This document shows, piece after piece, positions 1-55,055 of a stretch of DNA of 55,055 nt. How positions within the stretch are numbered: position 1 is the stretch's first letter; every line of letters begins with the position of its first letter. The position numbers were made by a program, and so were the translations under genes. The notes beneath the pieces were generated by a model, which worked only from the letters and a program-made list of their open reading frames with translations, was not told where the DNA came from and did not search any database. The stretch is from an uncultured Actinomycetes bacterium (GTDB lineage: Bacteria; Actinomycetota; Acidimicrobiia; Acidimicrobiales; Microtrichaceae): contig CAINRS010000004.1 of assembly GCA_903852755.1 (NCBI GenBank), positions 1 to 55,055 on the forward strand, written 5' to 3'.

Positions 1-365
1 ACCGAGGTCGACACCGGCACGGCCCGGTGGTCGTGGTACCGGCGGCGGACGGCCGTGAACACCGATACCCAGGCGGCGAGCAGCGCACCGACACCGCACA
101 GCGACACCACCACGACCAGCGTGCGGTCACCCCAGATCACGAACCGCCCGCTCAGGGGGTAGAGGAGCGTGGGCGCCCCGCCCGGTCGCACGAGCGTGCC
201 GGCGACCACGGTGACGATCGCCCCGAACAGCCCGACCAGTGCTGGCGTGCGCAGGTCGCGGTCGACGAAGGGCGCGCGCAGCGCACCCAGGGGACCCGGG
301 TGACTGCGACCGGGATCAGCCGCGACAGTGGCGGTCCGGGGGGTACCAGAGGTGGACGTCGACAA
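1..365 (-). CDS. N-terminal part of a multi-pass membrane protein (runs off left edge)
   Basis: Only the first 121 codons are inside the window. The frame opens after a TAG at 414-416. The best start is TTG at 363-365, with a GGAG ribosome site ending 6 nt upstream. A polar stretch of about 45 residues is followed by two clear membrane helices, LVGLFGAIVTVVAGTLV and a second containing VVVSLCGVGALLAAWVSVF. A short outside-type loop separates them, and a basic segment RRRYHDH follows. This N-terminal layout resembles actinobacterial polyprenol-phosphomannose mannosyltransferases (MptB-like), but too little is visible to assign the family. The gene lies 76 bp downstream of the MtfA-like gene on the same strand. 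Confidence 0.6.
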   Translation of the reverse strand, partial: MSTSTSGTPRTATVAADPGRSHPGPLGALRAPFVDRDLRTPALVGLFGAIVTVVAGTLVRPGGAPTLLYPLSGRFVIWGDRTLVVVVSLCGVGALLAAWVSVFTAVRRRYHDHRAVPVSTS

Positions 366-441
366 CGGGGGCTCCAGCGGCCCTCGGGGAGCAGGCGCCG
401 CTCGGCGGCAACTCTAGAGGGGCCGGGCGCCCGGACTCCGG

Positions 442-1206
442 TCAGGCCCCGGACCAGCGGCGCGGGTCGAGCCCGTAGTAGCGGCCGAGCACATCGGACA
501 GCGCCGGGTGGGCCCGGTGCAGCGCGTGGGGTTCGCAGAAGTAGGCCTCGGTCGCCACGGCCATGAACTCGGCGGGGTTGACGCCGCCGTAGGGGTCGAC
601 CACCCCGGGGTCGGACCCCTCGACGACGGCGTGGTAGGCCTCGGTGCAGGCCCGCACCCAGTCGTCGGCCAGCTCCGGGTCGGTGATCGGCGGTGTGCCG
701 TCGTACACGCCGTCGGCGGCGTCGAGGACGTGGGCGCACTCGTGGAGCACCACGTTGCGACCCTCCTCGGGGTGCTCGACGTCGTGCAGCACCTCGTCCC
801 ACGCGAACAGGAGCGGGCCGTGCTCGACGGCCTCGCCCAGGATCGGCGTCGGGTCGTCGGAGACCACGCCGTCGACCTGGGAGTGCTCGCCCTCCACCAC
901 GATCGTCGTCGGGTGCAGCACGACGGCCCGGACCGCGCCGAGCGCACCATCGGGGAGCCCGAGCACCAGGAGCTGCGCCTGGGCCGCGACCGTGACCGCC
1001 ATCTCGTCGGTGATCTCGAACCCCCGGGCCGGCTCCCAGGACGTGTCCAGGACCATCTCGTGGGTGCGCCGCTCCCAGCGCAGCCGCTGGTCGCCGTCGA
1101 GGGCGCCGATCCACGGGAACCAGCGGTCGCACCACTCGCTCCACTCGGCCGGGAACCCGGCCTGCAGGAGTGCCGCACGCTCCCGTCGCCGCCTCGAGCC
1201 GAACAC
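442..1206 (-). CDS. mtfA: MtfA-like zinc metallopeptidase (HEXXH)
   Basis: The 254-residue protein matches the length and pattern of the MtfA (M90) peptidase family, which in E. coli binds the glucose repressor Mlc/DgsA and has zinc aminopeptidase activity. The zinc-binding motif HECAH is at residues 155-159, inside NVVLHECAHVLD. The downstream segment NPAEFMAVATEAYF (210-223) carries the glutamates expected to complete the site. There is no signal peptide, so it should be cytoplasmic. I chose GTG at 1206 because the homology begins there (VFGSRRRRER) and a G-rich site precedes it. It is divergent from rmuC with 57 bp between. Its substrate here is unknown and no Mlc homologue is visible. Confidence 0.88.
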   Translation of the reverse strand: MFGSRRRRERAALLQAGFPAEWSEWCDRWFPWIGALDGDQRLRWERRTHEMVLDTSWEPARGFEITDEMAVTVAAQAQLLVLGLPDGALGAVRAVVLHPTTIVVEGEHSQVDGVVSDDPTPILGEAVEHGPLLFAWDEVLHDVEHPEEGRNVVLHECAHVLDAADGVYDGTPPITDPELADDWVRACTEAYHAVVEGSDPGVVDPYGGVNPAEFMAVATEAYFCEPHALHRAHPALSDVLGRYYGLDPRRWSGA

Positions 1207-1263
1207 GCCCCCAGCATCGCCCGCCCCGGGCCCACTGTCACACCCGCCCGGCACCATGTGCCC

Positions 1264-2334
1264 GTGGACAGCATCACCCTCTCCCCCACCGCCATCCTGA
1301 TCGCCGCAGCGGCGCTGCTGCTCTGCTCCGTCGTGGTCACCGCCGCCGCGGTGACGCTCGGTCGGAGGTCCCGTCAGCCCCGGCGGAGCGCGACCGACGC
1401 CAGCATCACCGGCTTCCTCGAGTCCCAGGCGCAGACGCTCGGCGCGCGGCTCGAGGAGTTCGCCGCCCGGATCGGCGAACTCGACGCCCGCCGGCGGGAG
1501 GAGTCGGCCGTGCTGCAGACCAAGTTCGACGACCTGTCCACGTCGACCAGGTCCGTCGCGGAGGAGGCCCGGACCCTCGCCAACACCATGCGGGACAACC
1601 AGGCGCGCGGCCTCTGGGGCGAGATGCAGCTCGAGCGGGTGCTGCGCATGAGCGGCCTCGACGAGCACATCAGCTACGACACCCAGGTGAGCGTCGACGG
1701 TGGACGGGCCCGACCCGATGCGGTGGTCCACCTGCCGACGGGGCGGTCCATCGTGATCGACGCCAAGACCCCGCTCGGCAGCTACCTCGCCGGGGCCTCG
1801 ACCACCGACCCTGTGGCACGGGAGCAGCACTTCGCCGACCACGCCAAGGCCGTGGGCAACCACGTGCGGGCCCTCGCGGGGCGGGGCTACGACGAGGTCG
1901 TCCCCGGGGCGGTCGACATCGTGATCGTGTTCCTGCCCAGCGACGCGCTCCTGGCCGAGGCCTACCGGGCCCAGCCCCAACTGCTCGACCAGGCCCTCGA
2001 GCTCAGGATCGTCCTCGCCTCACCGTCCACGCTGCTCGCCCACCTCCGCGGGGTGGCCCTCGGCTGGCGTGAGGAGCGCCTCGCCGAGGAGGCCCGGACC
2101 ATCGCCGAGCTCGGCCGGGAGCTCCACCAACGCTTCAGCACCTTCGCCACCCACCTCGCCAACGTGGGTTCGGCGCTCGGCCGGGCGGTCGAGACCTACA
2201 ACAAGGCGGTCGGATCGCTCGAGCGGTCGGTCATGCCGCAGGCCCGGCGGTTCGAGGAACTCGGCGCCGGCTCCCGCAAGACCCTCACCGCCGTGGAGCA
2301 GATCGAGGACCGACCCCGGTCGATCTCGGCCTGA
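1264..2334 (+). CDS. rmuC: RmuC family DNA recombination protein
   Basis: RmuC proteins are membrane-anchored, nuclease-like proteins that limit rearrangement at DNA repeats. The 356-residue product has one N-terminal membrane helix (about residues 10-32), a charged coiled-coil region (about 45-110) and the RmuC domain. The latter contains GLWGEMQLERVL (116-127) and the PD-(D/E)XK-like core RPDAVVHLPTG followed by VIDAKTPL (164-171). It ends with a second helical region. GTG at 1264 is used; an in-frame GTG at 1258 is equally possible and neither has a good ribosome site. It is divergent from the MtfA-like gene. Confidence 0.93.
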   Translation: MDSITLSPTAILIAAAALLLCSVVVTAAAVTLGRRSRQPRRSATDASITGFLESQAQTLGARLEEFAARIGELDARRREESAVLQTKFDDLSTSTRSVAEEARTLANTMRDNQARGLWGEMQLERVLRMSGLDEHISYDTQVSVDGGRARPDAVVHLPTGRSIVIDAKTPLGSYLAGASTTDPVAREQHFADHAKAVGNHVRALAGRGYDEVVPGAVDIVIVFLPSDALLAEAYRAQPQLLDQALELRIVLASPSTLLAHLRGVALGWREERLAEEARTIAELGRELHQRFSTFATHLANVGSALGRAVETYNKAVGSLERSVMPQARRFEELGAGSRKTLTAVEQIEDRPRSISA

Positions 2335-2382
2335 TCGACGCCAATCCCGACCCGGCGCACGCCCGTCGGGTCGTTCCGCCGA

Positions 2383-3417
2383 TCAGGACGCGACGCCGGA
2401 CAGGCCCAGTGACGTCCGCAGGAGCGCCCGGTGCGCATCGGGGTCACCGTGTTCGTGACTCAGCGCCCACGCCCGCTTCATGAACAGGTGCAGGTCGTAC
2501 TCCACGGTGTACCCGATCGCCCCGTGGCACTGCAGCGACGCCGAGGCTGCGTGACGGGCGGCGGTCGAGGCCCGCAGCTTCGCCATCGACACGTTCCGCG
2601 CCCGGTCCGGGTCGCCGTGGGCGAGCGAGTGGGCGGCGAGCGACACGAGCGGCGCTGCGAACGCCACGGCCAGTGCAGCATCCGCGAGCTGGTGCTTGAC
2701 GGCCTGGAAGCTGCCGACCGGGACGCCGAACTGCTGGCGCTCCCCGACGTAGGCCACCGTCAGGTCGAGCATCTGCTCACCCAGGCCGACCAGCTCCGCT
2801 GCGGCGCCGAGCGCCAGTCGCTCCCCCGCCGCGGAGGTGACCCGACGGGCCAGCTCCCCGGTGGCGACCACCCGGCCGCCGCGGCGGGTGACCCTGGCCG
2901 GCTGGCGCGCCCCGTCGACCGACTGCAGGGGCTCGAGGTCGACCTCCTCCGGCGTCGCCAGCACCACCGCATCGGCATCCCCACACCACAGGAACCCGTC
3001 GGCCGTGGTGGAACCGGCCACCGGGGCGGATGCGTCGACCACGGGCAGCAGCACCGCACCCGAGGCGATCCGGCCCGACCACTCCGCTGCGAGGCCACCT
3101 GCGTCGGGGTCGTCCAGGATCTCGGTCAGCGCAGCAGCTGCGGCGTACCCCGATGCCGCCACCGGATCCGGCAGTGCCACCCGGCCGCACTCGACGAGCA
3201 GCGGCACCACGTCCTCGTCGGTCATCCCGAGACCGCCGGCGGACTCGGCTACCAGCGCGCCGAGCACGCCCATCTCGACGAGCGCGTCCCACGCCGCCCG
3301 CACCCGGCCGTCACCGTCCCACGCACCACGGACCGCATCCGGGGTGCACAGGTCACCGAGCAGGACCCGCACGGCGTCGCGCAGGTCGATCTGGTCCGGG
3401 GTCAGCTCGAAGCGCAC
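2383..3417 (-). CDS. Acyl-CoA dehydrogenase, smaller subunit-type (FadE32-like)
   Basis: The 344-residue protein has the acyl-CoA dehydrogenase fold: an N-terminal helical domain starting VRFELTPDQIDLRDAVR, a degenerate middle beta domain, and a C-terminal helical domain with GERQQFGVPVGSFQAVKHQLAD and ASLQCHGAIGYTVEYDLHLFMKRAW. It starts at GTG 3417, just 2 bp after the stop of the upstream dehydrogenase, so the pair is co-translated. In mycobacterial steroid degradation, FadE pairs such as FadE32/FadE33 form heteromers in which one partner is shorter and divergent. This pair looks alike, but that assignment is inference. A FAD-dependent alpha,beta-desaturation of an acyl-CoA is the expected reaction. 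Confidence 0.88.
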   Translation of the reverse strand: MRFELTPDQIDLRDAVRVLLGDLCTPDAVRGAWDGDGRVRAAWDALVEMGVLGALVAESAGGLGMTDEDVVPLLVECGRVALPDPVAASGYAAAAALTEILDDPDAGGLAAEWSGRIASGAVLLPVVDASAPVAGSTTADGFLWCGDADAVVLATPEEVDLEPLQSVDGARQPARVTRRGGRVVATGELARRVTSAAGERLALGAAAELVGLGEQMLDLTVAYVGERQQFGVPVGSFQAVKHQLADAALAVAFAAPLVSLAAHSLAHGDPDRARNVSMAKLRASTAARHAASASLQCHGAIGYTVEYDLHLFMKRAWALSHEHGDPDAHRALLRTSLGLSGVAS

Positions 3418-3419
3418 GA

Positions 3420-4610
3420 CTACCGCCTCGGCAGGCCGAGCACCCGCTCGGCGACGATGTTGCGCTGGATCTCGTTGGTGCCCGCGTAGATGGGACCCGA
3501 GAGGGCGAACTCGTAGCCCTTCATCCACGGTCCGTCGAGTTCGGCATCGGGGCCGAGCAGGTCGAGCGCCGCCTCGTGCAGGCGGACGTCGAGCTCGGAC
3601 CAGAAGATCTTGTTGAACGAGGACCGGGCACCGGGCGACCGGCCCTCGACGATCCCGGTCACGTCGCCGAGCGTGAAGAGGGAGTAGGCCTCGGCGTCGA
3701 CCCACGCGTCGACGACCCGGTCGGCGAGCGCCTGGGCGAGCCGTCCCTCGGCGTCCCGCTCCCGGGCCAGTTCGAGGAGCCGGTGGGCGGTCGCCTGGAA
3801 GCGTCCGGGCGACCGCAGGGTGAGCCCGCGCTCGGAGGTGGTGGTCGCCATCGCCACCCCCCAGCCCTGGTGCACCTCACCCAGGATTCCGCCGCGCTCC
3901 ATGACGGCGGCGGCGTCGCCGCTGCCGTCGACGGGCGTGTCGGGGACGAACACGTCGTCGCAGAACACCTCGGCGAAACCCTCGTCACCGTCGAGGCGGC
4001 CGAACCCCCGGACCGTCACGCCATCGGCGTCGAGGGGGAGCAGGAAGTACGTGAGCCCGCGATGCCGTTCGGCCTCGGGGTCGGTCCGGAACAACCCGAA
4101 CACGTGGGTGCAGAACGCACCCCGGGTGGTCCAGGTCTTCTGCCCGGTCAGCCGCCACCCGCCGCCGGCGTCGTCGCGCACCGCACGCGAGGACACTGCG
4201 GCCAGGTCGGACCCGGCGTTCGGTTCCGACCAGCCCTGGCACCACAGATCGACGGCGGCCGACATGCGGGGCAGGTAGTGGTCCTGCTGCGCCCGGGTAC
4301 CGAACTCGAAGATCGACGGGGCGAGCAGGAAGATCCCATTCTGCGTCACCCGCTGGGGGGCACCGGCCCGGTAGTACTCCTCCTCGAAGATGAGCCACTC
4401 CCACAGCGACGCGTCCCGGCCGCCGTAGGCCTCGGGCCACGACACCACCGCCCACCGGGCGTCGTGGAGCGCCCGCTCCCACTCCAGGTGGGCCGCGAAG
4501 CCGTCACGCGTGTCGCCCGACGGGAGCGCGGGGGACGGGACGTGCTCGGCGAGCCAGGTCCGACACTCCTCCCGGAATGCCTGCTCGTCGTCGCTCCAAC
4601 CCAGGTCCAC
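3420..4610 (-). CDS. Acyl-CoA dehydrogenase (FadE31/33-like)
   Basis: A full-length acyl-CoA dehydrogenase of 396 residues. It contains WSEPNAGSDLAA and LTGQKTWTTRG (FAD/substrate region), ERHRGLTYFLLPLDADGV, and a C-terminal SGPIYAGTNEIQRNIVAERVLGLPRR typical of the family. From memory it resembles mycobacterial FadE31-type enzymes of the KstR2 regulon, for example in the EEEYYRAGAP block. The start is placed at GTG 4610, where the family N-terminus VDLGWSDDEQAFREE begins; GTG 4655 in frame would add 15 residues and overlap the operator at 4629-4649. It is first gene of a two-gene unit. The probable substrate is a CoA-linked steroid ring or side-chain fragment, judging from neighbours and the shared operator. 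Confidence 0.9.
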   Translation of the reverse strand: MDLGWSDDEQAFREECRTWLAEHVPSPALPSGDTRDGFAAHLEWERALHDARWAVVSWPEAYGGRDASLWEWLIFEEEYYRAGAPQRVTQNGIFLLAPSIFEFGTRAQQDHYLPRMSAAVDLWCQGWSEPNAGSDLAAVSSRAVRDDAGGGWRLTGQKTWTTRGAFCTHVFGLFRTDPEAERHRGLTYFLLPLDADGVTVRGFGRLDGDEGFAEVFCDDVFVPDTPVDGSGDAAAVMERGGILGEVHQGWGVAMATTTSERGLTLRSPGRFQATAHRLLELARERDAEGRLAQALADRVVDAWVDAEAYSLFTLGDVTGIVEGRSPGARSSFNKIFWSELDVRLHEAALDLLGPDAELDGPWMKGYEFALSGPIYAGTNEIQRNIVAERVLGLPRR

Positions 4611-4628
4611 GCCCTCAGTCTGCCGCGT

Positions 4629-4649
4629 GACCTGACGACCCGTCAGATC
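4629..4649 (-). promoter_or_regulatory. Palindromic operator upstream of the acyl-CoA dehydrogenase pair
   Basis: In the gene direction the site reads GATCTGACG then GGTCGTCAGGTC, with the perfect inverted repeat CTGACG-N3-CGTCAG at its core. It ends 18 bp before the GTG at 4610. The site at 16646-16666 has the same 21 bases except one and the same orientation. A weaker copy precedes ipdA. The size and symmetry fit a TetR/FadR-type repressor site. Confidence 0.7.
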
Positions 4650-4687
4650 CGGCACCGGGGACGCGTCGACCCCGTACCGACCCCGCC

Positions 4688-4734
4688 ACGATCGGCTGCG
4701 CGACAGCGATCGTTCGACCTACCCTTCCGCAGCG
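4688..4734 (+). promoter_or_regulatory. Probable xylA promoter region with an inverted repeat
   Basis: An inverted repeat ACGATCG-N12-CGATCGT occupies 4688-4713. It is followed by a TACCCT hexamer (about 4729-4734) that could be the -10 of xylA, leaving a leader of about 37 nt. The repeat may bind a sugar-responsive regulator; nothing else in the window identifies it. Confidence 0.35.
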
Positions 4735-4777
4735 ACCACCCGGGCGCGTCCCGGCGGCCCGGCACCCGGAGGCAGCG

Positions 4778-5956
4778 TTGAACGACACCACCAGCGACCC
4801 GTTCACACCCCGACCGGAGCACCGCTTCACCTTCGGCCTGTGGACCGTGGGCAACCGGGGTCGCGACCCGTTCGGTCACGAGACCCGACCGCCACTCGAC
4901 CCCGTCACCGCGGTGCACCGGCTCGCCGAGCTGGGTGCGTACGGCGTCAACTTCCACGACGACGACCTGGTCCCACCGGGGTCCACACCGGCCGAGCGCG
5001 ACCGGATCGTCCGTGCGTTCCGCGACGCGCTCGATGCGACCGGCATGCGGGTGCCGATGGCAACCACGAACCTGTTTGCGGACCCGGTGTTCGCCGACGG
5101 TGCGTTCACCGCCAACGACCCGGCGGTGCGGCGCTACGCGATGCACAAGACCATGGTCGCCATGGAGCTCGGCGCCGAACTCGGCGCGAGCACCTACGTG
5201 ATGTGGGGCGGCCGCGAGGGCGTCGAGTGCGACGCCGCCAAGGACGTCGGCGCTGCGCTCGATCGGTACGCCGAGGCCGTCAACGTGTGCTGTGCCCACA
5301 TCCGGGATCAGGGACTCGGGCTGCGGATCGCGCTCGAGCCCAAACCGAACGAACCCCGCGGTGACCTGTTCCTGCCGACCGTCGGCCACGCGCTGGCGTT
5401 CATCGAGTCCCTCGAGTGGCCCGAGCTCGTCGGCCTGAACCCCGAGTTCGCCCACGAGACCATGTCCGGCCTGTCGTTCCACCACGCAGTCGCGCAGGCG
5501 CTCTGGGCCGGGAAGCTGTTCCACATCGACCTGAACGCCCAGCGGATCGGCAAGTACGACCAGGACTTCCGGTTCGGCTCCGAGGGCCAGCGCGACGCGT
5601 TCTACACGGTGCGCCTGCTCGAGTCCTCGGGCTGGGACGGCATGCGCCACTTCGACGCCCACGCCTACCGCACCGAGGACGTCGACGGCGTGTGGGACTT
5701 CGCCGCCGGCTGCATGCGCAGCTACCTGATCCTGGCCGACAAGGCCCGACGGTTCGACCAGGACCCCGAGATCGCCGAGGCACTCGCCGTCGCCCGGGCC
5801 GGCGAGCTCCACGATGCACAGGTCGACTGGACGGACCCGGCGCAGGTGGCTGCAGTGCGGGCCGAGGAGTTCGACACCGCAGCGCTCAGCGGGCGGGGCC
5901 ACGGTCACGAACGACTCGACCAGCTGGTCGTCGAGCTGCTCCTCGGCGTCAGGTGA
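4778..5956 (+). CDS. xylA: Xylose isomerase
   Basis: Interconverts D-xylose and D-xylulose, using two divalent metal ions in a TIM barrel. The 392-residue length matches the actinobacterial class of xylose isomerases (about 385-395). Visible signatures include [18 protein letters not shown] at the N-terminus, [20 protein letters not shown], the metal-ligand stretch [39 protein letters not shown] and RHFDAHAYR. The start is TTG 4778, because a strong GGAGG (4768-4772) lies 5 nt upstream and the family N-terminus follows. The xylB start overlaps its stop codon, so the two are a coupled operon for xylose entry into the pentose phosphate pathway. Confidence 0.96.
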
Positions 5957-7404
5957 GCGAACCCCTGGTCGCCGGGGTCGACTCGTCGACCCAGTCGACC
6001 AAGGTCGAGCTGCGGTCCGCAGCGGACGGCCGACTCGTCGCAGTCGGCCGTGCACCGCACCCGTCCACCACACCACCCCGGTCCGAACAGCACCCCGACG
6101 CGTGGTGGTCGGCGCTGCGCGACGCGCTGGCGCAGTGCGGTGCGGAGCGGTCGAACGTGGTCGCCGTCGCCGTCGCCGCCCAGCAGCACGGTCTCGTGTG
6201 CCTCGACGCGGACGACCGGGTGCTGCGTGCCGCCCCGCTGTGGAACGACACCTCGGGTGCCGCCGACGCCGACCGGCTGGTGGCACAGCTCGGCGCCGAC
6301 ACCTGGGCAGCCGCCTGCGGCAGCGTGCCCGTGGCCAGCTTCACGATCGCCAAGCTCGCCCACCTGGCCGCCACCGAGCCCGAGGTCGTCGCCGCCACCG
6401 CCCACGTCCTGCTCCCCCACGACGAACTCACCCGGCGCCTCACCGGCCGGCACACGACCGACCGAGGCGACGCCTCGGGCACCGGCTGGTGGTCGCCGGC
6501 CGACGACGCCTACCGCAGCGACCTGCTCGAGCTCGCCGCCCCGGGACTGGCCGACTCGGCGTGGCTGCCCGAGGTGCTCGGACCCGATGAGTCACCCGGG
6601 ACGCTGCAGCCCGGGGCGGCCCGGGATCTGGGCCTGCCCGACGGCGTCGTCGTCGGGCCGGGAACCGGTGACAACATGGCCGCGGCGCTCGGGCTGGGGC
6701 TCCGCACCGGGGACGTGGCGCTGTCACTCGGGACGAGCGGGACCGTGTTCACCGTGAGCGACCGGCCCACCGCCGATGCGACCGGCGCCGTGGCCGGGTT
6801 CGCCGATGCCACGGGCCGGTACCTGCCGCTCGTGTGCACGCTCAACGCCACCGGCGTGACCGACACCGTGGCCCGGCTGCTCGGCGTCGACCTGCAGGCC
6901 CTCGACGCGCTGGTGCTCGCCACCGACCCGGGTTCGGGCGGGGTGACCCTGTTGCCCTACCTGGCCGGGGAGCGCACACCGGACCGGCCCGACGCCACCG
7001 GCTCCGTGACGGGACTCCGACCCGACAGCACGCCCGGCGATCTGGCCCGGGCCGCCGTCGAGGGCGTCCTGTGCGGACTGCTCGACGGGTACGACGCACT
7101 CGCCGCCCGGGTCGGTGCCGCACCTGCGGGCGACCATCTGATCGTCGGCGGCGGCGCCCGGTCACCGGCCTACCGCCAGGTGCTGGCCGACCTCACGGAC
7201 CGCACCTGGCTGGCCGTGACCGGCGACGAGACCGTCGCCCGCGGCGCCGCGGTGCAGGCCGCAGCGGTGTGGCACGGCACGACGGTCGAGTCGGTCGCCG
7301 GACAGTGGGGTCGACCGGACCACCTGACCGTGACGCCGGGTCCGGCGGCACACCGTGCCGACGAGGTGCGTGCCGCCTACGCAGCACTGCGCGACCTCGC
7401 CTGA
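5953..7404 (+). CDS. xylB: Xylulokinase (FGGY family)
   Basis: Phosphorylates D-xylulose with ATP to xylulose 5-phosphate. The 483-residue protein opens with the ATPase phosphate-binding motif [16 protein letters not shown], has the substrate-region block [13 protein letters not shown] with LWNDTSG, and the C-terminal FGGY lobe with [13 protein letters not shown] and [17 protein letters not shown]. Its GTG start overlaps the xylA TGA as GTGA, which suggests translational coupling. Length and motifs are complete. No xylose transporter or XylR-type regulator is in the window. Confidence 0.93.
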
Positions 7405-7445
7405 GCGCGCTCCACCCGCTCGGTGGCGCGACCTCGACCCGACGA

Positions 7446-7946
7446 CTACCCGACGGCGCGCATGCCCAGGCCACCGACCACCAGGAGCATCACACCGAAG
7501 CTCAGGAGTCCGATCAGGCTGGCCGGGTCACGGCGGTGCTCCCCCTTCGGCGTGGTGAGGACCATCAGGCCGCACAGGGTCAGGTAGGCCCCGAACGTCA
7601 GGAACATCGCCGACTCGACCGCCAGTCCCCAGTCCAGGACCACGGCGAGCACGGCGACCACACCCCAGGACAGGTTGGCGATCCCGACCTCGATCTGGAA
7701 GTTGTTGCGCACCCCGAGGTCCCAGCCCATGCGCGCCGCGTCGGAGCGGTGGAGCAACGAGTGACGGACGAACGAGAGGATGCCACCGCCGCCCACGGCG
7801 AGCAGCGCCGCCAACGACAGCGACGCCGGGTCGTCACCGACCGTGGAGAACCCCACGACCAACCCGACCGCCCCGACGGCGTAGGTCAGGGCCATCACGA
7901 TGGCGGATGGGCGGGGGCTCGCTGGCGCTGCACTGGCGGTGGTCAC
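7446..7946 (-). CDS. DUF6790-like four-helix membrane protein
   Basis: A 166-residue integral membrane protein with about four to five hydrophobic segments. The block NNFQIEVGIANLSWGVVAVLA matches the conserved F-x-x-E-V-G-I-A-N-L pattern of DUF6790-type proteins of unknown function. The start GTG 7946 is supported by a TAGCGT hexamer ending 6 nt upstream, so the transcript is probably leaderless. It stands alone, convergent with xylB (41 bp between stops) and downstream of ipdC on the same strand. Confidence 0.72.
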   Translation of the reverse strand: MTTASAAPASPRPSAIVMALTYAVGAVGLVVGFSTVGDDPASLSLAALLAVGGGGILSFVRHSLLHRSDAARMGWDLGVRNNFQIEVGIANLSWGVVAVLAVVLDWGLAVESAMFLTFGAYLTLCGLMVLTTPKGEHRRDPASLIGLLSFGVMLLVVGGLGMRAVG

Positions 7947-7952
7947 GACCTC

Positions 7953-7958
7953 ACGCTA
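7953..7958 (-). promoter_or_regulatory. -10 hexamer TAGCGT for the gene at 7446-7946
   Basis: TAGCGT lies 6 nt before the GTG start, which places the expected transcription start at the start codon. Confidence 0.5.
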
Positions 7959-8004
7959 GGCCAAGACGCCGTTCGGTCCACCTGATCCACGCCCGGATCC
8001 GACT

Positions 8005-8019
8005 GCCGGCCGCTCCGGC
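8005..8019 (-). terminator. Possible hairpin at the end of the ipdABC unit
   Basis: GCCGG-CCGCT-CCGGC forms a 5-bp stem immediately after the ipdC stop codon. There is no T-tract, so this is weak. Confidence 0.25.
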
Positions 8020-9093
8020 TCAGGGAGCGAGGCGGCGCAGGGTCGCGTCGGCCTCGGCCACGATGCCCTCGATGATCTCGGCGACCGTCGGGGTCGAGTC
8101 GATCACCCCGGTCACCTGCCCCGTCGGCAGGATCCCCACGTCCAGGTCGCCGTCGACCACCGAGGCCTTGGTCATCATCGGTGCGTTCGCTGCGAGCGCC
8201 ACCTGCGACCACGTCAGGTCCTGGTCGGAGTGCATCCGCACCCCGGAGCGCAGCAGGTCCACCGGCGACAGGCCGCTCTGCGAGGCGAACCGGAGCGCGT
8301 TGAGCGCCGCCGGCGGGAACCGCAGCGGTCCCGGGAGCCGCTCGAGCGACTCGATCACCTTGGTCCGGATCACCCGTTGCGGCGCGCCGTCGATCGCCGA
8401 GGTGACCACCGTGCCCGTCACCCCCGTCGCCAGGTAGACCGCCTTGACGTCATCCGGCACCTGGCTCTCGGCGCTGAGCAGGAACCGCGTGCCCATGGCC
8501 ACCCCGTCGGCGCCGTACGCGAGCGCAGCGACGAGTCCCCGGCCGTCGTGGAACCCACCGGCCCCCAGCACCACCACGTCGGAGCCGGCGACCGCGTCGA
8601 CCACCTCGCCGAGCAGCAGCGACGTCGGGACCGCACCGGTGTGACCGCCCCCCTCGCCACCCTGGGCGATCACCGCGCTGACCCCCAGGTCCACGACCTT
8701 CTCGGCGTGTCGGCGGGCGCCGACGGTCACGATGGTGACCACCCCGGCGTCACGGAGGGCCGACACCTGGTCCGGCCGCGGCGCAGCAGCGAAGCTCGCC
8801 ACCGGCACGCCCCGGGCCACGATCAGGTCGATCCGTTCCCGGGCGTCCGGCGCGCTCGGCAGCAGGTTCACCCCGAACGGCCGGTCCGTGCGCTCGGACA
8901 CCTTGGTGACCGCGTCGTCGAGTTCGTCGAGCGTCATCGTCGCCGAGGCCAGGATGCCCAGCCCACCGGCAGCGCTCGTCGCCGCGGTCAACCGCGCCCC
9001 GGAGACCCACCCCATCCCCGTCTGGACGATGGGGACGTCGACCCCGAACAACGCGCACGCCCGCGTCCGCAGTGCCGGGTGGTGCTCCGTCAC
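8020..9093 (-). CDS. ipdC: IpdC-like flavin enoyl-CoA reductase (nitronate monooxygenase fold)
   Basis: A 357-residue TIM-barrel flavoprotein of the 2-nitropropane dioxygenase/nitronate monooxygenase superfamily. Visible blocks are DVPIVQTGMGWVSGARL, GGLGILASATMTLDEL, the phosphate-binding IAQGGEGGGHTG, VLGAGGFHDGRG and VAMGTRFLLSAES. From memory it matches mycobacterial IpdC (Rv3553) closely, including MGWVxGARL and TWSQVxxAANxPM near the C-terminus. IpdC acts in opening the last steroid rings at the HIP-CoA stage. Its GTG start overlaps the ipdB TGA stop as GTGA. The gene order ipdA-ipdB-ipdC is the mycobacterial order, which strongly supports the call over a true nitronate monooxygenase. 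Confidence 0.9.
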   Translation of the reverse strand: MTEHHPALRTRACALFGVDVPIVQTGMGWVSGARLTAATSAAGGLGILASATMTLDELDDAVTKVSERTDRPFGVNLLPSAPDARERIDLIVARGVPVASFAAAPRPDQVSALRDAGVVTIVTVGARRHAEKVVDLGVSAVIAQGGEGGGHTGAVPTSLLLGEVVDAVAGSDVVVLGAGGFHDGRGLVAALAYGADGVAMGTRFLLSAESQVPDDVKAVYLATGVTGTVVTSAIDGAPQRVIRTKVIESLERLPGPLRFPPAALNALRFASQSGLSPVDLLRSGVRMHSDQDLTWSQVALAANAPMMTKASVVDGDLDVGILPTGQVTGVIDSTPTVAEIIEGIVAEADATLRRLAP

Positions 9094-9875
9094 GGATCGG
9101 GGACCTCGGCGAACCGGCTCCCGGCCGGGTCGAGCCGCTCGAGCGCCACGACCTCGTCGCCGTCGGGACCGCGGCTCGTGGGGACGTCGGGCGGGACGAC
9201 GACCTCGCACCCCGTGGCCTCGACGACCTCGTCGACGGTGACGCCCGGGTGGACCGACCGGAGCGTCAGCACCGGGATCCCCTCGCCGTCCGACGACGAG
9301 AAGTCGAACACGCAGAGATTGGTGACCACCCGCCGGATCTCGTGGAACCGGGACGACGCCGGACCGAGCGCAGCCGCACGGTCGTACCCCACTCCGCACA
9401 CCACGTCGACGTGCTCGACCACGACCTTCGGCGAGTGGTTCGGCACCCAGTAGCTCGTCGTGTGGTTGATGGTGTTGCCGGGCGCCCCCCGGAACCCGAG
9501 CAGCTGCGACGTCGGCCGGTGCCAGTCGCCGATCGCTGCGATGTTCTGGTTGCCGTACCGGTCGACCTGGGTCGCGCCCATCATCACGTGCCGCCGACCG
9601 TGCCACAGGAGGGAGAACATCTCGCGGTACGGGTTCCACGAGCCGACGACCCGGTGCGCCAGACGCTGCTCCTCGTCGAGTCCGACCGGAGGCACGTCGT
9701 CGATCAGCGTGTAGAAGCCGTCGGTCAGCGCCAGGTGCGGCTCGAACGTCGCCGCCGCCAGACGGCCGCCGATCAGCGGCAGGTTGCCGATCGGGTTGCA
9801 CAGGCGTTCACCGTCGCCGCGGAAGGTCTCGGCGATGGCCACCGCACAGACGTCGGCGCGACGCGGCGCGCTCAC
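9090..9875 (-). CDS. ipdB: IpdB, beta subunit of the COCHEA-CoA hydrolase (CoA-transferase fold)
   Basis: A 261-residue CoA-transferase-family protein. IpdAB is a heteromeric hydrolase that opens the last ring of CoA-linked cholesterol fragments. Diagnostic stretches shared with mycobacterial IpdB (recalled) are ADVCAVAIAE, WHGRRHVMMGATQVDRYGNQN, GFRGAPGNTINHTTSYWVPNH and RSVHPGVTVDEV. The start is GTG 9875, preceded by GAGGTGG. Its upstream junction with ipdA has been altered by a 35-bp tandem duplication: instead of overlapping the ipdA stop directly, the GTG overlaps the TGA of a 12-codon mini-cistron. Confidence 0.94.
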   Translation of the reverse strand: MSAPRRADVCAVAIAETFRGDGERLCNPIGNLPLIGGRLAAATFEPHLALTDGFYTLIDDVPPVGLDEEQRLAHRVVGSWNPYREMFSLLWHGRRHVMMGATQVDRYGNQNIAAIGDWHRPTSQLLGFRGAPGNTINHTTSYWVPNHSPKVVVEHVDVVCGVGYDRAAALGPASSRFHEIRRVVTNLCVFDFSSSDGEGIPVLTLRSVHPGVTVDEVVEATGCEVVVPPDVPTSRGPDGDEVVALERLDPAGSRFAEVPDP

Positions 9876-9937
9876 CCGGCCACCTCGCCCAGCTCGGCGA
9901 CCGCGCTCACCCGGCCACCTCGCCCAGCTCGGCGACC
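9867..9937 (-). repeat. Perfect 35-bp tandem duplication across the ipdA/ipdB junction
   Basis: Bases 9867-9902 and 9902-9937 are identical over 36 positions, with a 35-bp period. Each copy holds the last codons of ipdA (reading AELGEVAG), its TGA stop, the GTGA junction and the ipdB ribosome site GAGGTGG. Because 35 is not a multiple of three, the second ipdA tail is read in a new frame. Confidence 0.95.
9872..9910 (-). CDS. 12-codon mini-cistron created between ipdA and ipdB
   Basis: The GTG at 9910 overlaps the ipdA stop (TGA 9907-9909). It reads VSAVAELGEVAG and stops at TGA 9872-9874, which in turn overlaps the ipdB GTG. Both junctions are GTGA. The peptide is the by-product of the 35-bp duplication and probably has no function of its own, but it may keep ribosomes coupled from ipdA to ipdB. 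Translation is not proven. Confidence 0.5.
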   Translation of the reverse strand: MSAVAELGEVAG

Positions 9938-10794
9938 TTGGCCTGGTAGCCGGGTTCGTCGAGGTCGAGGAACTCGGCCCGGAACTCGTCCCACGCCTCG
10001 GCGGACTTGGCCGTCGCTGCGTAGCGGCGTTGGAACGTCTCGTCGCGTCCGTAGGTCGGCGGGCACTCCGTGAAGTGGGCGCCGTTCGGCGTCTCGACCA
10101 CGCCGTCGACGTCGAGTCGGGAGATGCGCTGCCGGGTGATGTCGACCCCTCCCGAACGGAGCTCCTCGGTCGGGACGACCTGCTCGGTCGTCACGAACGC
10201 CCGTCGTGCCGCCCTGACGAACAGGTCGTCCATGAACGGGTCCTCACCCAACCACACGGCGTTGCCGGAGCGGTCCGCCCGGTGCTGGTGCACCAGCGCA
10301 ACGTCGAGTTCGAGCGCAGGGACGGCGATCAGCTCCTCGTGCTCCCCCGTCGTCGGGTCCGGGTACGGCGACCGGACGGTCGCGATGTGCTCCATGAGAC
10401 GTGGGATGTCGGAGCCCAGTCCTGCTCGGGTCGGCAGGAACGGCACCCGCCACGCCGCAGCCTGGAGACCGAGCAGGAACATGCCCTCGTCGAGCTCGGT
10501 GGCCGTGATCGACCCGGACTGCCGTGCGGCCCGGTAGTGCGGCTCGAGCGGGATCGAGTCCAACGACACGAACCCCGACACGACGTGCGAGGCCTGACCG
10601 GAGCGGCACAGGAGCCCGACGTCGGGTCCGCCGTAGGCGACGATCGTCAGGTCGCGCAGGTCCGAACGGAGGATCGCCCGGACCAGTGCCATCGGCTTGC
10701 GACGGCTCCCCCACCCACCGATCCCGACGACCATCCCGGGACGCAGCTCGGCCACGACGTCCTCGACGGTGGTGCGCTTGTCGGGTCCGCTCAC
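9907..10794 (-). CDS. ipdA: IpdA, alpha subunit of the COCHEA-CoA hydrolase (CoA-transferase fold)
   Basis: The 295-residue length is close to mycobacterial IpdA (about 292). Diagnostic blocks shared with Rv3551 (recalled) are GIGGWGSRRKPMALVRAILR, YGGPDVGLLCRSGQ, GFVSLDSIP, ELDEGMFLLGLQAAA, PFLPTRAGLGSD and GAHFTECPPTYGRDE. The start GTG 10794 has a GAGGA ribosome site 5 to 6 nt upstream. It is the first gene of ipdA-ipdB-ipdC. A TAGGTT hexamer (10829-10834) and a weak copy of the shared operator (10809-10823) lie just upstream, so it is likely controlled with the fadE pair and DUF35-ltp3. Confidence 0.95.
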   Translation of the reverse strand: MSGPDKRTTVEDVVAELRPGMVVGIGGWGSRRKPMALVRAILRSDLRDLTIVAYGGPDVGLLCRSGQASHVVSGFVSLDSIPLEPHYRAARQSGSITATELDEGMFLLGLQAAAWRVPFLPTRAGLGSDIPRLMEHIATVRSPYPDPTTGEHEELIAVPALELDVALVHQHRADRSGNAVWLGEDPFMDDLFVRAARRAFVTTEQVVPTEELRSGGVDITRQRISRLDVDGVVETPNGAHFTECPPTYGRDETFQRRYAATAKSAEAWDEFRAEFLDLDEPGYQAKVAELGEVAG

Positions 10795-10808
10795 GTCGTT
10801 CCTCTGGT

Positions 10809-10834
10809 CTGACGCTGTGTCGGGCCACAACCTA
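10809..10834 (-). promoter_or_regulatory. ipdA promoter: TAGGTT -10 and degenerate operator
   Basis: The palindrome CTGAC-N5-GTCGG (10809-10823, plus-strand reading) differs by one base from the perfect CTGAC-N5-GTCAG of the other two sites. A -10-like TAGGTT at 10829-10834 puts the transcription start at about the first base of the operator. The same geometry is seen upstream of the DUF35 gene. Confidence 0.5.
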
Positions 10835-10871
10835 GACGGGGCCCCTCGGGCCTCCCAACCGGACGGTCCAC

Positions 10872-10877
10872 TACGGT
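10872..10877 (+). promoter_or_regulatory. -10 hexamer TACGGT for the lipoprotein gene
   Basis: TACGGT ends 8 nt before the ATG at 10886; this fits a leaderless or nearly leaderless transcript, divergent from ipdA. Confidence 0.5.
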
Positions 10878-10885
10878 GCGGAACC

Positions 10886-11482
10886 ATGCACACCACCTCC
10901 CCCACCCACCGTCGGGTCCTCGTCGCCACTCTCGTCGCGCTCACGGTCGCCGCCGGCCTGATCGCTGCTGCCTGCAGCGGTGACGACGAGGCGGCACCGA
11001 CCTCCACGACCGAGGGAACTGAGACCACTGTGGCGGAGAACCCTGGCGAGTCGATCCCGGAGGACACGATCCCGCTGTCGACCGTGCCCGACGACGAGTT
11101 CGCCGACGTGGTCGACGGCCTCAACGCCCAGTTCGACTCTGCAGCTGACTCGTGCGGTCTCCTGTCGGTGATCTTCAACGCCGGATCACTGCCCACCCCG
11201 GCGAACCCCGAGCAGACCAAGGGGGCGACCGAGCTGCTGGCCGGAGTGCTGCGGCGCCTCGCGGAGAGCCCGCCACCCGGTCAGGAGGCGAGCGGACCGG
11301 TGCTGGCGGCCGCCGCCGACAACCTGGTCGCCGAGGGTGAGGCGTCCAACTGGGATCCGCAGACGATCGTCAACAGCGCTGCGATCACCGACGAGGTCCA
11401 GACCGCACTCGGCTCGTACGCCACGGCGTGCCCGGAGCTGAGCGCCGGCGGTGGCGCGCCGGCGACCCAGCCGGAAGGCTGA
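10886..11482 (+). CDS. Predicted secreted lipoprotein, function unknown
   Basis: A 198-residue protein with a basic N-terminus (MHTTSPTHRR), a hydrophobic signal segment and the lipobox IAAAC ending near residue 30. An acidic, Thr-rich linker follows (DDEAAPTSTTEGTETT). The mature part has two cysteines (in DSCGLLSVIF and ATACPELS) that could form a disulfide, and is otherwise helical and acidic. I recognise no domain. It is divergent from ipdA with 91 bp between starts, so it may share regulation with steroid catabolism, for example as a binding protein. That role is speculation from position only. Confidence 0.8.
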   Translation: MHTTSPTHRRVLVATLVALTVAAGLIAAACSGDDEAAPTSTTEGTETTVAENPGESIPEDTIPLSTVPDDEFADVVDGLNAQFDSAADSCGLLSVIFNAGSLPTPANPEQTKGATELLAGVLRRLAESPPPGQEASGPVLAAAADNLVAEGEASNWDPQTIVNSAAITDEVQTALGSYATACPELSAGGGAPATQPEG

Positions 11483-11499
11483 CCCCACCTGATTCGTCA

Positions 11500-11518
11500 C
11501 CGGACGGAGCACGTCCGG
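11500..11518. terminator. Hairpin between convergent genes
   Basis: CCGGACG-GAGCA-CGTCCGG forms a perfect 7-bp stem between the lipoprotein stop (11482) and the stop of the echA20 homologue (11532). There is no T-tract; it could serve both directions. Confidence 0.45.
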
Positions 11519-11531
11519 CTGAGACCGGACC

Positions 11532-12287
11532 TCAACCGGACGGGGGCTGGCGGCCCTCCACGAACGCATCACGCGCCTCGTCACCGGCCCCGGCCAGGTT
11601 GAGCTCGAAGGTGAACCCCTGCTCGAACCGGTAGCTGCGGTTGACGTCGACCGGGTCGATGCCGTTCAGCGACTCCTTCGCCCGACGGATGACGTAGGGG
11701 CTCTTGGAGCAGATCATCCCGGCGATCTCGAACGCTGCGTCACGCAGCTCCTCCAGCGGGACCACTCGGCTGACCGACCCCCACGCGTGCAGCTGCGAGG
11801 CGTCGATCGGTTCGGCCGTGTACACCATCTGTCGCATGGCGTGCTGGGGGACCAGGCGGGCCAGGTGGGTGGCAGCGCCGAGCGCCCCCTGGTTGACCTC
11901 GGGCAGCCCGAACCGGGTGCCCGCTGCGGCGACGATCACGTCGCTGTTGCCCACCAGGCCGATCCCGCCGCCCAGGCAGTAGCCGTGCACGGCGCTGATG
12001 ACCGGCACCTCGCACTCGTAGACCGCCTTGAACGCGGCGTAACACCCCCGGTTGGCCCCGATCAGCGCGTCGAAGCCCTCGGTGGCCTGCATCTCCTTGA
12101 TGTCGACCCCGGCGTTGAAGCCACGCCCCTCGGCCCGGAGCACGACCGTGCCCACCTCGGGGTCGCGACCTGCGGCGGTGACCAGCTCCGCGAGCTCGAA
12201 CCACCCCGCCACCGTGAGGGCGTTGACCGGAGGATGGTCGACGACGATCTCCGTGATCCGACCGGACGTGCTGACCGTGGTTCCCAT
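11532..12287 (-). CDS. echA20: EchA20-like enoyl-CoA hydratase/ring-cleaving hydrolase
   Basis: A 251-residue crotonase-fold protein. It contains DHPPVNALTVAGWFELAELV, the oxyanion-hole region RAEGRGFNAGVDIKEMQATEG, GYCLGGGIGLVGNSDV and FGLPEVNQGALGAATHLARLVPQH, and ends with EQGFTFELNLAGAGDEARDA. These match, from memory, mycobacterial EchA20 (Rv3550), which hydrolytically opens a ring of 5-OH-HIC-CoA and in mycobacteria sits beside ipdAB. ATG 12287 has GAGGGAG 5 to 6 nt upstream. It follows a DUF1023 hydrolase gene by 38 bp on the same strand. Position and sequence together make this call firm. Confidence 0.92.
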   Translation of the reverse strand: MGTTVSTSGRITEIVVDHPPVNALTVAGWFELAELVTAAGRDPEVGTVVLRAEGRGFNAGVDIKEMQATEGFDALIGANRGCYAAFKAVYECEVPVISAVHGYCLGGGIGLVGNSDVIVAAAGTRFGLPEVNQGALGAATHLARLVPQHAMRQMVYTAEPIDASQLHAWGSVSRVVPLEELRDAAFEIAGMICSKSPYVIRRAKESLNGIDPVDVNRSYRFEQGFTFELNLAGAGDEARDAFVEGRQPPSG

Positions 12288-12325
12288 GCGTGCTCCCTCG
12301 ATCCCCGCGCACCCCGCGGGCGGCG

Positions 12326-13252
12326 TCAGGACCGTACCGGCTCCCCGGCCAGGTCGGCGAGACGTCCGAGCAGCAGCGGGTCGCGGAAGTAGGCGCTGTG
12401 CCCGGTGGCGGCCGTGGGGAGTCGCTCGGCCACGGCGAGCGGGTCCGGGCCGTACAGCGGACCGGCGAGGAGCGGCACCACACCGATCGGATCGTCGGAC
12501 GCCCGGACGGCGAACACACGCACGTCGGGGCGACCCACCACCCGCCCGGCGTCCGGGAGACCGATCCCGGGGGCACCGACGAGCACCGCGACGTCGGCCC
12601 GGGCGCCGGCGGCCACCGCCCGACCGGCCACCACCCCGCCGTAGCTGTGACCAACCAGCACCACGCGGGCGACCGGCGGCACCCGGTCGGGTCGCCGCAG
12701 GTGCGCCAGGTCTGCCACGAGTCGCTCGGCACCCCGGTCGGCGGGGCGCGGGCTGATGGCGCCGGCCACGGTGTCGGGCGGGTCGTACCCGAGCCAGGCG
12801 ACCACCGCGAGCGAGGTCGCCGCAGGTGCGATCGCGGCGTGCAGCCGTTCGGCGTCCGCGGCGAGCGCACCCAGGTCGCCGCCGTCGGTGCCCACGCCCG
12901 GGATGAGCACGACCAGCGTCTCGGCGTCGGCCGGCCCCACCCGGTGGACGAAGCGACCGTCGCCCGCCGGGTCCGCCCACACCGTCGAGGCGACCGGTGC
13001 TGCGGCGGAGGCCGCCCGCTGTTGGCGGGCCTGCACCACCAGGTCGGTCGCGATCGACTCGAGCAACGCAGCGGCCCGCGATGCCGGCAGGACGACCAGA
13101 CGCTCGTGGTCGGCGGCGAAGCGCACGGCGTCCGGCCCCGTCCACGACACATCCAGCCGGAGTGGACGGTGCCGGGCACGGAGTCGGTCGGCGAGCAGCC
13201 GGTGGGCCCGGGCCAGGTCGTCGAGCGCATCCGGATCGGCACCGAGCAGCAC
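12326..13252 (-). CDS. DUF1023-type alpha/beta hydrolase
   Basis: A 308-residue protein. The first ~110 residues are Ala/Arg-rich and helical (LARAHRLLADRL..., SRAAALLESIATDLVVQARQQR), like the helical region preceding DUF1023 domains. The catalytic part contains ETLVVLIPGVGTDGGDL, the nucleophile elbow VVLVGHSYGGVVAGR (Ser in GHSYGG), and DVAVLVGAPGIGLPD. A probable catalytic His lies in TGHSAYFRDP near the C-terminus. The GTG 13252 start is supported by TACGGT ending 7 nt upstream. DUF1023 proteins often accompany WXG100/ESX-like systems, and none is visible here. It is the first gene of the unit that includes the echA20 homologue. Substrate unknown. Confidence 0.85.
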   Translation of the reverse strand: MLLGADPDALDDLARAHRLLADRLRARHRPLRLDVSWTGPDAVRFAADHERLVVLPASRAAALLESIATDLVVQARQQRAASAAAPVASTVWADPAGDGRFVHRVGPADAETLVVLIPGVGTDGGDLGALAADAERLHAAIAPAATSLAVVAWLGYDPPDTVAGAISPRPADRGAERLVADLAHLRRPDRVPPVARVVLVGHSYGGVVAGRAVAAGARADVAVLVGAPGIGLPDAGRVVGRPDVRVFAVRASDDPIGVVPLLAGPLYGPDPLAVAERLPTAATGHSAYFRDPLLLGRLADLAGEPVRS

Positions 13253-13259
13253 CCGGGCG

Positions 13260-13311
13260 ACCGTACGGCCGCCCGCACGGCGTGTCAGCGGGGCGGACGG
13301 CCCGGTAGGGT
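13260..13311. promoter_or_regulatory. Divergent leaderless promoters (DUF1023 hydrolase / SDR)
   Basis: On the minus strand TACGGT (13260-13265) ends 7 nt before GTG 13252. On the plus strand TAGGGT (13306-13311) ends 8 nt before GTG 13320. Both transcripts should start at or next to their start codons. Confidence 0.55.
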
Positions 13312-13319
13312 CGCCAGCC

Positions 13320-14114
13320 GTGACCGACCACGACGTGCTCGACCACACCGGACAGGTCCTCGTGGTGACGGGCGGGACCAAGGGGATCGGGCGGGTACTG
13401 GTCCAGCGGTTCCTCGACTGGGGTGCCGAGGTGGTCACCTGCGGTCGCACCGAACCCGAGGAGCTACCGTCGTCACAGGGGCGGACGGCGTCGTTCGTCG
13501 CCGCCGACGTCCGCGATCCGGAGCAGGCCGCAGCCGTGGTCGACGCCGCCGTCGAGCAGCACGGCCGCCTCGACGCCGTGGTCAACAACGCAGGTGGCGC
13601 ACCCGCCGCCGACGCAGCGACGGCCTCGCCGCGGTTCAGCGAGTCGATCATCCGCCTGAACCTGCTCGCACCGCTGCACGTGGCGCAACGGGCGCACCAC
13701 CACTTCCTCGCCGGCGCCGCCGGACCGGACGGTGGCGTGGTCGTGAACATCGCGTCGGTGTCGGCCACCCGGCCGTCACCGGGCACCGCCGCCTACGGCG
13801 CCGCCAAGGCCGGGCTCGTCAACCTGACGCAGTCGCTCGCCGTCGAGTGGGCGCCCACGACCAGGGTGGTGGCCGTCATCGCCGGCCTCATCGCCACCGA
13901 GCAGGCCGAACTGCACTACGGCGACGCCGAGGCGCAGGCCCGGGTGGCGGCGACGATCCCCGCCGGTCGGCTCGGGACCCCTGAGGACCTGGCGCAGGCG
14001 TGCCGCTGGCTCACCTCACCGCTGGCGTCGTACGTCAGCGGTTCGGCGTTGTGGGTCCACGGAGCGGGTGAACGCCCGGCGTTCCTCGGCGCCGTCGAGG
14101 ACCCGTCCGGCTAG
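13320..14114 (+). CDS. Short-chain dehydrogenase/reductase (Rv3549c-like)
   Basis: A 264-residue classical SDR. The NAD(P) motif is VVTGGTKGIGR (about residues 15-25), followed by VNNAGG, the catalytic Ser in NIASVSATRPSPG and the YGAAK active-site Tyr/Lys pair. The C-terminal block ASYVSGSALWVHGAGERPAFL resembles the SDR next to echA20 and ipdAB in mycobacteria (Rv3549c family, from memory). It is probably a hydroxyacyl-CoA or hydroxysteroid-fragment dehydrogenase in HIP degradation. It is transcribed divergently from the DUF1023/echA20 unit and converges with the LLM gene, with which it shares 4 bp. Confidence 0.88.
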   Translation: MTDHDVLDHTGQVLVVTGGTKGIGRVLVQRFLDWGAEVVTCGRTEPEELPSSQGRTASFVAADVRDPEQAAAVVDAAVEQHGRLDAVVNNAGGAPAADAATASPRFSESIIRLNLLAPLHVAQRAHHHFLAGAAGPDGGVVVNIASVSATRPSPGTAAYGAAKAGLVNLTQSLAVEWAPTTRVVAVIAGLIATEQAELHYGDAEAQARVAATIPAGRLGTPEDLAQACRWLTSPLASYVSGSALWVHGAGERPAFLGAVEDPSG

Positions 14115-15010
14115 GACAGCCCGAGCGCGGCCGCCAGGTCGCGCCACTCGGTCCGGGGCAGGTACAGCTGGTCCGCACCGAGCACCTGCACGCACACGTG
14201 GTCGGCGCCGGCGTCGAGGTGGGCCTGGATGCGCGCCAACGCGTCGTCCATGGTCCCCCACGCCACGATCGCGTCGACCACCCGGTCCGACCCACCGTCG
14301 GCGAGCTCCTCCTCGGTGAATCCGAGCCGGATCAGGTTGTTGGCGTAGTTGGGGAGCCCCAGGTAGATGGCCATGTTCGCCCGGGCAGTGGCGCGGGCCG
14401 AGACCGGATCGGTGTCGAGCACGACCATCTGCTCCACCGCCAGCAGCGGCTCGGGCCCCATCGTCTCCCGGGCGATGGCCGTGTGCTCCGGTGGCACGAA
14501 GTACGGATGGGCACCGGCGGTGCGTTCGGCGGCGAGCCGCAGCATCTTCGGACCGAGCGCCGCGAGCACCATCTGCGCCGGAGGGTCGCCGACCGGGGCG
14601 AAGAACAGCGACTCGTCCATCCGGTCGAGGTACTCGACCATCCCGGTGTACGGCTTGGTCCACTCGACCTTGCGGATCCCGGCGACCAGGTGGGCGTGGC
14701 TGACACCGAGACCCAACAGGAACCGTCCGGGGTACGCCTCGTTCAGGGTCTGCATCCCGGCGTTGCACGTCAGCGGGTCACGGCCGTAGCGGTTCACGAT
14801 CCCGGTGGCCACGACGAGCGACTCCGTCGCGTCGAGCAGGAACGACGAGTGGACGAACGGCTCCCGGAAGATGGTCTCGGGGATCCACACCGCACCGAAA
14901 CCGAGTTCCTCGATCTCGGCGGCGCACTCCCTGGCGAGCGACGACGGCTGGGCGTCGAGCGCCCCCGTCCAGATGCCGTAGGTGCCGATGTCGACGTGGG
15001 GGTTCTGCAT
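14111..15010 (-). CDS. F420-dependent LLM-class oxidoreductase (TIGR03620-like)
   Basis: A 299-residue luciferase-like TIM-barrel protein. Features include GTYGIWTGAL, ECAAEIEELGFGAVWIPE, VATGIVNRYGRDP, RFLLGLGVSHAHLV, the family-typical VEYLDRMDESLF, VLAALGPKMLRLAAERTAGAHPYFV, and a C-terminal DHVCVQVLG. The family normally uses coenzyme F420 for hydride transfer; a flavin-dependent reaction cannot be excluded. ATG 15010 has a TAGGGT hexamer ending 6 nt upstream, so it can be transcribed leaderless apart from the AP-superfamily gene 26 bp upstream. Its placement amid steroid-type genes suggests reduction of a steroid or related intermediate, but the substrate is unknown. Confidence 0.88.
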   Translation of the reverse strand: MQNPHVDIGTYGIWTGALDAQPSSLARECAAEIEELGFGAVWIPETIFREPFVHSSFLLDATESLVVATGIVNRYGRDPLTCNAGMQTLNEAYPGRFLLGLGVSHAHLVAGIRKVEWTKPYTGMVEYLDRMDESLFFAPVGDPPAQMVLAALGPKMLRLAAERTAGAHPYFVPPEHTAIARETMGPEPLLAVEQMVVLDTDPVSARATARANMAIYLGLPNYANNLIRLGFTEEELADGGSDRVVDAIVAWGTMDDALARIQAHLDAGADHVCVQVLGADQLYLPRTEWRDLAAALGLS

Positions 15011-15016
15011 CAGCGA

Positions 15017-15022
15017 ACCCTA
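15017..15022 (-). promoter_or_regulatory. -10 hexamer TAGGGT for the LLM gene
   Basis: TAGGGT ends 6 nt before ATG 15010; leaderless geometry. Confidence 0.5.
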
Positions 15023-15036
15023 CGACGCCCCGGCCC

Positions 15037-16587
15037 TCAGCGCTCCGCCCCGGCGCCCGGGTCGAGGTAGAGGAAGCCGAACGCCTCGTCCCGGACGTCG
15101 AGGCCGGCCGCACGCAGCGCCGGACTCCAGTCACCGTCGACCCCCGGCTGGGACTCCTCCATGCCGTGGTCGGCGCACAGGAACACCGCGGTCCGCTCGA
15201 GCACGCCTCGGCGCTCGAGCGCACCGAGGACCTCACCGATGCGCCCGTCGGTGTCGCGCACCGACGCCCGGGCGATCTCGGAGTGCGGCCCACCCTCGTG
15301 GAACGCCGAGTCCGTGAGCGAGCAGTTGATCCACATGAACCGCGGCAGCGGGTAGTCGGTGTCGAGGTACCGGCCCTCGATGATGCCGACCGCCTGGGTG
15401 ACACCGTGGTGGTCGACCTGGGTGAAGAGGGCGTAGTCCTTGACGGGTCGGACGAACATCTCGGTGGCGTGCGGCAGCCCCTCGGCCGACTTCGGGAACG
15501 GGACCCTGACACCCCGGCGCATGAGGTCGAACGTCGAGTAGACGGCGCCCGGATCGGCCGGTTCGTTGATCGAGACCGTGAACGCGTCGGGCTCGGCCCG
15601 ACGGATCGCCGCGTGGATGCTGTCGGTCCCGGGAGCGAGCGGGTCCATGGCGCTGACCCAGGTCGCCGGCGAGTTGGTCACGACCTGCTGTTGCAGCGAA
15701 CGGTCCCACCAGGCGTTGTGGAGGATCCCGTGGTGCCCCGGGTGCCTGCCCGTGAGCACCGTCGTGTGGTTCGGGAGGGTGACCGTGGGCAACGACGACA
15801 CGATGCCGTTGCGCAGCGTCGACCCCTCGGCCATGAGCCGGGCGACGTTGGGCGCCTCGCCCGAGGCCGCCATCTCGTAGAGCACGTTCGGGTTGCAGCC
15901 GTCGAGCAGGAAACCGACCACAAGGTCCGGTCGCTCCGTCGGGTCGAGCAGGTCGACCAGCACGTCACCGTCCTGGGCCCGCAGGTGCGCGTCGGGCCGG
16001 TGACGCCCGTCCAGCCCGGTGCCGCCGATCGGGTCGAGGCCGAGCAGGGCCAGGACGGTCGGTGCGATGTCGACGAGCTGTGCGGGGACGTCGGTCATGC
16101 CGAGCCGGGCGGCACCGGGACCGGAGATGATGAACGGTGCCCGGCACTGCACGCTGGCCAGCGAGCCGTGCTCGCCGATGTGCCCGCCGAGCGACGCCCA
16201 GTGGTGCGCCGAGGTGTGGACGACGCACAGGTCGGGTGCGGCCGGGTGGTCGAACAGCTGGGCCACCTGCTCGTAGGCGAACGGGTAGGCGTTGGCGGTG
16301 CGGTGCGGGAACCGGTTGGCGAGCTCCTCGGCGAGCGGTGCGAACCGGTCCCGGGCCTGGTCGCCGAGCGGGTTCCGACCACGGACCTCGAGCTCGTGGA
16401 ACTCCCAGTCGTGGGACGGACCATCGGTGACACGCCGCTCGAAACGGACCGATCCGTCGGGTGCGTGGGCCTCGTAGGCGCCGTCGCGTTCGAGCAGGAC
16501 CATCTCGACGATCGGATCGAGCGCCGAGTCGCACAGCACCGACAGCGCGGTGTCGACGGAGTCCGGCTCGACGGTCGGGGACGCCAC
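15037..16587 (-). CDS. Alkaline-phosphatase-superfamily protein with apparently permuted domain order
   Basis: A 516-residue protein of the nucleotide pyrophosphatase/phosphodiesterase type. Residues ~215-500 carry the usual early and middle motifs: LVVGFLLDGCNPN (metal Asp), SSLPTVTLPNHTTVLTGRHPG (Thr nucleophile), SLTDSAFHEGGPH (Asp/His ligands) and VFLCADHGMEE (Asp-His pair). The motifs that normally follow these are instead in the first ~200 residues: GHIGEHGSLASVQ, APFIISGPGAARLG and DIAPTVLALLGLDP. The last metal-binding His would thus come from the N-terminus. There is no signal peptide. The GTG 16587 start follows TAGCCT by 6 nt. A hydrolytic role on a phosphodiester or phosphonate is expected; the substrate is unknown. 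Confidence 0.82.
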   Translation of the reverse strand: MASPTVEPDSVDTALSVLCDSALDPIVEMVLLERDGAYEAHAPDGSVRFERRVTDGPSHDWEFHELEVRGRNPLGDQARDRFAPLAEELANRFPHRTANAYPFAYEQVAQLFDHPAAPDLCVVHTSAHHWASLGGHIGEHGSLASVQCRAPFIISGPGAARLGMTDVPAQLVDIAPTVLALLGLDPIGGTGLDGRHRPDAHLRAQDGDVLVDLLDPTERPDLVVGFLLDGCNPNVLYEMAASGEAPNVARLMAEGSTLRNGIVSSLPTVTLPNHTTVLTGRHPGHHGILHNAWWDRSLQQQVVTNSPATWVSAMDPLAPGTDSIHAAIRRAEPDAFTVSINEPADPGAVYSTFDLMRRGVRVPFPKSAEGLPHATEMFVRPVKDYALFTQVDHHGVTQAVGIIEGRYLDTDYPLPRFMWINCSLTDSAFHEGGPHSEIARASVRDTDGRIGEVLGALERRGVLERTAVFLCADHGMEESQPGVDGDWSPALRAAGLDVRDEAFGFLYLDPGAGAER

Positions 16588-16593
16588 GGGCGG

Positions 16594-16599
16594 AGGCTA
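16594..16599 (-). promoter_or_regulatory. -10 hexamer TAGCCT for the AP-superfamily gene
   Basis: TAGCCT ends 6 nt before GTG 16587; leaderless geometry. Confidence 0.5.
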
Positions 16600-16633
16600 C
16601 CGCTGCGGAACGGGGTCCGGAAGCGCCGTCCGG

Positions 16634-16666
16634 TAGGGTTCGGCCGATCTGACAGGTCGTCAGGTC
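16634..16666 (+). promoter_or_regulatory. Promoter and perfect-type operator upstream of DUF35-ltp3
   Basis: TAGGGT (16634-16639) is a likely -10, placing the transcription start at about 16646. The operator occupies 16646-16666 and contains CTGAC-N5-GTCAG flanked by GAT and GTC. It differs at a single base from the site before the acyl-CoA dehydrogenases at 4629-4649. It ends 22 bp before ATG 16689. A repressor bound here would block initiation. Confidence 0.7.
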
Positions 16667-16688
16667 GCACCTCGTGGGAGTCGGCCCA

Positions 16689-17156
16689 ATGCCAGAGCGA
16701 CGTCCGATCGTCGAGGGGTGGTTCACCACCCCCACCGACGACACGCCACCCGCCCTGATCGGCACGCGCTGCACCGGGAGCGGCACCTACTTCTTCCCGC
16801 CCGAGCGGGTGGCCTCCCGGGCCCCGGGGTTCCACGACAGTGCGCTCGAGGAGGTGGAGCTGTCCCGCACCGGGCGGCTGTGGTCCTACACCGACGCCCA
16901 GTACCAGCCGCCCGAGCCGTACGTCCCCGTGACCGACCCCCACGAGCCGTTCTGCATCGCCGCGGTCGAGCTCACCGAGGAGCGGATCGTCGTCATGGGC
17001 CAGGTCGTCGCCGGAGTGGGCGTGGACGACCTGCGGATCGGCATGGAGATGGAGCTCGTCGTCGACACGCTCGACACCACCACCGGTGACGACGGCGAGG
17101 TCGTCGAGCACCTGGTGTGGAAGTGGCGTCCGGTCGACCAGGGAGGTGCGTCGTGA
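16689..17156 (+). CDS. DUF35 OB-fold acyl-CoA-binding protein (Rv3521-like)
   Basis: A 155-residue protein of the ChsH2/Rv3521 DUF35 type. It starts MPERRPIVEGWF, has the rubredoxin-like zinc-ribbon position (RCTGSGTYFFPPE), then the OB-fold strand GRLWSYTDAQYQPPEPYVP and VVMGQVVAGVGVDDLRIGMEMEL. In this copy the ribbon keeps one cysteine and lacks the others usually seen, so zinc binding is probably lost. ATG 16689 is preferred to GTG 16674 because GGGAG lies 8 to 9 nt upstream. DUF35 partners hold the acyl-CoA for a thiolase-like aldolase, and the Ltp3-like gene starts within its stop codon. Confidence 0.85.
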   Translation: MPERRPIVEGWFTTPTDDTPPALIGTRCTGSGTYFFPPERVASRAPGFHDSALEEVELSRTGRLWSYTDAQYQPPEPYVPVTDPHEPFCIAAVELTEERIVVMGQVVAGVGVDDLRIGMEMELVVDTLDTTTGDDGEVVEHLVWKWRPVDQGGAS

Positions 17157-18349
17157 CCGTCGAACCCGTCGCCGTCCTCGGGGTGGGCATGCACCCGTGG
17201 GGCAAGTGGGGCCGCAACTTCGTGGAGTACGGAGTCGCAGCGGCCCGAGACGCACTCGCTGACGCCGGGGTCGACTGGCGCGACGTCGGGTTCGTCGCCG
17301 GTGCCGACACCGTGCGCAACGGCTACCCCGGCTACGTCGCCGGCGCCACGTTCGCCCAGGCGCTCGGCTGGACCGGCGTGCCCGTCACGAGCGCGTACGG
17401 GGCGTGTGCCTCGGGGGCGATGGCACTCGAGGCGGCCCGGCAGCGGATCCTCTCCGGCATGTGCGACGTCGCCCTGGTCGTCGGCGCCGACACCACCCCG
17501 AAGGGGTTCCTGAAGCCCAACGCCGGGGAGCGCACGGACGATCCGGACTGGTTGCGCTTCCGACTGCTCGGCGCCACCAACCCGACGTACTTCGCGCTCT
17601 ACGCCCGACGTCGGGTCGACCTGTACGGAGCGACGCCCGAGGACTTCGCGCTCGTGAAGGTGAAGAACTCGCGTCACGGTGCCCTGAACCCCTACGCGCG
17701 GTTCACCAAGGAGGTCGGCGTCGACGACGTGCTCGCCTCACCGCTCGTGGCGAGTCCGCTGCGGCTCCTCGACATCTGCGCGACGTCGGACGGCGGCGCT
17801 GCGGTGGTGCTCAGCTCGATGGACTACGCCCGGCGCCACGCCGGTGGTGACGAGCCGGTCAAGGTGGCGGCGATCAGCACCGTCACCCCGACGTTCCCGA
17901 ACACCGTGATCGAGATGCCGAACTTCGCCACCGACTCCGCTGCGGGGCTGCCCGTCCCGGAGCGGACCTTCAAGCAGGCCATCGGGGACGCCGCCTACGC
18001 CCAGGCCGGCCTCGGTCCCGACGACGTCGACGTGGCCGAGGTGTACGACCTGTCGACCGCGCTGGAGCTCGACTGGTACGAGGACCTGGGGTTCTGCCCC
18101 CCGGGCGAGGCCGAGGGCATGGTGCGCGACGGCGTCACGACGCTCGGCGGCGCACTCCCCGTGAACCCCTCGGGCGGACTCGCGTGCTTCGGGGAGGCCG
18201 TCCCCGCCCAGGCGCTCGCCCAGGTGTGCGAACTCACCTGGCAGCTGCGCGGGACCGCCGGCGACCGTCAGGTCGAACGACCCCGCGTCGGCATCACCGC
18301 CAACCAGGGGCTGTTCGGACACGGGTCGAGCGTCATCGTCACCCGCTGA
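17153..18349 (+). CDS. ltp3: Ltp3-like thiolase-fold steroid side-chain aldolase
   Basis: A 398-residue thiolase-superfamily 'lipid transfer protein'. From memory it matches mycobacterial Ltp3 (Rv3523) across GVGMHPWGKWGRNFVEYGV, VAGADTVRNGYPGYVAGATFAQ, YGACASGAMALEAAR, VVGADTTPKGFLKP and VKVKNSRHGALNPYARF. The Cys of ACASG is kept, but the thiolase GHP motif is changed to GEA (in SGGLACFGEAVPAQ), which fits a retro-aldolase rather than a beta-ketothiolase. The Tyr in VAEVYDLST corresponds to the region used by such aldolases. GTG 17153 overlaps the DUF35 TGA, with GGGAGG just upstream. The expected partner is the DUF35 protein; the expected role is cleavage of branched steroid side chains. 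Confidence 0.86.
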   Translation: MTVEPVAVLGVGMHPWGKWGRNFVEYGVAAARDALADAGVDWRDVGFVAGADTVRNGYPGYVAGATFAQALGWTGVPVTSAYGACASGAMALEAARQRILSGMCDVALVVGADTTPKGFLKPNAGERTDDPDWLRFRLLGATNPTYFALYARRRVDLYGATPEDFALVKVKNSRHGALNPYARFTKEVGVDDVLASPLVASPLRLLDICATSDGGAAVVLSSMDYARRHAGGDEPVKVAAISTVTPTFPNTVIEMPNFATDSAAGLPVPERTFKQAIGDAAYAQAGLGPDDVDVAEVYDLSTALELDWYEDLGFCPPGEAEGMVRDGVTTLGGALPVNPSGGLACFGEAVPAQALAQVCELTWQLRGTAGDRQVERPRVGITANQGLFGHGSSVIVTR

Positions 18350-19532
18350 GGCCGCCGGCCGAGCGCCACCGGACCAGCAGCACCGTCGGCAGCGCCGCAG
18401 CGCTGAGTGCGAGCAGCCCGATGCCGACCGGCAGGCCGAACCACCCGGCGACCAGTCCGATGAGTCCCGGGCCGATCACGAGCCCGACGTAGCCGACGGA
18501 ACTGAGCGCACCGACCAGCGCCCCCGGACGCGGACGTCCCCGTCCGACCTCCGACATGAGCAGCGGCCACGACACCGAGATCCCGCCGGCGGCGAGCACC
18601 AGCCCGGCGGCGGCGAGCACCAGGACCGGGACGAGGGCGAGCAGGAGCAGGCCGACCGCTGCGCACGACGTCCCGACGACCAGCACGATGCGGGCACCCC
18701 GCAGGGTCGCGACCCGACCGACCGACAGTCGGACCGCACAGGCGATCGCGAACCCGAGCAGCGAACTGGTGGCACCCACCAGCACACCCGCGTCGACCTG
18801 CTCGCGGAGTTGCAGCACCCCCCAGGTCGTGACGCCACCCTCGACGAGCGATCCGAGGGCGAAGGCCACCGCCACCGACAGCATCCGCTCACGACGCAGG
18901 ATCCTGATGCCCTCGGCGAACCCGACGTGCTCGCCGGGGTGGCCGGCGGGGAGCTGTCGACCGCGGACGACGAGCGCCAGCACCACGGCGGCGACGGCGG
19001 TCGCGACCCAGGCCAGCCGCCACGACCACGCCCCGAGCGCGAACAGCAGGACCCCGGCCAGGGCCGCGCCGATCGCACCGCCACCGTTGTAGGTGGCGTG
19101 GACCCGGGCCAGACGACCGGGCTGGTCCGCCAGCGCAGCGGTGGCGGCGACGTTGGCCACCACGTCCACCGGCCCGAGCGCCGTGAACGCCAGGACCACG
19201 GCGAGGAACAACCCGACCGGTGCCGGCGCCACCGATCCGGCACCGACCACCACGGCGAAGGCGGTCAGGGCGAGCGCCATGGCGCGGGAGGTCCCCAGTC
19301 GCTCGGCCAGGACCCCACCCCAGGCGTTCACGACGGCCGCCAGTCCCAGCGCGACCGTCAGGGCGACGCCGAGCAGGCCCGGACCACCACCCAGGACCCG
19401 CTCCACCTCGGGGATGCTGACCGCCCAGCTCCCCACGAACAGGCCGATCAGCACGAACGCCCCGACCACCGGGCGGAGCTCCGGGCGGGGTCGGTCGGTG
19501 GGGAGCGCCGGAGCGGCCGCCGGATCCGTCAC
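18339..19532 (-). CDS. MFS transporter
   Basis: A 397-residue major facilitator with about 12 membrane helices and the loop-2 type motif GGVLAERLGTSRAM. It starts at GTG 19532 (VTDPAAAPALPTDRPRPELRP, a short cytoplasmic tail before helix 1). A CAGAGT sequence ends 5 nt before the start and may be a weak -10. Its 3' end overlaps the ltp3 gene by 11 bp in the convergent direction. The family resembles the sugar/drug-type MFS proteins often placed near catabolic clusters. The substrate cannot be told from sequence. Confidence 0.85.
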   Translation of the reverse strand: MTDPAAAPALPTDRPRPELRPVVGAFVLIGLFVGSWAVSIPEVERVLGGGPGLLGVALTVALGLAAVVNAWGGVLAERLGTSRAMALALTAFAVVVGAGSVAPAPVGLFLAVVLAFTALGPVDVVANVAATAALADQPGRLARVHATYNGGGAIGAALAGVLLFALGAWSWRLAWVATAVAAVVLALVVRGRQLPAGHPGEHVGFAEGIRILRRERMLSVAVAFALGSLVEGGVTTWGVLQLREQVDAGVLVGATSSLLGFAIACAVRLSVGRVATLRGARIVLVVGTSCAAVGLLLLALVPVLVLAAAGLVLAAGGISVSWPLLMSEVGRGRPRPGALVGALSSVGYVGLVIGPGLIGLVAGWFGLPVGIGLLALSAAALPTVLLVRWRSAGGLSG

Positions 19533-19616
19533 GCCACACTCTGCAACACGTGACGGTCCTCCACCACCACCGGGCCGGCCGCAGGGCTGCGCCACCGGTC
19601 ACACCCCACCGGTCGG

Positions 19617-19622
19617 TAGTGT
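19617..19622 (+). promoter_or_regulatory. -10 hexamer TAGTGT for the glycosyltransferase operon
   Basis: TAGTGT ends 9 nt before GTG 19632, so the operon would begin with a leader of at most a few bases. Confidence 0.45.
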
Positions 19623-19631
19623 CTCCTCACG

Positions 19632-20996
19632 GTGCCGCCGCCCTCGTCCCCCGCCCCCCGGGACCTCTCCCGCCGGAACGACCACCGGGTCGACCTGCCC
19701 GTCGACGCCCCGGTCGAGGTGCTCGTCGAGGTGACCGACACCGTCTCGCTCCCGTACACCACAGGTCTCCAGCGGGTGACCCGTGAGCTGCTCGCCCGGC
19801 TGCCCCGGCAGGGGTCACCGGCGTTCCGACCGGTCCGGTGGTCCACGGCGTGCGACGGCTACCGCGACCTCACCGGCGAGGAGGCCCGGGTGCTCGCCGA
19901 TCCGCCGGAACGGCTGCCCCAGACCACCCGGCTCGCCGCCCGGCTCCCCGGACCAGCCGCCACGGCGGCCCGCCGCGTACTCGCCTCCACACCGGTCCGG
20001 TCGGCCCGATCCGCCGTCGCCCGCAACCGTGAGCGTCGCGTCGAGGCGGACCGCCACCACCTGTGCCTCCCCGATCCCGACCCGACGCGCACCACCGTGC
20101 TGCTCGACCTCGAGGCAGCGTGGAACGACCCGGTGCCCCGCACCGAGCTGCTCCCACGGGAGCGGGCGCGGGGCGTCAGGACCGCCGCCCTCGTCGCCGA
20201 CGTGCTCCCCGTGCTCCACCCCGAGTGGTTCGACCCGCAACTGCTCGTGGACTTCGGTGCCTTCCTCGACGGCCACCTGGCCAACAGCGAGTTGTTCCTG
20301 TGCATCTCGGAGCGCACCGAGGCGGACCTCGTCCGCGTCGCTGCGGACCGGGGGGTGACGGACCTGCGCACCCGGGTCGTCCCGCTCGGCGCCGACCTGT
20401 CGCCCCCCAACCCCACAGCCGCGGACGACCGACCGCAGCGTTTCGAGCGGGTCCCCGAGCGGTTCCTGCTGCAGGTCGGGACGCTCGAGCCCCGCAAGAA
20501 CCAGGCGCTCGCACTCGACGTGCTCGACGGGATCGGGGCGAACCACCCCGAGGTCGCGCTCGTGCTGGTGGGCAAGCGCGGCTGGCACGTGGACCACCTG
20601 ATCCGACGGGTCGAGCGGCACCCAGCGCTCGGCCGCCGCCTCTTCTGGTTCGAGGAGGTCGACGATGGCGCCCTGTCGTGGCTGTACCGGCAGGCGACCA
20701 TCTGCCTGACGCCGGCGATCTACGAGGGCCTGGGTGTGCCGGTCATGGAGGCGCTCCACGCCGGGACCCCGGTCGTGTGCTCCACCGGGGGCGCGCTCGG
20801 CGAGGCCGGCGGTGCCGCCGCCGAGTACGTGGACCCGCACGACACCAGGGGCTGGGTCCGGGTGGTCACGTCGTGGCTCGACGACCCGCAACTGCTCGAT
20901 CAGGCCCGACGCCGGGCCGCTGCGTGGCGGGCACCGACCTGGGACGACGCCGCGACCGCAGTGTGCGACGCCGTCGAGGAGGTGTTCGGCCGGTGA
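19632..20996 (+). CDS. Glycosyltransferase family 4
   Basis: A 454-residue GT-B fold enzyme. The first ~110 residues are Arg/Pro-rich and include VEVTDTVSLPYTTGLQRVTRELL, typical of the acceptor domain start. The donor-domain motifs are LQVGTLEPRKNQALALDVLDG, VLVGKRGWHVDHLI, and the E-x7-E block IYEGLGVPVMEALHAGTPVV followed by STGGALGEAGGAAAEYVDP. No membrane helix is evident, so it works at the cytoplasmic face with a nucleotide-sugar donor. It leads an operon with three membrane glycosyltransferase-like genes, each coupled by overlapping stop and start codons. Confidence 0.9.
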   Translation: MPPPSSPAPRDLSRRNDHRVDLPVDAPVEVLVEVTDTVSLPYTTGLQRVTRELLARLPRQGSPAFRPVRWSTACDGYRDLTGEEARVLADPPERLPQTTRLAARLPGPAATAARRVLASTPVRSARSAVARNRERRVEADRHHLCLPDPDPTRTTVLLDLEAAWNDPVPRTELLPRERARGVRTAALVADVLPVLHPEWFDPQLLVDFGAFLDGHLANSELFLCISERTEADLVRVAADRGVTDLRTRVVPLGADLSPPNPTAADDRPQRFERVPERFLLQVGTLEPRKNQALALDVLDGIGANHPEVALVLVGKRGWHVDHLIRRVERHPALGRRLFWFEEVDDGALSWLYRQATICLTPAIYEGLGVPVMEALHAGTPVVCSTGGALGEAGGAAAEYVDPHDTRGWVRVVTSWLDDPQLLDQARRRAAAWRAPTWDDAATAVCDAVEEVFGR

Positions 20997-22654
20997 CCGG
21001 GACCGCGGAACGGGCTGCCGAGCCCGCCGAGAACGACGCCGACGACAGCGCCACGCAGCAGCCGCCCGTCGACGATCCACGGGCACCGTGGTGGGTCCTG
21101 GCCGGGGTGACGGCCGCCGTCGCCGCAGGGGTGGTCGCGAGGTTCATCCCCCGCGGCGAGCTGTGGCTGGACGAGGCGCTCAGCGCCAACATCGCCGAGC
21201 TGGGACCGAGCGGCGCGATGGACGCGCTCCGCCGCGACGGCCACCCGCCCCTGTACTACTGGCTCCTCGACCTGTGGTCGTCGCTCGTCGGCGACTCGGC
21301 GTGGGCACTCCGGTCGCTGTCGGCCATCGTGGGCGTCGTCACGCTCCCGATGATGTGGCTGGCGGGACGTCGACTGGTCCTCCGGCAGGACCCGACCGGA
21401 ACACTCCGGGCCCGACAGACGGCCACCGCTGCGCTCGTCATCACTGCCCTGCTCCCGTTCACCGTGCGGTACTCGAGCGAGACGCGGATGTACGCCCTCG
21501 TCGTGTTGCTCGTCGTCGTCGGCTACCTGCTCGTCGACGCCCACCTGCGTCGGCCCCGGTGGTGGACGCTGCTCGGACTCGCGGTCACGGGATCCGCCCT
21601 CCTGTGGAGCCACTACTGGGCCCTGTGGCTCCTCGGGGCGGTCGGGATCGGTGCGCTCGTGATCGCCCGGCGAGCGCACCGGGACGGTGAACGCTCGCTG
21701 CGGACCGCAGCGTTCGGCATCGCCGGCGCGCTGGTGGTCGCCGGGTTGACGTTCCTGCCGTGGATCCCGACGCTGCTCTACCAGGGCGCCAACACCGGCA
21801 CGCCGTGGGGCGACCCGGTGCGCCCGGCGACGTTCGCGGTGCTCGGCATGATCTACCTGGCTGGTGGGGCCGTCGCCGAGCCCCAGCTGGCGGCGTACCT
21901 CTTCGCCGGGTTGCTCGTCCTCGGGGTCGTGGGCACCACCAACCGGCGGGGTCGGGTCGAGCTCGGGTGGCGGATCGCCCCCAACGCGCAGCCCGAGGCG
22001 CTCCTCGTCGTGCTCACGATGGCGCTCGCCTGGGTGGCGGCGTTCGCGTCACGCTCCGCGTTCGCAGCCCGGTACCTCGCGGTCCTGGTGCCGCTCATCA
22101 TCCTGGTCGCCGCCCTGGGACTGTCGGCGATCCGCGTCGACCGGTGGCGCAGGATCGTCGCGGTGGTCCTGCTCGCAGGATTCGCCGTCGGCATCGTCGC
22201 CGAGATCGACCGGGGTCGAACGCAGTCCGGTGCAATCGCGGACGCCGTCGTGGCCGCAGCGGCCGAGTCGGACACGCCACCCCTGCTCGTCGTGTGCCCC
22301 GACCAGAACGGCCCGTCGATCGAACGGGCGCTGCGGGCCCGCGGCGCCGCGTCCGCCGTCAAGATCGTGACCTACCCGGCGCTCGGCGACCCCCGGTTCG
22401 TCGACTGGGTCGACTACGCCGCCCGGAACGCCGCTGCGGACCCGGCTGCCATCGCCGGCCGGGCGCTCGACCTGGCAGCCGGCCGGACCATCCTCTACGC
22501 CTACACCGGCAACTACCGAACCCTGGAGGGGCAGTGCGAGGCGCTGCTGCAGGCCCTGGCCACGGCTCGCGGCGCGCCGGCCGTCCTGGTCCCACCGGAG
22601 GAACGCAACGAGGACGAACCGGCGATCGAGCTCCTGCGGTTCGCTCCCGCGTGA
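20993..22654 (+). CDS. GT-C membrane glycosyltransferase (GT39/ArnT-like)
   Basis: A 553-residue multi-pass protein. After a ~35-residue acidic tail, helix 1 is followed by the GT-C catalytic loop RGELWLDEALSANIAELGPSG (acidic DE pair) and RDGHPPLYYWLLDLW. About ten helices follow, then a soluble C-terminal domain of ~140 residues starting near DRGRTQSGAIADAV and containing PPLLVVCPDQNGPSIERALR. Such enzymes use a polyprenyl-phosphate sugar donor outside the membrane. GTG 20993 overlaps the GT4 stop as GTGA. Confidence 0.88.
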   Translation: MTGTAERAAEPAENDADDSATQQPPVDDPRAPWWVLAGVTAAVAAGVVARFIPRGELWLDEALSANIAELGPSGAMDALRRDGHPPLYYWLLDLWSSLVGDSAWALRSLSAIVGVVTLPMMWLAGRRLVLRQDPTGTLRARQTATAALVITALLPFTVRYSSETRMYALVVLLVVVGYLLVDAHLRRPRWWTLLGLAVTGSALLWSHYWALWLLGAVGIGALVIARRAHRDGERSLRTAAFGIAGALVVAGLTFLPWIPTLLYQGANTGTPWGDPVRPATFAVLGMIYLAGGAVAEPQLAAYLFAGLLVLGVVGTTNRRGRVELGWRIAPNAQPEALLVVLTMALAWVAAFASRSAFAARYLAVLVPLIILVAALGLSAIRVDRWRRIVAVVLLAGFAVGIVAEIDRGRTQSGAIADAVVAAAAESDTPPLLVVCPDQNGPSIERALRARGAASAVKIVTYPALGDPRFVDWVDYAARNAAADPAAIAGRALDLAAGRTILYAYTGNYRTLEGQCEALLQALATARGAPAVLVPPEERNEDEPAIELLRFAPA

Positions 22655-24132
22655 GCGCCGTCGGCCGGTGGGCCACCTCCCCGCTGGCGCTGGTGCTGGT
22701 CGTGCTCGCCGTCTACGCCGTCGTGGTCGTCGACTCGACCGACAACGACCCGTCGCTCGCCCCGTTCACGGCGTCGAGTCTGGTGCGTGATGGCGACACC
22801 GACCTGCGCGACCTCCCACCCGAGGTCCTCGTGGACCGACCGATCGTGGTGGCCGGCTCCCCGGCCGGGAACGTCTTCACCTCGACTGCAGCGGTGCAGG
22901 CGGCACTCGACCGTGCCGGCCCGAACGCCGCCGTGCGGGACTACTTCCCCGTCGTCCCGGCGTTGCTCGCCGTTCCCACCGTCGTCCTCGCCGACACGTT
23001 CGGGCCGATCCTCGGACAGGGGGATGCGCGGCAGCTGCTGCTCGAGGATCGGTTCGGACTCCTCCACACGCTCACGGCGTCCATCGTGGTCGCGCTCGCG
23101 GTGCTCGTCGCCCGGTCGATCACCCTCCGGCTCGTCAGCGGCCCCGATGCGCGGCGCCGGTGGATCGCCACGATCACCGCCCTGGTGCTGGCGTTCGGCA
23201 CGACGGCGTGGTCGGTGGCGAGCCGGGCGCTGTGGCAGCACGGCCCCTCCCTGCTCCTGCTGTTGGTCGCGCTCTGGCTGATCCTGATGCTCCGGGACGA
23301 CACCACCACCCCGGCGGCGACCCGCCGGGGGGTCCGGGTGGCCGCTGCGCTCGGCGCGGTCCTCGCCGCCGCTGTGGTGACACGCCCCACCAACGCCGTC
23401 CCGACGCTCGCGCTGGTGGCGTGGGTGGCGTGGTGTCGCAGGGACCGACTCGCACCCGTGCTGCTCGGCGGGCTCGCGGTCACGGTCCTCGCCGGGGTGG
23501 TCGCCGCTGCACTGGGACTCGGTGTGCCACCGCCCTACTACTCGGCGTCGAGGATCACCCTGGGAGCCGACACGTTGGGCGCCATCGCCGCCAACCTGGT
23601 CTCGCCATCGCGCGGCCTGCTCGTGAGCACACCGATCGCACTGCTCGCCCTGCCCGGGGCGTGGCTCTGGTGGCGGCGACCGGAGGACCGGCCACTCGTC
23701 GTCGCCCTCACGGTCTGGGTGGTGGGAACCGTGCTCGCGGTGTCGGCCTTCACCCAGTGGTGGGCCGGCCACACCTTCGCAGCCCGGTTCACGACCGAGA
23801 CCCTCCCGGCGTTGCTCCTGCTCGCCGTGCCCGCCGTCGACGCCGTGGCCCCGGGGCGGACCGACGCCGTGGCCCCGGTCGGCCCCGCCGAGGTCCCGGG
23901 GTGGATGCGATCCCGGGTGGCACTGGGGGTGGTGGCCGTGCTCGCCGTCTGGTCGGTCGGGTTCCACGCCACCGGCGCGTGGTCCCGGCAGACGTCCTGC
24001 TGGAACGAGGGCCCGGTCGACGTCGACGACGACCCGGGCCGCGTGTGGTCGGTCACGGACAGCCAGGTCGGTCGGGCGGCCGGCGCCCTGGTCACCCACG
24101 GACCCCGCCGGGCGGTGGCCGGACCGTGCTGA
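22651..24132 (+). CDS. Multi-pass membrane protein, probable GT-C glycosyltransferase
   Basis: A 493-residue integral membrane protein with 10 to 12 helices. Helix 1 (LALVLVVLAVYAVVVV) is followed by an acidic outer loop, VDSTDNDPSLAPFTASSLVRDGDTDL, in the place of a GT-C catalytic loop. Later parts include FGTTAWSVASRALWQHGPSLL, VVTRPTNAVPTLALVAWVAW and a C-terminal outside tail with two cysteines. This pattern is common in actinobacterial membrane glycosyltransferase-like proteins, but I see no family-defining motif. The start GTG 22651 overlaps the previous stop as GTGA, so it is coupled to the GT operon. Confidence 0.78.
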   Translation: MSAVGRWATSPLALVLVVLAVYAVVVVDSTDNDPSLAPFTASSLVRDGDTDLRDLPPEVLVDRPIVVAGSPAGNVFTSTAAVQAALDRAGPNAAVRDYFPVVPALLAVPTVVLADTFGPILGQGDARQLLLEDRFGLLHTLTASIVVALAVLVARSITLRLVSGPDARRRWIATITALVLAFGTTAWSVASRALWQHGPSLLLLLVALWLILMLRDDTTTPAATRRGVRVAAALGAVLAAAVVTRPTNAVPTLALVAWVAWCRRDRLAPVLLGGLAVTVLAGVVAAALGLGVPPPYYSASRITLGADTLGAIAANLVSPSRGLLVSTPIALLALPGAWLWWRRPEDRPLVVALTVWVVGTVLAVSAFTQWWAGHTFAARFTTETLPALLLLAVPAVDAVAPGRTDAVAPVGPAEVPGWMRSRVALGVVAVLAVWSVGFHATGAWSRQTSCWNEGPVDVDDDPGRVWSVTDSQVGRAAGALVTHGPRRAVAGPC

Positions 24133-25379
24133 GCACCGAACAGCCGCTCGGTCCGACCACCTGGACCGACCGCCGGATCCTCGTCCCGGCGCTGGTGGGC
24201 TGGGTGTGGGCACGCATCTGCGTCGGGGTCGGGTTCGTCGTGGCCAACCGGCTCACCCCCGACCCCGCCCTGTCCGCTCGCGAGGACTTCCCCCTGCCCA
24301 GCGGTCTGCTGTCGTGGGACGGGTTCTTCTACGAGCGGATCGCCGTGGCCGGCTACGGCGGCACCCCGGCCGACGGCGTCCGGTTCTTCCCCGGCTACCC
24401 GTTCCTCGCCCGGCTGCTCAGTCCGGTGTTCGGTGGGCACGCCGACGTGGCGCTGGTCGTACTGGCCAACGTCGCGGCGCTCGTCGGCGCGGTCGTCCTG
24501 GCGCGCCTCGCACTCGAGGTGCTCGGGAGACGCGATCCCGGGGTCGGGGGCGCAGCACGTTCCGAGGACCGCACGACCGGAGCGTCGACCGACACCCCTA
24601 CGACCCACACCCCCACGACCGACACCCCCACGACCGGGGCCGACATCGACACCGACGCGGCCGGGGCCGAGCAGGTGGCCGGGCGCGCGGCCTGGATCGT
24701 CGCCGTCGTGCCCGCTGCGATCGTGTTCGTCTGGGCCTACTCGGAGGGACTGGCGCTGGTCCTGACCGCAGCGACGCTGCTCGCCCTGCACCGCCGGGCG
24801 TTCGCCTGGGCGGGTGCGTTCGCCGCCGCAGCGTGCCTGATCCGGCCGACCGGACTGCTGCTGCTCGCACCGATCGTGATCGAGGTCGTCCGGCGTCGAC
24901 CCCGGCCGCTCCCCGCCGTCGCCGCCGTCACGGGCCCGCTCCTCGGACTGTTCGCCGCGCTCGCCGTGATCGAACGGACCACGGGGTCGTGGACCTCGGC
25001 CTTCGACGCCCAGCAGCCGATCCGCGGGGAGTTCCGCTTCCCGCTGATCCGGGCGGCCGAGGCGCTCTGGGGTCTGCGCTTCAACACCGACACCGAGCTC
25101 GTGCCGTACGTGGTGCTGTGGTTCGTCCTGCTGGGCGTGTCCGTCTGGAGGCGTCAGCCGATCAGCTGGATCGTGTTCAGCGCGCTGACGCTGCTCGTGG
25201 CGTGCTCGTCGCAGACCATCGACTCGATCGGCCGCTACGGGCTGCTCGCGGTGCCGCTGGTCGTGGCGCTCGCCCAGTGGGCGGACCGCAACTGGCGCAC
25301 GGCGCTGGTGGGTGCGGCCGGGTCGGTCGGACTCGTGCTCACCACGGTCCAGGCGCTCCAGGGCCGCATCGTCCCCTGA
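24126..25379 (+). CDS. PIG-V-like membrane mannosyltransferase
   Basis: A 417-residue membrane protein resembling PIG-V/Mannosyl_trans2 enzymes. The characteristic loop is LSWDGFFYERIAVAGYGG followed by GVRFFPGYPFLARLLSPVF (a WD-x-x-F-Y plus F-F-P-x-Y-P arrangement). Later come AYSEGLALVLTAATLLALHRR and ACLIRPTGLLLLAP. Between helices 2 and 3 there is a low-complexity insert of about 45 residues with a Thr-Pro-Thr-Thr repeat. The start GTG 24126 overlaps the preceding stop by 7 nt. It is the last gene of the GT operon, which then runs into the repeat/hairpin region. Confidence 0.85.
   Translation: MLSTEQPLGPTTWTDRRILVPALVGWVWARICVGVGFVVANRLTPDPALSAREDFPLPSGLLSWDGFFYERIAVAGYGGTPADGVRFFPGYPFLARLLSPVFGGHADVALVVLANVAALVGAVVLARLALEVLGRRDPGVGGAARSEDRTTGASTDTPTTHTPTTDTPTTGADIDTDAAGAEQVAGRAAWIVAVVPAAIVFVWAYSEGLALVLTAATLLALHRRAFAWAGAFAAAACLIRPTGLLLLAPIVIEVVRRRPRPLPAVAAVTGPLLGLFAALAVIERTTGSWTSAFDAQQPIRGEFRFPLIRAAEALWGLRFNTDTELVPYVVLWFVLLGVSVWRRQPISWIVFSALTLLVACSSQTIDSIGRYGLLAVPLVVALAQWADRNWRTALVGAAGSVGLVLTTVQALQGRIVP
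24591..24635 (+). repeat. Three 15-bp tandem repeats inside the PIG-V-like gene
   Basis: Units at 24591, 24606 and 24621 encode DTPTT, HTPTT and DTPTT in an inter-helix loop. In-frame repeat number could vary without breaking the gene. Confidence 0.75.
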
Positions 25380-25393
25380 ACCCCCCCTCATCT

Positions 25394-25436
25394 CGCCCAC
25401 CCCCCACCTCGCCCACCGCCCACCGCCCACCGCCCA
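25394..25436 (+). repeat. CGCCCAC heptamer repeats downstream of the glycosyltransferase operon
   Basis: Four CGCCCAC-type units run at 25410-25436, with looser copies from 25394. They begin 15 bp after the stop at 25379 and precede the large inverted repeat. Confidence 0.7.
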
Positions 25437-25444
25437 GGACCCCC

Positions 25445-25573
25445 ACCGAAATCACCGAAATCACCGAAATCACCGAACTTGTACGCCCTGTTGCGCTCAG
25501 CGCAACGGGCGGTTCAAGTTCGCGGGGTTCGGGGGGGTTCGCGGGGTTCGCGGGGTTCGCCGGGTTCGGGGCG
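25445..25573. repeat. Large imperfect hairpin flanked by complementary 9-nt repeats
   Basis: Core stem: CGAACTTG (25474-25481) pairs with CAAGTTCG (25515-25522). Inside it, CGCCC-T-GTTGCGC (25484-25496) pairs with GCGCAACGGGCG (25500-25511) around a TCA loop. The left flank is ACCGAAATC repeated three times plus ACCGAACTT (25445-25480). The right flank is six TTCGNGGGG-like units (25519-25573). The flanks pair partly, because CCGAA meets TTCGG/TTCG with G-T wobbles. It lies between convergent operons and ends 7 bp from the ABC1 stop. It could be a two-way terminator or a palindromic repeat element. Confidence 0.85.
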
Positions 25574-25579
25574 ACGGGC

Positions 25580-27076
25580 TCAGGGGGTTCGGCCGGCCGT
25601 GGTCGGGGCGTCGAGGGCGGCGCGGAAGAACTCCTCGTCCTCGAACAGCCCGACGTCACGCAGGAAGATCCGGCCGTAGCGCTCGAAGTAGACGAGCTGC
25701 TTGGACAGCAGGAAGATGCTGCGTTCGAAGTCCGAGTCGTACACGCCGTGCGCCGCGGCAGCGGCGCGGATCCGGCGCTGGTCCCGGAAGCGTCGGTACA
25801 CCGCCCGCGCCGACAACTGCTCGGCCTCGGCACCGCGGATCTCGGCGACCTTCGCCTGCGGCGCCGTCAGCAGGTCGGCCAGGCTGACCTGACCGAACGG
25901 CTGGGTGAGCACGGGCTCGATCGCCATCCGCATGAACGCCTCGACCTGGGCGTGGTCCATCCCGAGGTCCTGTTCGAGCACCGGCCCGTACATCCGCTGG
26001 GCGTGCCGGGCGATGTCGGGCCAGGCACCGTCGTCGCCGAGCGCCGCCTCGATGAGCAGCCGGAAGAACTGGTGGGTCTCCGGGTCGAGCCGACCCACGA
26101 TCCCCCAGTCGATGACCCCGACCCGACCGTCGGGCAGGAGCAGGAGGTTCCCGGCGTGCACGTCGCCGTGGAACGTCCCCCATCGGATCGCCGTCAGGAG
26201 GAACCCCTTGATGACCTCCTGGACGACCGGCGCCGGGTCGTAGCCGTAGCGCGAGACGGTGGTCAGGTCGTCCACGGGCACACCGTCGAAGAACTCCATG
26301 GTCAGCACCCGGCGACCCGACAGTTCGGTGAACACCTCAGGGATCGTGATCCGCTGCAGATTCACCTGCTGGAGCAGCCAGCGGTAGTGGGTCATGGCCC
26401 TGGCCTCGTTGCGCAGGTCGAGCTCCTCACCGATCTGCACACGGAACCCCTGGAACATCGCGAGCAGCTGGCCCGCGACGTACTCGCCGGTCTGCTTGGC
26501 GATCAGCTCCAGCAGGGGCTGGAACAGGTCGAGGTCGACCGCCACCTGCTCCTCGATGCGCGGCCGGAGCACCTTGACCGCCACCCGGCGGCCGTCCCTC
26601 GTGGTCGCCTTGTGCACCACCGAGATCGACGCCCGGCCGATGGGTGTCTCGGAGAAGCTCCAGAACGCCTCGTCGAGCGGCATCCCCAGGTCGCGCTCGA
26701 CGATCCGTCGGACCTCGTCGAACGGGACCGGGGCACCGGTGTCGAGGCACGACCGGAACTCGTCGGCGACGGCGTCGCCGAACATCCCCGGTGACGAGCC
26801 GATGAGCTGGCCGAACTTCATGAAGGTGGCGCCGAGCTCCTCGAAGGTCCGCCGGAGCGGCCGCGCCCACGCATCCGGGGCGATCCGTCGGTGCACGGCA
26901 CTCCGGGCGACCAACGGGGCGAAGTGCCGGGAGCTCACCAACCCGATCCGGCGCGCCCTGCGGACCAGCTCCGAACGTGGGGACCGGGGGAGCTCCAGGG
27001 GGAACACCCGCGGGACGGTCTGCAACCGGGCCTCGAGCTCCTCGTCGGTCACGTCGATCTCGCTCACCGCCCCCAT
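25580..27076 (-). CDS. ABC1/UbiB/AarF family atypical kinase
   Basis: A 498-residue ABC1-family protein. Its N-terminal helical region contains FEELGATFMKFGQLIGSSPGMFG, the family KxGQ-type signature in place of a normal glycine-rich loop. Kinase core motifs follow: ISVVHKATTRDGRRVAVKVLRP (Lys of the VAIK-like motif), GEELDLRNEARAM, LTMEFFDGVPVDDL, GTFHGDVHAGNLLLLPDG (catalytic loop) and VGVIDWGIVG (metal-binding Asp). UbiB proteins support quinone or other lipid metabolism. ATG 27076 is chosen; GTG 27067 is an alternative. There is no C-terminal membrane pair typical of UbiB, so AarF-like is the safer name. Confidence 0.9.
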   Translation of the reverse strand: MGAVSEIDVTDEELEARLQTVPRVFPLELPRSPRSELVRRARRIGLVSSRHFAPLVARSAVHRRIAPDAWARPLRRTFEELGATFMKFGQLIGSSPGMFGDAVADEFRSCLDTGAPVPFDEVRRIVERDLGMPLDEAFWSFSETPIGRASISVVHKATTRDGRRVAVKVLRPRIEEQVAVDLDLFQPLLELIAKQTGEYVAGQLLAMFQGFRVQIGEELDLRNEARAMTHYRWLLQQVNLQRITIPEVFTELSGRRVLTMEFFDGVPVDDLTTVSRYGYDPAPVVQEVIKGFLLTAIRWGTFHGDVHAGNLLLLPDGRVGVIDWGIVGRLDPETHQFFRLLIEAALGDDGAWPDIARHAQRMYGPVLEQDLGMDHAQVEAFMRMAIEPVLTQPFGQVSLADLLTAPQAKVAEIRGAEAEQLSARAVYRRFRDQRRIRAAAAAHGVYDSDFERSIFLLSKQLVYFERYGRIFLRDVGLFEDEEFFRAALDAPTTAGRTP

Positions 27077-27108
27077 CTTCGCCCAGCACCCGGGGCCAGG
27101 GCCACCGC

Positions 27109-28797
27109 TCAGCAGCTGCGCAGCCAGCGGCGACCCAGGTCGAGCCGCCGTTCGAGCTGCTCCACCGTCGCCTGGGACACCTGTCGGACCGAGGCGAGGC
27201 GGTTCAGCTCGGCGTTCACCGCCGGGTGGGACCATCCGGTGGCGTGCACCAGCTCCCTGGCCAGGTCGGCGTTGCGCTCCCGCAGCACCAACCGGCGACG
27301 ACGGGGATCGGCGGACCCGGCGTCCGCGGGCTCGTCCCAGGAGCCGACCACCCCACCCCCGGGAAGCGGCGGGGGCTCGAGCACGACGTCCACCCCGGCA
27401 GGATCCGACAGCTCGAGCGCGTCACCGGCCGGGCCGAACACACCGAGGATCGATCCGTCGGCACCGTCGGCCGCTTCCCCGGCGACCACTGCGCCCACCA
27501 CGGCGAACAGGCTCATCTGGCCGTCGTCCTCGGTCGGGGCCTCACCCTCGGCTCGGGGTGCCGCCCGGCGCTGGGCGAGGCTGTGACGACGTGACTCGGC
27601 GACGCTCGCGGCGTAGCGGCGGAGCCGGGGGTCGTCGGGCAGGAACACGTAGGCCCGCTGGTCCCGGCGGCCGGCGGTGTGCCGCACCACCCGGCCGACC
27701 GCCTGACGGAAGAACAGTTCGGTGGTCGTGGTGGTCGCGAACACGGCGATCCGGAGCCGGGGGATGTCGACCCCCTCGGAGACCATCCGCACCGCGACGA
27801 TCCACTCGTCGCCGGAGGTGGCGTAGCGGCGGATCCGCTCCGATGCGTCCGCCTCGTCCGACGTGGCGACGACGGCGGTGACCCCGCGACGTCGGAGCAC
27901 CTCGGCCACGCCCTGCGCGTGGGCCTGGTCGGTCGCCACCACGAGGCCACCGGCAGCAGGGTCGTCACGACGCAGCTGCGACAATCGCTCGTCGGCCTGC
28001 CGGAGTACCGCCGGGAGCCACTCACCCTCCAGGCTGAGCGCGGTGCGCAGCCGCTGGTTGGCCCGCTCCCGGTCCAGGTCGTCGTCGAACGTGGCCGTGA
28101 CGACCTGGCCGTCGGGTGCCACCCACTCCATGAACCCGTTGATCCGCGGGAAGAACACCGGCCGGACCACACCACCGTCGGCGAGGGCCTCGCCGTAGCC
28201 GTACTCATAGTCGGGGCGGGCCTCGTCGAGGTGGTACTCGACGAACGGGATGGCGCTCGAGTCCGACCGGAACGGGGTGCCCGACAGCGACAGTCGTCGC
28301 GCCGCGCCGTCGAACGCCGTGAGCACCGACGCGCCCCAGGTGCGGTCGTCGCCCGCGTGGTGCACCTCGTCGAGCACGACGAACCCGTCCCCGGCCACCC
28401 GGGCGAGCTCGGCGGCCGAGGTCGCCACCTGCTGGTAGGTGGTGACGATCCCGTGGACGTCACCGGGCAGGTCGGGCTGCCGGGCGGACCAGTCGGCGTC
28501 GAGGTGCAGGCGGAACCGGGCCGCCGCGGCCGCCCACTGGTACTTGAGGTGCTGGGTCGGGGCGACCACCACCACCCGCCGCCCGGGGTGGTCGGTCAGG
28601 TGGCGCACGGCGGCCGTGAGCGCGAACGTCGTCTTGCCCGCCCCCGGGGTCGCGACCGCCAGGAAGTCCGGACTCGGGTGGTGGGTGAAGCGGTCGAGCG
28701 CCTCGGACTGCCAGGCACGGAGCCGGATCCGGGTGGGTCGTTCGACCACCACGCCCGGCGCAGCACGACCCGGACCGCCGGCGCCTCGGTGGTCCAT
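27109..28797 (-). CDS. DEAD/DEAH-box superfamily 2 helicase
   Basis: A 562-residue SF2 helicase. The Q-region is RLRAWQSEALDRF, Walker A is ATPGAGKTT, motif Ia VVVAPTQHLKYQW, motif II is DEVHH, motif III is LSGTPFRSDSSAIPF, motif V region MVSEGVDIPRLRIAVFATTT and motif VI is QAVGRVVRH. A C-terminal ~170-residue extension is acidic then Arg-rich and is not recognised. ATG 28797 is used; a TTG directly before it is also possible. No nuclease, methylase or defence-type neighbour is present, so a housekeeping DNA or RNA role is more likely than defence. It lies 32 bp upstream of the ABC1 gene and is divergent from the P450 operon. Confidence 0.9.
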   Translation of the reverse strand: MDHRGAGGPGRAAPGVVVERPTRIRLRAWQSEALDRFTHHPSPDFLAVATPGAGKTTFALTAAVRHLTDHPGRRVVVVAPTQHLKYQWAAAAARFRLHLDADWSARQPDLPGDVHGIVTTYQQVATSAAELARVAGDGFVVLDEVHHAGDDRTWGASVLTAFDGAARRLSLSGTPFRSDSSAIPFVEYHLDEARPDYEYGYGEALADGGVVRPVFFPRINGFMEWVAPDGQVVTATFDDDLDRERANQRLRTALSLEGEWLPAVLRQADERLSQLRRDDPAAGGLVVATDQAHAQGVAEVLRRRGVTAVVATSDEADASERIRRYATSGDEWIVAVRMVSEGVDIPRLRIAVFATTTTTELFFRQAVGRVVRHTAGRRDQRAYVFLPDDPRLRRYAASVAESRRHSLAQRRAAPRAEGEAPTEDDGQMSLFAVVGAVVAGEAADGADGSILGVFGPAGDALELSDPAGVDVVLEPPPLPGGGVVGSWDEPADAGSADPRRRRLVLRERNADLARELVHATGWSHPAVNAELNRLASVRQVSQATVEQLERRLDLGRRWLRSC

Positions 28798-28832
28798 CAA
28801 CGTGGTCCGGGAACGGTGGGCATGGCGGCCGG

Positions 28833-28838
28833 TACCTT
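28833..28838 (+). promoter_or_regulatory. -10 hexamer TACCTT for the P450 operon
   Basis: TACCTT ends 6 nt before GTG 28845, so the transcript probably begins at the start codon. An AGGAG also lies 1 nt before GTG, too close to act as a normal ribosome site. Confidence 0.5.
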
Positions 28839-28844
28839 AGGAGC

Positions 28845-30107
28845 GTGGAGACACCGGCACGCGCCATCACCGAGATGCTCGACATCGAGTGGTGGACCCA
28901 CGGGTCCGGGGCCCGGGCCGAGGCATGGCGGCTGCTCCGCGACGAGGCCCCCGTCAGCTTCAGCCCCGAGGCCGAGATCGAGGGGTTCCCGCCGGGGCCG
29001 GGCTTCTGGTCGATCACCCGGCACGCCGATGTGGTCCACGTCTCCCGTCACCCGGAGCTGTTCTGTTCGGGCCAGGGCACCAACATCCCCGACCTCCCGG
29101 TCGAGATCGCCGAGTTCTTCGGGTCGATGATCAACATGGACGACCCGAAGCACACCCGGTTGCGCCGGATCGTGAACCGGGCGTTCACCCCCCGGATGGT
29201 CAGCCGGATCGACGAGGACGTGCGGCGCAAGGCCCGGTCGATCGTCGCCCGGGTGGCGCCGGCCGGCTCGTGCGACGTCGTCACCGAGCTCGCTGCGCCG
29301 CTGCCGCTCGAGATCATCTGCGAGATGATGGGGATCCCCCGGGAGCAGTGGCGCCGCATCTTCGAGCTGACCAACGTGATCCTGGGCGACGTGAACTCGA
29401 CCCCGGACATCGGCGCGCTCATGGCCGCCGCCGTCGAGATGGCCGAGATCGCCCGGGCCGTCGGTGAGGACCGCCTCGCCGACCCGCAGGACGACCTCGT
29501 CTCGGCGATGATGCACGCCGAGGTCGACGGCGAGTCCCTCCAGCCCATGGAGATGGCGAGCTTCTTCATCCTCCTCGCCGCCGCCGGCAACGAAACCACC
29601 CGCAACGCCATCACCCACGGTCTGCGGCTCCTCACCGAGCACCCCGACCAGCGGGACCGCTGGGTCGCCGACGTCGAGGGCGTCGCACCCACCGCCGTCG
29701 AGGAGATCGTCCGGTACGCCTCCCCGGTGATCCACTTCCGCCGGACGGCCACGGCCGACACCCGGATCGGAGAGGTCGACATCGCACAGGGCGACAAGGT
29801 CGTGATGTGGTACGAGTCGGCCAACCGCGACGAGCGGGCGTTCGACCAGCCGGAGCGCTTCGACGTGACCCGGGCGCCGAACGAGCACCTGGGGTTCGGC
29901 GCGGGCGGTCCACACTTCTGCCTGGGCGCCAACCTGGCCCGCCGGGAGATCCGGGTGATGTTCGAGGAACTGTTCCGCTGGATCCCCGACATCCACACCA
30001 CCGGGGAACCGACGTGGCTCCGGTCGCCGTTCATCCACGGCATCACCGCCCAGCAGGCCGAGTTCACCCCGACCGAGGTGCCCGCAGCGGCGCTCGAGAC
30101 GACCTGA
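28845..30107 (+). CDS. Cytochrome P450 (CYP124/125/142-like)
   Basis: A 420-residue soluble bacterial P450. The I-helix oxygen-binding motif is AAAGNETTRNAITHG, the K-helix ExxR is EEIVRYASPVIHFRRTA, and the heme loop is GFGAGGPHFCLGANLARRE with the Cys ligand. The MINMDDPKHTRLRRIVNRAFTPR block and the C-terminal LRSPFIHGI are typical of actinobacterial CYP124/125/142, which hydroxylate the terminal methyl of branched lipids or the cholesterol side chain. Given the ipd and ltp3 genes 10 kb away, a steroid-side-chain substrate is plausible but not shown. An NTF2-fold gene follows 13 bp downstream. Confidence 0.92.
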   Translation: METPARAITEMLDIEWWTHGSGARAEAWRLLRDEAPVSFSPEAEIEGFPPGPGFWSITRHADVVHVSRHPELFCSGQGTNIPDLPVEIAEFFGSMINMDDPKHTRLRRIVNRAFTPRMVSRIDEDVRRKARSIVARVAPAGSCDVVTELAAPLPLEIICEMMGIPREQWRRIFELTNVILGDVNSTPDIGALMAAAVEMAEIARAVGEDRLADPQDDLVSAMMHAEVDGESLQPMEMASFFILLAAAGNETTRNAITHGLRLLTEHPDQRDRWVADVEGVAPTAVEEIVRYASPVIHFRRTATADTRIGEVDIAQGDKVVMWYESANRDERAFDQPERFDVTRAPNEHLGFGAGGPHFCLGANLARREIRVMFEELFRWIPDIHTTGEPTWLRSPFIHGITAQQAEFTPTEVPAAALETT

Positions 30108-30120
30108 GGAGAGGACCGAC

Positions 30121-30543
30121 GTGCCCCAGCTCCCCGACCACTTCCCCCCGCACCCGGCGCGCGACGCGTCGCTGCGGTCGATGCAGGCCGTCGAGGCCGG
30201 CGACCGTGACGGCTGGTTGGCGTTGTTCGCCGAGGACGCCGTGGTCGAGGACCCCATCGGCCCGTCGCCGTTCGACCCCGACGGGGCCGGCCACCACGGC
30301 CACGACGCCATCGCCGCCTTCTACGACTCGGTGATCGCCCCGAACGAGTCGCTCACCTTCAGCGTGGAACGCTCCCACGCCGCCGGGTCCGAGGTCGCCA
30401 ACGTGGGGACGATCACCACGACCCTCCCGGACGGTGGCGGCACCGTCCACACCGACCTGGTCGCCACGTACCGGGTGGGTGGTGACGGCCGGATCGTGGC
30501 GCTGCGCGCCTACTGGTCGGTGGACGAGCTGCGGTTCGGCTGA
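30121..30543 (+). CDS. NTF2/SnoaL-fold protein (ketosteroid-isomerase-like)
   Basis: A 140-residue single-domain protein with the cone-like NTF2 fold pattern: helix RDASLRSMQAVEAGDRDGWLALFAEDAVVEDPIGPS, then HGHDAIAAFYDSVI, a beta sheet, and a final GRIVALRAYWSVDELRFG. The DAVVEDPIG stretch is typical of SnoaL/SgcJ-type enzymes and delta-5-ketosteroid isomerases; the active-site residues cannot be fixed from sequence alone. The GTG 30121 start has a strong GGAGAGGA 5 nt upstream and sits 13 bp after the P450 stop, so the two are co-expressed. Confidence 0.82.
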   Translation: MPQLPDHFPPHPARDASLRSMQAVEAGDRDGWLALFAEDAVVEDPIGPSPFDPDGAGHHGHDAIAAFYDSVIAPNESLTFSVERSHAAGSEVANVGTITTTLPDGGGTVHTDLVATYRVGGDGRIVALRAYWSVDELRFG

Positions 30544-30577
30544 GGCTGCGGGCTGGGCGGCACCGTCGTCGGGTCGG

Positions 30578-30583
30578 TACGGT
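30578..30583 (+). promoter_or_regulatory. -10 hexamer TACGGT for the gene at 30590
   Basis: TACGGT ends 6 nt before ATG 30590; leaderless geometry. Confidence 0.5.
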
Positions 30584-30589
30584 CGCCCC

Positions 30590-31426
30590 ATGGAACCCTG
30601 TGGTGACGATCCCGAGGTCCGCGTCGGCTCGATGCTCTACACGCTGGTCGACCCGTCGGTCGGTCACGAGGTGGCGTACAACCGCTGGTACGAGCGCGAC
30701 CACTTCTACTCGGGGTGCATGATCGGACCGTGGTTGTTCGCCGGACGGCGCTGGGTGGCGACCCGACCGCTGAAGGACCTGCGCTTCCCCACCGACGCCC
30801 CGGCAGATGCTGCGGTGGCCGCGCCGGTCGACGCCGGTTCGTACCTCGCCACGTACTTCATCCACGCAGGCCACGAGGCAGAGCACTGGGCGTGGGCCAA
30901 TCCCCAGGTCTTCGAGCTCTACGAGCACGGCCGCGGGTTCGCCGAACGCCACCACGCCCACACCGCCCTGTACTTCACCTCGGGCTCCAGCCACCGGGAC
31001 CCCGACGGCGTCCCTGCGCACGTGGCGCTCGACCACCCGTACGCCGGGCTGGTCAGCATCCACGTCGACCGCGAGGCCGACACGTCGCACCGTGACCTGG
31101 TCGAGTGGTTCGACTCCGCCGCTGCGCCCGTCCTGTTCGCCGAGGACGACGGGGCCACCTCGCCGGTCGACCAGGTGCAGCACTGGCGTCCGATCATCCC
31201 AGAGGGCGACGCCGGCAAGGCCCCCATGGACCTGGGCACCGGCCCCGGCACGCGGGCACGCAGCATGCTGCTGGCGTTCACCACCGAGCCCCCGGATGCG
31301 TGCTGGGAGCGGATCGTCGACCTGGCGGCCCGGATCGACGAGTCCGGCCTGGCCACGGTCCGGTTGGCTGCGCCGTTCATCCCCACCATCCCCGGGACGG
31401 ACACGTACACCGACCAACTCTGGTGA
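30590..31426 (+). CDS. Uncharacterised protein, possible dimeric alpha/beta-barrel (EthD-like)
   Basis: A 278-residue soluble protein. The N-terminal block SMLYTLVDPSVGHEVAYNRWYERDHF followed by CMIGPWLFAGRRWVATR resembles the N-R-W-Y-x-x-x-H pattern of EthD-like dimeric alpha/beta barrels. The segment SMLLAFTTEPPDACWERIVDLAARI near residue 220 could be a second barrel unit. I do not recognise a named family. It has its own leaderless promoter and follows the P450/NTF2 pair by 46 bp. It ends in a 15-bp direct repeat that contains its stop codon. Confidence 0.75.
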   Translation: MEPCGDDPEVRVGSMLYTLVDPSVGHEVAYNRWYERDHFYSGCMIGPWLFAGRRWVATRPLKDLRFPTDAPADAAVAAPVDAGSYLATYFIHAGHEAEHWAWANPQVFELYEHGRGFAERHHAHTALYFTSGSSHRDPDGVPAHVALDHPYAGLVSIHVDREADTSHRDLVEWFDSAAAPVLFAEDDGATSPVDQVQHWRPIIPEGDAGKAPMDLGTGPGTRARSMLLAFTTEPPDACWERIVDLAARIDESGLATVRLAAPFIPTIPGTDTYTDQLW

Positions 31427-31460
31427 GGCCGGCTCCGGTGAGGCCGGCTCCGGTGAGGCC
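31422..31460 (+). repeat. 15-bp direct repeats at the stop codon of the gene at 30590
   Basis: GGTGAGGCCGGCTCC occurs at 31422 and 31437, with a 9-nt partial copy at 31452. Each unit carries a TGA. Confidence 0.85.
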
Positions 31461-31484
31461 GTCCGGTCACGGACCGCCGGACGG
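31459..31484. terminator. Hairpin between convergent genes
   Basis: CCGTCCGG-N10-CCGGACGG forms a perfect 8-bp stem between the stop at 31426 and the stop at 31491. No T-tract is present. Confidence 0.45.
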
Positions 31485-31490
31485 GGCGGA

Positions 31491-32153
31491 TCAGTCCGGA
31501 CGCGGCGGTGCGTGCTCGGTGAGGAACCCGAGCGTCCGGTCCCACGCGACCGCTCGGGCGACCTCGTCGGCCGGACCGAGTGGCGTGTCCTCGGCGAACC
31601 AGTGGCCGGTGCCCTCGTAGCGGTGGAACTCGACGTGCTTGTCGAGCAGCATCAGGTGCGCCTGCATCTCGACGAGCTGGTCCTCGGTGACGAACGGGTC
31701 GTCCTCTGCGAAGTGGCCGAGGACCGGAGCGGTGAGCGCCTCGAAGTCGATGTCCTGTGATCCGTAGTACGCCACCACGGCGTCGACGGAGTCGGGCTGG
31801 CGGGTGCCCAACCACAACGCCCACGACGCGCCCATCGAGAACCCGACCACGGCGATCGGAGCGGTCGGATCCGCGCTGTGGGCCCGCAGGGCCACGACGC
31901 TCGACAGGATGAGCGCGGCGGTGGCGTTCGGGTCGGTGTCGGCGAGGGCGTCCCGGGCGTCGTCCGCTCCGAGCGGACGGACACCGGCGAGCAGGTCGGG
32001 GGCGAGCGCCGTGTAGCCGGCGTCCGCCAGCCGTTCGACGACGGCCTTGGCGGTCAGGTCCGGCCCCCACCACGAGTGCAGCACGAGGACACCGTGACCC
32101 GGCCCCTCGTCGGGGACCACCAGGTACGCGCTGCCCGCTCGGTCCGACACCAC
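31491..32153 (-). CDS. Dienelactone hydrolase family protein with Ser nucleophile
   Basis: A 220-residue alpha/beta hydrolase. It shows LVLHSWWGPDLTAKAVVERLADAGYTALAPDLL (N-terminal strand-helix), the nucleophile elbow VVGFSMGASWALWL, the acid AEDDPFVTEDQL, and the catalytic His in EGTGHWFAED. Classical dienelactone hydrolases use Cys in a GFCxGG elbow; here Ser (GFSMGA) takes its place, as in many DLH-family esterases. No aromatic catabolism genes adjoin it. GTG 32153 is used, directly followed by a second GTG. It is divergent from the ParA-like gene, with 42 bp between. Confidence 0.88.
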   Translation of the reverse strand: MVSDRAGSAYLVVPDEGPGHGVLVLHSWWGPDLTAKAVVERLADAGYTALAPDLLAGVRPLGADDARDALADTDPNATAALILSSVVALRAHSADPTAPIAVVGFSMGASWALWLGTRQPDSVDAVVAYYGSQDIDFEALTAPVLGHFAEDDPFVTEDQLVEMQAHLMLLDKHVEFHRYEGTGHWFAEDTPLGPADEVARAVAWDRTLGFLTEHAPPRPD

Positions 32154-32195
32154 CTCAGGGTGTCACGCGGACCCCGACGTGGGAGGATCACCCCC

Positions 32196-32999
32196 GTGGC
32201 GACCGTGGCGGTGCTCAACCAGAAGGGTGGCGTGGGCAAGACCACCCTCGTGCTCGGACTGGCCGCCGCCGCCCAGCGACGGGGGCACCGCACCCTGGTG
32301 GTCGACCTGGACCCGCAGGGCAGCGCCGGTTGGGCGATGGGCGTCGAGGCCGACGACGACCACCTGGCCGTGGGCGACGTCCTGCGCACCGGTGACCCCC
32401 GGGTCGCCGCCGCCGCGACGGTGCGCTCGGGGTGGGGCTCCGGCGTGGAGGTGCTCCCGGCGAGCCGGAACCTGATCGAACGGGAGTCCGACCAGGTGAC
32501 CGCCGACGATCCGGAACGACTCCGCCGGACGCTCGAGGATCTGAGCGGCACCTACCGGACGGTGCTGGTGGACTGCGCTCCGTCGCTCGGTCCGACGACC
32601 CGGGCGGGTCTGGTCGCGAGCGACGGGGTGCTGCTCGTCGCCGAGCTGTCGGCGTTGTCGCTCCGGGGGGCCGACGCCGTCGTCGACACGATCGACGAGG
32701 TCGGCTCGGCGCACCACCCCGGGCTCGGACTGTTCGGCACGGTGGTCAACCGGGCCCCGGCCGCCTCGAACGAGGCCGAGCGCCAGCTCGCCGCGCTCGA
32801 GCACCACCTCGGCCGGGGCACCGTGTGGCGGCCGTTCATCCCCCAACGTGCCGTGCTCAACGAGGCCGTCGGGCGGCGCTGTCCCGTCCAGGACCTCGGC
32901 CGCAAGGCCGGCCCGGTGGTGGCGATCTTCGACGTCCTCTACGACCGCCTGCTCAGCACCACCGACGAGCTCATCCCGGGACCGCGGCCGTCCGCCTGA
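32196..32999 (+). CDS. ParA/Soj-family ATPase without a ParB partner
   Basis: A 267-residue ParA-type ATPase. The deviant Walker A is NQKGGVGKTTLVLGLA (signature Lys before GGVGKT), followed by VVDLDPQGSAGWAMG (Walker A' with the conserved Asp) and VLVDCAPSLGPTTRAGL (Walker B). Later come TVVNRAPAASNEAERQL and a C-terminal helix. GTG 32196 is chosen because the Walker A normally begins within the first ten residues, and GGGAGG lies 9 nt upstream. No parB gene follows, and no parS-like site was noticed. It overlaps the convergent MFS gene by 29 bp. It may place another cell component rather than DNA. Confidence 0.9.
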   Translation: MATVAVLNQKGGVGKTTLVLGLAAAAQRRGHRTLVVDLDPQGSAGWAMGVEADDDHLAVGDVLRTGDPRVAAAATVRSGWGSGVEVLPASRNLIERESDQVTADDPERLRRTLEDLSGTYRTVLVDCAPSLGPTTRAGLVASDGVLLVAELSALSLRGADAVVDTIDEVGSAHHPGLGLFGTVVNRAPAASNEAERQLAALEHHLGRGTVWRPFIPQRAVLNEAVGRRCPVQDLGRKAGPVVAIFDVLYDRLLSTTDELIPGPRPSA

Positions 33000-34365
33000 G
33001 GGTCAGGCGGCCTGCGAGCACGGCGACCAGCGCGGCAGCGAGGGCGCTGAGTCCGAACAGCGCGACGAGCGGCAGCCGCAGGTCCGGACCTGCTGCGGGA
33101 CCTCCGGCGAGGCGGTCGCCGAGCCCCACGATCGCTCCTCCCACACCGGTGCCGATGGCGATGCCGAGCACGTCGTTGAGCTGGAGGCTCGAGGACGCCA
33201 CACCCTCCCGCCCCGGCTCGGCACCGGCGAGCGCGACGCTCGACAGCGGCGCGTAGCCCAGCCCCATGCCCAGACCCGCCACGGTCGTCGCGACGAACCA
33301 CACCGCGACCGGCAACGTGTCGACCAGCGCGAGCAGCATGAGCAGCGTGCCGAGCACGAGGACCACGCCGGCGGTGCGCTCCAGCCGGGCGGGGCCCCAC
33401 GACTCGTACCGGCGGGCCTGTGTCCACGCGCCGACGGTCCACGTCACCGACCCGGCGGCGAGCGCTGCACCGGCGGCGAGCGTGCTCTGACCACGCACGG
33501 CCGTCATGGCGAGCGACACGTAGGCGCTCGCCGAGAAGAAGGCGAACGTCAGCACGCCGCGGATGCAGACGGCGGCCGGGAGTCCCGGCCTGGCACGGGC
33601 GGTCCCGGGCGGCAGCAGCCGGCCGAGGGCGGGGAGCGCCAGTGCCAGACCGAGGGCCACTCCGGCGAGCGCCGGCAGGACCGACCCGGCGGACAGTCCG
33701 GCGAGCAGGACCGCCGACCCCGCCACCAGTGCGAGCACCCGGGCGAGCGGCACGGCGTCGTGGTGCGCCGCCGTCGACCCCGACAGCGAGCGGATCGACA
33801 CCGCGGCGAGCGTCGCAGCGACCACGGTGACCGGCACGAGTCCGAGGAAGACCCAGCGCCAGCCGAACTCCTCGGCGACGGCCGAGGCGGCCAACGGAGC
33901 GACGAGCGACGGAACGACCCACGCCGTGGACATGATGGCGAACACCCGCGGCCGTTCCTGCACCGGGAATCCCCGGGCGACGCACACGTAGGCGACCGCC
34001 GGGCCGACGCCCGCGCCGATCCCCTGGAGGAAGCGGCCCACGACGAGCACCGGCATGGAGGGTGCCAGACCACCGACGAGCAGACCGACCGCGAAGACGG
34101 CCAGACCCACGAGCAGCGGACCGACCGGGTGGACACGGTCGGCGGAGCGACCGCCGACCACGATCCCGATCAGATCACCCAGGAAGAACGCCGAGAACGC
34201 CCAGCCGTAGAGCCAGAGATCACCGAGGTCGCGTTCGACGAGCGGCATGACCGTCGAGATCGCCATCGACTCGACGGCCACGACCGTGACCAGGCAGACG
34301 ATCCCGACGAGCAGCAGGCGCCGCGCCGCTGGTGGTTCGGACAGGTGGTGAGCGTCCTCGTCGAT
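32971..34365 (-). CDS. MFS transporter with probable ATC start
   Basis: A multi-pass MFS protein of about 464 residues, with GGRSADRVHPVGP as the loop 2-3 motif and FLQGIGAGVGPAVAYV in helix 4. The first standard start codon (GTG 34281) would cut helix 1 in half, because the frame upstream encodes RRLLLVGIVCLVTVVAVESMAI. An in-frame TAG at 34375-34377 limits the extension, and no ATG, GTG or TTG lies between. ATC at 34365 follows TAGGGT by exactly 6 nt, the leaderless geometry used across this window. CTG 34344 is the alternative. The substrate is unknown. Confidence 0.8.
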   Translation of the reverse strand: MDEDAHHLSEPPAARRLLLVGIVCLVTVVAVESMAISTVMPLVERDLGDLWLYGWAFSAFFLGDLIGIVVGGRSADRVHPVGPLLVGLAVFAVGLLVGGLAPSMPVLVVGRFLQGIGAGVGPAVAYVCVARGFPVQERPRVFAIMSTAWVVPSLVAPLAASAVAEEFGWRWVFLGLVPVTVVAATLAAVSIRSLSGSTAAHHDAVPLARVLALVAGSAVLLAGLSAGSVLPALAGVALGLALALPALGRLLPPGTARARPGLPAAVCIRGVLTFAFFSASAYVSLAMTAVRGQSTLAAGAALAAGSVTWTVGAWTQARRYESWGPARLERTAGVVLVLGTLLMLLALVDTLPVAVWFVATTVAGLGMGLGYAPLSSVALAGAEPGREGVASSSLQLNDVLGIAIGTGVGGAIVGLGDRLAGGPAAGPDLRLPLVALFGLSALAAALVAVLAGRLTLRRTAAVPG

Positions 34366-34371
34366 GGGCGC

Positions 34372-34377
34372 ACCCTA
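34372..34377 (-). promoter_or_regulatory. -10 hexamer TAGGGT for the MFS gene
   Basis: TAGGGT ends 6 nt before the ATC at 34363-34365. Transcription would start at that codon. Confidence 0.5.
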
Positions 34378-34470
34378 CCCACGGGCTCTGTCACACCCAT
34401 CGGGCGGGACCGCAGCCTCACGTGGCGAGGTGCACCTGCCCGCTCGGGTGATCCGGCCGGGGCGCTCGCC

Positions 34471-35052
34471 TCAGGCCGGAAGGTTCTCGGCGACGAAGTC
34501 CCAGTTGGCCAGGCTGTCGAGGAAGGTGTTGATGTAGTTCGGCCGGGCGTTGCGGTAGTCGATGTAGTACGCGTGCTCCCACACGTCGATCGTGAGCAGC
34601 GCCTTCGCACCGTGCTTGAGCGGCAGATCGGCGTTGCCGGTCTTCATGATCTCCAGGCCGGAGCCGCTGTCGACGAGCCACGCCCAACCACTGCCGAACT
34701 GCGTGGTGGCGGCCTCGGCGAACTTGGCCCGGAACTCGTCGTAGGAACCGAACGCCGAGTCGATGGCCTCGGCGACCGCTCCCTCGGGGGCCCCACCGCC
34801 ACCCGGGCGCATGGAGTTCCAGTAGAAGGTGTGGTTCCACACCTGCGCGGCGTTGTTGAACAGGCCGCCGTCGGACTTCACGATCACGTCCTCGAGCGAG
34901 GCGTTCTCGAACTCGGTGCCCTCGACCAGCTTGTTGAGGTTGGTCACGTAGGTCTGGTGGTGCTTGCCGTAGTGGTACTCGAGCGTCTCAGCCGAGATGT
35001 GCGGAGCGAGCGCATCCTGGGCGTACGGCAGGGGCGGGAGTTCGAACGGCAT
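34471..35052 (-). CDS. sodB: Fe-type superoxide dismutase
   Basis: Converts superoxide to oxygen and hydrogen peroxide in the cytoplasm. The 193-residue length and motifs are those of Sod[31 protein letters not shown] (first His ligand), [17 protein letters not shown] (second His ligand and the Gln in AAQ typical of Fe enzymes), FGSGWAWLV, and [19 protein letters not shown] (Asp and last His ligands). ATG 35052 has GAAGAGGA 5 nt upstream. It is a single-gene unit, divergent from the MauE-like gene and followed by the MFS promoter. Confidence 0.96.
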
Positions 35053-35162
35053 GCTGGTCCTCTTCTGGTCACGGGCGACGGTCGTCGCCTCCTGAGCGCC
35101 GTCAGCGTACCCCGCTGCCGCGTCGCGACGAACCGGGGTGACGGGTCCAGGGGTGACAGCCG

Positions 35163-35168
35163 TACCAT
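35163..35168 (+). promoter_or_regulatory. -10 hexamer TACCAT
   Basis: TACCAT ends 6 nt before GTG 35175, the start of a 22-codon leader reading frame. Confidence 0.5.
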
Positions 35169-35174
35169 CACGAC

Positions 35175-35243
35175 GTGACCGCACACGACGTGACCGCACA
35201 CGACGTGACCGCACCGACCGACCGCACGGACCGGCGACCGTGA
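35175..35243 (+). CDS. Possible leaderless 22-residue leader peptide built of 15-bp repeats
   Basis: From GTG 35175 the frame reads [20 protein letters not shown] then RP and a TGA at 35241-35243 that overlaps the GTG start of the MauE-like gene. The DNA has two full 15-bp units GTGACCGCACACGAC (35175, 35190) and a partial third (35205), each with a GTG in the same frame. Good -10 spacing and the GTGA junction argue that it is translated and coupled. A different reading, from GTG 35138, would instead give the membrane protein an Arg-rich N-terminus. Confidence 0.45.
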
Positions 35244-35743
35244 GCGTGCTGTCGGTGCTGGTCGCAGCGTCGGCCGCCGTCCTGCTCGGCGCAGGCCTGG
35301 CGAAGCTGCTCCAGCCGGACGGGACGATCTCGGTCCTCCGCGCACTGGGTGCGCCGTCGCCGCACGTGGCCGCCCGGGTCCTGGGGGTGGGCGAGATGTT
35401 GCTCGGTGCAGCGACCCTCCTGGTCGCCGGCCGGGCGCTCACCGCACTCCTCACCGTGACCTGGCTGGCGGCGGCCGCGACCGTGCTCGCGGCGCGACGT
35501 TCGGGGCTCGGATCGTGCGGCTGCTTCGGCGACCGGTCACCACCGCCGCGGGGACTCCACGCCGTGGTGGACCTGGGCTGTGCGGCCGCGGCGGCGGTCG
35601 GCACGGCGGTCGGCACGGTCCCGGTCGCCGACCTCGCCGCCGAGGCCTCGGGACCCGGTGCGGTCGGCGTGGTCGCCGCCACGGTCGCGGTCGCCGTCGC
35701 GCTCCTGCTCCTGTCGACCGCGGCGCCCCGTCAGGTTCCCTGA
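35240..35743 (+). CDS. MauE/DoxX-like membrane protein with CGC motif
   Basis: A 167-residue membrane protein with four main helices and an extra C-terminal one. It contains [32 protein letters not shown], and the cysteine motif GSCGCFGD after helix 4, which is typical of the MauE/DoxX group linked to thiol-disulfide or quinone redox chemistry. GTG 35240 is preferred: the protein then starts just before helix 1 ([19 protein letters not shown]) and overlaps the leader peptide stop as GTGA. Its 3' end overlaps the convergent P-type ATPase gene by 13 bp. Confidence 0.75.
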
Positions 35744-38148
35744 GGGACCTCGTCGGCCGACCCACCGTCTGCGGTCACCGGGATCAGCCGGACCGCGAGT
35801 GCGGCCAGCACGACCACGCCGGCGATGACGGCCCAGGTCGATCCGCTCGGCATGTCCAGTTCGAAGAAGGCCGACAGCGGCGGCACGACGAGCACCAGCA
35901 GGATCCCGGCGGCCATCGCACCGACCAGCGCCCACCGCCAACGGGGCAGCGACCGGGTGAGTCGCAGGAGGATGCCGAGGCCCACGCCGAGCAGCGTGAT
36001 CGTCGTCGCGGTCCGGGCCTCGGCCAGGTCGATCTGCTGGTCGCGCAGCGCCCACCAGTAGACGACGAGCGACGCCACCGCCGCCACCAGACCGGCGGGC
36101 ACGGCGAAGCGGACCACCCGCCCCACGAATCCGGAACGTGCCCGTCGGGGGTCCGGCGCGAGGGCCAGCACCAACCCCGGGAGCCCAACCGAGAGCGTGC
36201 GGACCACGGTCAGGTGCCGCGGCAGGAACGGGTACTCCGCCCCGACGACGGCGACGACGAGCGCGATGGTCGCCGAGTACACGGTGCCGTAGATGAACAG
36301 GTTCGCCGCCCGCTCGACACTGTTGATCACCCGTCGACCCTCGGCGAGCACCCCGGGCAGGGTGGCGAAGCGGTCGTCGAGCAGGACCAGCTGGGCCACC
36401 GCACGCGTGGCTGCGGACCCGGCACCCATGGCGATGCCCATGTCCGCATCCTTGAGCGCCAGGACGTCGTTGACGCCGTCTCCGGTCATCGCCACCGTCC
36501 GGCCCCGCGACTGCAGCGCCTGGACCATGGCGCGTTTCTGCTGCGGGGTCACGCGCCCGAACACAGCGGTCGCCTCGACGGTGTCGGCGAACTCCTCGGG
36601 GTCCTCGGGCAGGTCCCGGGCACTGGCACACCGGTCGGCGTCGGGGACCCCGGCCCGTCCGGCCACGGCCGCCACCGTCTCGGGGTGATCACCCGAGATC
36701 ACCTTGATGTCGACGCCCTGCTCGGCGAAGTACGCGAGCGTGTCCGGGGCGTCGGGGCGGATGCTGTCCTCGAGCAGCACGAGCGCCCGGGGGCGCAGAT
36801 CCTCCGGCAGTCCGTCGGGGGCTCCGTCGCCGTCGACCCGGATCGACCCGCAGGTCGAGAGCAGCATCACCCGGCGACCGAGTTCCGCCTGCGCCTCCAC
36901 GGCGGTCGCGACCTCCCGGTCCCCCGGAGCGAGGATCTCCGGCGCCCCCAGGTACGCGGCCCGGTCACCGCTCCACTCGACCGCCGAGTACTTGCGGGCC
37001 GAGGAGAACGGCACGGTCGACACCACCCGCCACGAGGGCGTGTCCGGGTGGGACAGGAGGATCGCCCGCATCGTGGCGTTCGGGTCCGGGTCGGCCGCGG
37101 CGATCGCCGCGAGCAGGTCGTCGGCGTCCCGTTCGGCCGCTGCCGGGTCGCCGGCGGGACCGTCGCCCCCGGAACCGAGCACCTCCACGCCGGCGTGGAC
37201 GATCTCCCCGGTGGTGATGGTGCCCGTCTTGTCCAGGCACAGCGTGTCCACACGCGCCAGCAACTCCACCGATGCGAGCTCACGCAGCAGTGCGTTGCGG
37301 CGGGCGAGCTTCACCACGCCCGCTGCGAACGCCACGCTGGTCAGGAGCACCAGACCGTCGGGAACCATGGCGACGCACGCGGCCACGACCCCCGTGAGCG
37401 CCGACCGCCAGTCCTGGCCGGCGAGCGACCGCAGCAGCAGGATGATGGCGACCGGCGGGATGGCGAGCATCAGGAACTCGAGGATCCGGTTGACGCCACG
37501 GCGGAGCTCGGAGTGGACGAGCGTGAACCGTCGGGCGTCGTCGGCGAGCCGGGACGCGTAGGACTCGGCGCCGACGGCAACCGCCCGGAAGGTCCCGCTC
37601 CCCGCGGCGACGAAGCTGCCCGAGAGCACCTGGTCGCCCGGTTGCTTGCGGATCGGGTCGACCTCACCCGTGAGCAGCGACTCGTTCAGCTCGAGCCCGG
37701 TCTCGTCGACGACGTCCCCGTCGACGACGACCTGACCGCCCGGTGCCAGGACCAGCAGGTCGTCGGCGACGACCTCCTCGACGGCGAGGTCCACGGTGGC
37801 GCCGTCACGGATTGCCGTCGCCCGGGGCGTGTTCAGTACGGCGAGCCGCTCGAGCGCCGCCCGGGCCCGCACCTCCTGGACCGTCCCGATGAGCGAGTTC
37901 GCCACGATCACGCCGACGAAGAGCGCGTCCGGTCCCAGGCCGTTCGCCACGACCACCAGGACGAACAGCACCCCGACGATGGCGTTGACCGGTGTGAGCA
38001 GGTTCGCCCGGAGGATCTGTCCGGTGGTGCGCGTCGGCGCCTCGGGGAGGTGGTTGGTCCGTCCGTCGGCCACTCGTTCGGCGACCTCGGCCGCAGTGAG
38101 CCCCTCGGTGCGCCACGCCGGACCGGGCGGAGGTGCCTCGGTGGTCAC
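35731..38148 (-). CDS. ctpE: CtpE-like P-type cation ATPase
   Basis: An 805-residue P-type ATPase. The N-terminus GLTAAEVAERVADGRTNHLPEAPTRTTGQILRAN has the CtpE-type pattern; the actuator has ESLLTGEVDP; helix 4 holds MVPDGLVLLTS; the phosphorylation site is CLDKTGTITTGE; the hinge is AMTGDGVNDVLALKDADMGIAMG. Helix count is about ten. From memory it aligns with mycobacterial CtpE, a calcium-uptake pump needed for cell-surface integrity, through EVADG, TRTxGQI and the MVPxGL block. It has no heavy-metal-binding Cys motif. GTG 38148 follows TACCAT by 6 nt, so it is leaderless and divergent from the VIT1-like gene. Confidence 0.88.
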   Translation of the reverse strand: MTTEAPPPGPAWRTEGLTAAEVAERVADGRTNHLPEAPTRTTGQILRANLLTPVNAIVGVLFVLVVVANGLGPDALFVGVIVANSLIGTVQEVRARAALERLAVLNTPRATAIRDGATVDLAVEEVVADDLLVLAPGGQVVVDGDVVDETGLELNESLLTGEVDPIRKQPGDQVLSGSFVAAGSGTFRAVAVGAESYASRLADDARRFTLVHSELRRGVNRILEFLMLAIPPVAIILLLRSLAGQDWRSALTGVVAACVAMVPDGLVLLTSVAFAAGVVKLARRNALLRELASVELLARVDTLCLDKTGTITTGEIVHAGVEVLGSGGDGPAGDPAAAERDADDLLAAIAAADPDPNATMRAILLSHPDTPSWRVVSTVPFSSARKYSAVEWSGDRAAYLGAPEILAPGDREVATAVEAQAELGRRVMLLSTCGSIRVDGDGAPDGLPEDLRPRALVLLEDSIRPDAPDTLAYFAEQGVDIKVISGDHPETVAAVAGRAGVPDADRCASARDLPEDPEEFADTVEATAVFGRVTPQQKRAMVQALQSRGRTVAMTGDGVNDVLALKDADMGIAMGAGSAATRAVAQLVLLDDRFATLPGVLAEGRRVINSVERAANLFIYGTVYSATIALVVAVVGAEYPFLPRHLTVVRTLSVGLPGLVLALAPDPRRARSGFVGRVVRFAVPAGLVAAVASLVVYWWALRDQQIDLAEARTATTITLLGVGLGILLRLTRSLPRWRWALVGAMAAGILLVLVVPPLSAFFELDMPSGSTWAVIAGVVVLAALAVRLIPVTADGGSADEVPQGT

Positions 38149-38154
38149 GGCGGC

Positions 38155-38211
38155 ATGGTAGCCACCACCGCCGTCCTGCTCGCGAGCCGCAACCGACCGA
38201 GGACGTACCCT
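38155..38211. promoter_or_regulatory. Divergent leaderless promoters (ctpE / VIT1-like)
   Basis: TACCAT (38155-38160, minus) ends 6 nt before GTG 38148. TACCCT (38206-38211, plus) ends 6 nt before GTG 38218. Confidence 0.55.
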
Positions 38212-38217
38212 GTGGTC

Positions 38218-38919
38218 GTGCCGACCCACAGCCGGACCGAGATCCACCGAACCGATCGGGTCGGGTGGATCCGCGCGCTCGTGCTCGGCGCCAACGACGG
38301 GATCCTGTCGACCGGTGCGCTGCTCCTCGGGGTCGCAGGGGCGGGTGCCGACCGCGGGCAGCTGGTGACCGCAGGCATCGCTGCGCTCACGGCCGGCGCG
38401 TGCTCCATGGGGATCGGTGAGTACGTGTCGGTGAGCAGTCAGCGGGACACCGAACTCGCCGACCGGGCCGCCGAGGCCGCTGAGCTCGCCGAGGATCCCG
38501 AGGCCGAGCTCGCCGAGCTCAAGAACATCTACGTGGCACGCGGCCTACCCGAGCCGCTCGCCTGGGACGTGGCCCGCGCCCTGAGCGAGGACGACGCACT
38601 CGGCGCCCACCTGCGCGACGAACTCGGGATCACCGACGAGATGCGGGCCCGTCCGCTGCAGGCGGCGTGGTCGTCGTTCTGCAGCTTCGCCGTGGGAGCG
38701 CTGATCCCGCTGCTGACCGCCGCTCTGGCACCCGACTCGATCCGGGTCGCGGCGACCACGGTGGCGACGATCCTCGCCATGCTGGTGCTCGGCGCCACCG
38801 GCAGCCGACTCGGCGGGGCTCCGGGGTGGCGGGGGGCGTTCCGGGTGGGAGTGGGCGGCACTGCTGCGCTCGCGCTCACCTTCGTGATCGGCCGGCTCCT
38901 CGGCACCACCGTCGCCTGA
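38218..38919 (+). CDS. VIT1/CCC1-type iron/manganese transporter
   Basis: A 233-residue membrane protein. Helix 1 with VLGANDGILSTGALLLGVAGAG and helix 2 with ACSMGIGEYVSVSSQRDTELAD carry the Asp, Gly-rich and MGxGEYVS-type residues of the VIT1/CCC1 family. A charged cytoplasmic loop of about 85 residues (EAAELAEDPEAELAELKNIYVARGL, ALSEDDALGAHLRDELGI) matches the metal-binding domain. Three further helices follow (FAVGALIPLLTAAL and later). In plants and yeast this family moves Fe2+ or Mn2+ into vacuoles; in bacteria it exports them. It is divergent from the calcium-type ATPase. Confidence 0.92.
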   Translation: MPTHSRTEIHRTDRVGWIRALVLGANDGILSTGALLLGVAGAGADRGQLVTAGIAALTAGACSMGIGEYVSVSSQRDTELADRAAEAAELAEDPEAELAELKNIYVARGLPEPLAWDVARALSEDDALGAHLRDELGITDEMRARPLQAAWSSFCSFAVGALIPLLTAALAPDSIRVAATTVATILAMLVLGATGSRLGGAPGWRGAFRVGVGGTAALALTFVIGRLLGTTVA

Positions 38920-38922
38920 GCG

Positions 38923-38962
38923 GAGCGGTCGGGCCCGGCCGTCCGACTCCGACCGGCCGCTC
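38923..38962. terminator. Imperfect hairpin between convergent genes
   Basis: GAGCGGTCGG (38923-38932) pairs with CCGACCGGCCGCTC (38949-38962) with a 4-nt bulge, between the VIT1-like stop and the Rpf-like stop. No T-tract. Confidence 0.4.
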
Positions 38963-38988
38963 CCGTCCGGTCGGTCAGGCCCGGGGAC

Positions 38989-39507
38989 TCACTTGCAGCC
39001 GGTGCCGTTCCAGGCGGACTTCCACCCGTTGTTGATCATCCAGAGAGCGGCGTCGTCCTGGATGTGCGAGGGGGCGTCCATGGCCCGGGAGTACTGGCCG
39101 CCACCGACCTTGGGGGCGACGTTGCGCCACGTCGAGTCGAGGAACTGGTACGCACCAGAGGCGCTGCTGATCGGATTCTTGGCGCGGTAGCCGTTGGTGT
39201 GCGGCCACGGTCCCCGGTCCGACTCGTGCTGGCGGACGCACGTGAGGAACGGGTGGAGCTGGTTCTCGCGTCGGATCCGGTCGATCGCCGACTGGTCGAT
39301 CTGGTCGACCTGGTCGGTCGTCGCCAGACCGGCGACCACGACCGCTCCCGGCTGGCACGCGGTGAGCACAGCACCCAGTCCGAGGACGACGGCGCACGCA
39401 CCTGCGCGCCAGGGCCGTCGGGACGTCGAGGGAGCGTCGACGACAGGGGCGACGGTTTCGTCGGAGTCGACAGCTGGGTGGTGCGGGAGCGCAGACGGAG
39501 TGTTCAC
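38989..39507 (-). CDS. Resuscitation-promoting-factor-like transglycosylase
   Basis: A 172-residue exported protein. A short N-terminal tail is followed by a signal/anchor segment WRAGACAVVLGLGAVLTACQPG; the LTAC is a plausible lipobox. The C-terminal ~75 residues form an Rpf/transglycosylase-like domain: FLTCVRQHESDRGPWPHTNG (catalytic Glu in RQHESD), SASGAYQFLDSTWRNVAPKVGG and AALWMINNGWKSAWNGTGCK. The two cysteines that frame the domain would form its disulfide. Such enzymes cleave peptidoglycan and stimulate regrowth. GTG 39507 has an AGAGAAG site upstream. The 278-bp region before it is rich in palindromes. Confidence 0.87.
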   Translation of the reverse strand: MNTPSALPHHPAVDSDETVAPVVDAPSTSRRPWRAGACAVVLGLGAVLTACQPGAVVVAGLATTDQVDQIDQSAIDRIRRENQLHPFLTCVRQHESDRGPWPHTNGYRAKNPISSASGAYQFLDSTWRNVAPKVGGGQYSRAMDAPSHIQDDAALWMINNGWKSAWNGTGCK

Positions 39508-39785
39508 GGATCTTCTCTGTGGTTGCGGGCCCGGTTCTCCGGGGCGCCGCAGTATTACAGAACCGGAGTCGATTCGTCACATAGAACGCGGCTTCGTGAC
39601 GGAGTTCACGAACTCGCAATGCCCGCAGCGGGTTACCGACGGTAGCCCCGTTCTGCTACCGTGCCGCCGAGCACCCGGGAGCACCATCCCGACCTCCCGC
39701 CAGCACCGCCCGGGCCGGCTCCGTCGGCCCGGAACCACCCGGCCCCAGGTCGGCCTGAACAGGACGGTCCACCATCTCCGCCACC
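39508..39785. promoter_or_regulatory. Divergent Rpf/desaturase intergenic region with several palindromes
   Basis: This is the longest gene-free stretch near the Rpf gene and is less GC-rich than its surroundings. It holds GAGTTC-AC-GAACTC (39603-39616), GGTAGC-N8-GCTACC (39641-39660), CGTCAC-N15-GTGACG (about 39575-39601) and CCGGTTCT-N20-AGAACCGG (about 39531-39566). On the plus strand TACCGT (39657-39662) could be the desaturase -10, leaving a leader of about 115 nt. On the minus strand TAATAC (39552-39557) could serve the Rpf gene. No known riboswitch consensus was matched. Confidence 0.5.
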
Positions 39786-40772
39786 GTGCCAGCGAACGAA
39801 CGATTCCAGGGAGGCTCCGGGCCCGATGCCCACACCGAGCACCCCGCCGTCGACGACGACACCACGATCGACCTGCGGTCGAGTGACGACCTGACGAGTC
39901 CGCTCCCCCACGGGCGCATCTCACCCGTGTCGTCGATCCCGTTCTTCGTCGTCCACCTCCTGCCGTTCCTCGCGATCTTCACGGGGGTGACCTGGACGGC
40001 GGTGATCCTCTGCCTCGTCACCTACTGGACGCGGATGTTCTTCATCACGGCCGGGTACCACCGGTACTTCTCGCACCGGAGCTACCGCACCAGCCGGGCG
40101 TTCCAGTTCGTGCTGGCCTTCGGCGGGACGACGGCCGCGCAGAAGGGACCGCTGTGGTGGGCCGGCCACCACCGGATCCACCACCGTTACACCGACACCG
40201 AGATGGACCCGCACACGCCGCGCAAGGGGTTCTGGTGGAGCCACGCCGGCTGGATCCTGGCCCGGGACACCAAGGACATGCCCGAGGGCACGATGAAGGA
40301 CTTCGCCCGGTTCCCCGAGATCCGGTTCGTCTCGAAGCACGACTGGATCGGACCGTGGACGCTGGCGATCGCCTGCTTCCTGATCGGAGGGCTGCCCGGA
40401 CTGCTGATCGGGTTCTTCCTGTCCACGGTCCTGCTGTGGCACTCGACGTTCCTGATCAACTCACTGGCGCACGTCTACGGGCGCCGCCGGTTCGACACCG
40501 CCGACACGAGCCGCAACAACGCCCTGCTCGCCCTGCTCACCATGGGTGAGGGCTGGCACAACAACCACCACCGTCAGGCGGGCGTCTGCCGGCAGGGGCT
40601 GCGTTGGTACGAGATCGACGCCACCTGGTACGTGCTGGCCGCGCTCGAGCGGCTACACATCGTCTGGGACGTCCGCCGGCCGCGACCGGCGACGGCGGAG
40701 TCCGACCCGTCGGAGGATCCCGGGTACCCCGAGGGCGCCGACCACGGCGAGTCGGCACCCGCACCCGCCTGA
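39786..40772 (+). CDS. Acyl-CoA/stearoyl-CoA desaturase
   Basis: A 328-residue membrane di-iron fatty acid desaturase that inserts a cis double bond, usually at delta-9. All three histidine boxes are present: HRYFSHRSY, HHRIHHRYTD and GWHNNHHRQA. Between them are hydrophobic hairpins (SIPFFVVHLLPFLAIFTGV, WTLAIACFLIGGLPGLLIGFF) and the TDTEMDPHTPRKGFWWSHAGW block typical of acyl-CoA-type enzymes. The N-terminal ~45 residues are polar and acidic. GTG 39786 is the only early start in frame; the true N-terminus is not certain. It is divergent from the Rpf-like gene. Confidence 0.93.
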   Translation: MPANERFQGGSGPDAHTEHPAVDDDTTIDLRSSDDLTSPLPHGRISPVSSIPFFVVHLLPFLAIFTGVTWTAVILCLVTYWTRMFFITAGYHRYFSHRSYRTSRAFQFVLAFGGTTAAQKGPLWWAGHHRIHHRYTDTEMDPHTPRKGFWWSHAGWILARDTKDMPEGTMKDFARFPEIRFVSKHDWIGPWTLAIACFLIGGLPGLLIGFFLSTVLLWHSTFLINSLAHVYGRRRFDTADTSRNNALLALLTMGEGWHNNHHRQAGVCRQGLRWYEIDATWYVLAALERLHIVWDVRRPRPATAESDPSEDPGYPEGADHGESAPAPA

Positions 40773-40789
40773 GCCGACGACCTCCGGCC

Positions 40790-40795
40790 TAGAGT
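40790..40795 (+). promoter_or_regulatory. -10 hexamer TAGAGT
   Basis: TAGAGT ends 6 nt before ATG 40802; leaderless geometry. Confidence 0.5.
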
Positions 40796-40801
40796 GGCCG
40801 G

Positions 40802-41086
40802 ATGCCCTGCGGATGCCTCGTCGCCATCGGCGCCCTCGTCTCACCTCGGCTCGGACTGTTCCTCGTCTGGCTGTTCACCGATCGGATCCCGGCGGCGTTC
40901 GACGGCAACTGGCTCCTGCCCATCCTCGGGTTCTTCCTGCTCCCGTGGACGACGCTCGCCTGGTCCGTCGCGTGGACGGCGAACGACGGCGTGGCCGGGT
41001 TCGGCTGGGCGATCGTCATCCTCGGGTTCGTGTTCGACATCTCGACGCACCTCGGCGCGGCCCAGGCCCGCCGCAGCGAGTCCTGA
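40802..41086 (+). CDS. Small membrane protein of unknown function
   Basis: A 94-residue protein with three hydrophobic segments: an N-terminal GCLVAIGALVSPRLGLFLVWLF, then WLLPILGFFLLPWTTLAWSVAW, and GFGWAIVILGFVFDIS. Similar short proteins (around 90 residues, opening MPCGCLVAI...R..LxxxWL) are common in actinobacteria and uncharacterised. It starts at ATG 40802 from a leaderless promoter and lies 13 bp before the ion-channel gene, so the two are probably co-transcribed. Confidence 0.78.
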   Translation: MPCGCLVAIGALVSPRLGLFLVWLFTDRIPAAFDGNWLLPILGFFLLPWTTLAWSVAWTANDGVAGFGWAIVILGFVFDISTHLGAAQARRSES

Positions 41087-41099
41087 GGCCCTCCCCGCC

Positions 41100-41930
41100 G
41101 TGCAGCGGCCATCGGCAGGGGAGCGCTGGAGCCGGTACCTGCGGAGCCAGACCGTCCAGCAACGACCGATCGCGCCGGTGCTCGTCCTCACCGTCGCCAC
41201 GCTCCTGCTGACGCCGCTGATCGACGAGTCCGTCCCCGGCAGGATCACCCTCGTCGGCCTGGTCGGCATCGCTGCGCTCACGGCGCTCAGCAGGACCGGC
41301 GCCAGCCGGCACATCAGGATCGCCGCGACGGTGGCGGTCACCATCTCCACGCTGGCGGTCGCAGCCTCGGGGCTTCCGTCAGCGGCTCCGGTCGACGTCG
41401 ACTGGCGCCAGATCGCCGCCCAGGTGATGTTCACCGGACTGCTGCTCATCACCCCCACCGTGGTGGTGCTGCGGCTGCTGCTGCGCCCGAGGATCACACT
41501 CGACACGCTCGCCGGGGCGTTGACCGCCTACCTGCAGATCGGCCTGTTCTTCGCTGCGCTCTACCGGCTCATCGACATCGTCGACCACGGGAGCTTCTTC
41601 GTGGAGGGGGCTCCGCCGAGCCCGGCCACCTACCAGTACTTCAGCTTCATCACGCTGACCACGGTCGGCTACGGCGACTTCACCCCGGCGACTCCGATCG
41701 GCCAGACGCTCGCCAGCTTCGAGGCCATCTTCGGTCAGGTGTTCCTGGTCACGGTGGTGGCGCTGACGGTGTCGAACCTGGGCCGGGAGCTGCCACACCG
41801 GCGTGGTCTGCACCCCGACGCCCACGGACCGGCGTCCAGCGACCCCACCGGTGACGAGCGTGTGACCGGCGACCCCGCTGGTGACGAACCGGCGACCGGC
41901 GACCGGTCGGACGACGGAACGCCGGACTGA
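41100..41930 (+). CDS. Ion channel protein with K+-type selectivity filter
   Basis: A 276-residue membrane protein. It has several helices (APVLVLTVATLLLTPLI, ITLVGLVGIAALTAL, and TGLLLITPTVVVLRLLL after a short loop), then a two-helix pore module: LTAYLQIGLFFAALYRLIDI, the pore helix and filter FSFITLTTVGYGDFTP, and FGQVFLVTVVALTVSNLGR. TVGYGD is the canonical potassium filter. The tail of about 40 residues is repetitive and acidic (TGDERVTGDPAGDEPATGD) with no RCK domain. GTG 41100 is chosen as the nearest start after the preceding stop; its ribosome site is weak. Confidence 0.88.
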   Translation: MQRPSAGERWSRYLRSQTVQQRPIAPVLVLTVATLLLTPLIDESVPGRITLVGLVGIAALTALSRTGASRHIRIAATVAVTISTLAVAASGLPSAAPVDVDWRQIAAQVMFTGLLLITPTVVVLRLLLRPRITLDTLAGALTAYLQIGLFFAALYRLIDIVDHGSFFVEGAPPSPATYQYFSFITLTTVGYGDFTPATPIGQTLASFEAIFGQVFLVTVVALTVSNLGRELPHRRGLHPDAHGPASSDPTGDERVTGDPAGDEPATGDRSDDGTPD

Positions 41931-42164
41931 GAGAGCGACCCACCGCGCTGTGTCAACTGAGGTACCACGGAACGTGAGCGGGGACTCCTCCCCACTGTCC
42001 GAACAGTGTGCAGCGAATCAGGCTGGCGGGCGAGAGAGGCTCACGGATGGTGAGGACGAGCGCCCCTCCCGGTCCGGTCCTGCTGGCGGGCCGGGGGGGG
42101 GTGCGCCGGCCACCAGTGACCCGATGTCCCCGGTCGGCCCGTCGGCGTGTCGGCCACCCGGTGT
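41931..42164. other. Convergent intergenic region with a perfect 16-bp palindrome
   Basis: The 234 bp between the channel stop and the methyltransferase stop holds CACTGT-CCGA-ACAGTG (41993-42008), a perfect 6-bp-arm hairpin, and a run of nine G at about 42094-42102. I see no gene. The hairpin may end transcription from either side. Confidence 0.45.
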
Positions 42165-42992
42165 TCAGTCCTTGCGCCAGTAGACACCGGTCCAGTCGAC
42201 CTCGATGATCGGCGAGGTGATCCCGAACTCGGACCGGTAGTCCCCCACCGCCGCCCTGCAGGGTTCCCAACCGCCGTAGTCGTCGACCACGACGAACCCG
42301 CCGGGAACGACCCTGGGTTCGAGTGCCCGGAGGGCGTCCATCGTCGAGCCGTAGAGGTCGCCGTCGAGTCGCAGCACGGCGACCCGGTCGATCGGAGCCC
42401 GCGGGAGCGTGTCGGCGAACCAGCCCTCGAGGAAGCACACCCGCTCGTCGAGCAGTCCGTAGCGGGCGAAGTTCGCGCGCACCTCGTCGGCCCCCACCTT
42501 GAGCACCTCGACGCCGGACCAGTCCAGGCCGACGTCGGTCGGGTGGGCGTCGGCGCCGGGCGCGGGGAGCCCCTCGAAGGAGTCGGCCACCCACACCCGA
42601 CGATCGACGTCACCGAGCGCCTCGAGGATGCCCCGCATCAGGATCGTCGTGCCCCCGCGCCACACCCCGGTCTCGACCAGGTCACCGGGCACGCCGTCGA
42701 GGAGCGCCGTGACGCAGCACTCGACCACGTTCGCGAGGCGCGCCCCGCCGATCATCGTCTCGGCGGTGGGCGGCCAGTCACGACCCTCGGCGCGCGCCGC
42801 AGGGTCGCCGCGGCGGACGAGTCGCCAGCGTCGCGCCCCCAGCACCGAGCGCAGGTCGTCGGGGTCCCCGGGCCAGTCCCGCAGGTCGACGTCCCACCAC
42901 TCCTGGTCCAGGAACAGCTCGCGGGTCAGGCACCTCGACAACAGGTCGATGTACGCCCGGGCGGCGGGGTCGAGACGGTCGATGGCCTGCAC
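42165..42992 (-). CDS. TylF/macrocin-type O-methyltransferase
   Basis: A 275-residue class I methyltransferase of the TylF family, which is SAM- and metal-dependent. Visible blocks: TMIGGARLANVVECCVTALLDG, the SAM motif GDLVETGVWRGGTTILMRGIL, VWVADSFEGLPAP, DRVAVLRLDGDLYGSTMDALRAL (metal Asp) and GGFVVVDDYGGWEPCRAAV. TylF-like enzymes methylate sugars or hydroxyls in natural products and surface glycans. No biosynthetic cluster surrounds it. GTG 42992 follows TACCGT by 7 nt and is leaderless; its promoter overlaps that of arfB. Confidence 0.9.
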   Translation of the reverse strand: MQAIDRLDPAARAYIDLLSRCLTRELFLDQEWWDVDLRDWPGDPDDLRSVLGARRWRLVRRGDPAARAEGRDWPPTAETMIGGARLANVVECCVTALLDGVPGDLVETGVWRGGTTILMRGILEALGDVDRRVWVADSFEGLPAPGADAHPTDVGLDWSGVEVLKVGADEVRANFARYGLLDERVCFLEGWFADTLPRAPIDRVAVLRLDGDLYGSTMDALRALEPRVVPGGFVVVDDYGGWEPCRAAVGDYRSEFGITSPIIEVDWTGVYWRKD

Positions 42993-42999
42993 GGACGGG

Positions 43000-43009
43000 A
43001 CGGTACCCT
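43000..43009. promoter_or_regulatory. Overlapping divergent -10 hexamers (methyltransferase / arfB)
   Basis: On the minus strand TACCGT covers 43000-43005; on the plus strand TACCCT covers 43004-43009. They share the TA at 43004-43005. The two start codons are only 23 bp apart. Confidence 0.55.
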
Positions 43010-43015
43010 CCGGAC

Positions 43016-43438
43016 GTGTCCGCTCCCACCGACGACCTGCTGGTGGACGGGCGGATCAGGATCCCGGCCGCCGACCTCGTCGAGCGGTTCACCACCTCGG
43101 GTGGGCCGGGAGGGCAGCACGCCAACCGGTCGAGCACCCGGGTCGAGCTCTCGCTCGACCTCACCACCTGCGGTGGGTTCAACGACACCGAACGGGCCCG
43201 CGTGGTCGGGCACCTCGGCACCCGGGTCGTGGTCCACGCCGGCGAGGAGCGTTCACAGTCACGGAACCGGGCACTCGCCCGTCGACGGCTGGCGGCCGTC
43301 CTGCGCAACGCGCTCCTGGTCCGACGCAACCGCCGCCCGACCCGACCGACGCCGTCGTCGGTCGACCGGCGGCTGGGCGACAAACGGCGGCGCAGCGAGA
43401 CCAAGCAGGCCCGCCGCCGACCCACCGCCGAGGACTGA
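43016..43438 (+). CDS. arfB: ArfB/YaeJ-type peptidyl-tRNA hydrolase (ribosome rescue)
   Basis: A 140-residue protein with a release-factor domain: RIPAADLVERFTTSGGPGGQHANRSSTRVELSLDL contains the catalytic GGQ (in GGPGGQHAN). The basic C-terminal tail (RRNRRPTRPTPSS, GDKRRRSETKQARRR) is the part that enters the empty mRNA channel of stalled ribosomes in ArfB/ICT1. Size and layout are those of ArfB, not a full release factor. GTG 43016 is leaderless, following TACCCT by 6 nt. Confidence 0.93.
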   Translation: MSAPTDDLLVDGRIRIPAADLVERFTTSGGPGGQHANRSSTRVELSLDLTTCGGFNDTERARVVGHLGTRVVVHAGEERSQSRNRALARRRLAAVLRNALLVRRNRRPTRPTPSSVDRRLGDKRRRSETKQARRRPTAED

Positions 43439-43452
43439 GCCCGAACCGGGGC

Positions 43453-44127
43453 TCAGCCCCGGATGGCCTTGACCAGCAGGTAGACGCCGAAGATCACCTC
43501 GACACCGACGGCGAGCTGCGTCTGGTAGCGGGTGACGAGCGTGTGCAGGGAACCCAGCCAGCGTCCGGCCGGACCGGGAGCGACCACCCGGACCACGATC
43601 GGCGCCACGATCGGGGTCACCGTGATCACGAACAGGATCGCCACGGCGACCACCTGCTGGGTCACGTCGACCTGGGCCGCGTTCACGGCCCGGAGCGCCG
43701 GCAGGTAGAGCAGGATCGTCGAGAAGTTCGACAGCATCATCACGATGCCGAATCCGAAGGAGGCCGGCAGCGAGCTGAACCGGCCCGGCTGCTGCCCATC
43801 CTCGGGCGAGTCCCGTTCCTCACCCCGGGTGGCCCACGCGTGGGCCACCGTCCGGAGTGCGAGCAGCAACAGAACGAAGCCGAGCGTGCCGTCGATCGCC
43901 CGGGTCACCGGGTCGGGACCGGCGCCGGGCGGCGTGCCGTGGTCGGTGACCCGGAGGCCGACGACGGTCAGGCCGAGGAGCACCGTCACGACCCCGAGGA
44001 CGTAGGCCGACGCCCGGGCGAGCGCCCGCTTGGGGGCCGACAGGATCAGGAGCTCCACGGCGAGCACCGTGGGGCTGAACGCCGCCCCGATCGCCAGGGG
44101 CACGATCTTCGCCAGGAGGTCACCCAC
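43453..44127 (-). CDS. GAP/SfLAP-family six-helix membrane protein
   Basis: A 224-residue membrane protein with six predicted helices in two sets of three. The first is KIVPLAIGAAFSPTVLAVELLILSA, and the second half opens with FGFGIVMMLSNFSTILLYLPALRAVNAAQVD. This is the pattern of mycobacterial GAP-like proteins (glycolipid/sulfolipid-addressing, PF11139-type), which help move glycolipids to the cell surface. A short charged loop (TRGEERDSPEDGQQPG) joins the halves. GTG 44127 has GGAG 8 nt upstream and begins just before helix 1. It converges with arfB (14 bp between stops). Confidence 0.8.
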   Translation of the reverse strand: MGDLLAKIVPLAIGAAFSPTVLAVELLILSAPKRALARASAYVLGVVTVLLGLTVVGLRVTDHGTPPGAGPDPVTRAIDGTLGFVLLLLALRTVAHAWATRGEERDSPEDGQQPGRFSSLPASFGFGIVMMLSNFSTILLYLPALRAVNAAQVDVTQQVVAVAILFVITVTPIVAPIVVRVVAPGPAGRWLGSLHTLVTRYQTQLAVGVEVIFGVYLLVKAIRG

Positions 44128-44272
44128 GCGACCGGCTCCGGTGTGCACATCGCAGCTCGGAGCACGCATCGGCACCCGAGGTGCATCGGTGGTCACGCAG
44201 GGTGGGGACCACGTGGTGACTCCTGTCTCCCCGGCCCGCCGGGTGTCGGACGGGTGCCGCTCCTCTGGCACT

Positions 44273-44755
44273 ATGGCAGACGTGGCTGCCGAACCGCTGC
44301 ACCGACCGGCCCGCCCCGACCTGACCGTCGTGGGTGAGGGCCCGGCGCTCCCCGAGCCGGCGCACCTGTTCCCCTTCGCCTTCGGGGACCCGCTCAGCCT
44401 GCCGCTGCGCGCCGCCGGCATCTGGCCCTTCTCCGCCGTGGTCTCCGTCACGGCGAGGGAGCTCCGGATCCGCTACGGACCGTGGTCGCTGCACACCCCG
44501 GTCACCAACGTCGCGAGCGCCACGGTCGTCCCGGGGCCGGGATGGCTCGACGTCCTCGGACCACCCCGGGTGTCACTCCGGGACGGCTCGGTGACCTTCG
44601 CGTCAGCCCGACGGCGAGCGGTCCGGCTGCGGTTGCTCGATCCGGTTCCCGGCGCCGTACCCCTGTCGTTCGTGCGCCACCCGGCGGTCACGGTGACGGT
44701 GCGGGACCCCGAGGGGCTCGTCGCCGTCCTCGACACGCTGCTCCGCCCCGGCTGA
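44273..44755 (+). CDS. Uncharacterised PH-like domain protein
   Basis: A 160-residue soluble protein without signal or membrane helix. The pattern VVSVTARELRIRYGPWSLHTPVTNVASATVV is a strand-turn-strand unit as in bacterial PH-like domains, followed by PPRVSLRDGSVTFASA, LLDPVPGAVPLSFVRHPAVTVTVRDPEGLVAVLDTLL. Similar actinobacterial proteins are annotated only as hypothetical. ATG 44273 is used; an in-frame GTG at 44282 would suit a TATGGC hexamer just upstream. It lies 43 bp before the PLP-enzyme operon. Confidence 0.75.
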   Translation: MADVAAEPLHRPARPDLTVVGEGPALPEPAHLFPFAFGDPLSLPLRAAGIWPFSAVVSVTARELRIRYGPWSLHTPVTNVASATVVPGPGWLDVLGPPRVSLRDGSVTFASARRRAVRLRLLDPVPGAVPLSFVRHPAVTVTVRDPEGLVAVLDTLLRPG

Positions 44756-44785
44756 GCGGATCGGGCACCGGGCGGCGGTCCTCCG

Positions 44786-44791
44786 TATCAT
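44786..44791 (+). promoter_or_regulatory. -10 hexamer TATCAT for the S1P-lyase-like operon
   Basis: TATCAT ends 7 nt before GTG 44799; leaderless geometry. Confidence 0.5.
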
Positions 44792-44798
44792 CCCCGAC

Positions 44799-46187
44799 GT
44801 GAGCGACTACTACCCCTACGCCGAGCGGTTCGCACCGCTGCACTCGATGCCCGAGGAGGGCCGGAGCCGGGGGGAGATCCTCGACGAGCTCCGGCAGATG
44901 GCCACCGAGGAGAACGGGCACTGGGAGAACGGGCACTGCTCGGGCTCCATGTACTGCGGTGACCACGACCACTACGCCTTCCTGACCGAGGCCTTCGGCA
45001 TGTTCGCCCACGCGAATGCCCTCCAGCGGGACATCGTGCCGAGCGCCACCCGGTTCGAGGGCGAGATCATCGCCATGACGCTCGACATGCTCCACGGTGA
45101 GGCCATCACCGAGACCACCCCGGGCGGACTGATCACCTCGGGCGGCAGCGGCAGCATCGCCCACGCCATGCTCGCCTACCGAGAGGTCGCTCGTGCGACC
45201 CGGGGCGACCGGAGGTTCAACGTCGTCAAGCCCGAGACCGCCCACCCGGCGTTCGACAAGGCCTGCCACCTGTTCGGCCTGGAGCTCCGGCGGGCACCGG
45301 TCGACCCCGACACGACGCTGGTCGACGTCGACGCCGTGGCCGGTCTGATCGACGAGGACACGGTCGCCATCATCGGCTCGGCCTGCAACTACGGGTACGG
45401 CACCGTCGATCCCATGCCCGCACTGTCGGACCTGGCGCTGGAGCGCGGGGTCGGACTCCACGTCGACGGCTGCCTGGGAGGCTTCATCCTCCCGTGGGGT
45501 CAGGAGCTCGGCTACCCGATCCCGACCTTCGACTTCCGCCTGCCCGGGGTCACGTCGATCTCCGCCGACACCCACAAGTACGGCTACGCGTTCAAGGGTT
45601 CGTCGGTGGTGCTGTTCCGCGACGTGCAACTGCGCAACTCGCAGTACTTCTACCTGACCGACTGGACGGGCGGGAAGTACTGCTCGCCGAGCATGGACGG
45701 CTCCAGGTCGGTCGGGCTGCTCGCGGCCACGTGGGCGTCGATGGTGACGCTGGGCCGGGAGGGCTACCTGGACTACGCACGCCGCATCTTCTCCGTGGCC
45801 GACGCCATGCAGGAAGCGGTCCGGTCGCACGGCGACCTGCGCATCCTCGGGGATCCGACGTTCTGCTTCTCGTTCACCTCGGACGACTTCGACATCTACC
45901 TCGTGAACGACCGCATGCGGCTCAACGGCTGGCGGTTCAACGGCCAGCAGTACCCGAACGCGATCCACATGGCGGTCACCCGACCGCAGACACAGCCCGG
46001 CGTCGCCGAGCAGTTCGCCGTCGACCTCAACGAGGCCGTCGCCTGGGCCCGCGAGCACGCCGACGAGCAGGCCTCGAGCAGCGCCGTCTACGGCGGCGTC
46101 GCCGGCGGGATGAACGACGAGGCCGACGAGTTCATCAAGATGGTGATGGCCGACATGATGGACCACCAACTGGGGGTGCCCGAGTGA
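44799..46187 (+). CDS. PLP-dependent group II decarboxylase, sphingosine-1-phosphate-lyase-like
   Basis: A 462-residue fold-type I PLP enzyme. The N-terminus includes ENGHWENGHCSGSMYCGDHDHYAF, then TPGGLITSGGSGSIAHAMLAYREVAR, VVKPETAHPAFDKACHLFGLEL, the cofactor Asp region GLHVDGCLGGFILPWG, and the PLP-lysine block ISADTHKYGYAFKGSSVVLFRD. The ADTHKYGYAxKG stretch is the hallmark of S1P lyase rather than of glutamate decarboxylase. A retro-aldol cleavage or decarboxylation is possible. It heads a three-gene operon with a saccharopine-dehydrogenase-like protein (GTGA overlap) and an FGGY kinase. I know no pathway using this trio. Confidence 0.87.
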   Translation: MSDYYPYAERFAPLHSMPEEGRSRGEILDELRQMATEENGHWENGHCSGSMYCGDHDHYAFLTEAFGMFAHANALQRDIVPSATRFEGEIIAMTLDMLHGEAITETTPGGLITSGGSGSIAHAMLAYREVARATRGDRRFNVVKPETAHPAFDKACHLFGLELRRAPVDPDTTLVDVDAVAGLIDEDTVAIIGSACNYGYGTVDPMPALSDLALERGVGLHVDGCLGGFILPWGQELGYPIPTFDFRLPGVTSISADTHKYGYAFKGSSVVLFRDVQLRNSQYFYLTDWTGGKYCSPSMDGSRSVGLLAATWASMVTLGREGYLDYARRIFSVADAMQEAVRSHGDLRILGDPTFCFSFTSDDFDIYLVNDRMRLNGWRFNGQQYPNAIHMAVTRPQTQPGVAEQFAVDLNEAVAWAREHADEQASSSAVYGGVAGGMNDEADEFIKMVMADMMDHQLGVPE

Positions 46188-47461
46188 ACAGGGTTGCAGG
46201 AGCCGAGAGCGCACGAGTCGTCGTCCTGGGTGGCGGCGGAGGCATCGGGAGCATCGCGGCCCGGACGTTGGCCAGGACCGACGACGCGACCGAGGTCGTC
46301 GTGGCCGACCTGTCGCTCGACGCGGCGCAGGCGACGGTGGACGCAGCGGCCGACGACCGGTTCCGGGCAGCGACGGTCGACGTCGACGACCGCGCCGGGC
46401 TGGGTGCGCTGCTCGATGGCGCAGCGTTGGTCGTCAACTGCGTCGGGCCGTTCTACCGGTTCGGCGCGCCCATCCTGACCGCCGCCATCGAGGCCGGGGT
46501 CGACTACGTCGACGTCTGCGACGACCTCGACGCCACCCGGGCACAGCTCGATCTCCACGACCGGGCGCAGGCGGCCGGTGTGCGGGCGCTGATCGGGATG
46601 GGCAACTCGCCGGGGCTCGCCAACGTCTTCGTCGGCCTCTGCGCCGAGCTGTTCCTCGACGAGGTCACCAGCGCCGAGATCATGCACATCCACGGCGGCG
46701 AGGCCGACGAGGGCCCGGCGGTGCTCAAGCACCGGATCCACGCCATGACGAGCGACGTCCCGTTGTTCGTCGACGGGGCGTTCGTCGAGGTCCGCCAGCT
46801 CGAGGAGTCCGGTGCGGCACACGTCCGCCACGTGGACTTCCACGGCGTGGGCACCTACCCCGTCTACCCGTACCCGCACCCCGAGACCATCACCCTGCCG
46901 ACCGTGTTCCCGTCGCTGCGCCGGGCCACCAACCTCGGCGTCGTGTTCCCCCTGTCCTACTTCGGCATGACGCAGGATCTGGTCGGTGCGGGGATGGCCG
47001 CAGAGGAACCGGTCGAGGTCCCCACCCCCGACGGCCCGGTCCGGGTCACGCCGATCGACACCATGGTCGCCGTGCTCCGGGCCGAGCGGCCCCGCCTGCT
47101 CGCCGAGGCCGGCGTGACCGGTCCGGCCGGCTGCCTCAAGGTCGTCGTGGGCGGAACCAAGGATGGCGAGGAGCACACCTACGAGTGCTCGCTGTTCTCC
47201 GAGACCGAGGGCGCCGGCGAGGGCACCGGGATCCCGGCCGGGCTCGGCGCGATCCTCGCGCTGCGCGGCGAGCTGCGCGGCGGACCGGGCGTCCACCCGC
47301 CCGAGGCCGTGGTGCCGGTCACCCCGCTGCTCGATCTGGCGGCCGACGTCGTCGCCGGGGGTGGCCTGTCGACGGGGGACACCCTCCCGCTGCGCCTCGA
47401 GCACGTCGGCCCTGACGGCAGCCGCGAGGAGATCCCGTTCTCCTTCGGCTCCGGCAGCTGA
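46184..47461 (+). CDS. Saccharopine-dehydrogenase-like NAD(P)-binding protein
   Basis: A 425-residue protein. A Rossmann motif, VVVLGGGGGIGSIAARTLAR, sits at residues ~12-31, followed by VVVADLSLDAAQATVDAA and ALVVNCVGPFYRFGAPILTAAIEAGVDYVDVCDD, the hallmark of saccharopine-dehydrogenase-like proteins. The rest has RALIGMGNSPGLANVFVGL, IMHIHGGEADEGPAVLKHRIHAM and a long C-terminal alpha/beta domain. Family members act on amino acids or are membrane-associated reductases of unknown substrate. The GTG 46184 start overlaps the PLP-enzyme stop, so the two are made together. Confidence 0.86.
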   Translation: MNRVAGAESARVVVLGGGGGIGSIAARTLARTDDATEVVVADLSLDAAQATVDAAADDRFRAATVDVDDRAGLGALLDGAALVVNCVGPFYRFGAPILTAAIEAGVDYVDVCDDLDATRAQLDLHDRAQAAGVRALIGMGNSPGLANVFVGLCAELFLDEVTSAEIMHIHGGEADEGPAVLKHRIHAMTSDVPLFVDGAFVEVRQLEESGAAHVRHVDFHGVGTYPVYPYPHPETITLPTVFPSLRRATNLGVVFPLSYFGMTQDLVGAGMAAEEPVEVPTPDGPVRVTPIDTMVAVLRAERPRLLAEAGVTGPAGCLKVVVGGTKDGEEHTYECSLFSETEGAGEGTGIPAGLGAILALRGELRGGPGVHPPEAVVPVTPLLDLAADVVAGGGLSTGDTLPLRLEHVGPDGSREEIPFSFGSGS

Positions 47462-47486
47462 CGAACCGCCGAACCAGGGAGGGCCT

Positions 47487-49070
47487 GTGAGCACCGACGA
47501 CGTCGTCCTGGCCATCGACCTGGGCAGCGGCGGACCCAAGACCGCCTACGTCTCGATGTCCGGTGAGGTCGTCGACCACGTCCACACCCGGGTCCAGATG
47601 ACGACCCTGCCCGACGACGGCGTCGTCGAGGACCCGAGGGAGTGGTGGACGGCGATCGGTGCCGGCGCCCGGGAACTCGCCGACCGGGGCACCGTCGAAC
47701 GGGACCGGATCGTCGCCGTGGCCGTGACGGGCCAGTGGGGGTCGACCGTGCCGGTCGACCGGGACGGCGAACCGGTCGACGACTGCATCATGTGGCTCGA
47801 CCAACGGGCCGGTTCGCTGGCACGCGCCCAGCTCGGCGGTCGACTCGCCGTCGACGGCTACCGGCCGCGGCTGGGGATCGAGTTCGTCCGTCGATCGGGC
47901 GGCGCGCCGAACCCGCAGGGCAACGATCCGCTCGGACACCGCCTGTGGATCCAGCACCGGGAACCGGACCGGTACGCCCGGACCGCGGCGTTCGTCGAGC
48001 CCATCGACTACGTCAACCTGCGCTTCACCGGGGCGCTGCACGCCACCCAGGCGACGATGCTCGCCTCGTGGCTGACCGACAACCGCCGACTCGACGCCAC
48101 CACCTACGACCCGCTGCTCGTCAGGTACTGCGGCACCGACCCCGCCCGGCTGCCCGGGCTGCTCCCGATCCGCTCGGTGGTCGGTCCGGTGACGGAGTCG
48201 GCAGCGGAGACGACCGCCGTGCCGGCCGGGATCCCGGTCGTGACGGGGCTGCCCGACCTGCACACGGCGGCCCTCGGCTCGGGTGCGATCGACGACTACC
48301 ACGGCCACCTGGCCATCTCGACCTCGGCGTGGGTCGGCTGCCACACCCCCGACAAGCGCACGTCCCTGCAGCACCAGATGGCGACGGTGCCGGCGGCCCT
48401 CCCCGGCCGCTACATCCTCGCCAACAACCACGACTGCGGGGGCGTGAGCCTGGAGTGGTTCCGGGACCAGGTCGTCGCCCCGGAGGACCTGCTCGGCGGT
48501 GGTGACCCGCCGTCGCTGCGCCGGTTGGACGAACTCGCGGCGTCCGTACCCCCGGGCGCGAACGGTGTGATGTTCACCCCCTGGCTCAAGGGCGGCCGGA
48601 CACCGGTGTCGGACACCTCCATGCGGGCGTCGTTCCTCAACCTGGGCATCGACTCCGGACGTGCCGAGATGGTCCGGGCCGTGCTCGAGGGGATCTCCCA
48701 CCAGCTCCGGTGGATCCTCGAGTCCGCCGAGCGCGTGCTCAAGCACCCCATCCACGACCTGCGGGTGATCGGCGGCGGTGCGCAGTCGGACGTGTGGTGC
48801 CAGATCCAGGCCGACGTCCTCGGCCGACCGCTGCACCGGGTGGCGGACCCCCTCCTGGTCAACGTGCGGGGCGCCGCGCTCTTCGCCGGACTGGTCACGG
48901 GACGGATCGACCAGCGGGAGATCCCCGAACGCACCCGGGTCGACCGGGTGTTCCGTCCGGATCCCGCCGCCAGCGACCTCCTGGCCCGCCGCCACGAGCA
49001 GTTCGTGGCGCTCGCCCGGTCGCAGCGGGACTTCCACCACGCCCTGAACCGGGTTCGACGTCGGTCCTGA
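47487..49070 (+). CDS. FGGY-family carbohydrate kinase
   Basis: A 527-residue FGGY kinase, distinct from the xylB in this window. The N-lobe has VVLAIDLGSGGPKTAYVSM (phosphate 1) and VAVTGQWGSTVPVDRDG with IMWLDQRAG. The C-lobe has HLAISTSAWVGCHTPDKR, NNHDCGGVSLEWFRDQV and LRVIGGGAQSDVWCQIQADVLGRPL. The substrate is unknown; it may phosphorylate a sugar or polyol linked to the upstream PLP and dehydrogenase reactions. GTG 47487 has GGGAGGG 4 to 5 nt upstream and follows the previous stop by 25 bp. A strong terminator lies 6 bp after its stop. Confidence 0.9.
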   Translation: MSTDDVVLAIDLGSGGPKTAYVSMSGEVVDHVHTRVQMTTLPDDGVVEDPREWWTAIGAGARELADRGTVERDRIVAVAVTGQWGSTVPVDRDGEPVDDCIMWLDQRAGSLARAQLGGRLAVDGYRPRLGIEFVRRSGGAPNPQGNDPLGHRLWIQHREPDRYARTAAFVEPIDYVNLRFTGALHATQATMLASWLTDNRRLDATTYDPLLVRYCGTDPARLPGLLPIRSVVGPVTESAAETTAVPAGIPVVTGLPDLHTAALGSGAIDDYHGHLAISTSAWVGCHTPDKRTSLQHQMATVPAALPGRYILANNHDCGGVSLEWFRDQVVAPEDLLGGGDPPSLRRLDELAASVPPGANGVMFTPWLKGGRTPVSDTSMRASFLNLGIDSGRAEMVRAVLEGISHQLRWILESAERVLKHPIHDLRVIGGGAQSDVWCQIQADVLGRPLHRVADPLLVNVRGAALFAGLVTGRIDQREIPERTRVDRVFRPDPAASDLLARRHEQFVALARSQRDFHHALNRVRRRS

Positions 49071-49076
49071 CCGGGT

Positions 49077-49105
49077 GCACGGACCCGCCTCTGGCGGATC
49101 CGTGC
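49077..49105 (+). terminator. Strong hairpin after the FGGY kinase operon
   Basis: GCACGGACCCGCC (49077-49089) pairs with GGCGGATCCGTGC (49093-49105) with one mismatch, around a TCT loop. It begins 6 bp after the stop codon. No clear T-tract, as is common at this GC content. Confidence 0.7.
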
Positions 49106-49114
49106 CGACACCAC

Positions 49115-49258
49115 TACCGTCTGGGTTCCGGAGCGGGACCTCGTCGGGGCTGACGGGAACGATCGGAACGTGCCGACCACGCGGGGTCGGGTGCGGGAGC
49201 GAGCGATCCCGGGAGTCGTGACACCCATCCGCATCCACCTGACCTCCCCGGAATCCGA
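49115..49258 (+). promoter_or_regulatory. Promoter and long leader of the NlpC/P60 gene
   Basis: TACCGT (49115-49120) is a likely -10, giving a leader of about 130 nt before GTG 49259. The leader contains several short GC-rich stems, but I could not fit it to a known riboswitch. The long leader contrasts with the leaderless style of most genes here. Confidence 0.4.
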
Positions 49259-50707
49259 GTGACCGACCGCACCCCGCCCACACAGCGCACGTCATCGGCG
49301 CGACGCGCCCGCCGGGCCGTCGCCGCCGTCCTCACGACGGCGCTCGTCCCGGCACTGTGGACGGGCACCGTCGCCGCCCAGGACGAGCCGTCCTCCACCA
49401 CCGTCCCGGAGTCGGACACGACGACGACCACGACGCCGTCGTCCACCACCTCCACCACGACCACGACCACGACCACGACGCCCGGGACCTCCACCTCGCT
49501 GCCCGGTCCGCTGCAGCCACCACTCCCCGAGTCGACGACGACGCTCGTCCCGACCACGGCCCCGCTCCCGCCCACGGTCGACGAGCCACCGGGCAGCTCG
49601 AGGAGCTGGTCGATCGCCCCGCGCTTCACGGTGCCGAGCGACGACTCCGTGGCGAGCGCTCAGGCCCTCCTGGCCCAGGTCGTGGCGACCATCGAGGAGG
49701 TGCAGGCCCGACGCACCACCCTGGAGCAACGCATCGCGACCGCTGAGACCGAGGTCAGCGCCACACGCCAACGACTCTCCGACCTCGAGCGCAAGCGCAA
49801 GGCCCGGGCCGTCGGTGCCTTCATCAGCGGCGACGCCATCGTCGAGTCCAAGATCCAGGTGGACGACGAGCGCGTGCGGATCATCTCCTCGATCGAGGGC
49901 ATCGAGACCATCGACGGCGAGCGACGCCGGGCGCTCGAGCTGCAGATCGGCCGGCTCGACCAGCGCATCCGCGACGACCGCTCGGCGCTGTCGGCGACCG
50001 AGCCCGAGCTCGCCGAGCTCACCGCCGCCCGGCAGATGCTCCAGGACAAGATCGCGAGCGCGCTCGACACGACCGTCGACGTGCCCGTGGGCCCGACCGA
50101 CATCGCGGTGACCGCCGCTGCAGCGCTCGGACGACGTCGTTCGGCGAGCGCCCTGACCGCTGCCGGCGACCTGGCGGGTGCAGCTGCGGCGACGGAGGCC
50201 GAGCGACGGGAACTCGAGCGGCTCGCTGCACTGGTGGCCCGGCCGACGCCGGGGGCCTACAACCCCGACGGCACGCCGAAGAGCATCGGCCCGACCCCGG
50301 TGACCGACGCGACGACCCTGGCCGCGAGGTTGCTGGCCGAGTGGTCGCTGCTCGACGACCGCCGGATGACGGTGATGCTGTTCGCGCTCCAGCAGGTGGG
50401 AAAGCGGTACGTCTGGGGCGGAGCCGGGCCCGATGTGTACGACTGCTCGGGTCTGGTCATGCGGGCCTGGGCCCTCGCCGGCGTGCGACTCGAGCACGGC
50501 TCGGCCAGTCAGGTCGCGTCCGGGCCCCCGGTCGCCGTCGGCGAGATGATCCCCGGTGACCTGCTCGGCTACGGACCCGGGAGCAACCAGCACGTCACCA
50601 TGTACATCGGTGCCGACCGGGTGGTCGAGGCCAAGGGTTCCGCCTACGGCGTGATCGTGAACAACGCCCGCTACGCCGAGATGGACGGCGCAGCGCGGAT
50701 GCCCTGA
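49259..50707 (+). CDS. Secreted NlpC/P60 peptidoglycan endopeptidase (RipA-like)
   Basis: A 482-residue exported protein. The signal peptide is RRARRAVAAVLTTALVPALW with an AxA-type cleavage near TVAAQDE. A Thr/Pro-rich linker of ~80 residues (runs of Thr) follows, then a long coiled coil (~130-290: ALLAQVVATIEEVQARRTTLE, ETEVSATRQRLSDLERKRK). The C-terminal NlpC/P60 domain has the catalytic Cys in VYDCSGLVMRAW and the His in NQHVTMYIGADRVVE. The coiled coil probably restrains the enzyme, as in RipA-type proteins. The Thr-rich linker is common in Acidimicrobiia. A sulfatase gene begins 6 bp after its stop. Confidence 0.92.
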   Translation: MTDRTPPTQRTSSARRARRAVAAVLTTALVPALWTGTVAAQDEPSSTTVPESDTTTTTTPSSTTSTTTTTTTTTPGTSTSLPGPLQPPLPESTTTLVPTTAPLPPTVDEPPGSSRSWSIAPRFTVPSDDSVASAQALLAQVVATIEEVQARRTTLEQRIATAETEVSATRQRLSDLERKRKARAVGAFISGDAIVESKIQVDDERVRIISSIEGIETIDGERRRALELQIGRLDQRIRDDRSALSATEPELAELTAARQMLQDKIASALDTTVDVPVGPTDIAVTAAAALGRRRSASALTAAGDLAGAAAATEAERRELERLAALVARPTPGAYNPDGTPKSIGPTPVTDATTLAARLLAEWSLLDDRRMTVMLFALQQVGKRYVWGGAGPDVYDCSGLVMRAWALAGVRLEHGSASQVASGPPVAVGEMIPGDLLGYGPGSNQHVTMYIGADRVVEAKGSAYGVIVNNARYAEMDGAARMP

Positions 50708-50713
50708 CCCGGC

Positions 50714-53077
50714 GTGGCGGACCTGCAGCTCTACCCCGAGGGTGACCCGTTCCCGGGGACGATCGGGCGGACCGTCGAGACGTCCACACCGGCGTGGCCC
50801 CGGTCGCCGCAACCACCCGCAGGGGCCCCGAACGTCCTGCTGGTGGTCCTCGACGACGTCGGGTTCGGCCAGTTGTCGGCCTACGGCGGGCGCTGCGCCA
50901 CACCGAACATCGACCGGGTGGCCGACCGGGGACTGCGGTACGCGAACTTCCAGACCACAGCCCTGTGCTCACCGACACGCGGCTGCCTGCTGACCGGACG
51001 GAACCACCACGCACTCGGGCTGTCCGCCGTCACCGACATCTCGCTCGGGTACCCGGCGCACGACGGGGTGATGGGGTTCGAGCACGGGTTCGTGTCCGAA
51101 GTGCTGCTCGACGCCGGATTCAGCACCTTCGCCACCGGGAAGTGGCACCTGACCCCTCCCCGGGACGCCAGCCAGGCCGGGCCGTTCCACCGCTGGCCGC
51201 TCGGCCGGGGGTTCGAGCGGTTCTACGGGTTCCTCGGCGGCGACACCGACCAGTTCCACCCCGACCTGGTGTACGACAACCACTGGATCCCCCAGCCGAG
51301 CCAACCGGAGGACGGCTACCACCTGAACGCCGACCTGGCCGACCACGCCGTGCAGTTCCTCGACGACCTGCACTCGGTGGCGCCGGACCGGCCCTGGTTC
51401 CTGTACGTCGCCACCGGCGCCGGTCACGCCCCCCACCAGGTCGAGCCCGAGTGGATCGAGCGGTACCACGGGGTCTTCGACGACGGGTGGGACGAGTACC
51501 GCCGCAGCGTGTTCGCCCGTCAGCGCGAGCTCGGCCTGCTCCCCGCTTCGGCCCGGCTGTCCGAACGCGACCCCGACGTCCCGGCGTGGGACTCGCTCAG
51601 CGACGACGCCCGCCGGATGTACGCCCGGCAGATGGAGACCTACGCCGGATTCATCAGCCAGACCGACCACCACCTGGGCCGCATCCTCGACGCCGTGGAA
51701 CGCACCGGCCAGCTCGACGACACGATCGTGATGGTGCTCTCCGACAACGGCGCCAGCGCCGAGGGGGGCGAGCACGGGACACGCAACGAGAGCCTGTTCT
51801 TCAACTTCGCCCCCGAGACCCTCGAGGACAACCTCGAGGTCTACGACGCCTGGGGCAGTGAGGACACCTTCAACCACTACGCGTGGGGCTGGACGTGGGC
51901 CGGCGACACCCCGTTCCGACGGTGGAAGCGGGAGACCTACCGAGGCGGGATCACCGACCCGCTGGTGGTGTCGTGGCCCGCAGGCATCGCCGCCAGGGGT
52001 GAGGTCCGCCACCAGTACGTGCACGCGATCGACCTCACCCCGACGATCCTCGACGTCGTCGGGGTCGAGCCTCCGACCCACATCCGTGGCGTGCCGCAGT
52101 CCGAGCACCACGGTCGCAGCATCCGGTCGACCTTCACCGACGCGGCTGCACCGGAGGTCCGCAGCACCCAGTACTTCGAGATGATGGGGCACCGGAGCAT
52201 CTACCACGAGGGGTGGAAGGCGACGTGCCCGTTCCCGGGGCCGAGCCTCGCCGAGGGGATCGAGCGCGGGCACCCCTTCGGGACCGAGATCACCGAGGAA
52301 CTGCTCGACCGGCTCGACGCCGAGGAGTGGGAGCTCTACGACCTGACCGAGGATCCGACCGAGATGGTCGACCGTGCGGCCGAGCTCCCGGAACGACTCG
52401 CCGAGCTGCGGTCGCTGTGGTGGGCCGAGGCCGAGCGGTTCGGCGTCCTGCCGCTCGCGAGCGGCAGCCTGGCCCGGCTGCTGACCAAGCGGCCGCAACC
52501 CGGGGGCCACCGCGACCGGAACACGTTCCACCCGGGGTCGGCGCCACTGCCCTTCGCCCTCTCGCCCCGCGTGGCCAACCGGTCGCACCGCATCACGGCG
52601 ACGGTCGACGTCGCCCCGGGCGACGCCGGCGTGCTCGCCACCCACGGCAACCGACACGGCGGGTACGCCCTGTTCGTGCTGGATGACCGGCTCCACTACG
52701 CGTACAACTACATGGGGATCGAGCGGTGGGTCGGCTCGAGCAGCTCGACCATCCCGGCCGGCGCGACCGAGCTCGCCGTGGAGCTGGCGGCCGGGCCCGA
52801 GCGGATGACCGGTCCCGGACGTGGTGCGACCTTCGACGCCGTCCTGCTCGTCGACGGTGAGGTGGTGGGTGGACTCGCCATCCCGTACTCGGCGCCGACC
52901 CTGCTGTCGATGGTGGGGTTCAGCTGCGGCTACGCCGCCTACGACAGCGTGGTGCCCGAGGTCTACCGGGCCCCGTTCCGCTACTCCGGCGACCTGCGTG
53001 AGGTGACGGTCGACGTCTCAGGTGAGCTGCACACGGATCCGGCCGCCGAGATGGTCCGGATCATGACCCAGCAGTGA
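50714..53077 (+). CDS. Arylsulfatase (type I, CSPTR)
   Basis: A 787-residue type I sulfatase. After PNVLLVVLDDVGFGQLSAYGG (calcium-binding Asp pair), the formylglycine signature is ALCSPTRGCLLTGRNHHALG; the Cys must be oxidised by a formylglycine-generating enzyme. TFATGKWHL, VATGAGHAPHQ and MVLSDNGASAEGG complete the active site. The C-terminal ~200 residues form a beta-rich extension. No signal peptide is visible, so it would act in the cytoplasm unless exported by another route. GTG 50714 lies 6 bp after the NlpC/P60 stop, which implies co-transcription. Its 3' end overlaps the convergent recD gene by 17 bp. Confidence 0.93.
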   Translation: MADLQLYPEGDPFPGTIGRTVETSTPAWPRSPQPPAGAPNVLLVVLDDVGFGQLSAYGGRCATPNIDRVADRGLRYANFQTTALCSPTRGCLLTGRNHHALGLSAVTDISLGYPAHDGVMGFEHGFVSEVLLDAGFSTFATGKWHLTPPRDASQAGPFHRWPLGRGFERFYGFLGGDTDQFHPDLVYDNHWIPQPSQPEDGYHLNADLADHAVQFLDDLHSVAPDRPWFLYVATGAGHAPHQVEPEWIERYHGVFDDGWDEYRRSVFARQRELGLLPASARLSERDPDVPAWDSLSDDARRMYARQMETYAGFISQTDHHLGRILDAVERTGQLDDTIVMVLSDNGASAEGGEHGTRNESLFFNFAPETLEDNLEVYDAWGSEDTFNHYAWGWTWAGDTPFRRWKRETYRGGITDPLVVSWPAGIAARGEVRHQYVHAIDLTPTILDVVGVEPPTHIRGVPQSEHHGRSIRSTFTDAAAPEVRSTQYFEMMGHRSIYHEGWKATCPFPGPSLAEGIERGHPFGTEITEELLDRLDAEEWELYDLTEDPTEMVDRAAELPERLAELRSLWWAEAERFGVLPLASGSLARLLTKRPQPGGHRDRNTFHPGSAPLPFALSPRVANRSHRITATVDVAPGDAGVLATHGNRHGGYALFVLDDRLHYAYNYMGIERWVGSSSSTIPAGATELAVELAAGPERMTGPGRGATFDAVLLVDGEVVGGLAIPYSAPTLLSMVGFSCGYAAYDSVVPEVYRAPFRYSGDLREVTVDVSGELHTDPAAEMVRIMTQQ

Positions 53078-55055
53078 GCCGGGCCGTCAGGCCCGAGGCC
53101 CGGGCGGCGGGCCGCTCCACCGCCGAGCGGACGGCCGACTCGGAGGCGAGCAGCGTCACCTCGCGCTTGGCCCGGGTCACCGCGGTGTAGAGCAGCTCAC
53201 GGGTGAGGATGCGCGACGGCGGTGGCGGGAGGGTGACGACCACGTGGTCGAACTCCGACCCCTGGGACTTGTGGATGCTCATGGCCCACTGGGTGGTGTA
53301 GTCGCCGAGCCGGGCCGATGGCACGCAGATCGGGGCGGGCTGACGGGCGAACCAAACGTCGTGGAACTCACCGTCCGGTGCACGGACCGCAACGCCGATG
53401 TCGCCGTTGAAGACGCCGTTGAGGTAGTCGTTGCGCAGCACCATGACCGGCCGACCCGAGTACCAGGTGCCCCGGGCGCCTCGGCGCCGGCCGAGGTGCT
53501 CCTCGATGCGCCGGTTCCACTCGTCCGCGCCGCTGGGTCCCCGCCGGAGCGCACAGAGCACCTTGACGGCGGCCAGCCGGTCGAGGAGCCCACCCACCGA
53601 CTCGCTGGTGCGGTCACCCCCTCGGACGAGGTCCCGTGCCGCGTCGACGAGGTCCTCGGCCTGCGTGCACAGCCTGCGGTCCAGCTCGGCACGCCGGGCC
53701 GGTCCGTCGGGGCCCTCCGGGTCGATCCACTCGATGCCGAACAGACCGCTGCGGAGCTGCTCGACCACCCGGTCCGGATCTCCGTCGCGGATCGAGCGGG
53801 CCAGTTCGGCGATCTGCGACCCACCTCGGACCCGGTGCATCGTCTGGAGCTCGACCGCACTCCCGGCGAGCCGGTCGGGCGGTCCCGGCTGGGCACCGTC
53901 GACCGGGTCCCGGCCGAGCAGGTCACCCAGCACGCTGCCCGCCTCGACGCTGGCGAGCTGGTCGGGGTCACCGACGAGCACGAGCGACGCCGTCGGGGGC
54001 ACGGCGGCCAGGAGGTGTGCCATCAGGCCGAGCGAGACCATCGAGACCTCGTCGACGACCACCAGGTCGGCGGCGATCGGGTCGTCGGGACCGTGCCGGA
54101 AGCCCCCGCCCCGGCCACGACCCAGGAGCCGGTGGATGGTCGTCGCCTCGAGCGACCCGAGCACCTGGCGCTCATCCGGGGACAGGTCGTCGCCCAGCGC
54201 CTCGGCGGACCGTCTGATCGCCTCGGACATGCGGGCGGCCGCCTTGCCCGTCGGTGCCGCCAACCGGATGCGGTCGCCGGTGACACCTCCGCCTCCGGAC
54301 CTGATCCACGCGGCGAGCATCGTCGCCACCGTCGTCGTCTTGCCCGTCCCCGGCCCGCCGGAGATCACCGCCAGCGCCGAGCGTGACGCCGCCCGAGCCG
54401 CGGCGATCTGGAGCTGGTCCGGTTCGCCGTCGTGGCGGGCGGCTGCGACCCGGAACATCTCCTCGACGCACTCGTCGTCGGGACCGAACGTGCCGCGCCG
54501 GTCGAGCGTGGCCCGCTCGGTCAGGTCGGCGGCGACGAAACGCTCCAGGACCCAGTGGCGGTACAGGTAGAGCAGCGAACCCTCGACGACCACGAGCGGG
54601 ACCGAGGTGGAGGACCCGGCACCGTCGGGGGCCGCGCCCGCAGCAGGTGCAGCGGCAGTGCCGGGAGTGGCCGCCGGTGCACCGGCCAGGGGCGACCCGG
54701 CGACCAGGGCGGCCCAGGTCGCCGGGTCCGGCCACGACAACAGGTCCACCGCAGACGGGGCATCTGGACCGCTCCCGGCAGAGGACCACTCGCCACCGCC
54801 AGTTCGACCACCGGAGGTGCCCCCGGTGCGGTCACCGGTGTGGTCACCGGTTCCGGTGCTGACGTCGGCCTCGCCCTCGGTGCCCGTTGCGACCATCTCG
54901 GGCGCAGCGACGAGCGTCGGGACGACCTGGTCGGCAATGCGGGCCAGGTCGACGCACACCGAGCCGTGCTCGGGGGCACGCACGGCGAGCGCGAGCGCGA
55001 GTACCACCTCGGGCCGGTCCTCGCCTCCGAGGGATGCCAGGAGCGCGGCAGTCCG
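53061..55055 (-). CDS. recD: Exodeoxyribonuclease V alpha subunit RecD (5' part beyond right edge)
   Basis: At least 664 codons are visible and the frame is still open at the window edge, so the start lies outside. It is a superfamily 1 helicase: Walker A ISGGPGTGKTTTVATML, LAAPTGKAAARMSEAIRRSA, EATTIHRLLGRG, Walker B DLVVVDEVSMVSLGLMAHLL, LVGDPDQLASVEAGSVLGD, and the C-terminal YTTQWAMSIHKSQGSEFDHVVVTLP with YTAVTRAKREVTLLAS. The region near GSVCVDLARIADQV is the RecD N-terminal domain. A Gly/Thr/Ala-rich linker of ~100 residues lies between it and the helicase core. RecD works with RecB and RecC on double-strand ends; those genes should lie to the right. Confidence 0.92.
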   Translation of the reverse strand, partial: RTAALLASLGGEDRPEVVLALALAVRAPEHGSVCVDLARIADQVVPTLVAAPEMVATGTEGEADVSTGTGDHTGDRTGGTSGGRTGGGEWSSAGSGPDAPSAVDLLSWPDPATWAALVAGSPLAGAPAATPGTAAAPAAGAAPDGAGSSTSVPLVVVEGSLLYLYRHWVLERFVAADLTERATLDRRGTFGPDDECVEEMFRVAAARHDGEPDQLQIAAARAASRSALAVISGGPGTGKTTTVATMLAAWIRSGGGGVTGDRIRLAAPTGKAAARMSEAIRRSAEALGDDLSPDERQVLGSLEATTIHRLLGRGRGGGFRHGPDDPIAADLVVVDEVSMVSLGLMAHLLAAVPPTASLVLVGDPDQLASVEAGSVLGDLLGRDPVDGAQPGPPDRLAGSAVELQTMHRVRGGSQIAELARSIRDGDPDRVVEQLRSGLFGIEWIDPEGPDGPARRAELDRRLCTQAEDLVDAARDLVRGGDRTSESVGGLLDRLAAVKVLCALRRGPSGADEWNRRIEEHLGRRRGARGTWYSGRPVMVLRNDYLNGVFNGDIGVAVRAPDGEFHDVWFARQPAPICVPSARLGDYTTQWAMSIHKSQGSEFDHVVVTLPPPPSRILTRELLYTAVTRAKREVTLLASESAVRSAVERPAARASGLTARLTAGS

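Follow-up and report, generated by a model that had tools for sequence, protein, structure and literature searches.

Nuclease genes lying between matching palindromes suggest a little-known kind of mobile repeat in Actinomycetota

Introduction

Between two convergent genes of an uncultured member of the Microtrichaceae lies a large hairpin bordered by short tandem repeats, raising the question of what kind of element it is and how it came to lie there. An initial annotation of the window, by which we mean the whole 55,055-nt stretch of DNA that was analyzed, offered a bidirectional terminator, a mobile palindromic repeat resembling REPs, or a structured RNA. REPs are described in the accessible part of PMC3733652 as short, dispersed extragenic palindromes, single or arrayed and often situated between convergent genes, with the gene for their enzyme flanked by copies. 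Dispersed copies of the palindrome, orthologous gaps that are either occupied or bare, and a nuclease gene situated between two copies make the mobile repeat the best supported of the three. At a probability of roughly 0.6, we read the hairpin as the recognition site and a non-autonomous copy of an AbiEi-EDxHD nuclease element whose cognate enzyme is encoded on contig C55 of the same genome. The finding that many similar nuclease genes of related bacteria also lie between their own palindromes suggests a little-known kind of mobile repeat.

Results

The core of the hairpin is a 49-nt palindrome at 25474..25522 (no strand assigned, as for all non-coding features here), in which 20 Watson-Crick pairs and one G-U pair form among 24 possible pairs. 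The surrounding segment 25420-25590 folds at -88.8 kcal/mol (z -3.70), a value that none of 200 dinucleotide shuffles equaled, so the strong stem in the initial annotation is borne out. To the left, at 25444..25473, stands an array of 9-nt units with CGAA (ACCGAAATC), detected as CACCGAAAT repeated 3.8 times at 25444-25477, and to the right, at 25523..25573, an array of 9-10-nt units with TTCG, detected as GTTCGCGGG repeated 5.6 times at 25518-25568. Both arrays therefore exist as annotated, but their proposed partial pairing does not exceed chance, as 13 of 30 positions agree when the arrays are aligned by the core, against a shuffle mean of 9.8, and 12% of shuffles do as well. The data accordingly do not support growth of the arms as repeats under preserved complementarity. 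The low-complexity flanks differ in other copies of the palindrome. Tandem repeats also occur in or near genes elsewhere in the window, at 9867-9937 (35 nt x2, 100%), 24586-24636 (15 nt x3.4, 91%) and 49417-49495 (39 nt x2, 80%).

The hairpin sits in a 200-bp gap between genes that serve here as context. The left gene (24126..25379, plus strand) has a start chosen by a simple gene finder, with 24045 called in another run, and is followed by a C-rich stretch at 25380..25443. The right gene (25580..27076, minus strand) encodes an ABC1 kinase-like protein (Pfam match 2e-56). The convergent arrangement and the ABC1 identity agree with the initial annotation, while its glycosyltransferase appears as a mannosyltransferase-like protein only below the Pfam cut-off (19.0 bits, cut-off 22.4). 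The structured-RNA option gains no backing, as the locus has no Rfam match at E<=1 and the palindrome looks alike on both strands. No hairpin followed by a T-run was detected in 24500-26500, which removes an intrinsic T-tract terminator.

Palindromes of the same length and with the same ends were found elsewhere by a BLAST search with the intergenic gap as query and by reading the fetched stretches; the copies read end in CGAACTTG/CAAGTTCG. A covariance model built from 13 copies identified 14 places in the own genome at E<=0.01, seven of which are training copies. Two weaker matches, C139:67764 (E 0.036, 6 of 24 Watson-Crick pairs) and one on C96 (E 5.1), were excluded from the copy count, although the former is included in the tallies of gene orientation and flank composition given below. 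Under stricter filters, the model matched six of 61 genomes, comprising four of the six genomes of the genus (G000, G003, G004 and G005) and two of a second genus (G009 and G022), and detected no copy in the congeners G001 and G002. Tens of match rows were returned for both G005 and G009, where copies also form tandem arrays. The length of the palindrome is conserved: among the matches listed, which derive from G000, G003, G004, G005, G009 (15 of 20) and G011, CTTGTAC...GTACAAG spans exactly 41 nt in 34 of 36, with 31-61 nt allowed. Pairing is conserved as well, since it covaries between copies with a score that only 1 of 500 shuffles reached and that lies above all slid registers. Two other pairing measures were equally rare (1/500), whereas the count of pairs changed on both sides (9 of 23) was matched by 77 of 500 shuffles. 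The expectation of further copies and of conserved pairing in relatives was thus confirmed.

At the orthologous ABC1/mannosyltransferase-like site, the gap is occupied by the palindrome in G000 (200 bp), G004 (198 bp) and G005 (139 bp) and is bare in G002 (14 bp), G003 (21 bp) and G001 (12 bp). The trees of ABC1 and of its neighbor gene disagree, and the bare gaps may be either ancestral or the result of losses. Several other palindrome sites are common to G000, G004 and G005, indicating that part of the family is old. In G011, from another genus, the gap holds two variant hairpins of the GACCTTG type, and strong palindromes that differ in sequence stand beside genes at the ABC1 loci of G010 and G014 (L116, gap after 1356, score 28; L117, score 17).

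On contig C55 of the own genome, a 321-aa gene is enclosed by two copies of the palindrome, with 56 bp separating it from the upstream copy and 50 bp from the downstream one. Its product matches Pfam AbiEi_4 and DUF559, and the gene is classed as encoding an AbiEi-winged-helix protein fused to a DUF559 (Vsr/EDxHD-like) nuclease. The outer neighbors of the locus are the genes for chorismate synthase and UvrB (uvrB), and between the same two neighbors G009 carries a palindrome array and no nuclease gene. Relatives are likewise enclosed by palindrome copies in G005 (C36) and, in a different location, in G009 (near 1592090), and in G004 (C74) a relative adjoins a copy at the end of a contig. G003 has two palindrome copies and two DUF559 genes, neither among the close C55-nuclease relatives as picked by eye. 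The two congeners lacking this hairpin, G001 and G002 (the latter 66% complete), yielded no DUF559 match. A Y1 transposase (PF01797) was detected in none of the six hairpin genomes and in five of 61 overall, most of these being draft genomes. The REP-like proposal thus stands as a mobile palindromic repeat but not as a RAYT-REP system.

The domain assignments are supported by an AlphaFold2 model of the L147 protein (mean pLDDT 81.5, pTM 0.58, six sequences). Residues 8-201 of the model resemble AbiEi (6y8q, Z 12.3), in agreement with the Pfam AbiEi_4 match and the PADLOC AbiEi models, which were scanned in one long protein and in three relatives, respectively. The modeled C-terminal domain resembles 3hrl (Z 13.2), I-Bth0305I (3r3p, Z 13.1) and Vsr (1cw0, Z 9.9), and a sequence profile of the protein ranks 3hrl at 3e-5, 3r3p at 0.048 and AbiEi at 0.085. 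Five residues, E217, D249, E260, H267 and D276, are retained in 39, 40, 40, 38 and 40 of 40 long proteins and probably correspond, residue by residue, to the EDxHD motif. The size of the palindrome is itself suggestive. The AbiEi operator, as reported in the accessible text of PMC3985639, is autoregulatory and consists of an 11-bp repeat with N27, extending to 23-N3-23, or 49 nt, the same length as the palindrome with its arms of about 23 nt; this suggestive shared geometry may be a coincidence, and the flank palindromes of other nucleases measure about 41 to 58 nt.

The association between nuclease and palindrome extends across the phylum. DUF559 matches, small DUF559 proteins included, occur in 57 of 149 phylum-sample genomes, with up to 10 per genome. 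From these many matches 30 loci were taken, 29 of them new, to join 23 loci from 12 genomes. Genes of >=260 aa, their starts chosen by a length rule, were classed as long, or fused; L162 and L167, being multi-domain or unclear, were left out before counting. Of the resulting 40 long genes, 37 had both flanks. These flanks shared a repeat (SW>=36) in 23 of 37 long DUF559 genes versus 2 of 95 control genes (Fisher p 5e-14), 2 of 10 other DUF559 genes and 7 of 740 mismatched flank pairs, with some loci mutually orthologous and the flank counts not fully independent. Masking of low complexity left matches at 18 of 37 long genes, at 0 of 88 control genes (here without the Y1 loci L095-L107) and in 7 of 1332 mismatched pairs, all seven of which join loci with related nucleases or from one genus. 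At SW>=30 after masking, matching flanks were present in 13 of 20 own-family genes and in 7 of 17 genes from outside that family. An earlier test, which scored palindromes singly (score >=13 in 34 of 77 long DUF559 flanks, 24 of 160 control flanks and 1 of 22 other DUF559 flanks), had a poor control that held hairpin-bearing ABC1 loci, Y1-transposase loci and further DUF559 loci, and was replaced by the flank-match test.

One of the two control matches is the Y1 transposase locus L099 (G030:C1:4552110), whose flanking repeats match at SW 147 and which probably represents a genuine RAYT/REP unit with the same layout.

The flank repeats are mostly palindromes and differ between nuclease lineages. 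The rank correlation between nuclease identity and flank similarity is weak (0.21 over 300 pairs) and is partly due to close pairs occupying a common genomic site. Including that of the window, four palindrome families are dispersed in genomes whose nuclease they flank. Arms of TGTGGTGCGAGCNNCATG (<=2 mismatches) number 17+15 in G004 and 15+19 in G005, flanking nucleases of both, and 4+13 in G002; each of nine other genomes has at most 6, the level of a reversed-pattern control. CTTCGGGTGATTAGTGTCGC (<=3 mismatches) occupies 17 places in G163, a genome from a different family within the class; two of these places flank the nuclease of G163, and none of 7 other genomes had a match at that threshold. 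Similarly, CTGGCTGTCGTTCTCCCGGCC (<=3 mismatches) occupies 20 places in G009, two of which border the nuclease gene there, with one place in G022 and none in 5 other genomes. In G002, nine of 17 TGTGGTGCGAGCNNCATG arms lie in the first 34 bases of their contig; by contig, arms of the TGTGGTGCGAGC palindrome have this position in C21, C46, C47, C123, C135, C170, C179, C227 and C250. The assembly therefore seems to break at hairpins, making copy numbers from draft genomes lower bounds.

Discussion

Taken with the AbiEi precedent, these observations lead us to infer that the AbiEi-DUF559 nuclease binds, cleaves and thereby copies the palindrome. Two protomers would bind the two 23-nt half-sites of the palindrome through the AbiEi-like domain, as AbiEi does on its 23-N3-23 operator, and the nuclease domain would cut or nick at or near the palindrome. 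The enzyme might act by a double-strand break followed by repair or by processing of a single-stranded hairpin. Repair would copy the palindrome to new, mostly intergenic sites, occasionally together with the gene that its two palindromes enclose. The element would then work in the manner of REP/RAYT, with a homing-endonuclease-type enzyme in place of the Y1 transposase. Several observations weigh against this reading. Matching flanks are absent from 14 of 37 long DUF559 genes, or 19 of 37 after masking; G003 has copies without a close relative of the C55 nuclease, and G002 has a second palindrome family without a DUF559 match. The palindromes of the nuclease gene itself are intact, and an active cutter would need to spare them. 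Finally, sites common to three species show that part of the family is old.

It seems unlikely that the palindrome is primarily a bidirectional terminator kept by selection, presenting each convergent transcript with a C-rich, G-poor stretch followed by a strong hairpin (Rho-type termination or 3'-end protection). Such a role would accord with the distribution of copies. Among 48 copies inspected in the genus, 15 have convergent neighbors, 12 tandem and 9 divergent ones, and 12 stand at contig edges; the convergent setting accounts for 15 of the 36 with both neighbors called versus 9 of 45 gene pairs in the window. It would also accord with flank composition: the left flank is C-rich in 39 and the right flank G-rich in 40 of 45 copies, versus 9 of 25 control gene 3' ends, a bias strongest on sides towards gene 3' ends. 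Yet there is no T-tract site, nine of the 36 copies lie between divergent genes, and termination leaves unexplained the copies on both sides of the nuclease gene, the fixed end sequence and the absence from two congeners. As a side role, however, copies set between convergent genes may terminate transcription in both directions, perhaps by a Rho-type mechanism, and to that extent the annotated terminator survives. The C-rich left and G-rich right flanks are present in G000, G003, G004 and G005 irrespective of gene orientation.

Two further accounts retain the nuclease gene and assign it another part. That the AbiEi-like protein acts as a repressor, with the palindromes as the operators of its regulon, is improbable; the autoregulation of AbiEi through a 49-nt inverted repeat (PMC3985639, in its accessible text) and the palindrome upstream of the nuclease gene in many loci speak for it, but matching palindromes also lie downstream, many dispersed copies stand between convergent genes with no promoter there to control, and 38-40 of 40 proteins retain the nuclease residues. 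We give similarly little credence to the possibility that the palindromes owe their spread to a different, unseen enzyme, with the nuclease genes doing no more than inserting into, or undergoing repair at, hairpins already present. The long genes without matching flanks, the palindromes of G002 and G003 without a detected cognate nuclease, and the nuclease-free array of G009 between chorismate synthase and UvrB would all fit, but flanking palindromes differ by nuclease lineage, and each of the four dispersed families tested is also the family that borders the nuclease gene of its genome.

We place at even odds the wider proposal that AbiEi-DUF559 proteins mobilize widespread palindromic repeats of Actinomycetota, an antitoxin-type DNA-binding domain having joined a homing-type nuclease and an operator having turned into a selfish dispersing element, REP-like but of RAYT-independent origin. 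In searches of the open-access literature, with subscription papers and preprints largely outside their scope, no paper surfaced that links DUF559/AbiEi nuclease genes with palindromic repeats. The nuclease-element reading gives a testable function to a common, unexplained actinobacterial gene family annotated as antitoxin-domain or endonuclease-domain proteins, and it ties the geometry of an antitoxin binding site to that of a mobile repeat. If true, it would provide a REP-like system with a dedicated non-Y1 enzyme and bear on the spread of palindromic repeats that lack a known transposase, such as the CGTC REPs so described in the accessible part of PMC3733652.

Compared with REP/RAYT systems, the palindrome is likewise short, extragenic and dispersed, single or arrayed, with an enzyme gene between copies. 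In contrast, it is 49 nt long and nearly symmetric, its ends (CGAACTTG/CAAGTTCG) lack a GTAG or CGTC tag, the flanked gene encodes an AbiEi-DUF559 nuclease, and no Y1 transposase was detected in the six hairpin genomes; its copy number of about 14 in the own genome is also lower than the more than 100 given as typical of REPs in the accessible text of PMC2817692. With I-Bth0305I and Vsr the nuclease shares a predicted fold (Z 13.1 and 9.9) and conserved acidic and His residues, and with I-Bth0305I, which is said to dimerize on a target of nearly 60 bp (PMC3943268, accessible part), a very long putative target for a dimer. Here, however, there is no intron, the gene lies between intact palindromes, the DNA-binding part is AbiEi-like and each genome has many sites.

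The likeness to AbiE type IV toxin-antitoxin systems resides in the AbiEi-like N-terminal part and the 49-nt inverted repeat as putative site. The differences are the fusion of that part to a nuclease and the placement of palindromes on both sides of the gene as well as dispersed. A Pfam scan of 7 neighbors of 5 sites found no AbiEii toxin gene. The fused nuclease was not found in phages, and plasmid matches to it cover the AbiEi half only. Two such plasmid loci, L236 from Rhodococcus and L237 from Streptomyces, carry this half beside AbiEii toxin genes, unlike the fused chromosomal genes. In two plasmid abiE loci the inverted repeat upstream is borderline, with 15 of 24 pairs against a shuffled mean of 12.1 and maximum of 15.
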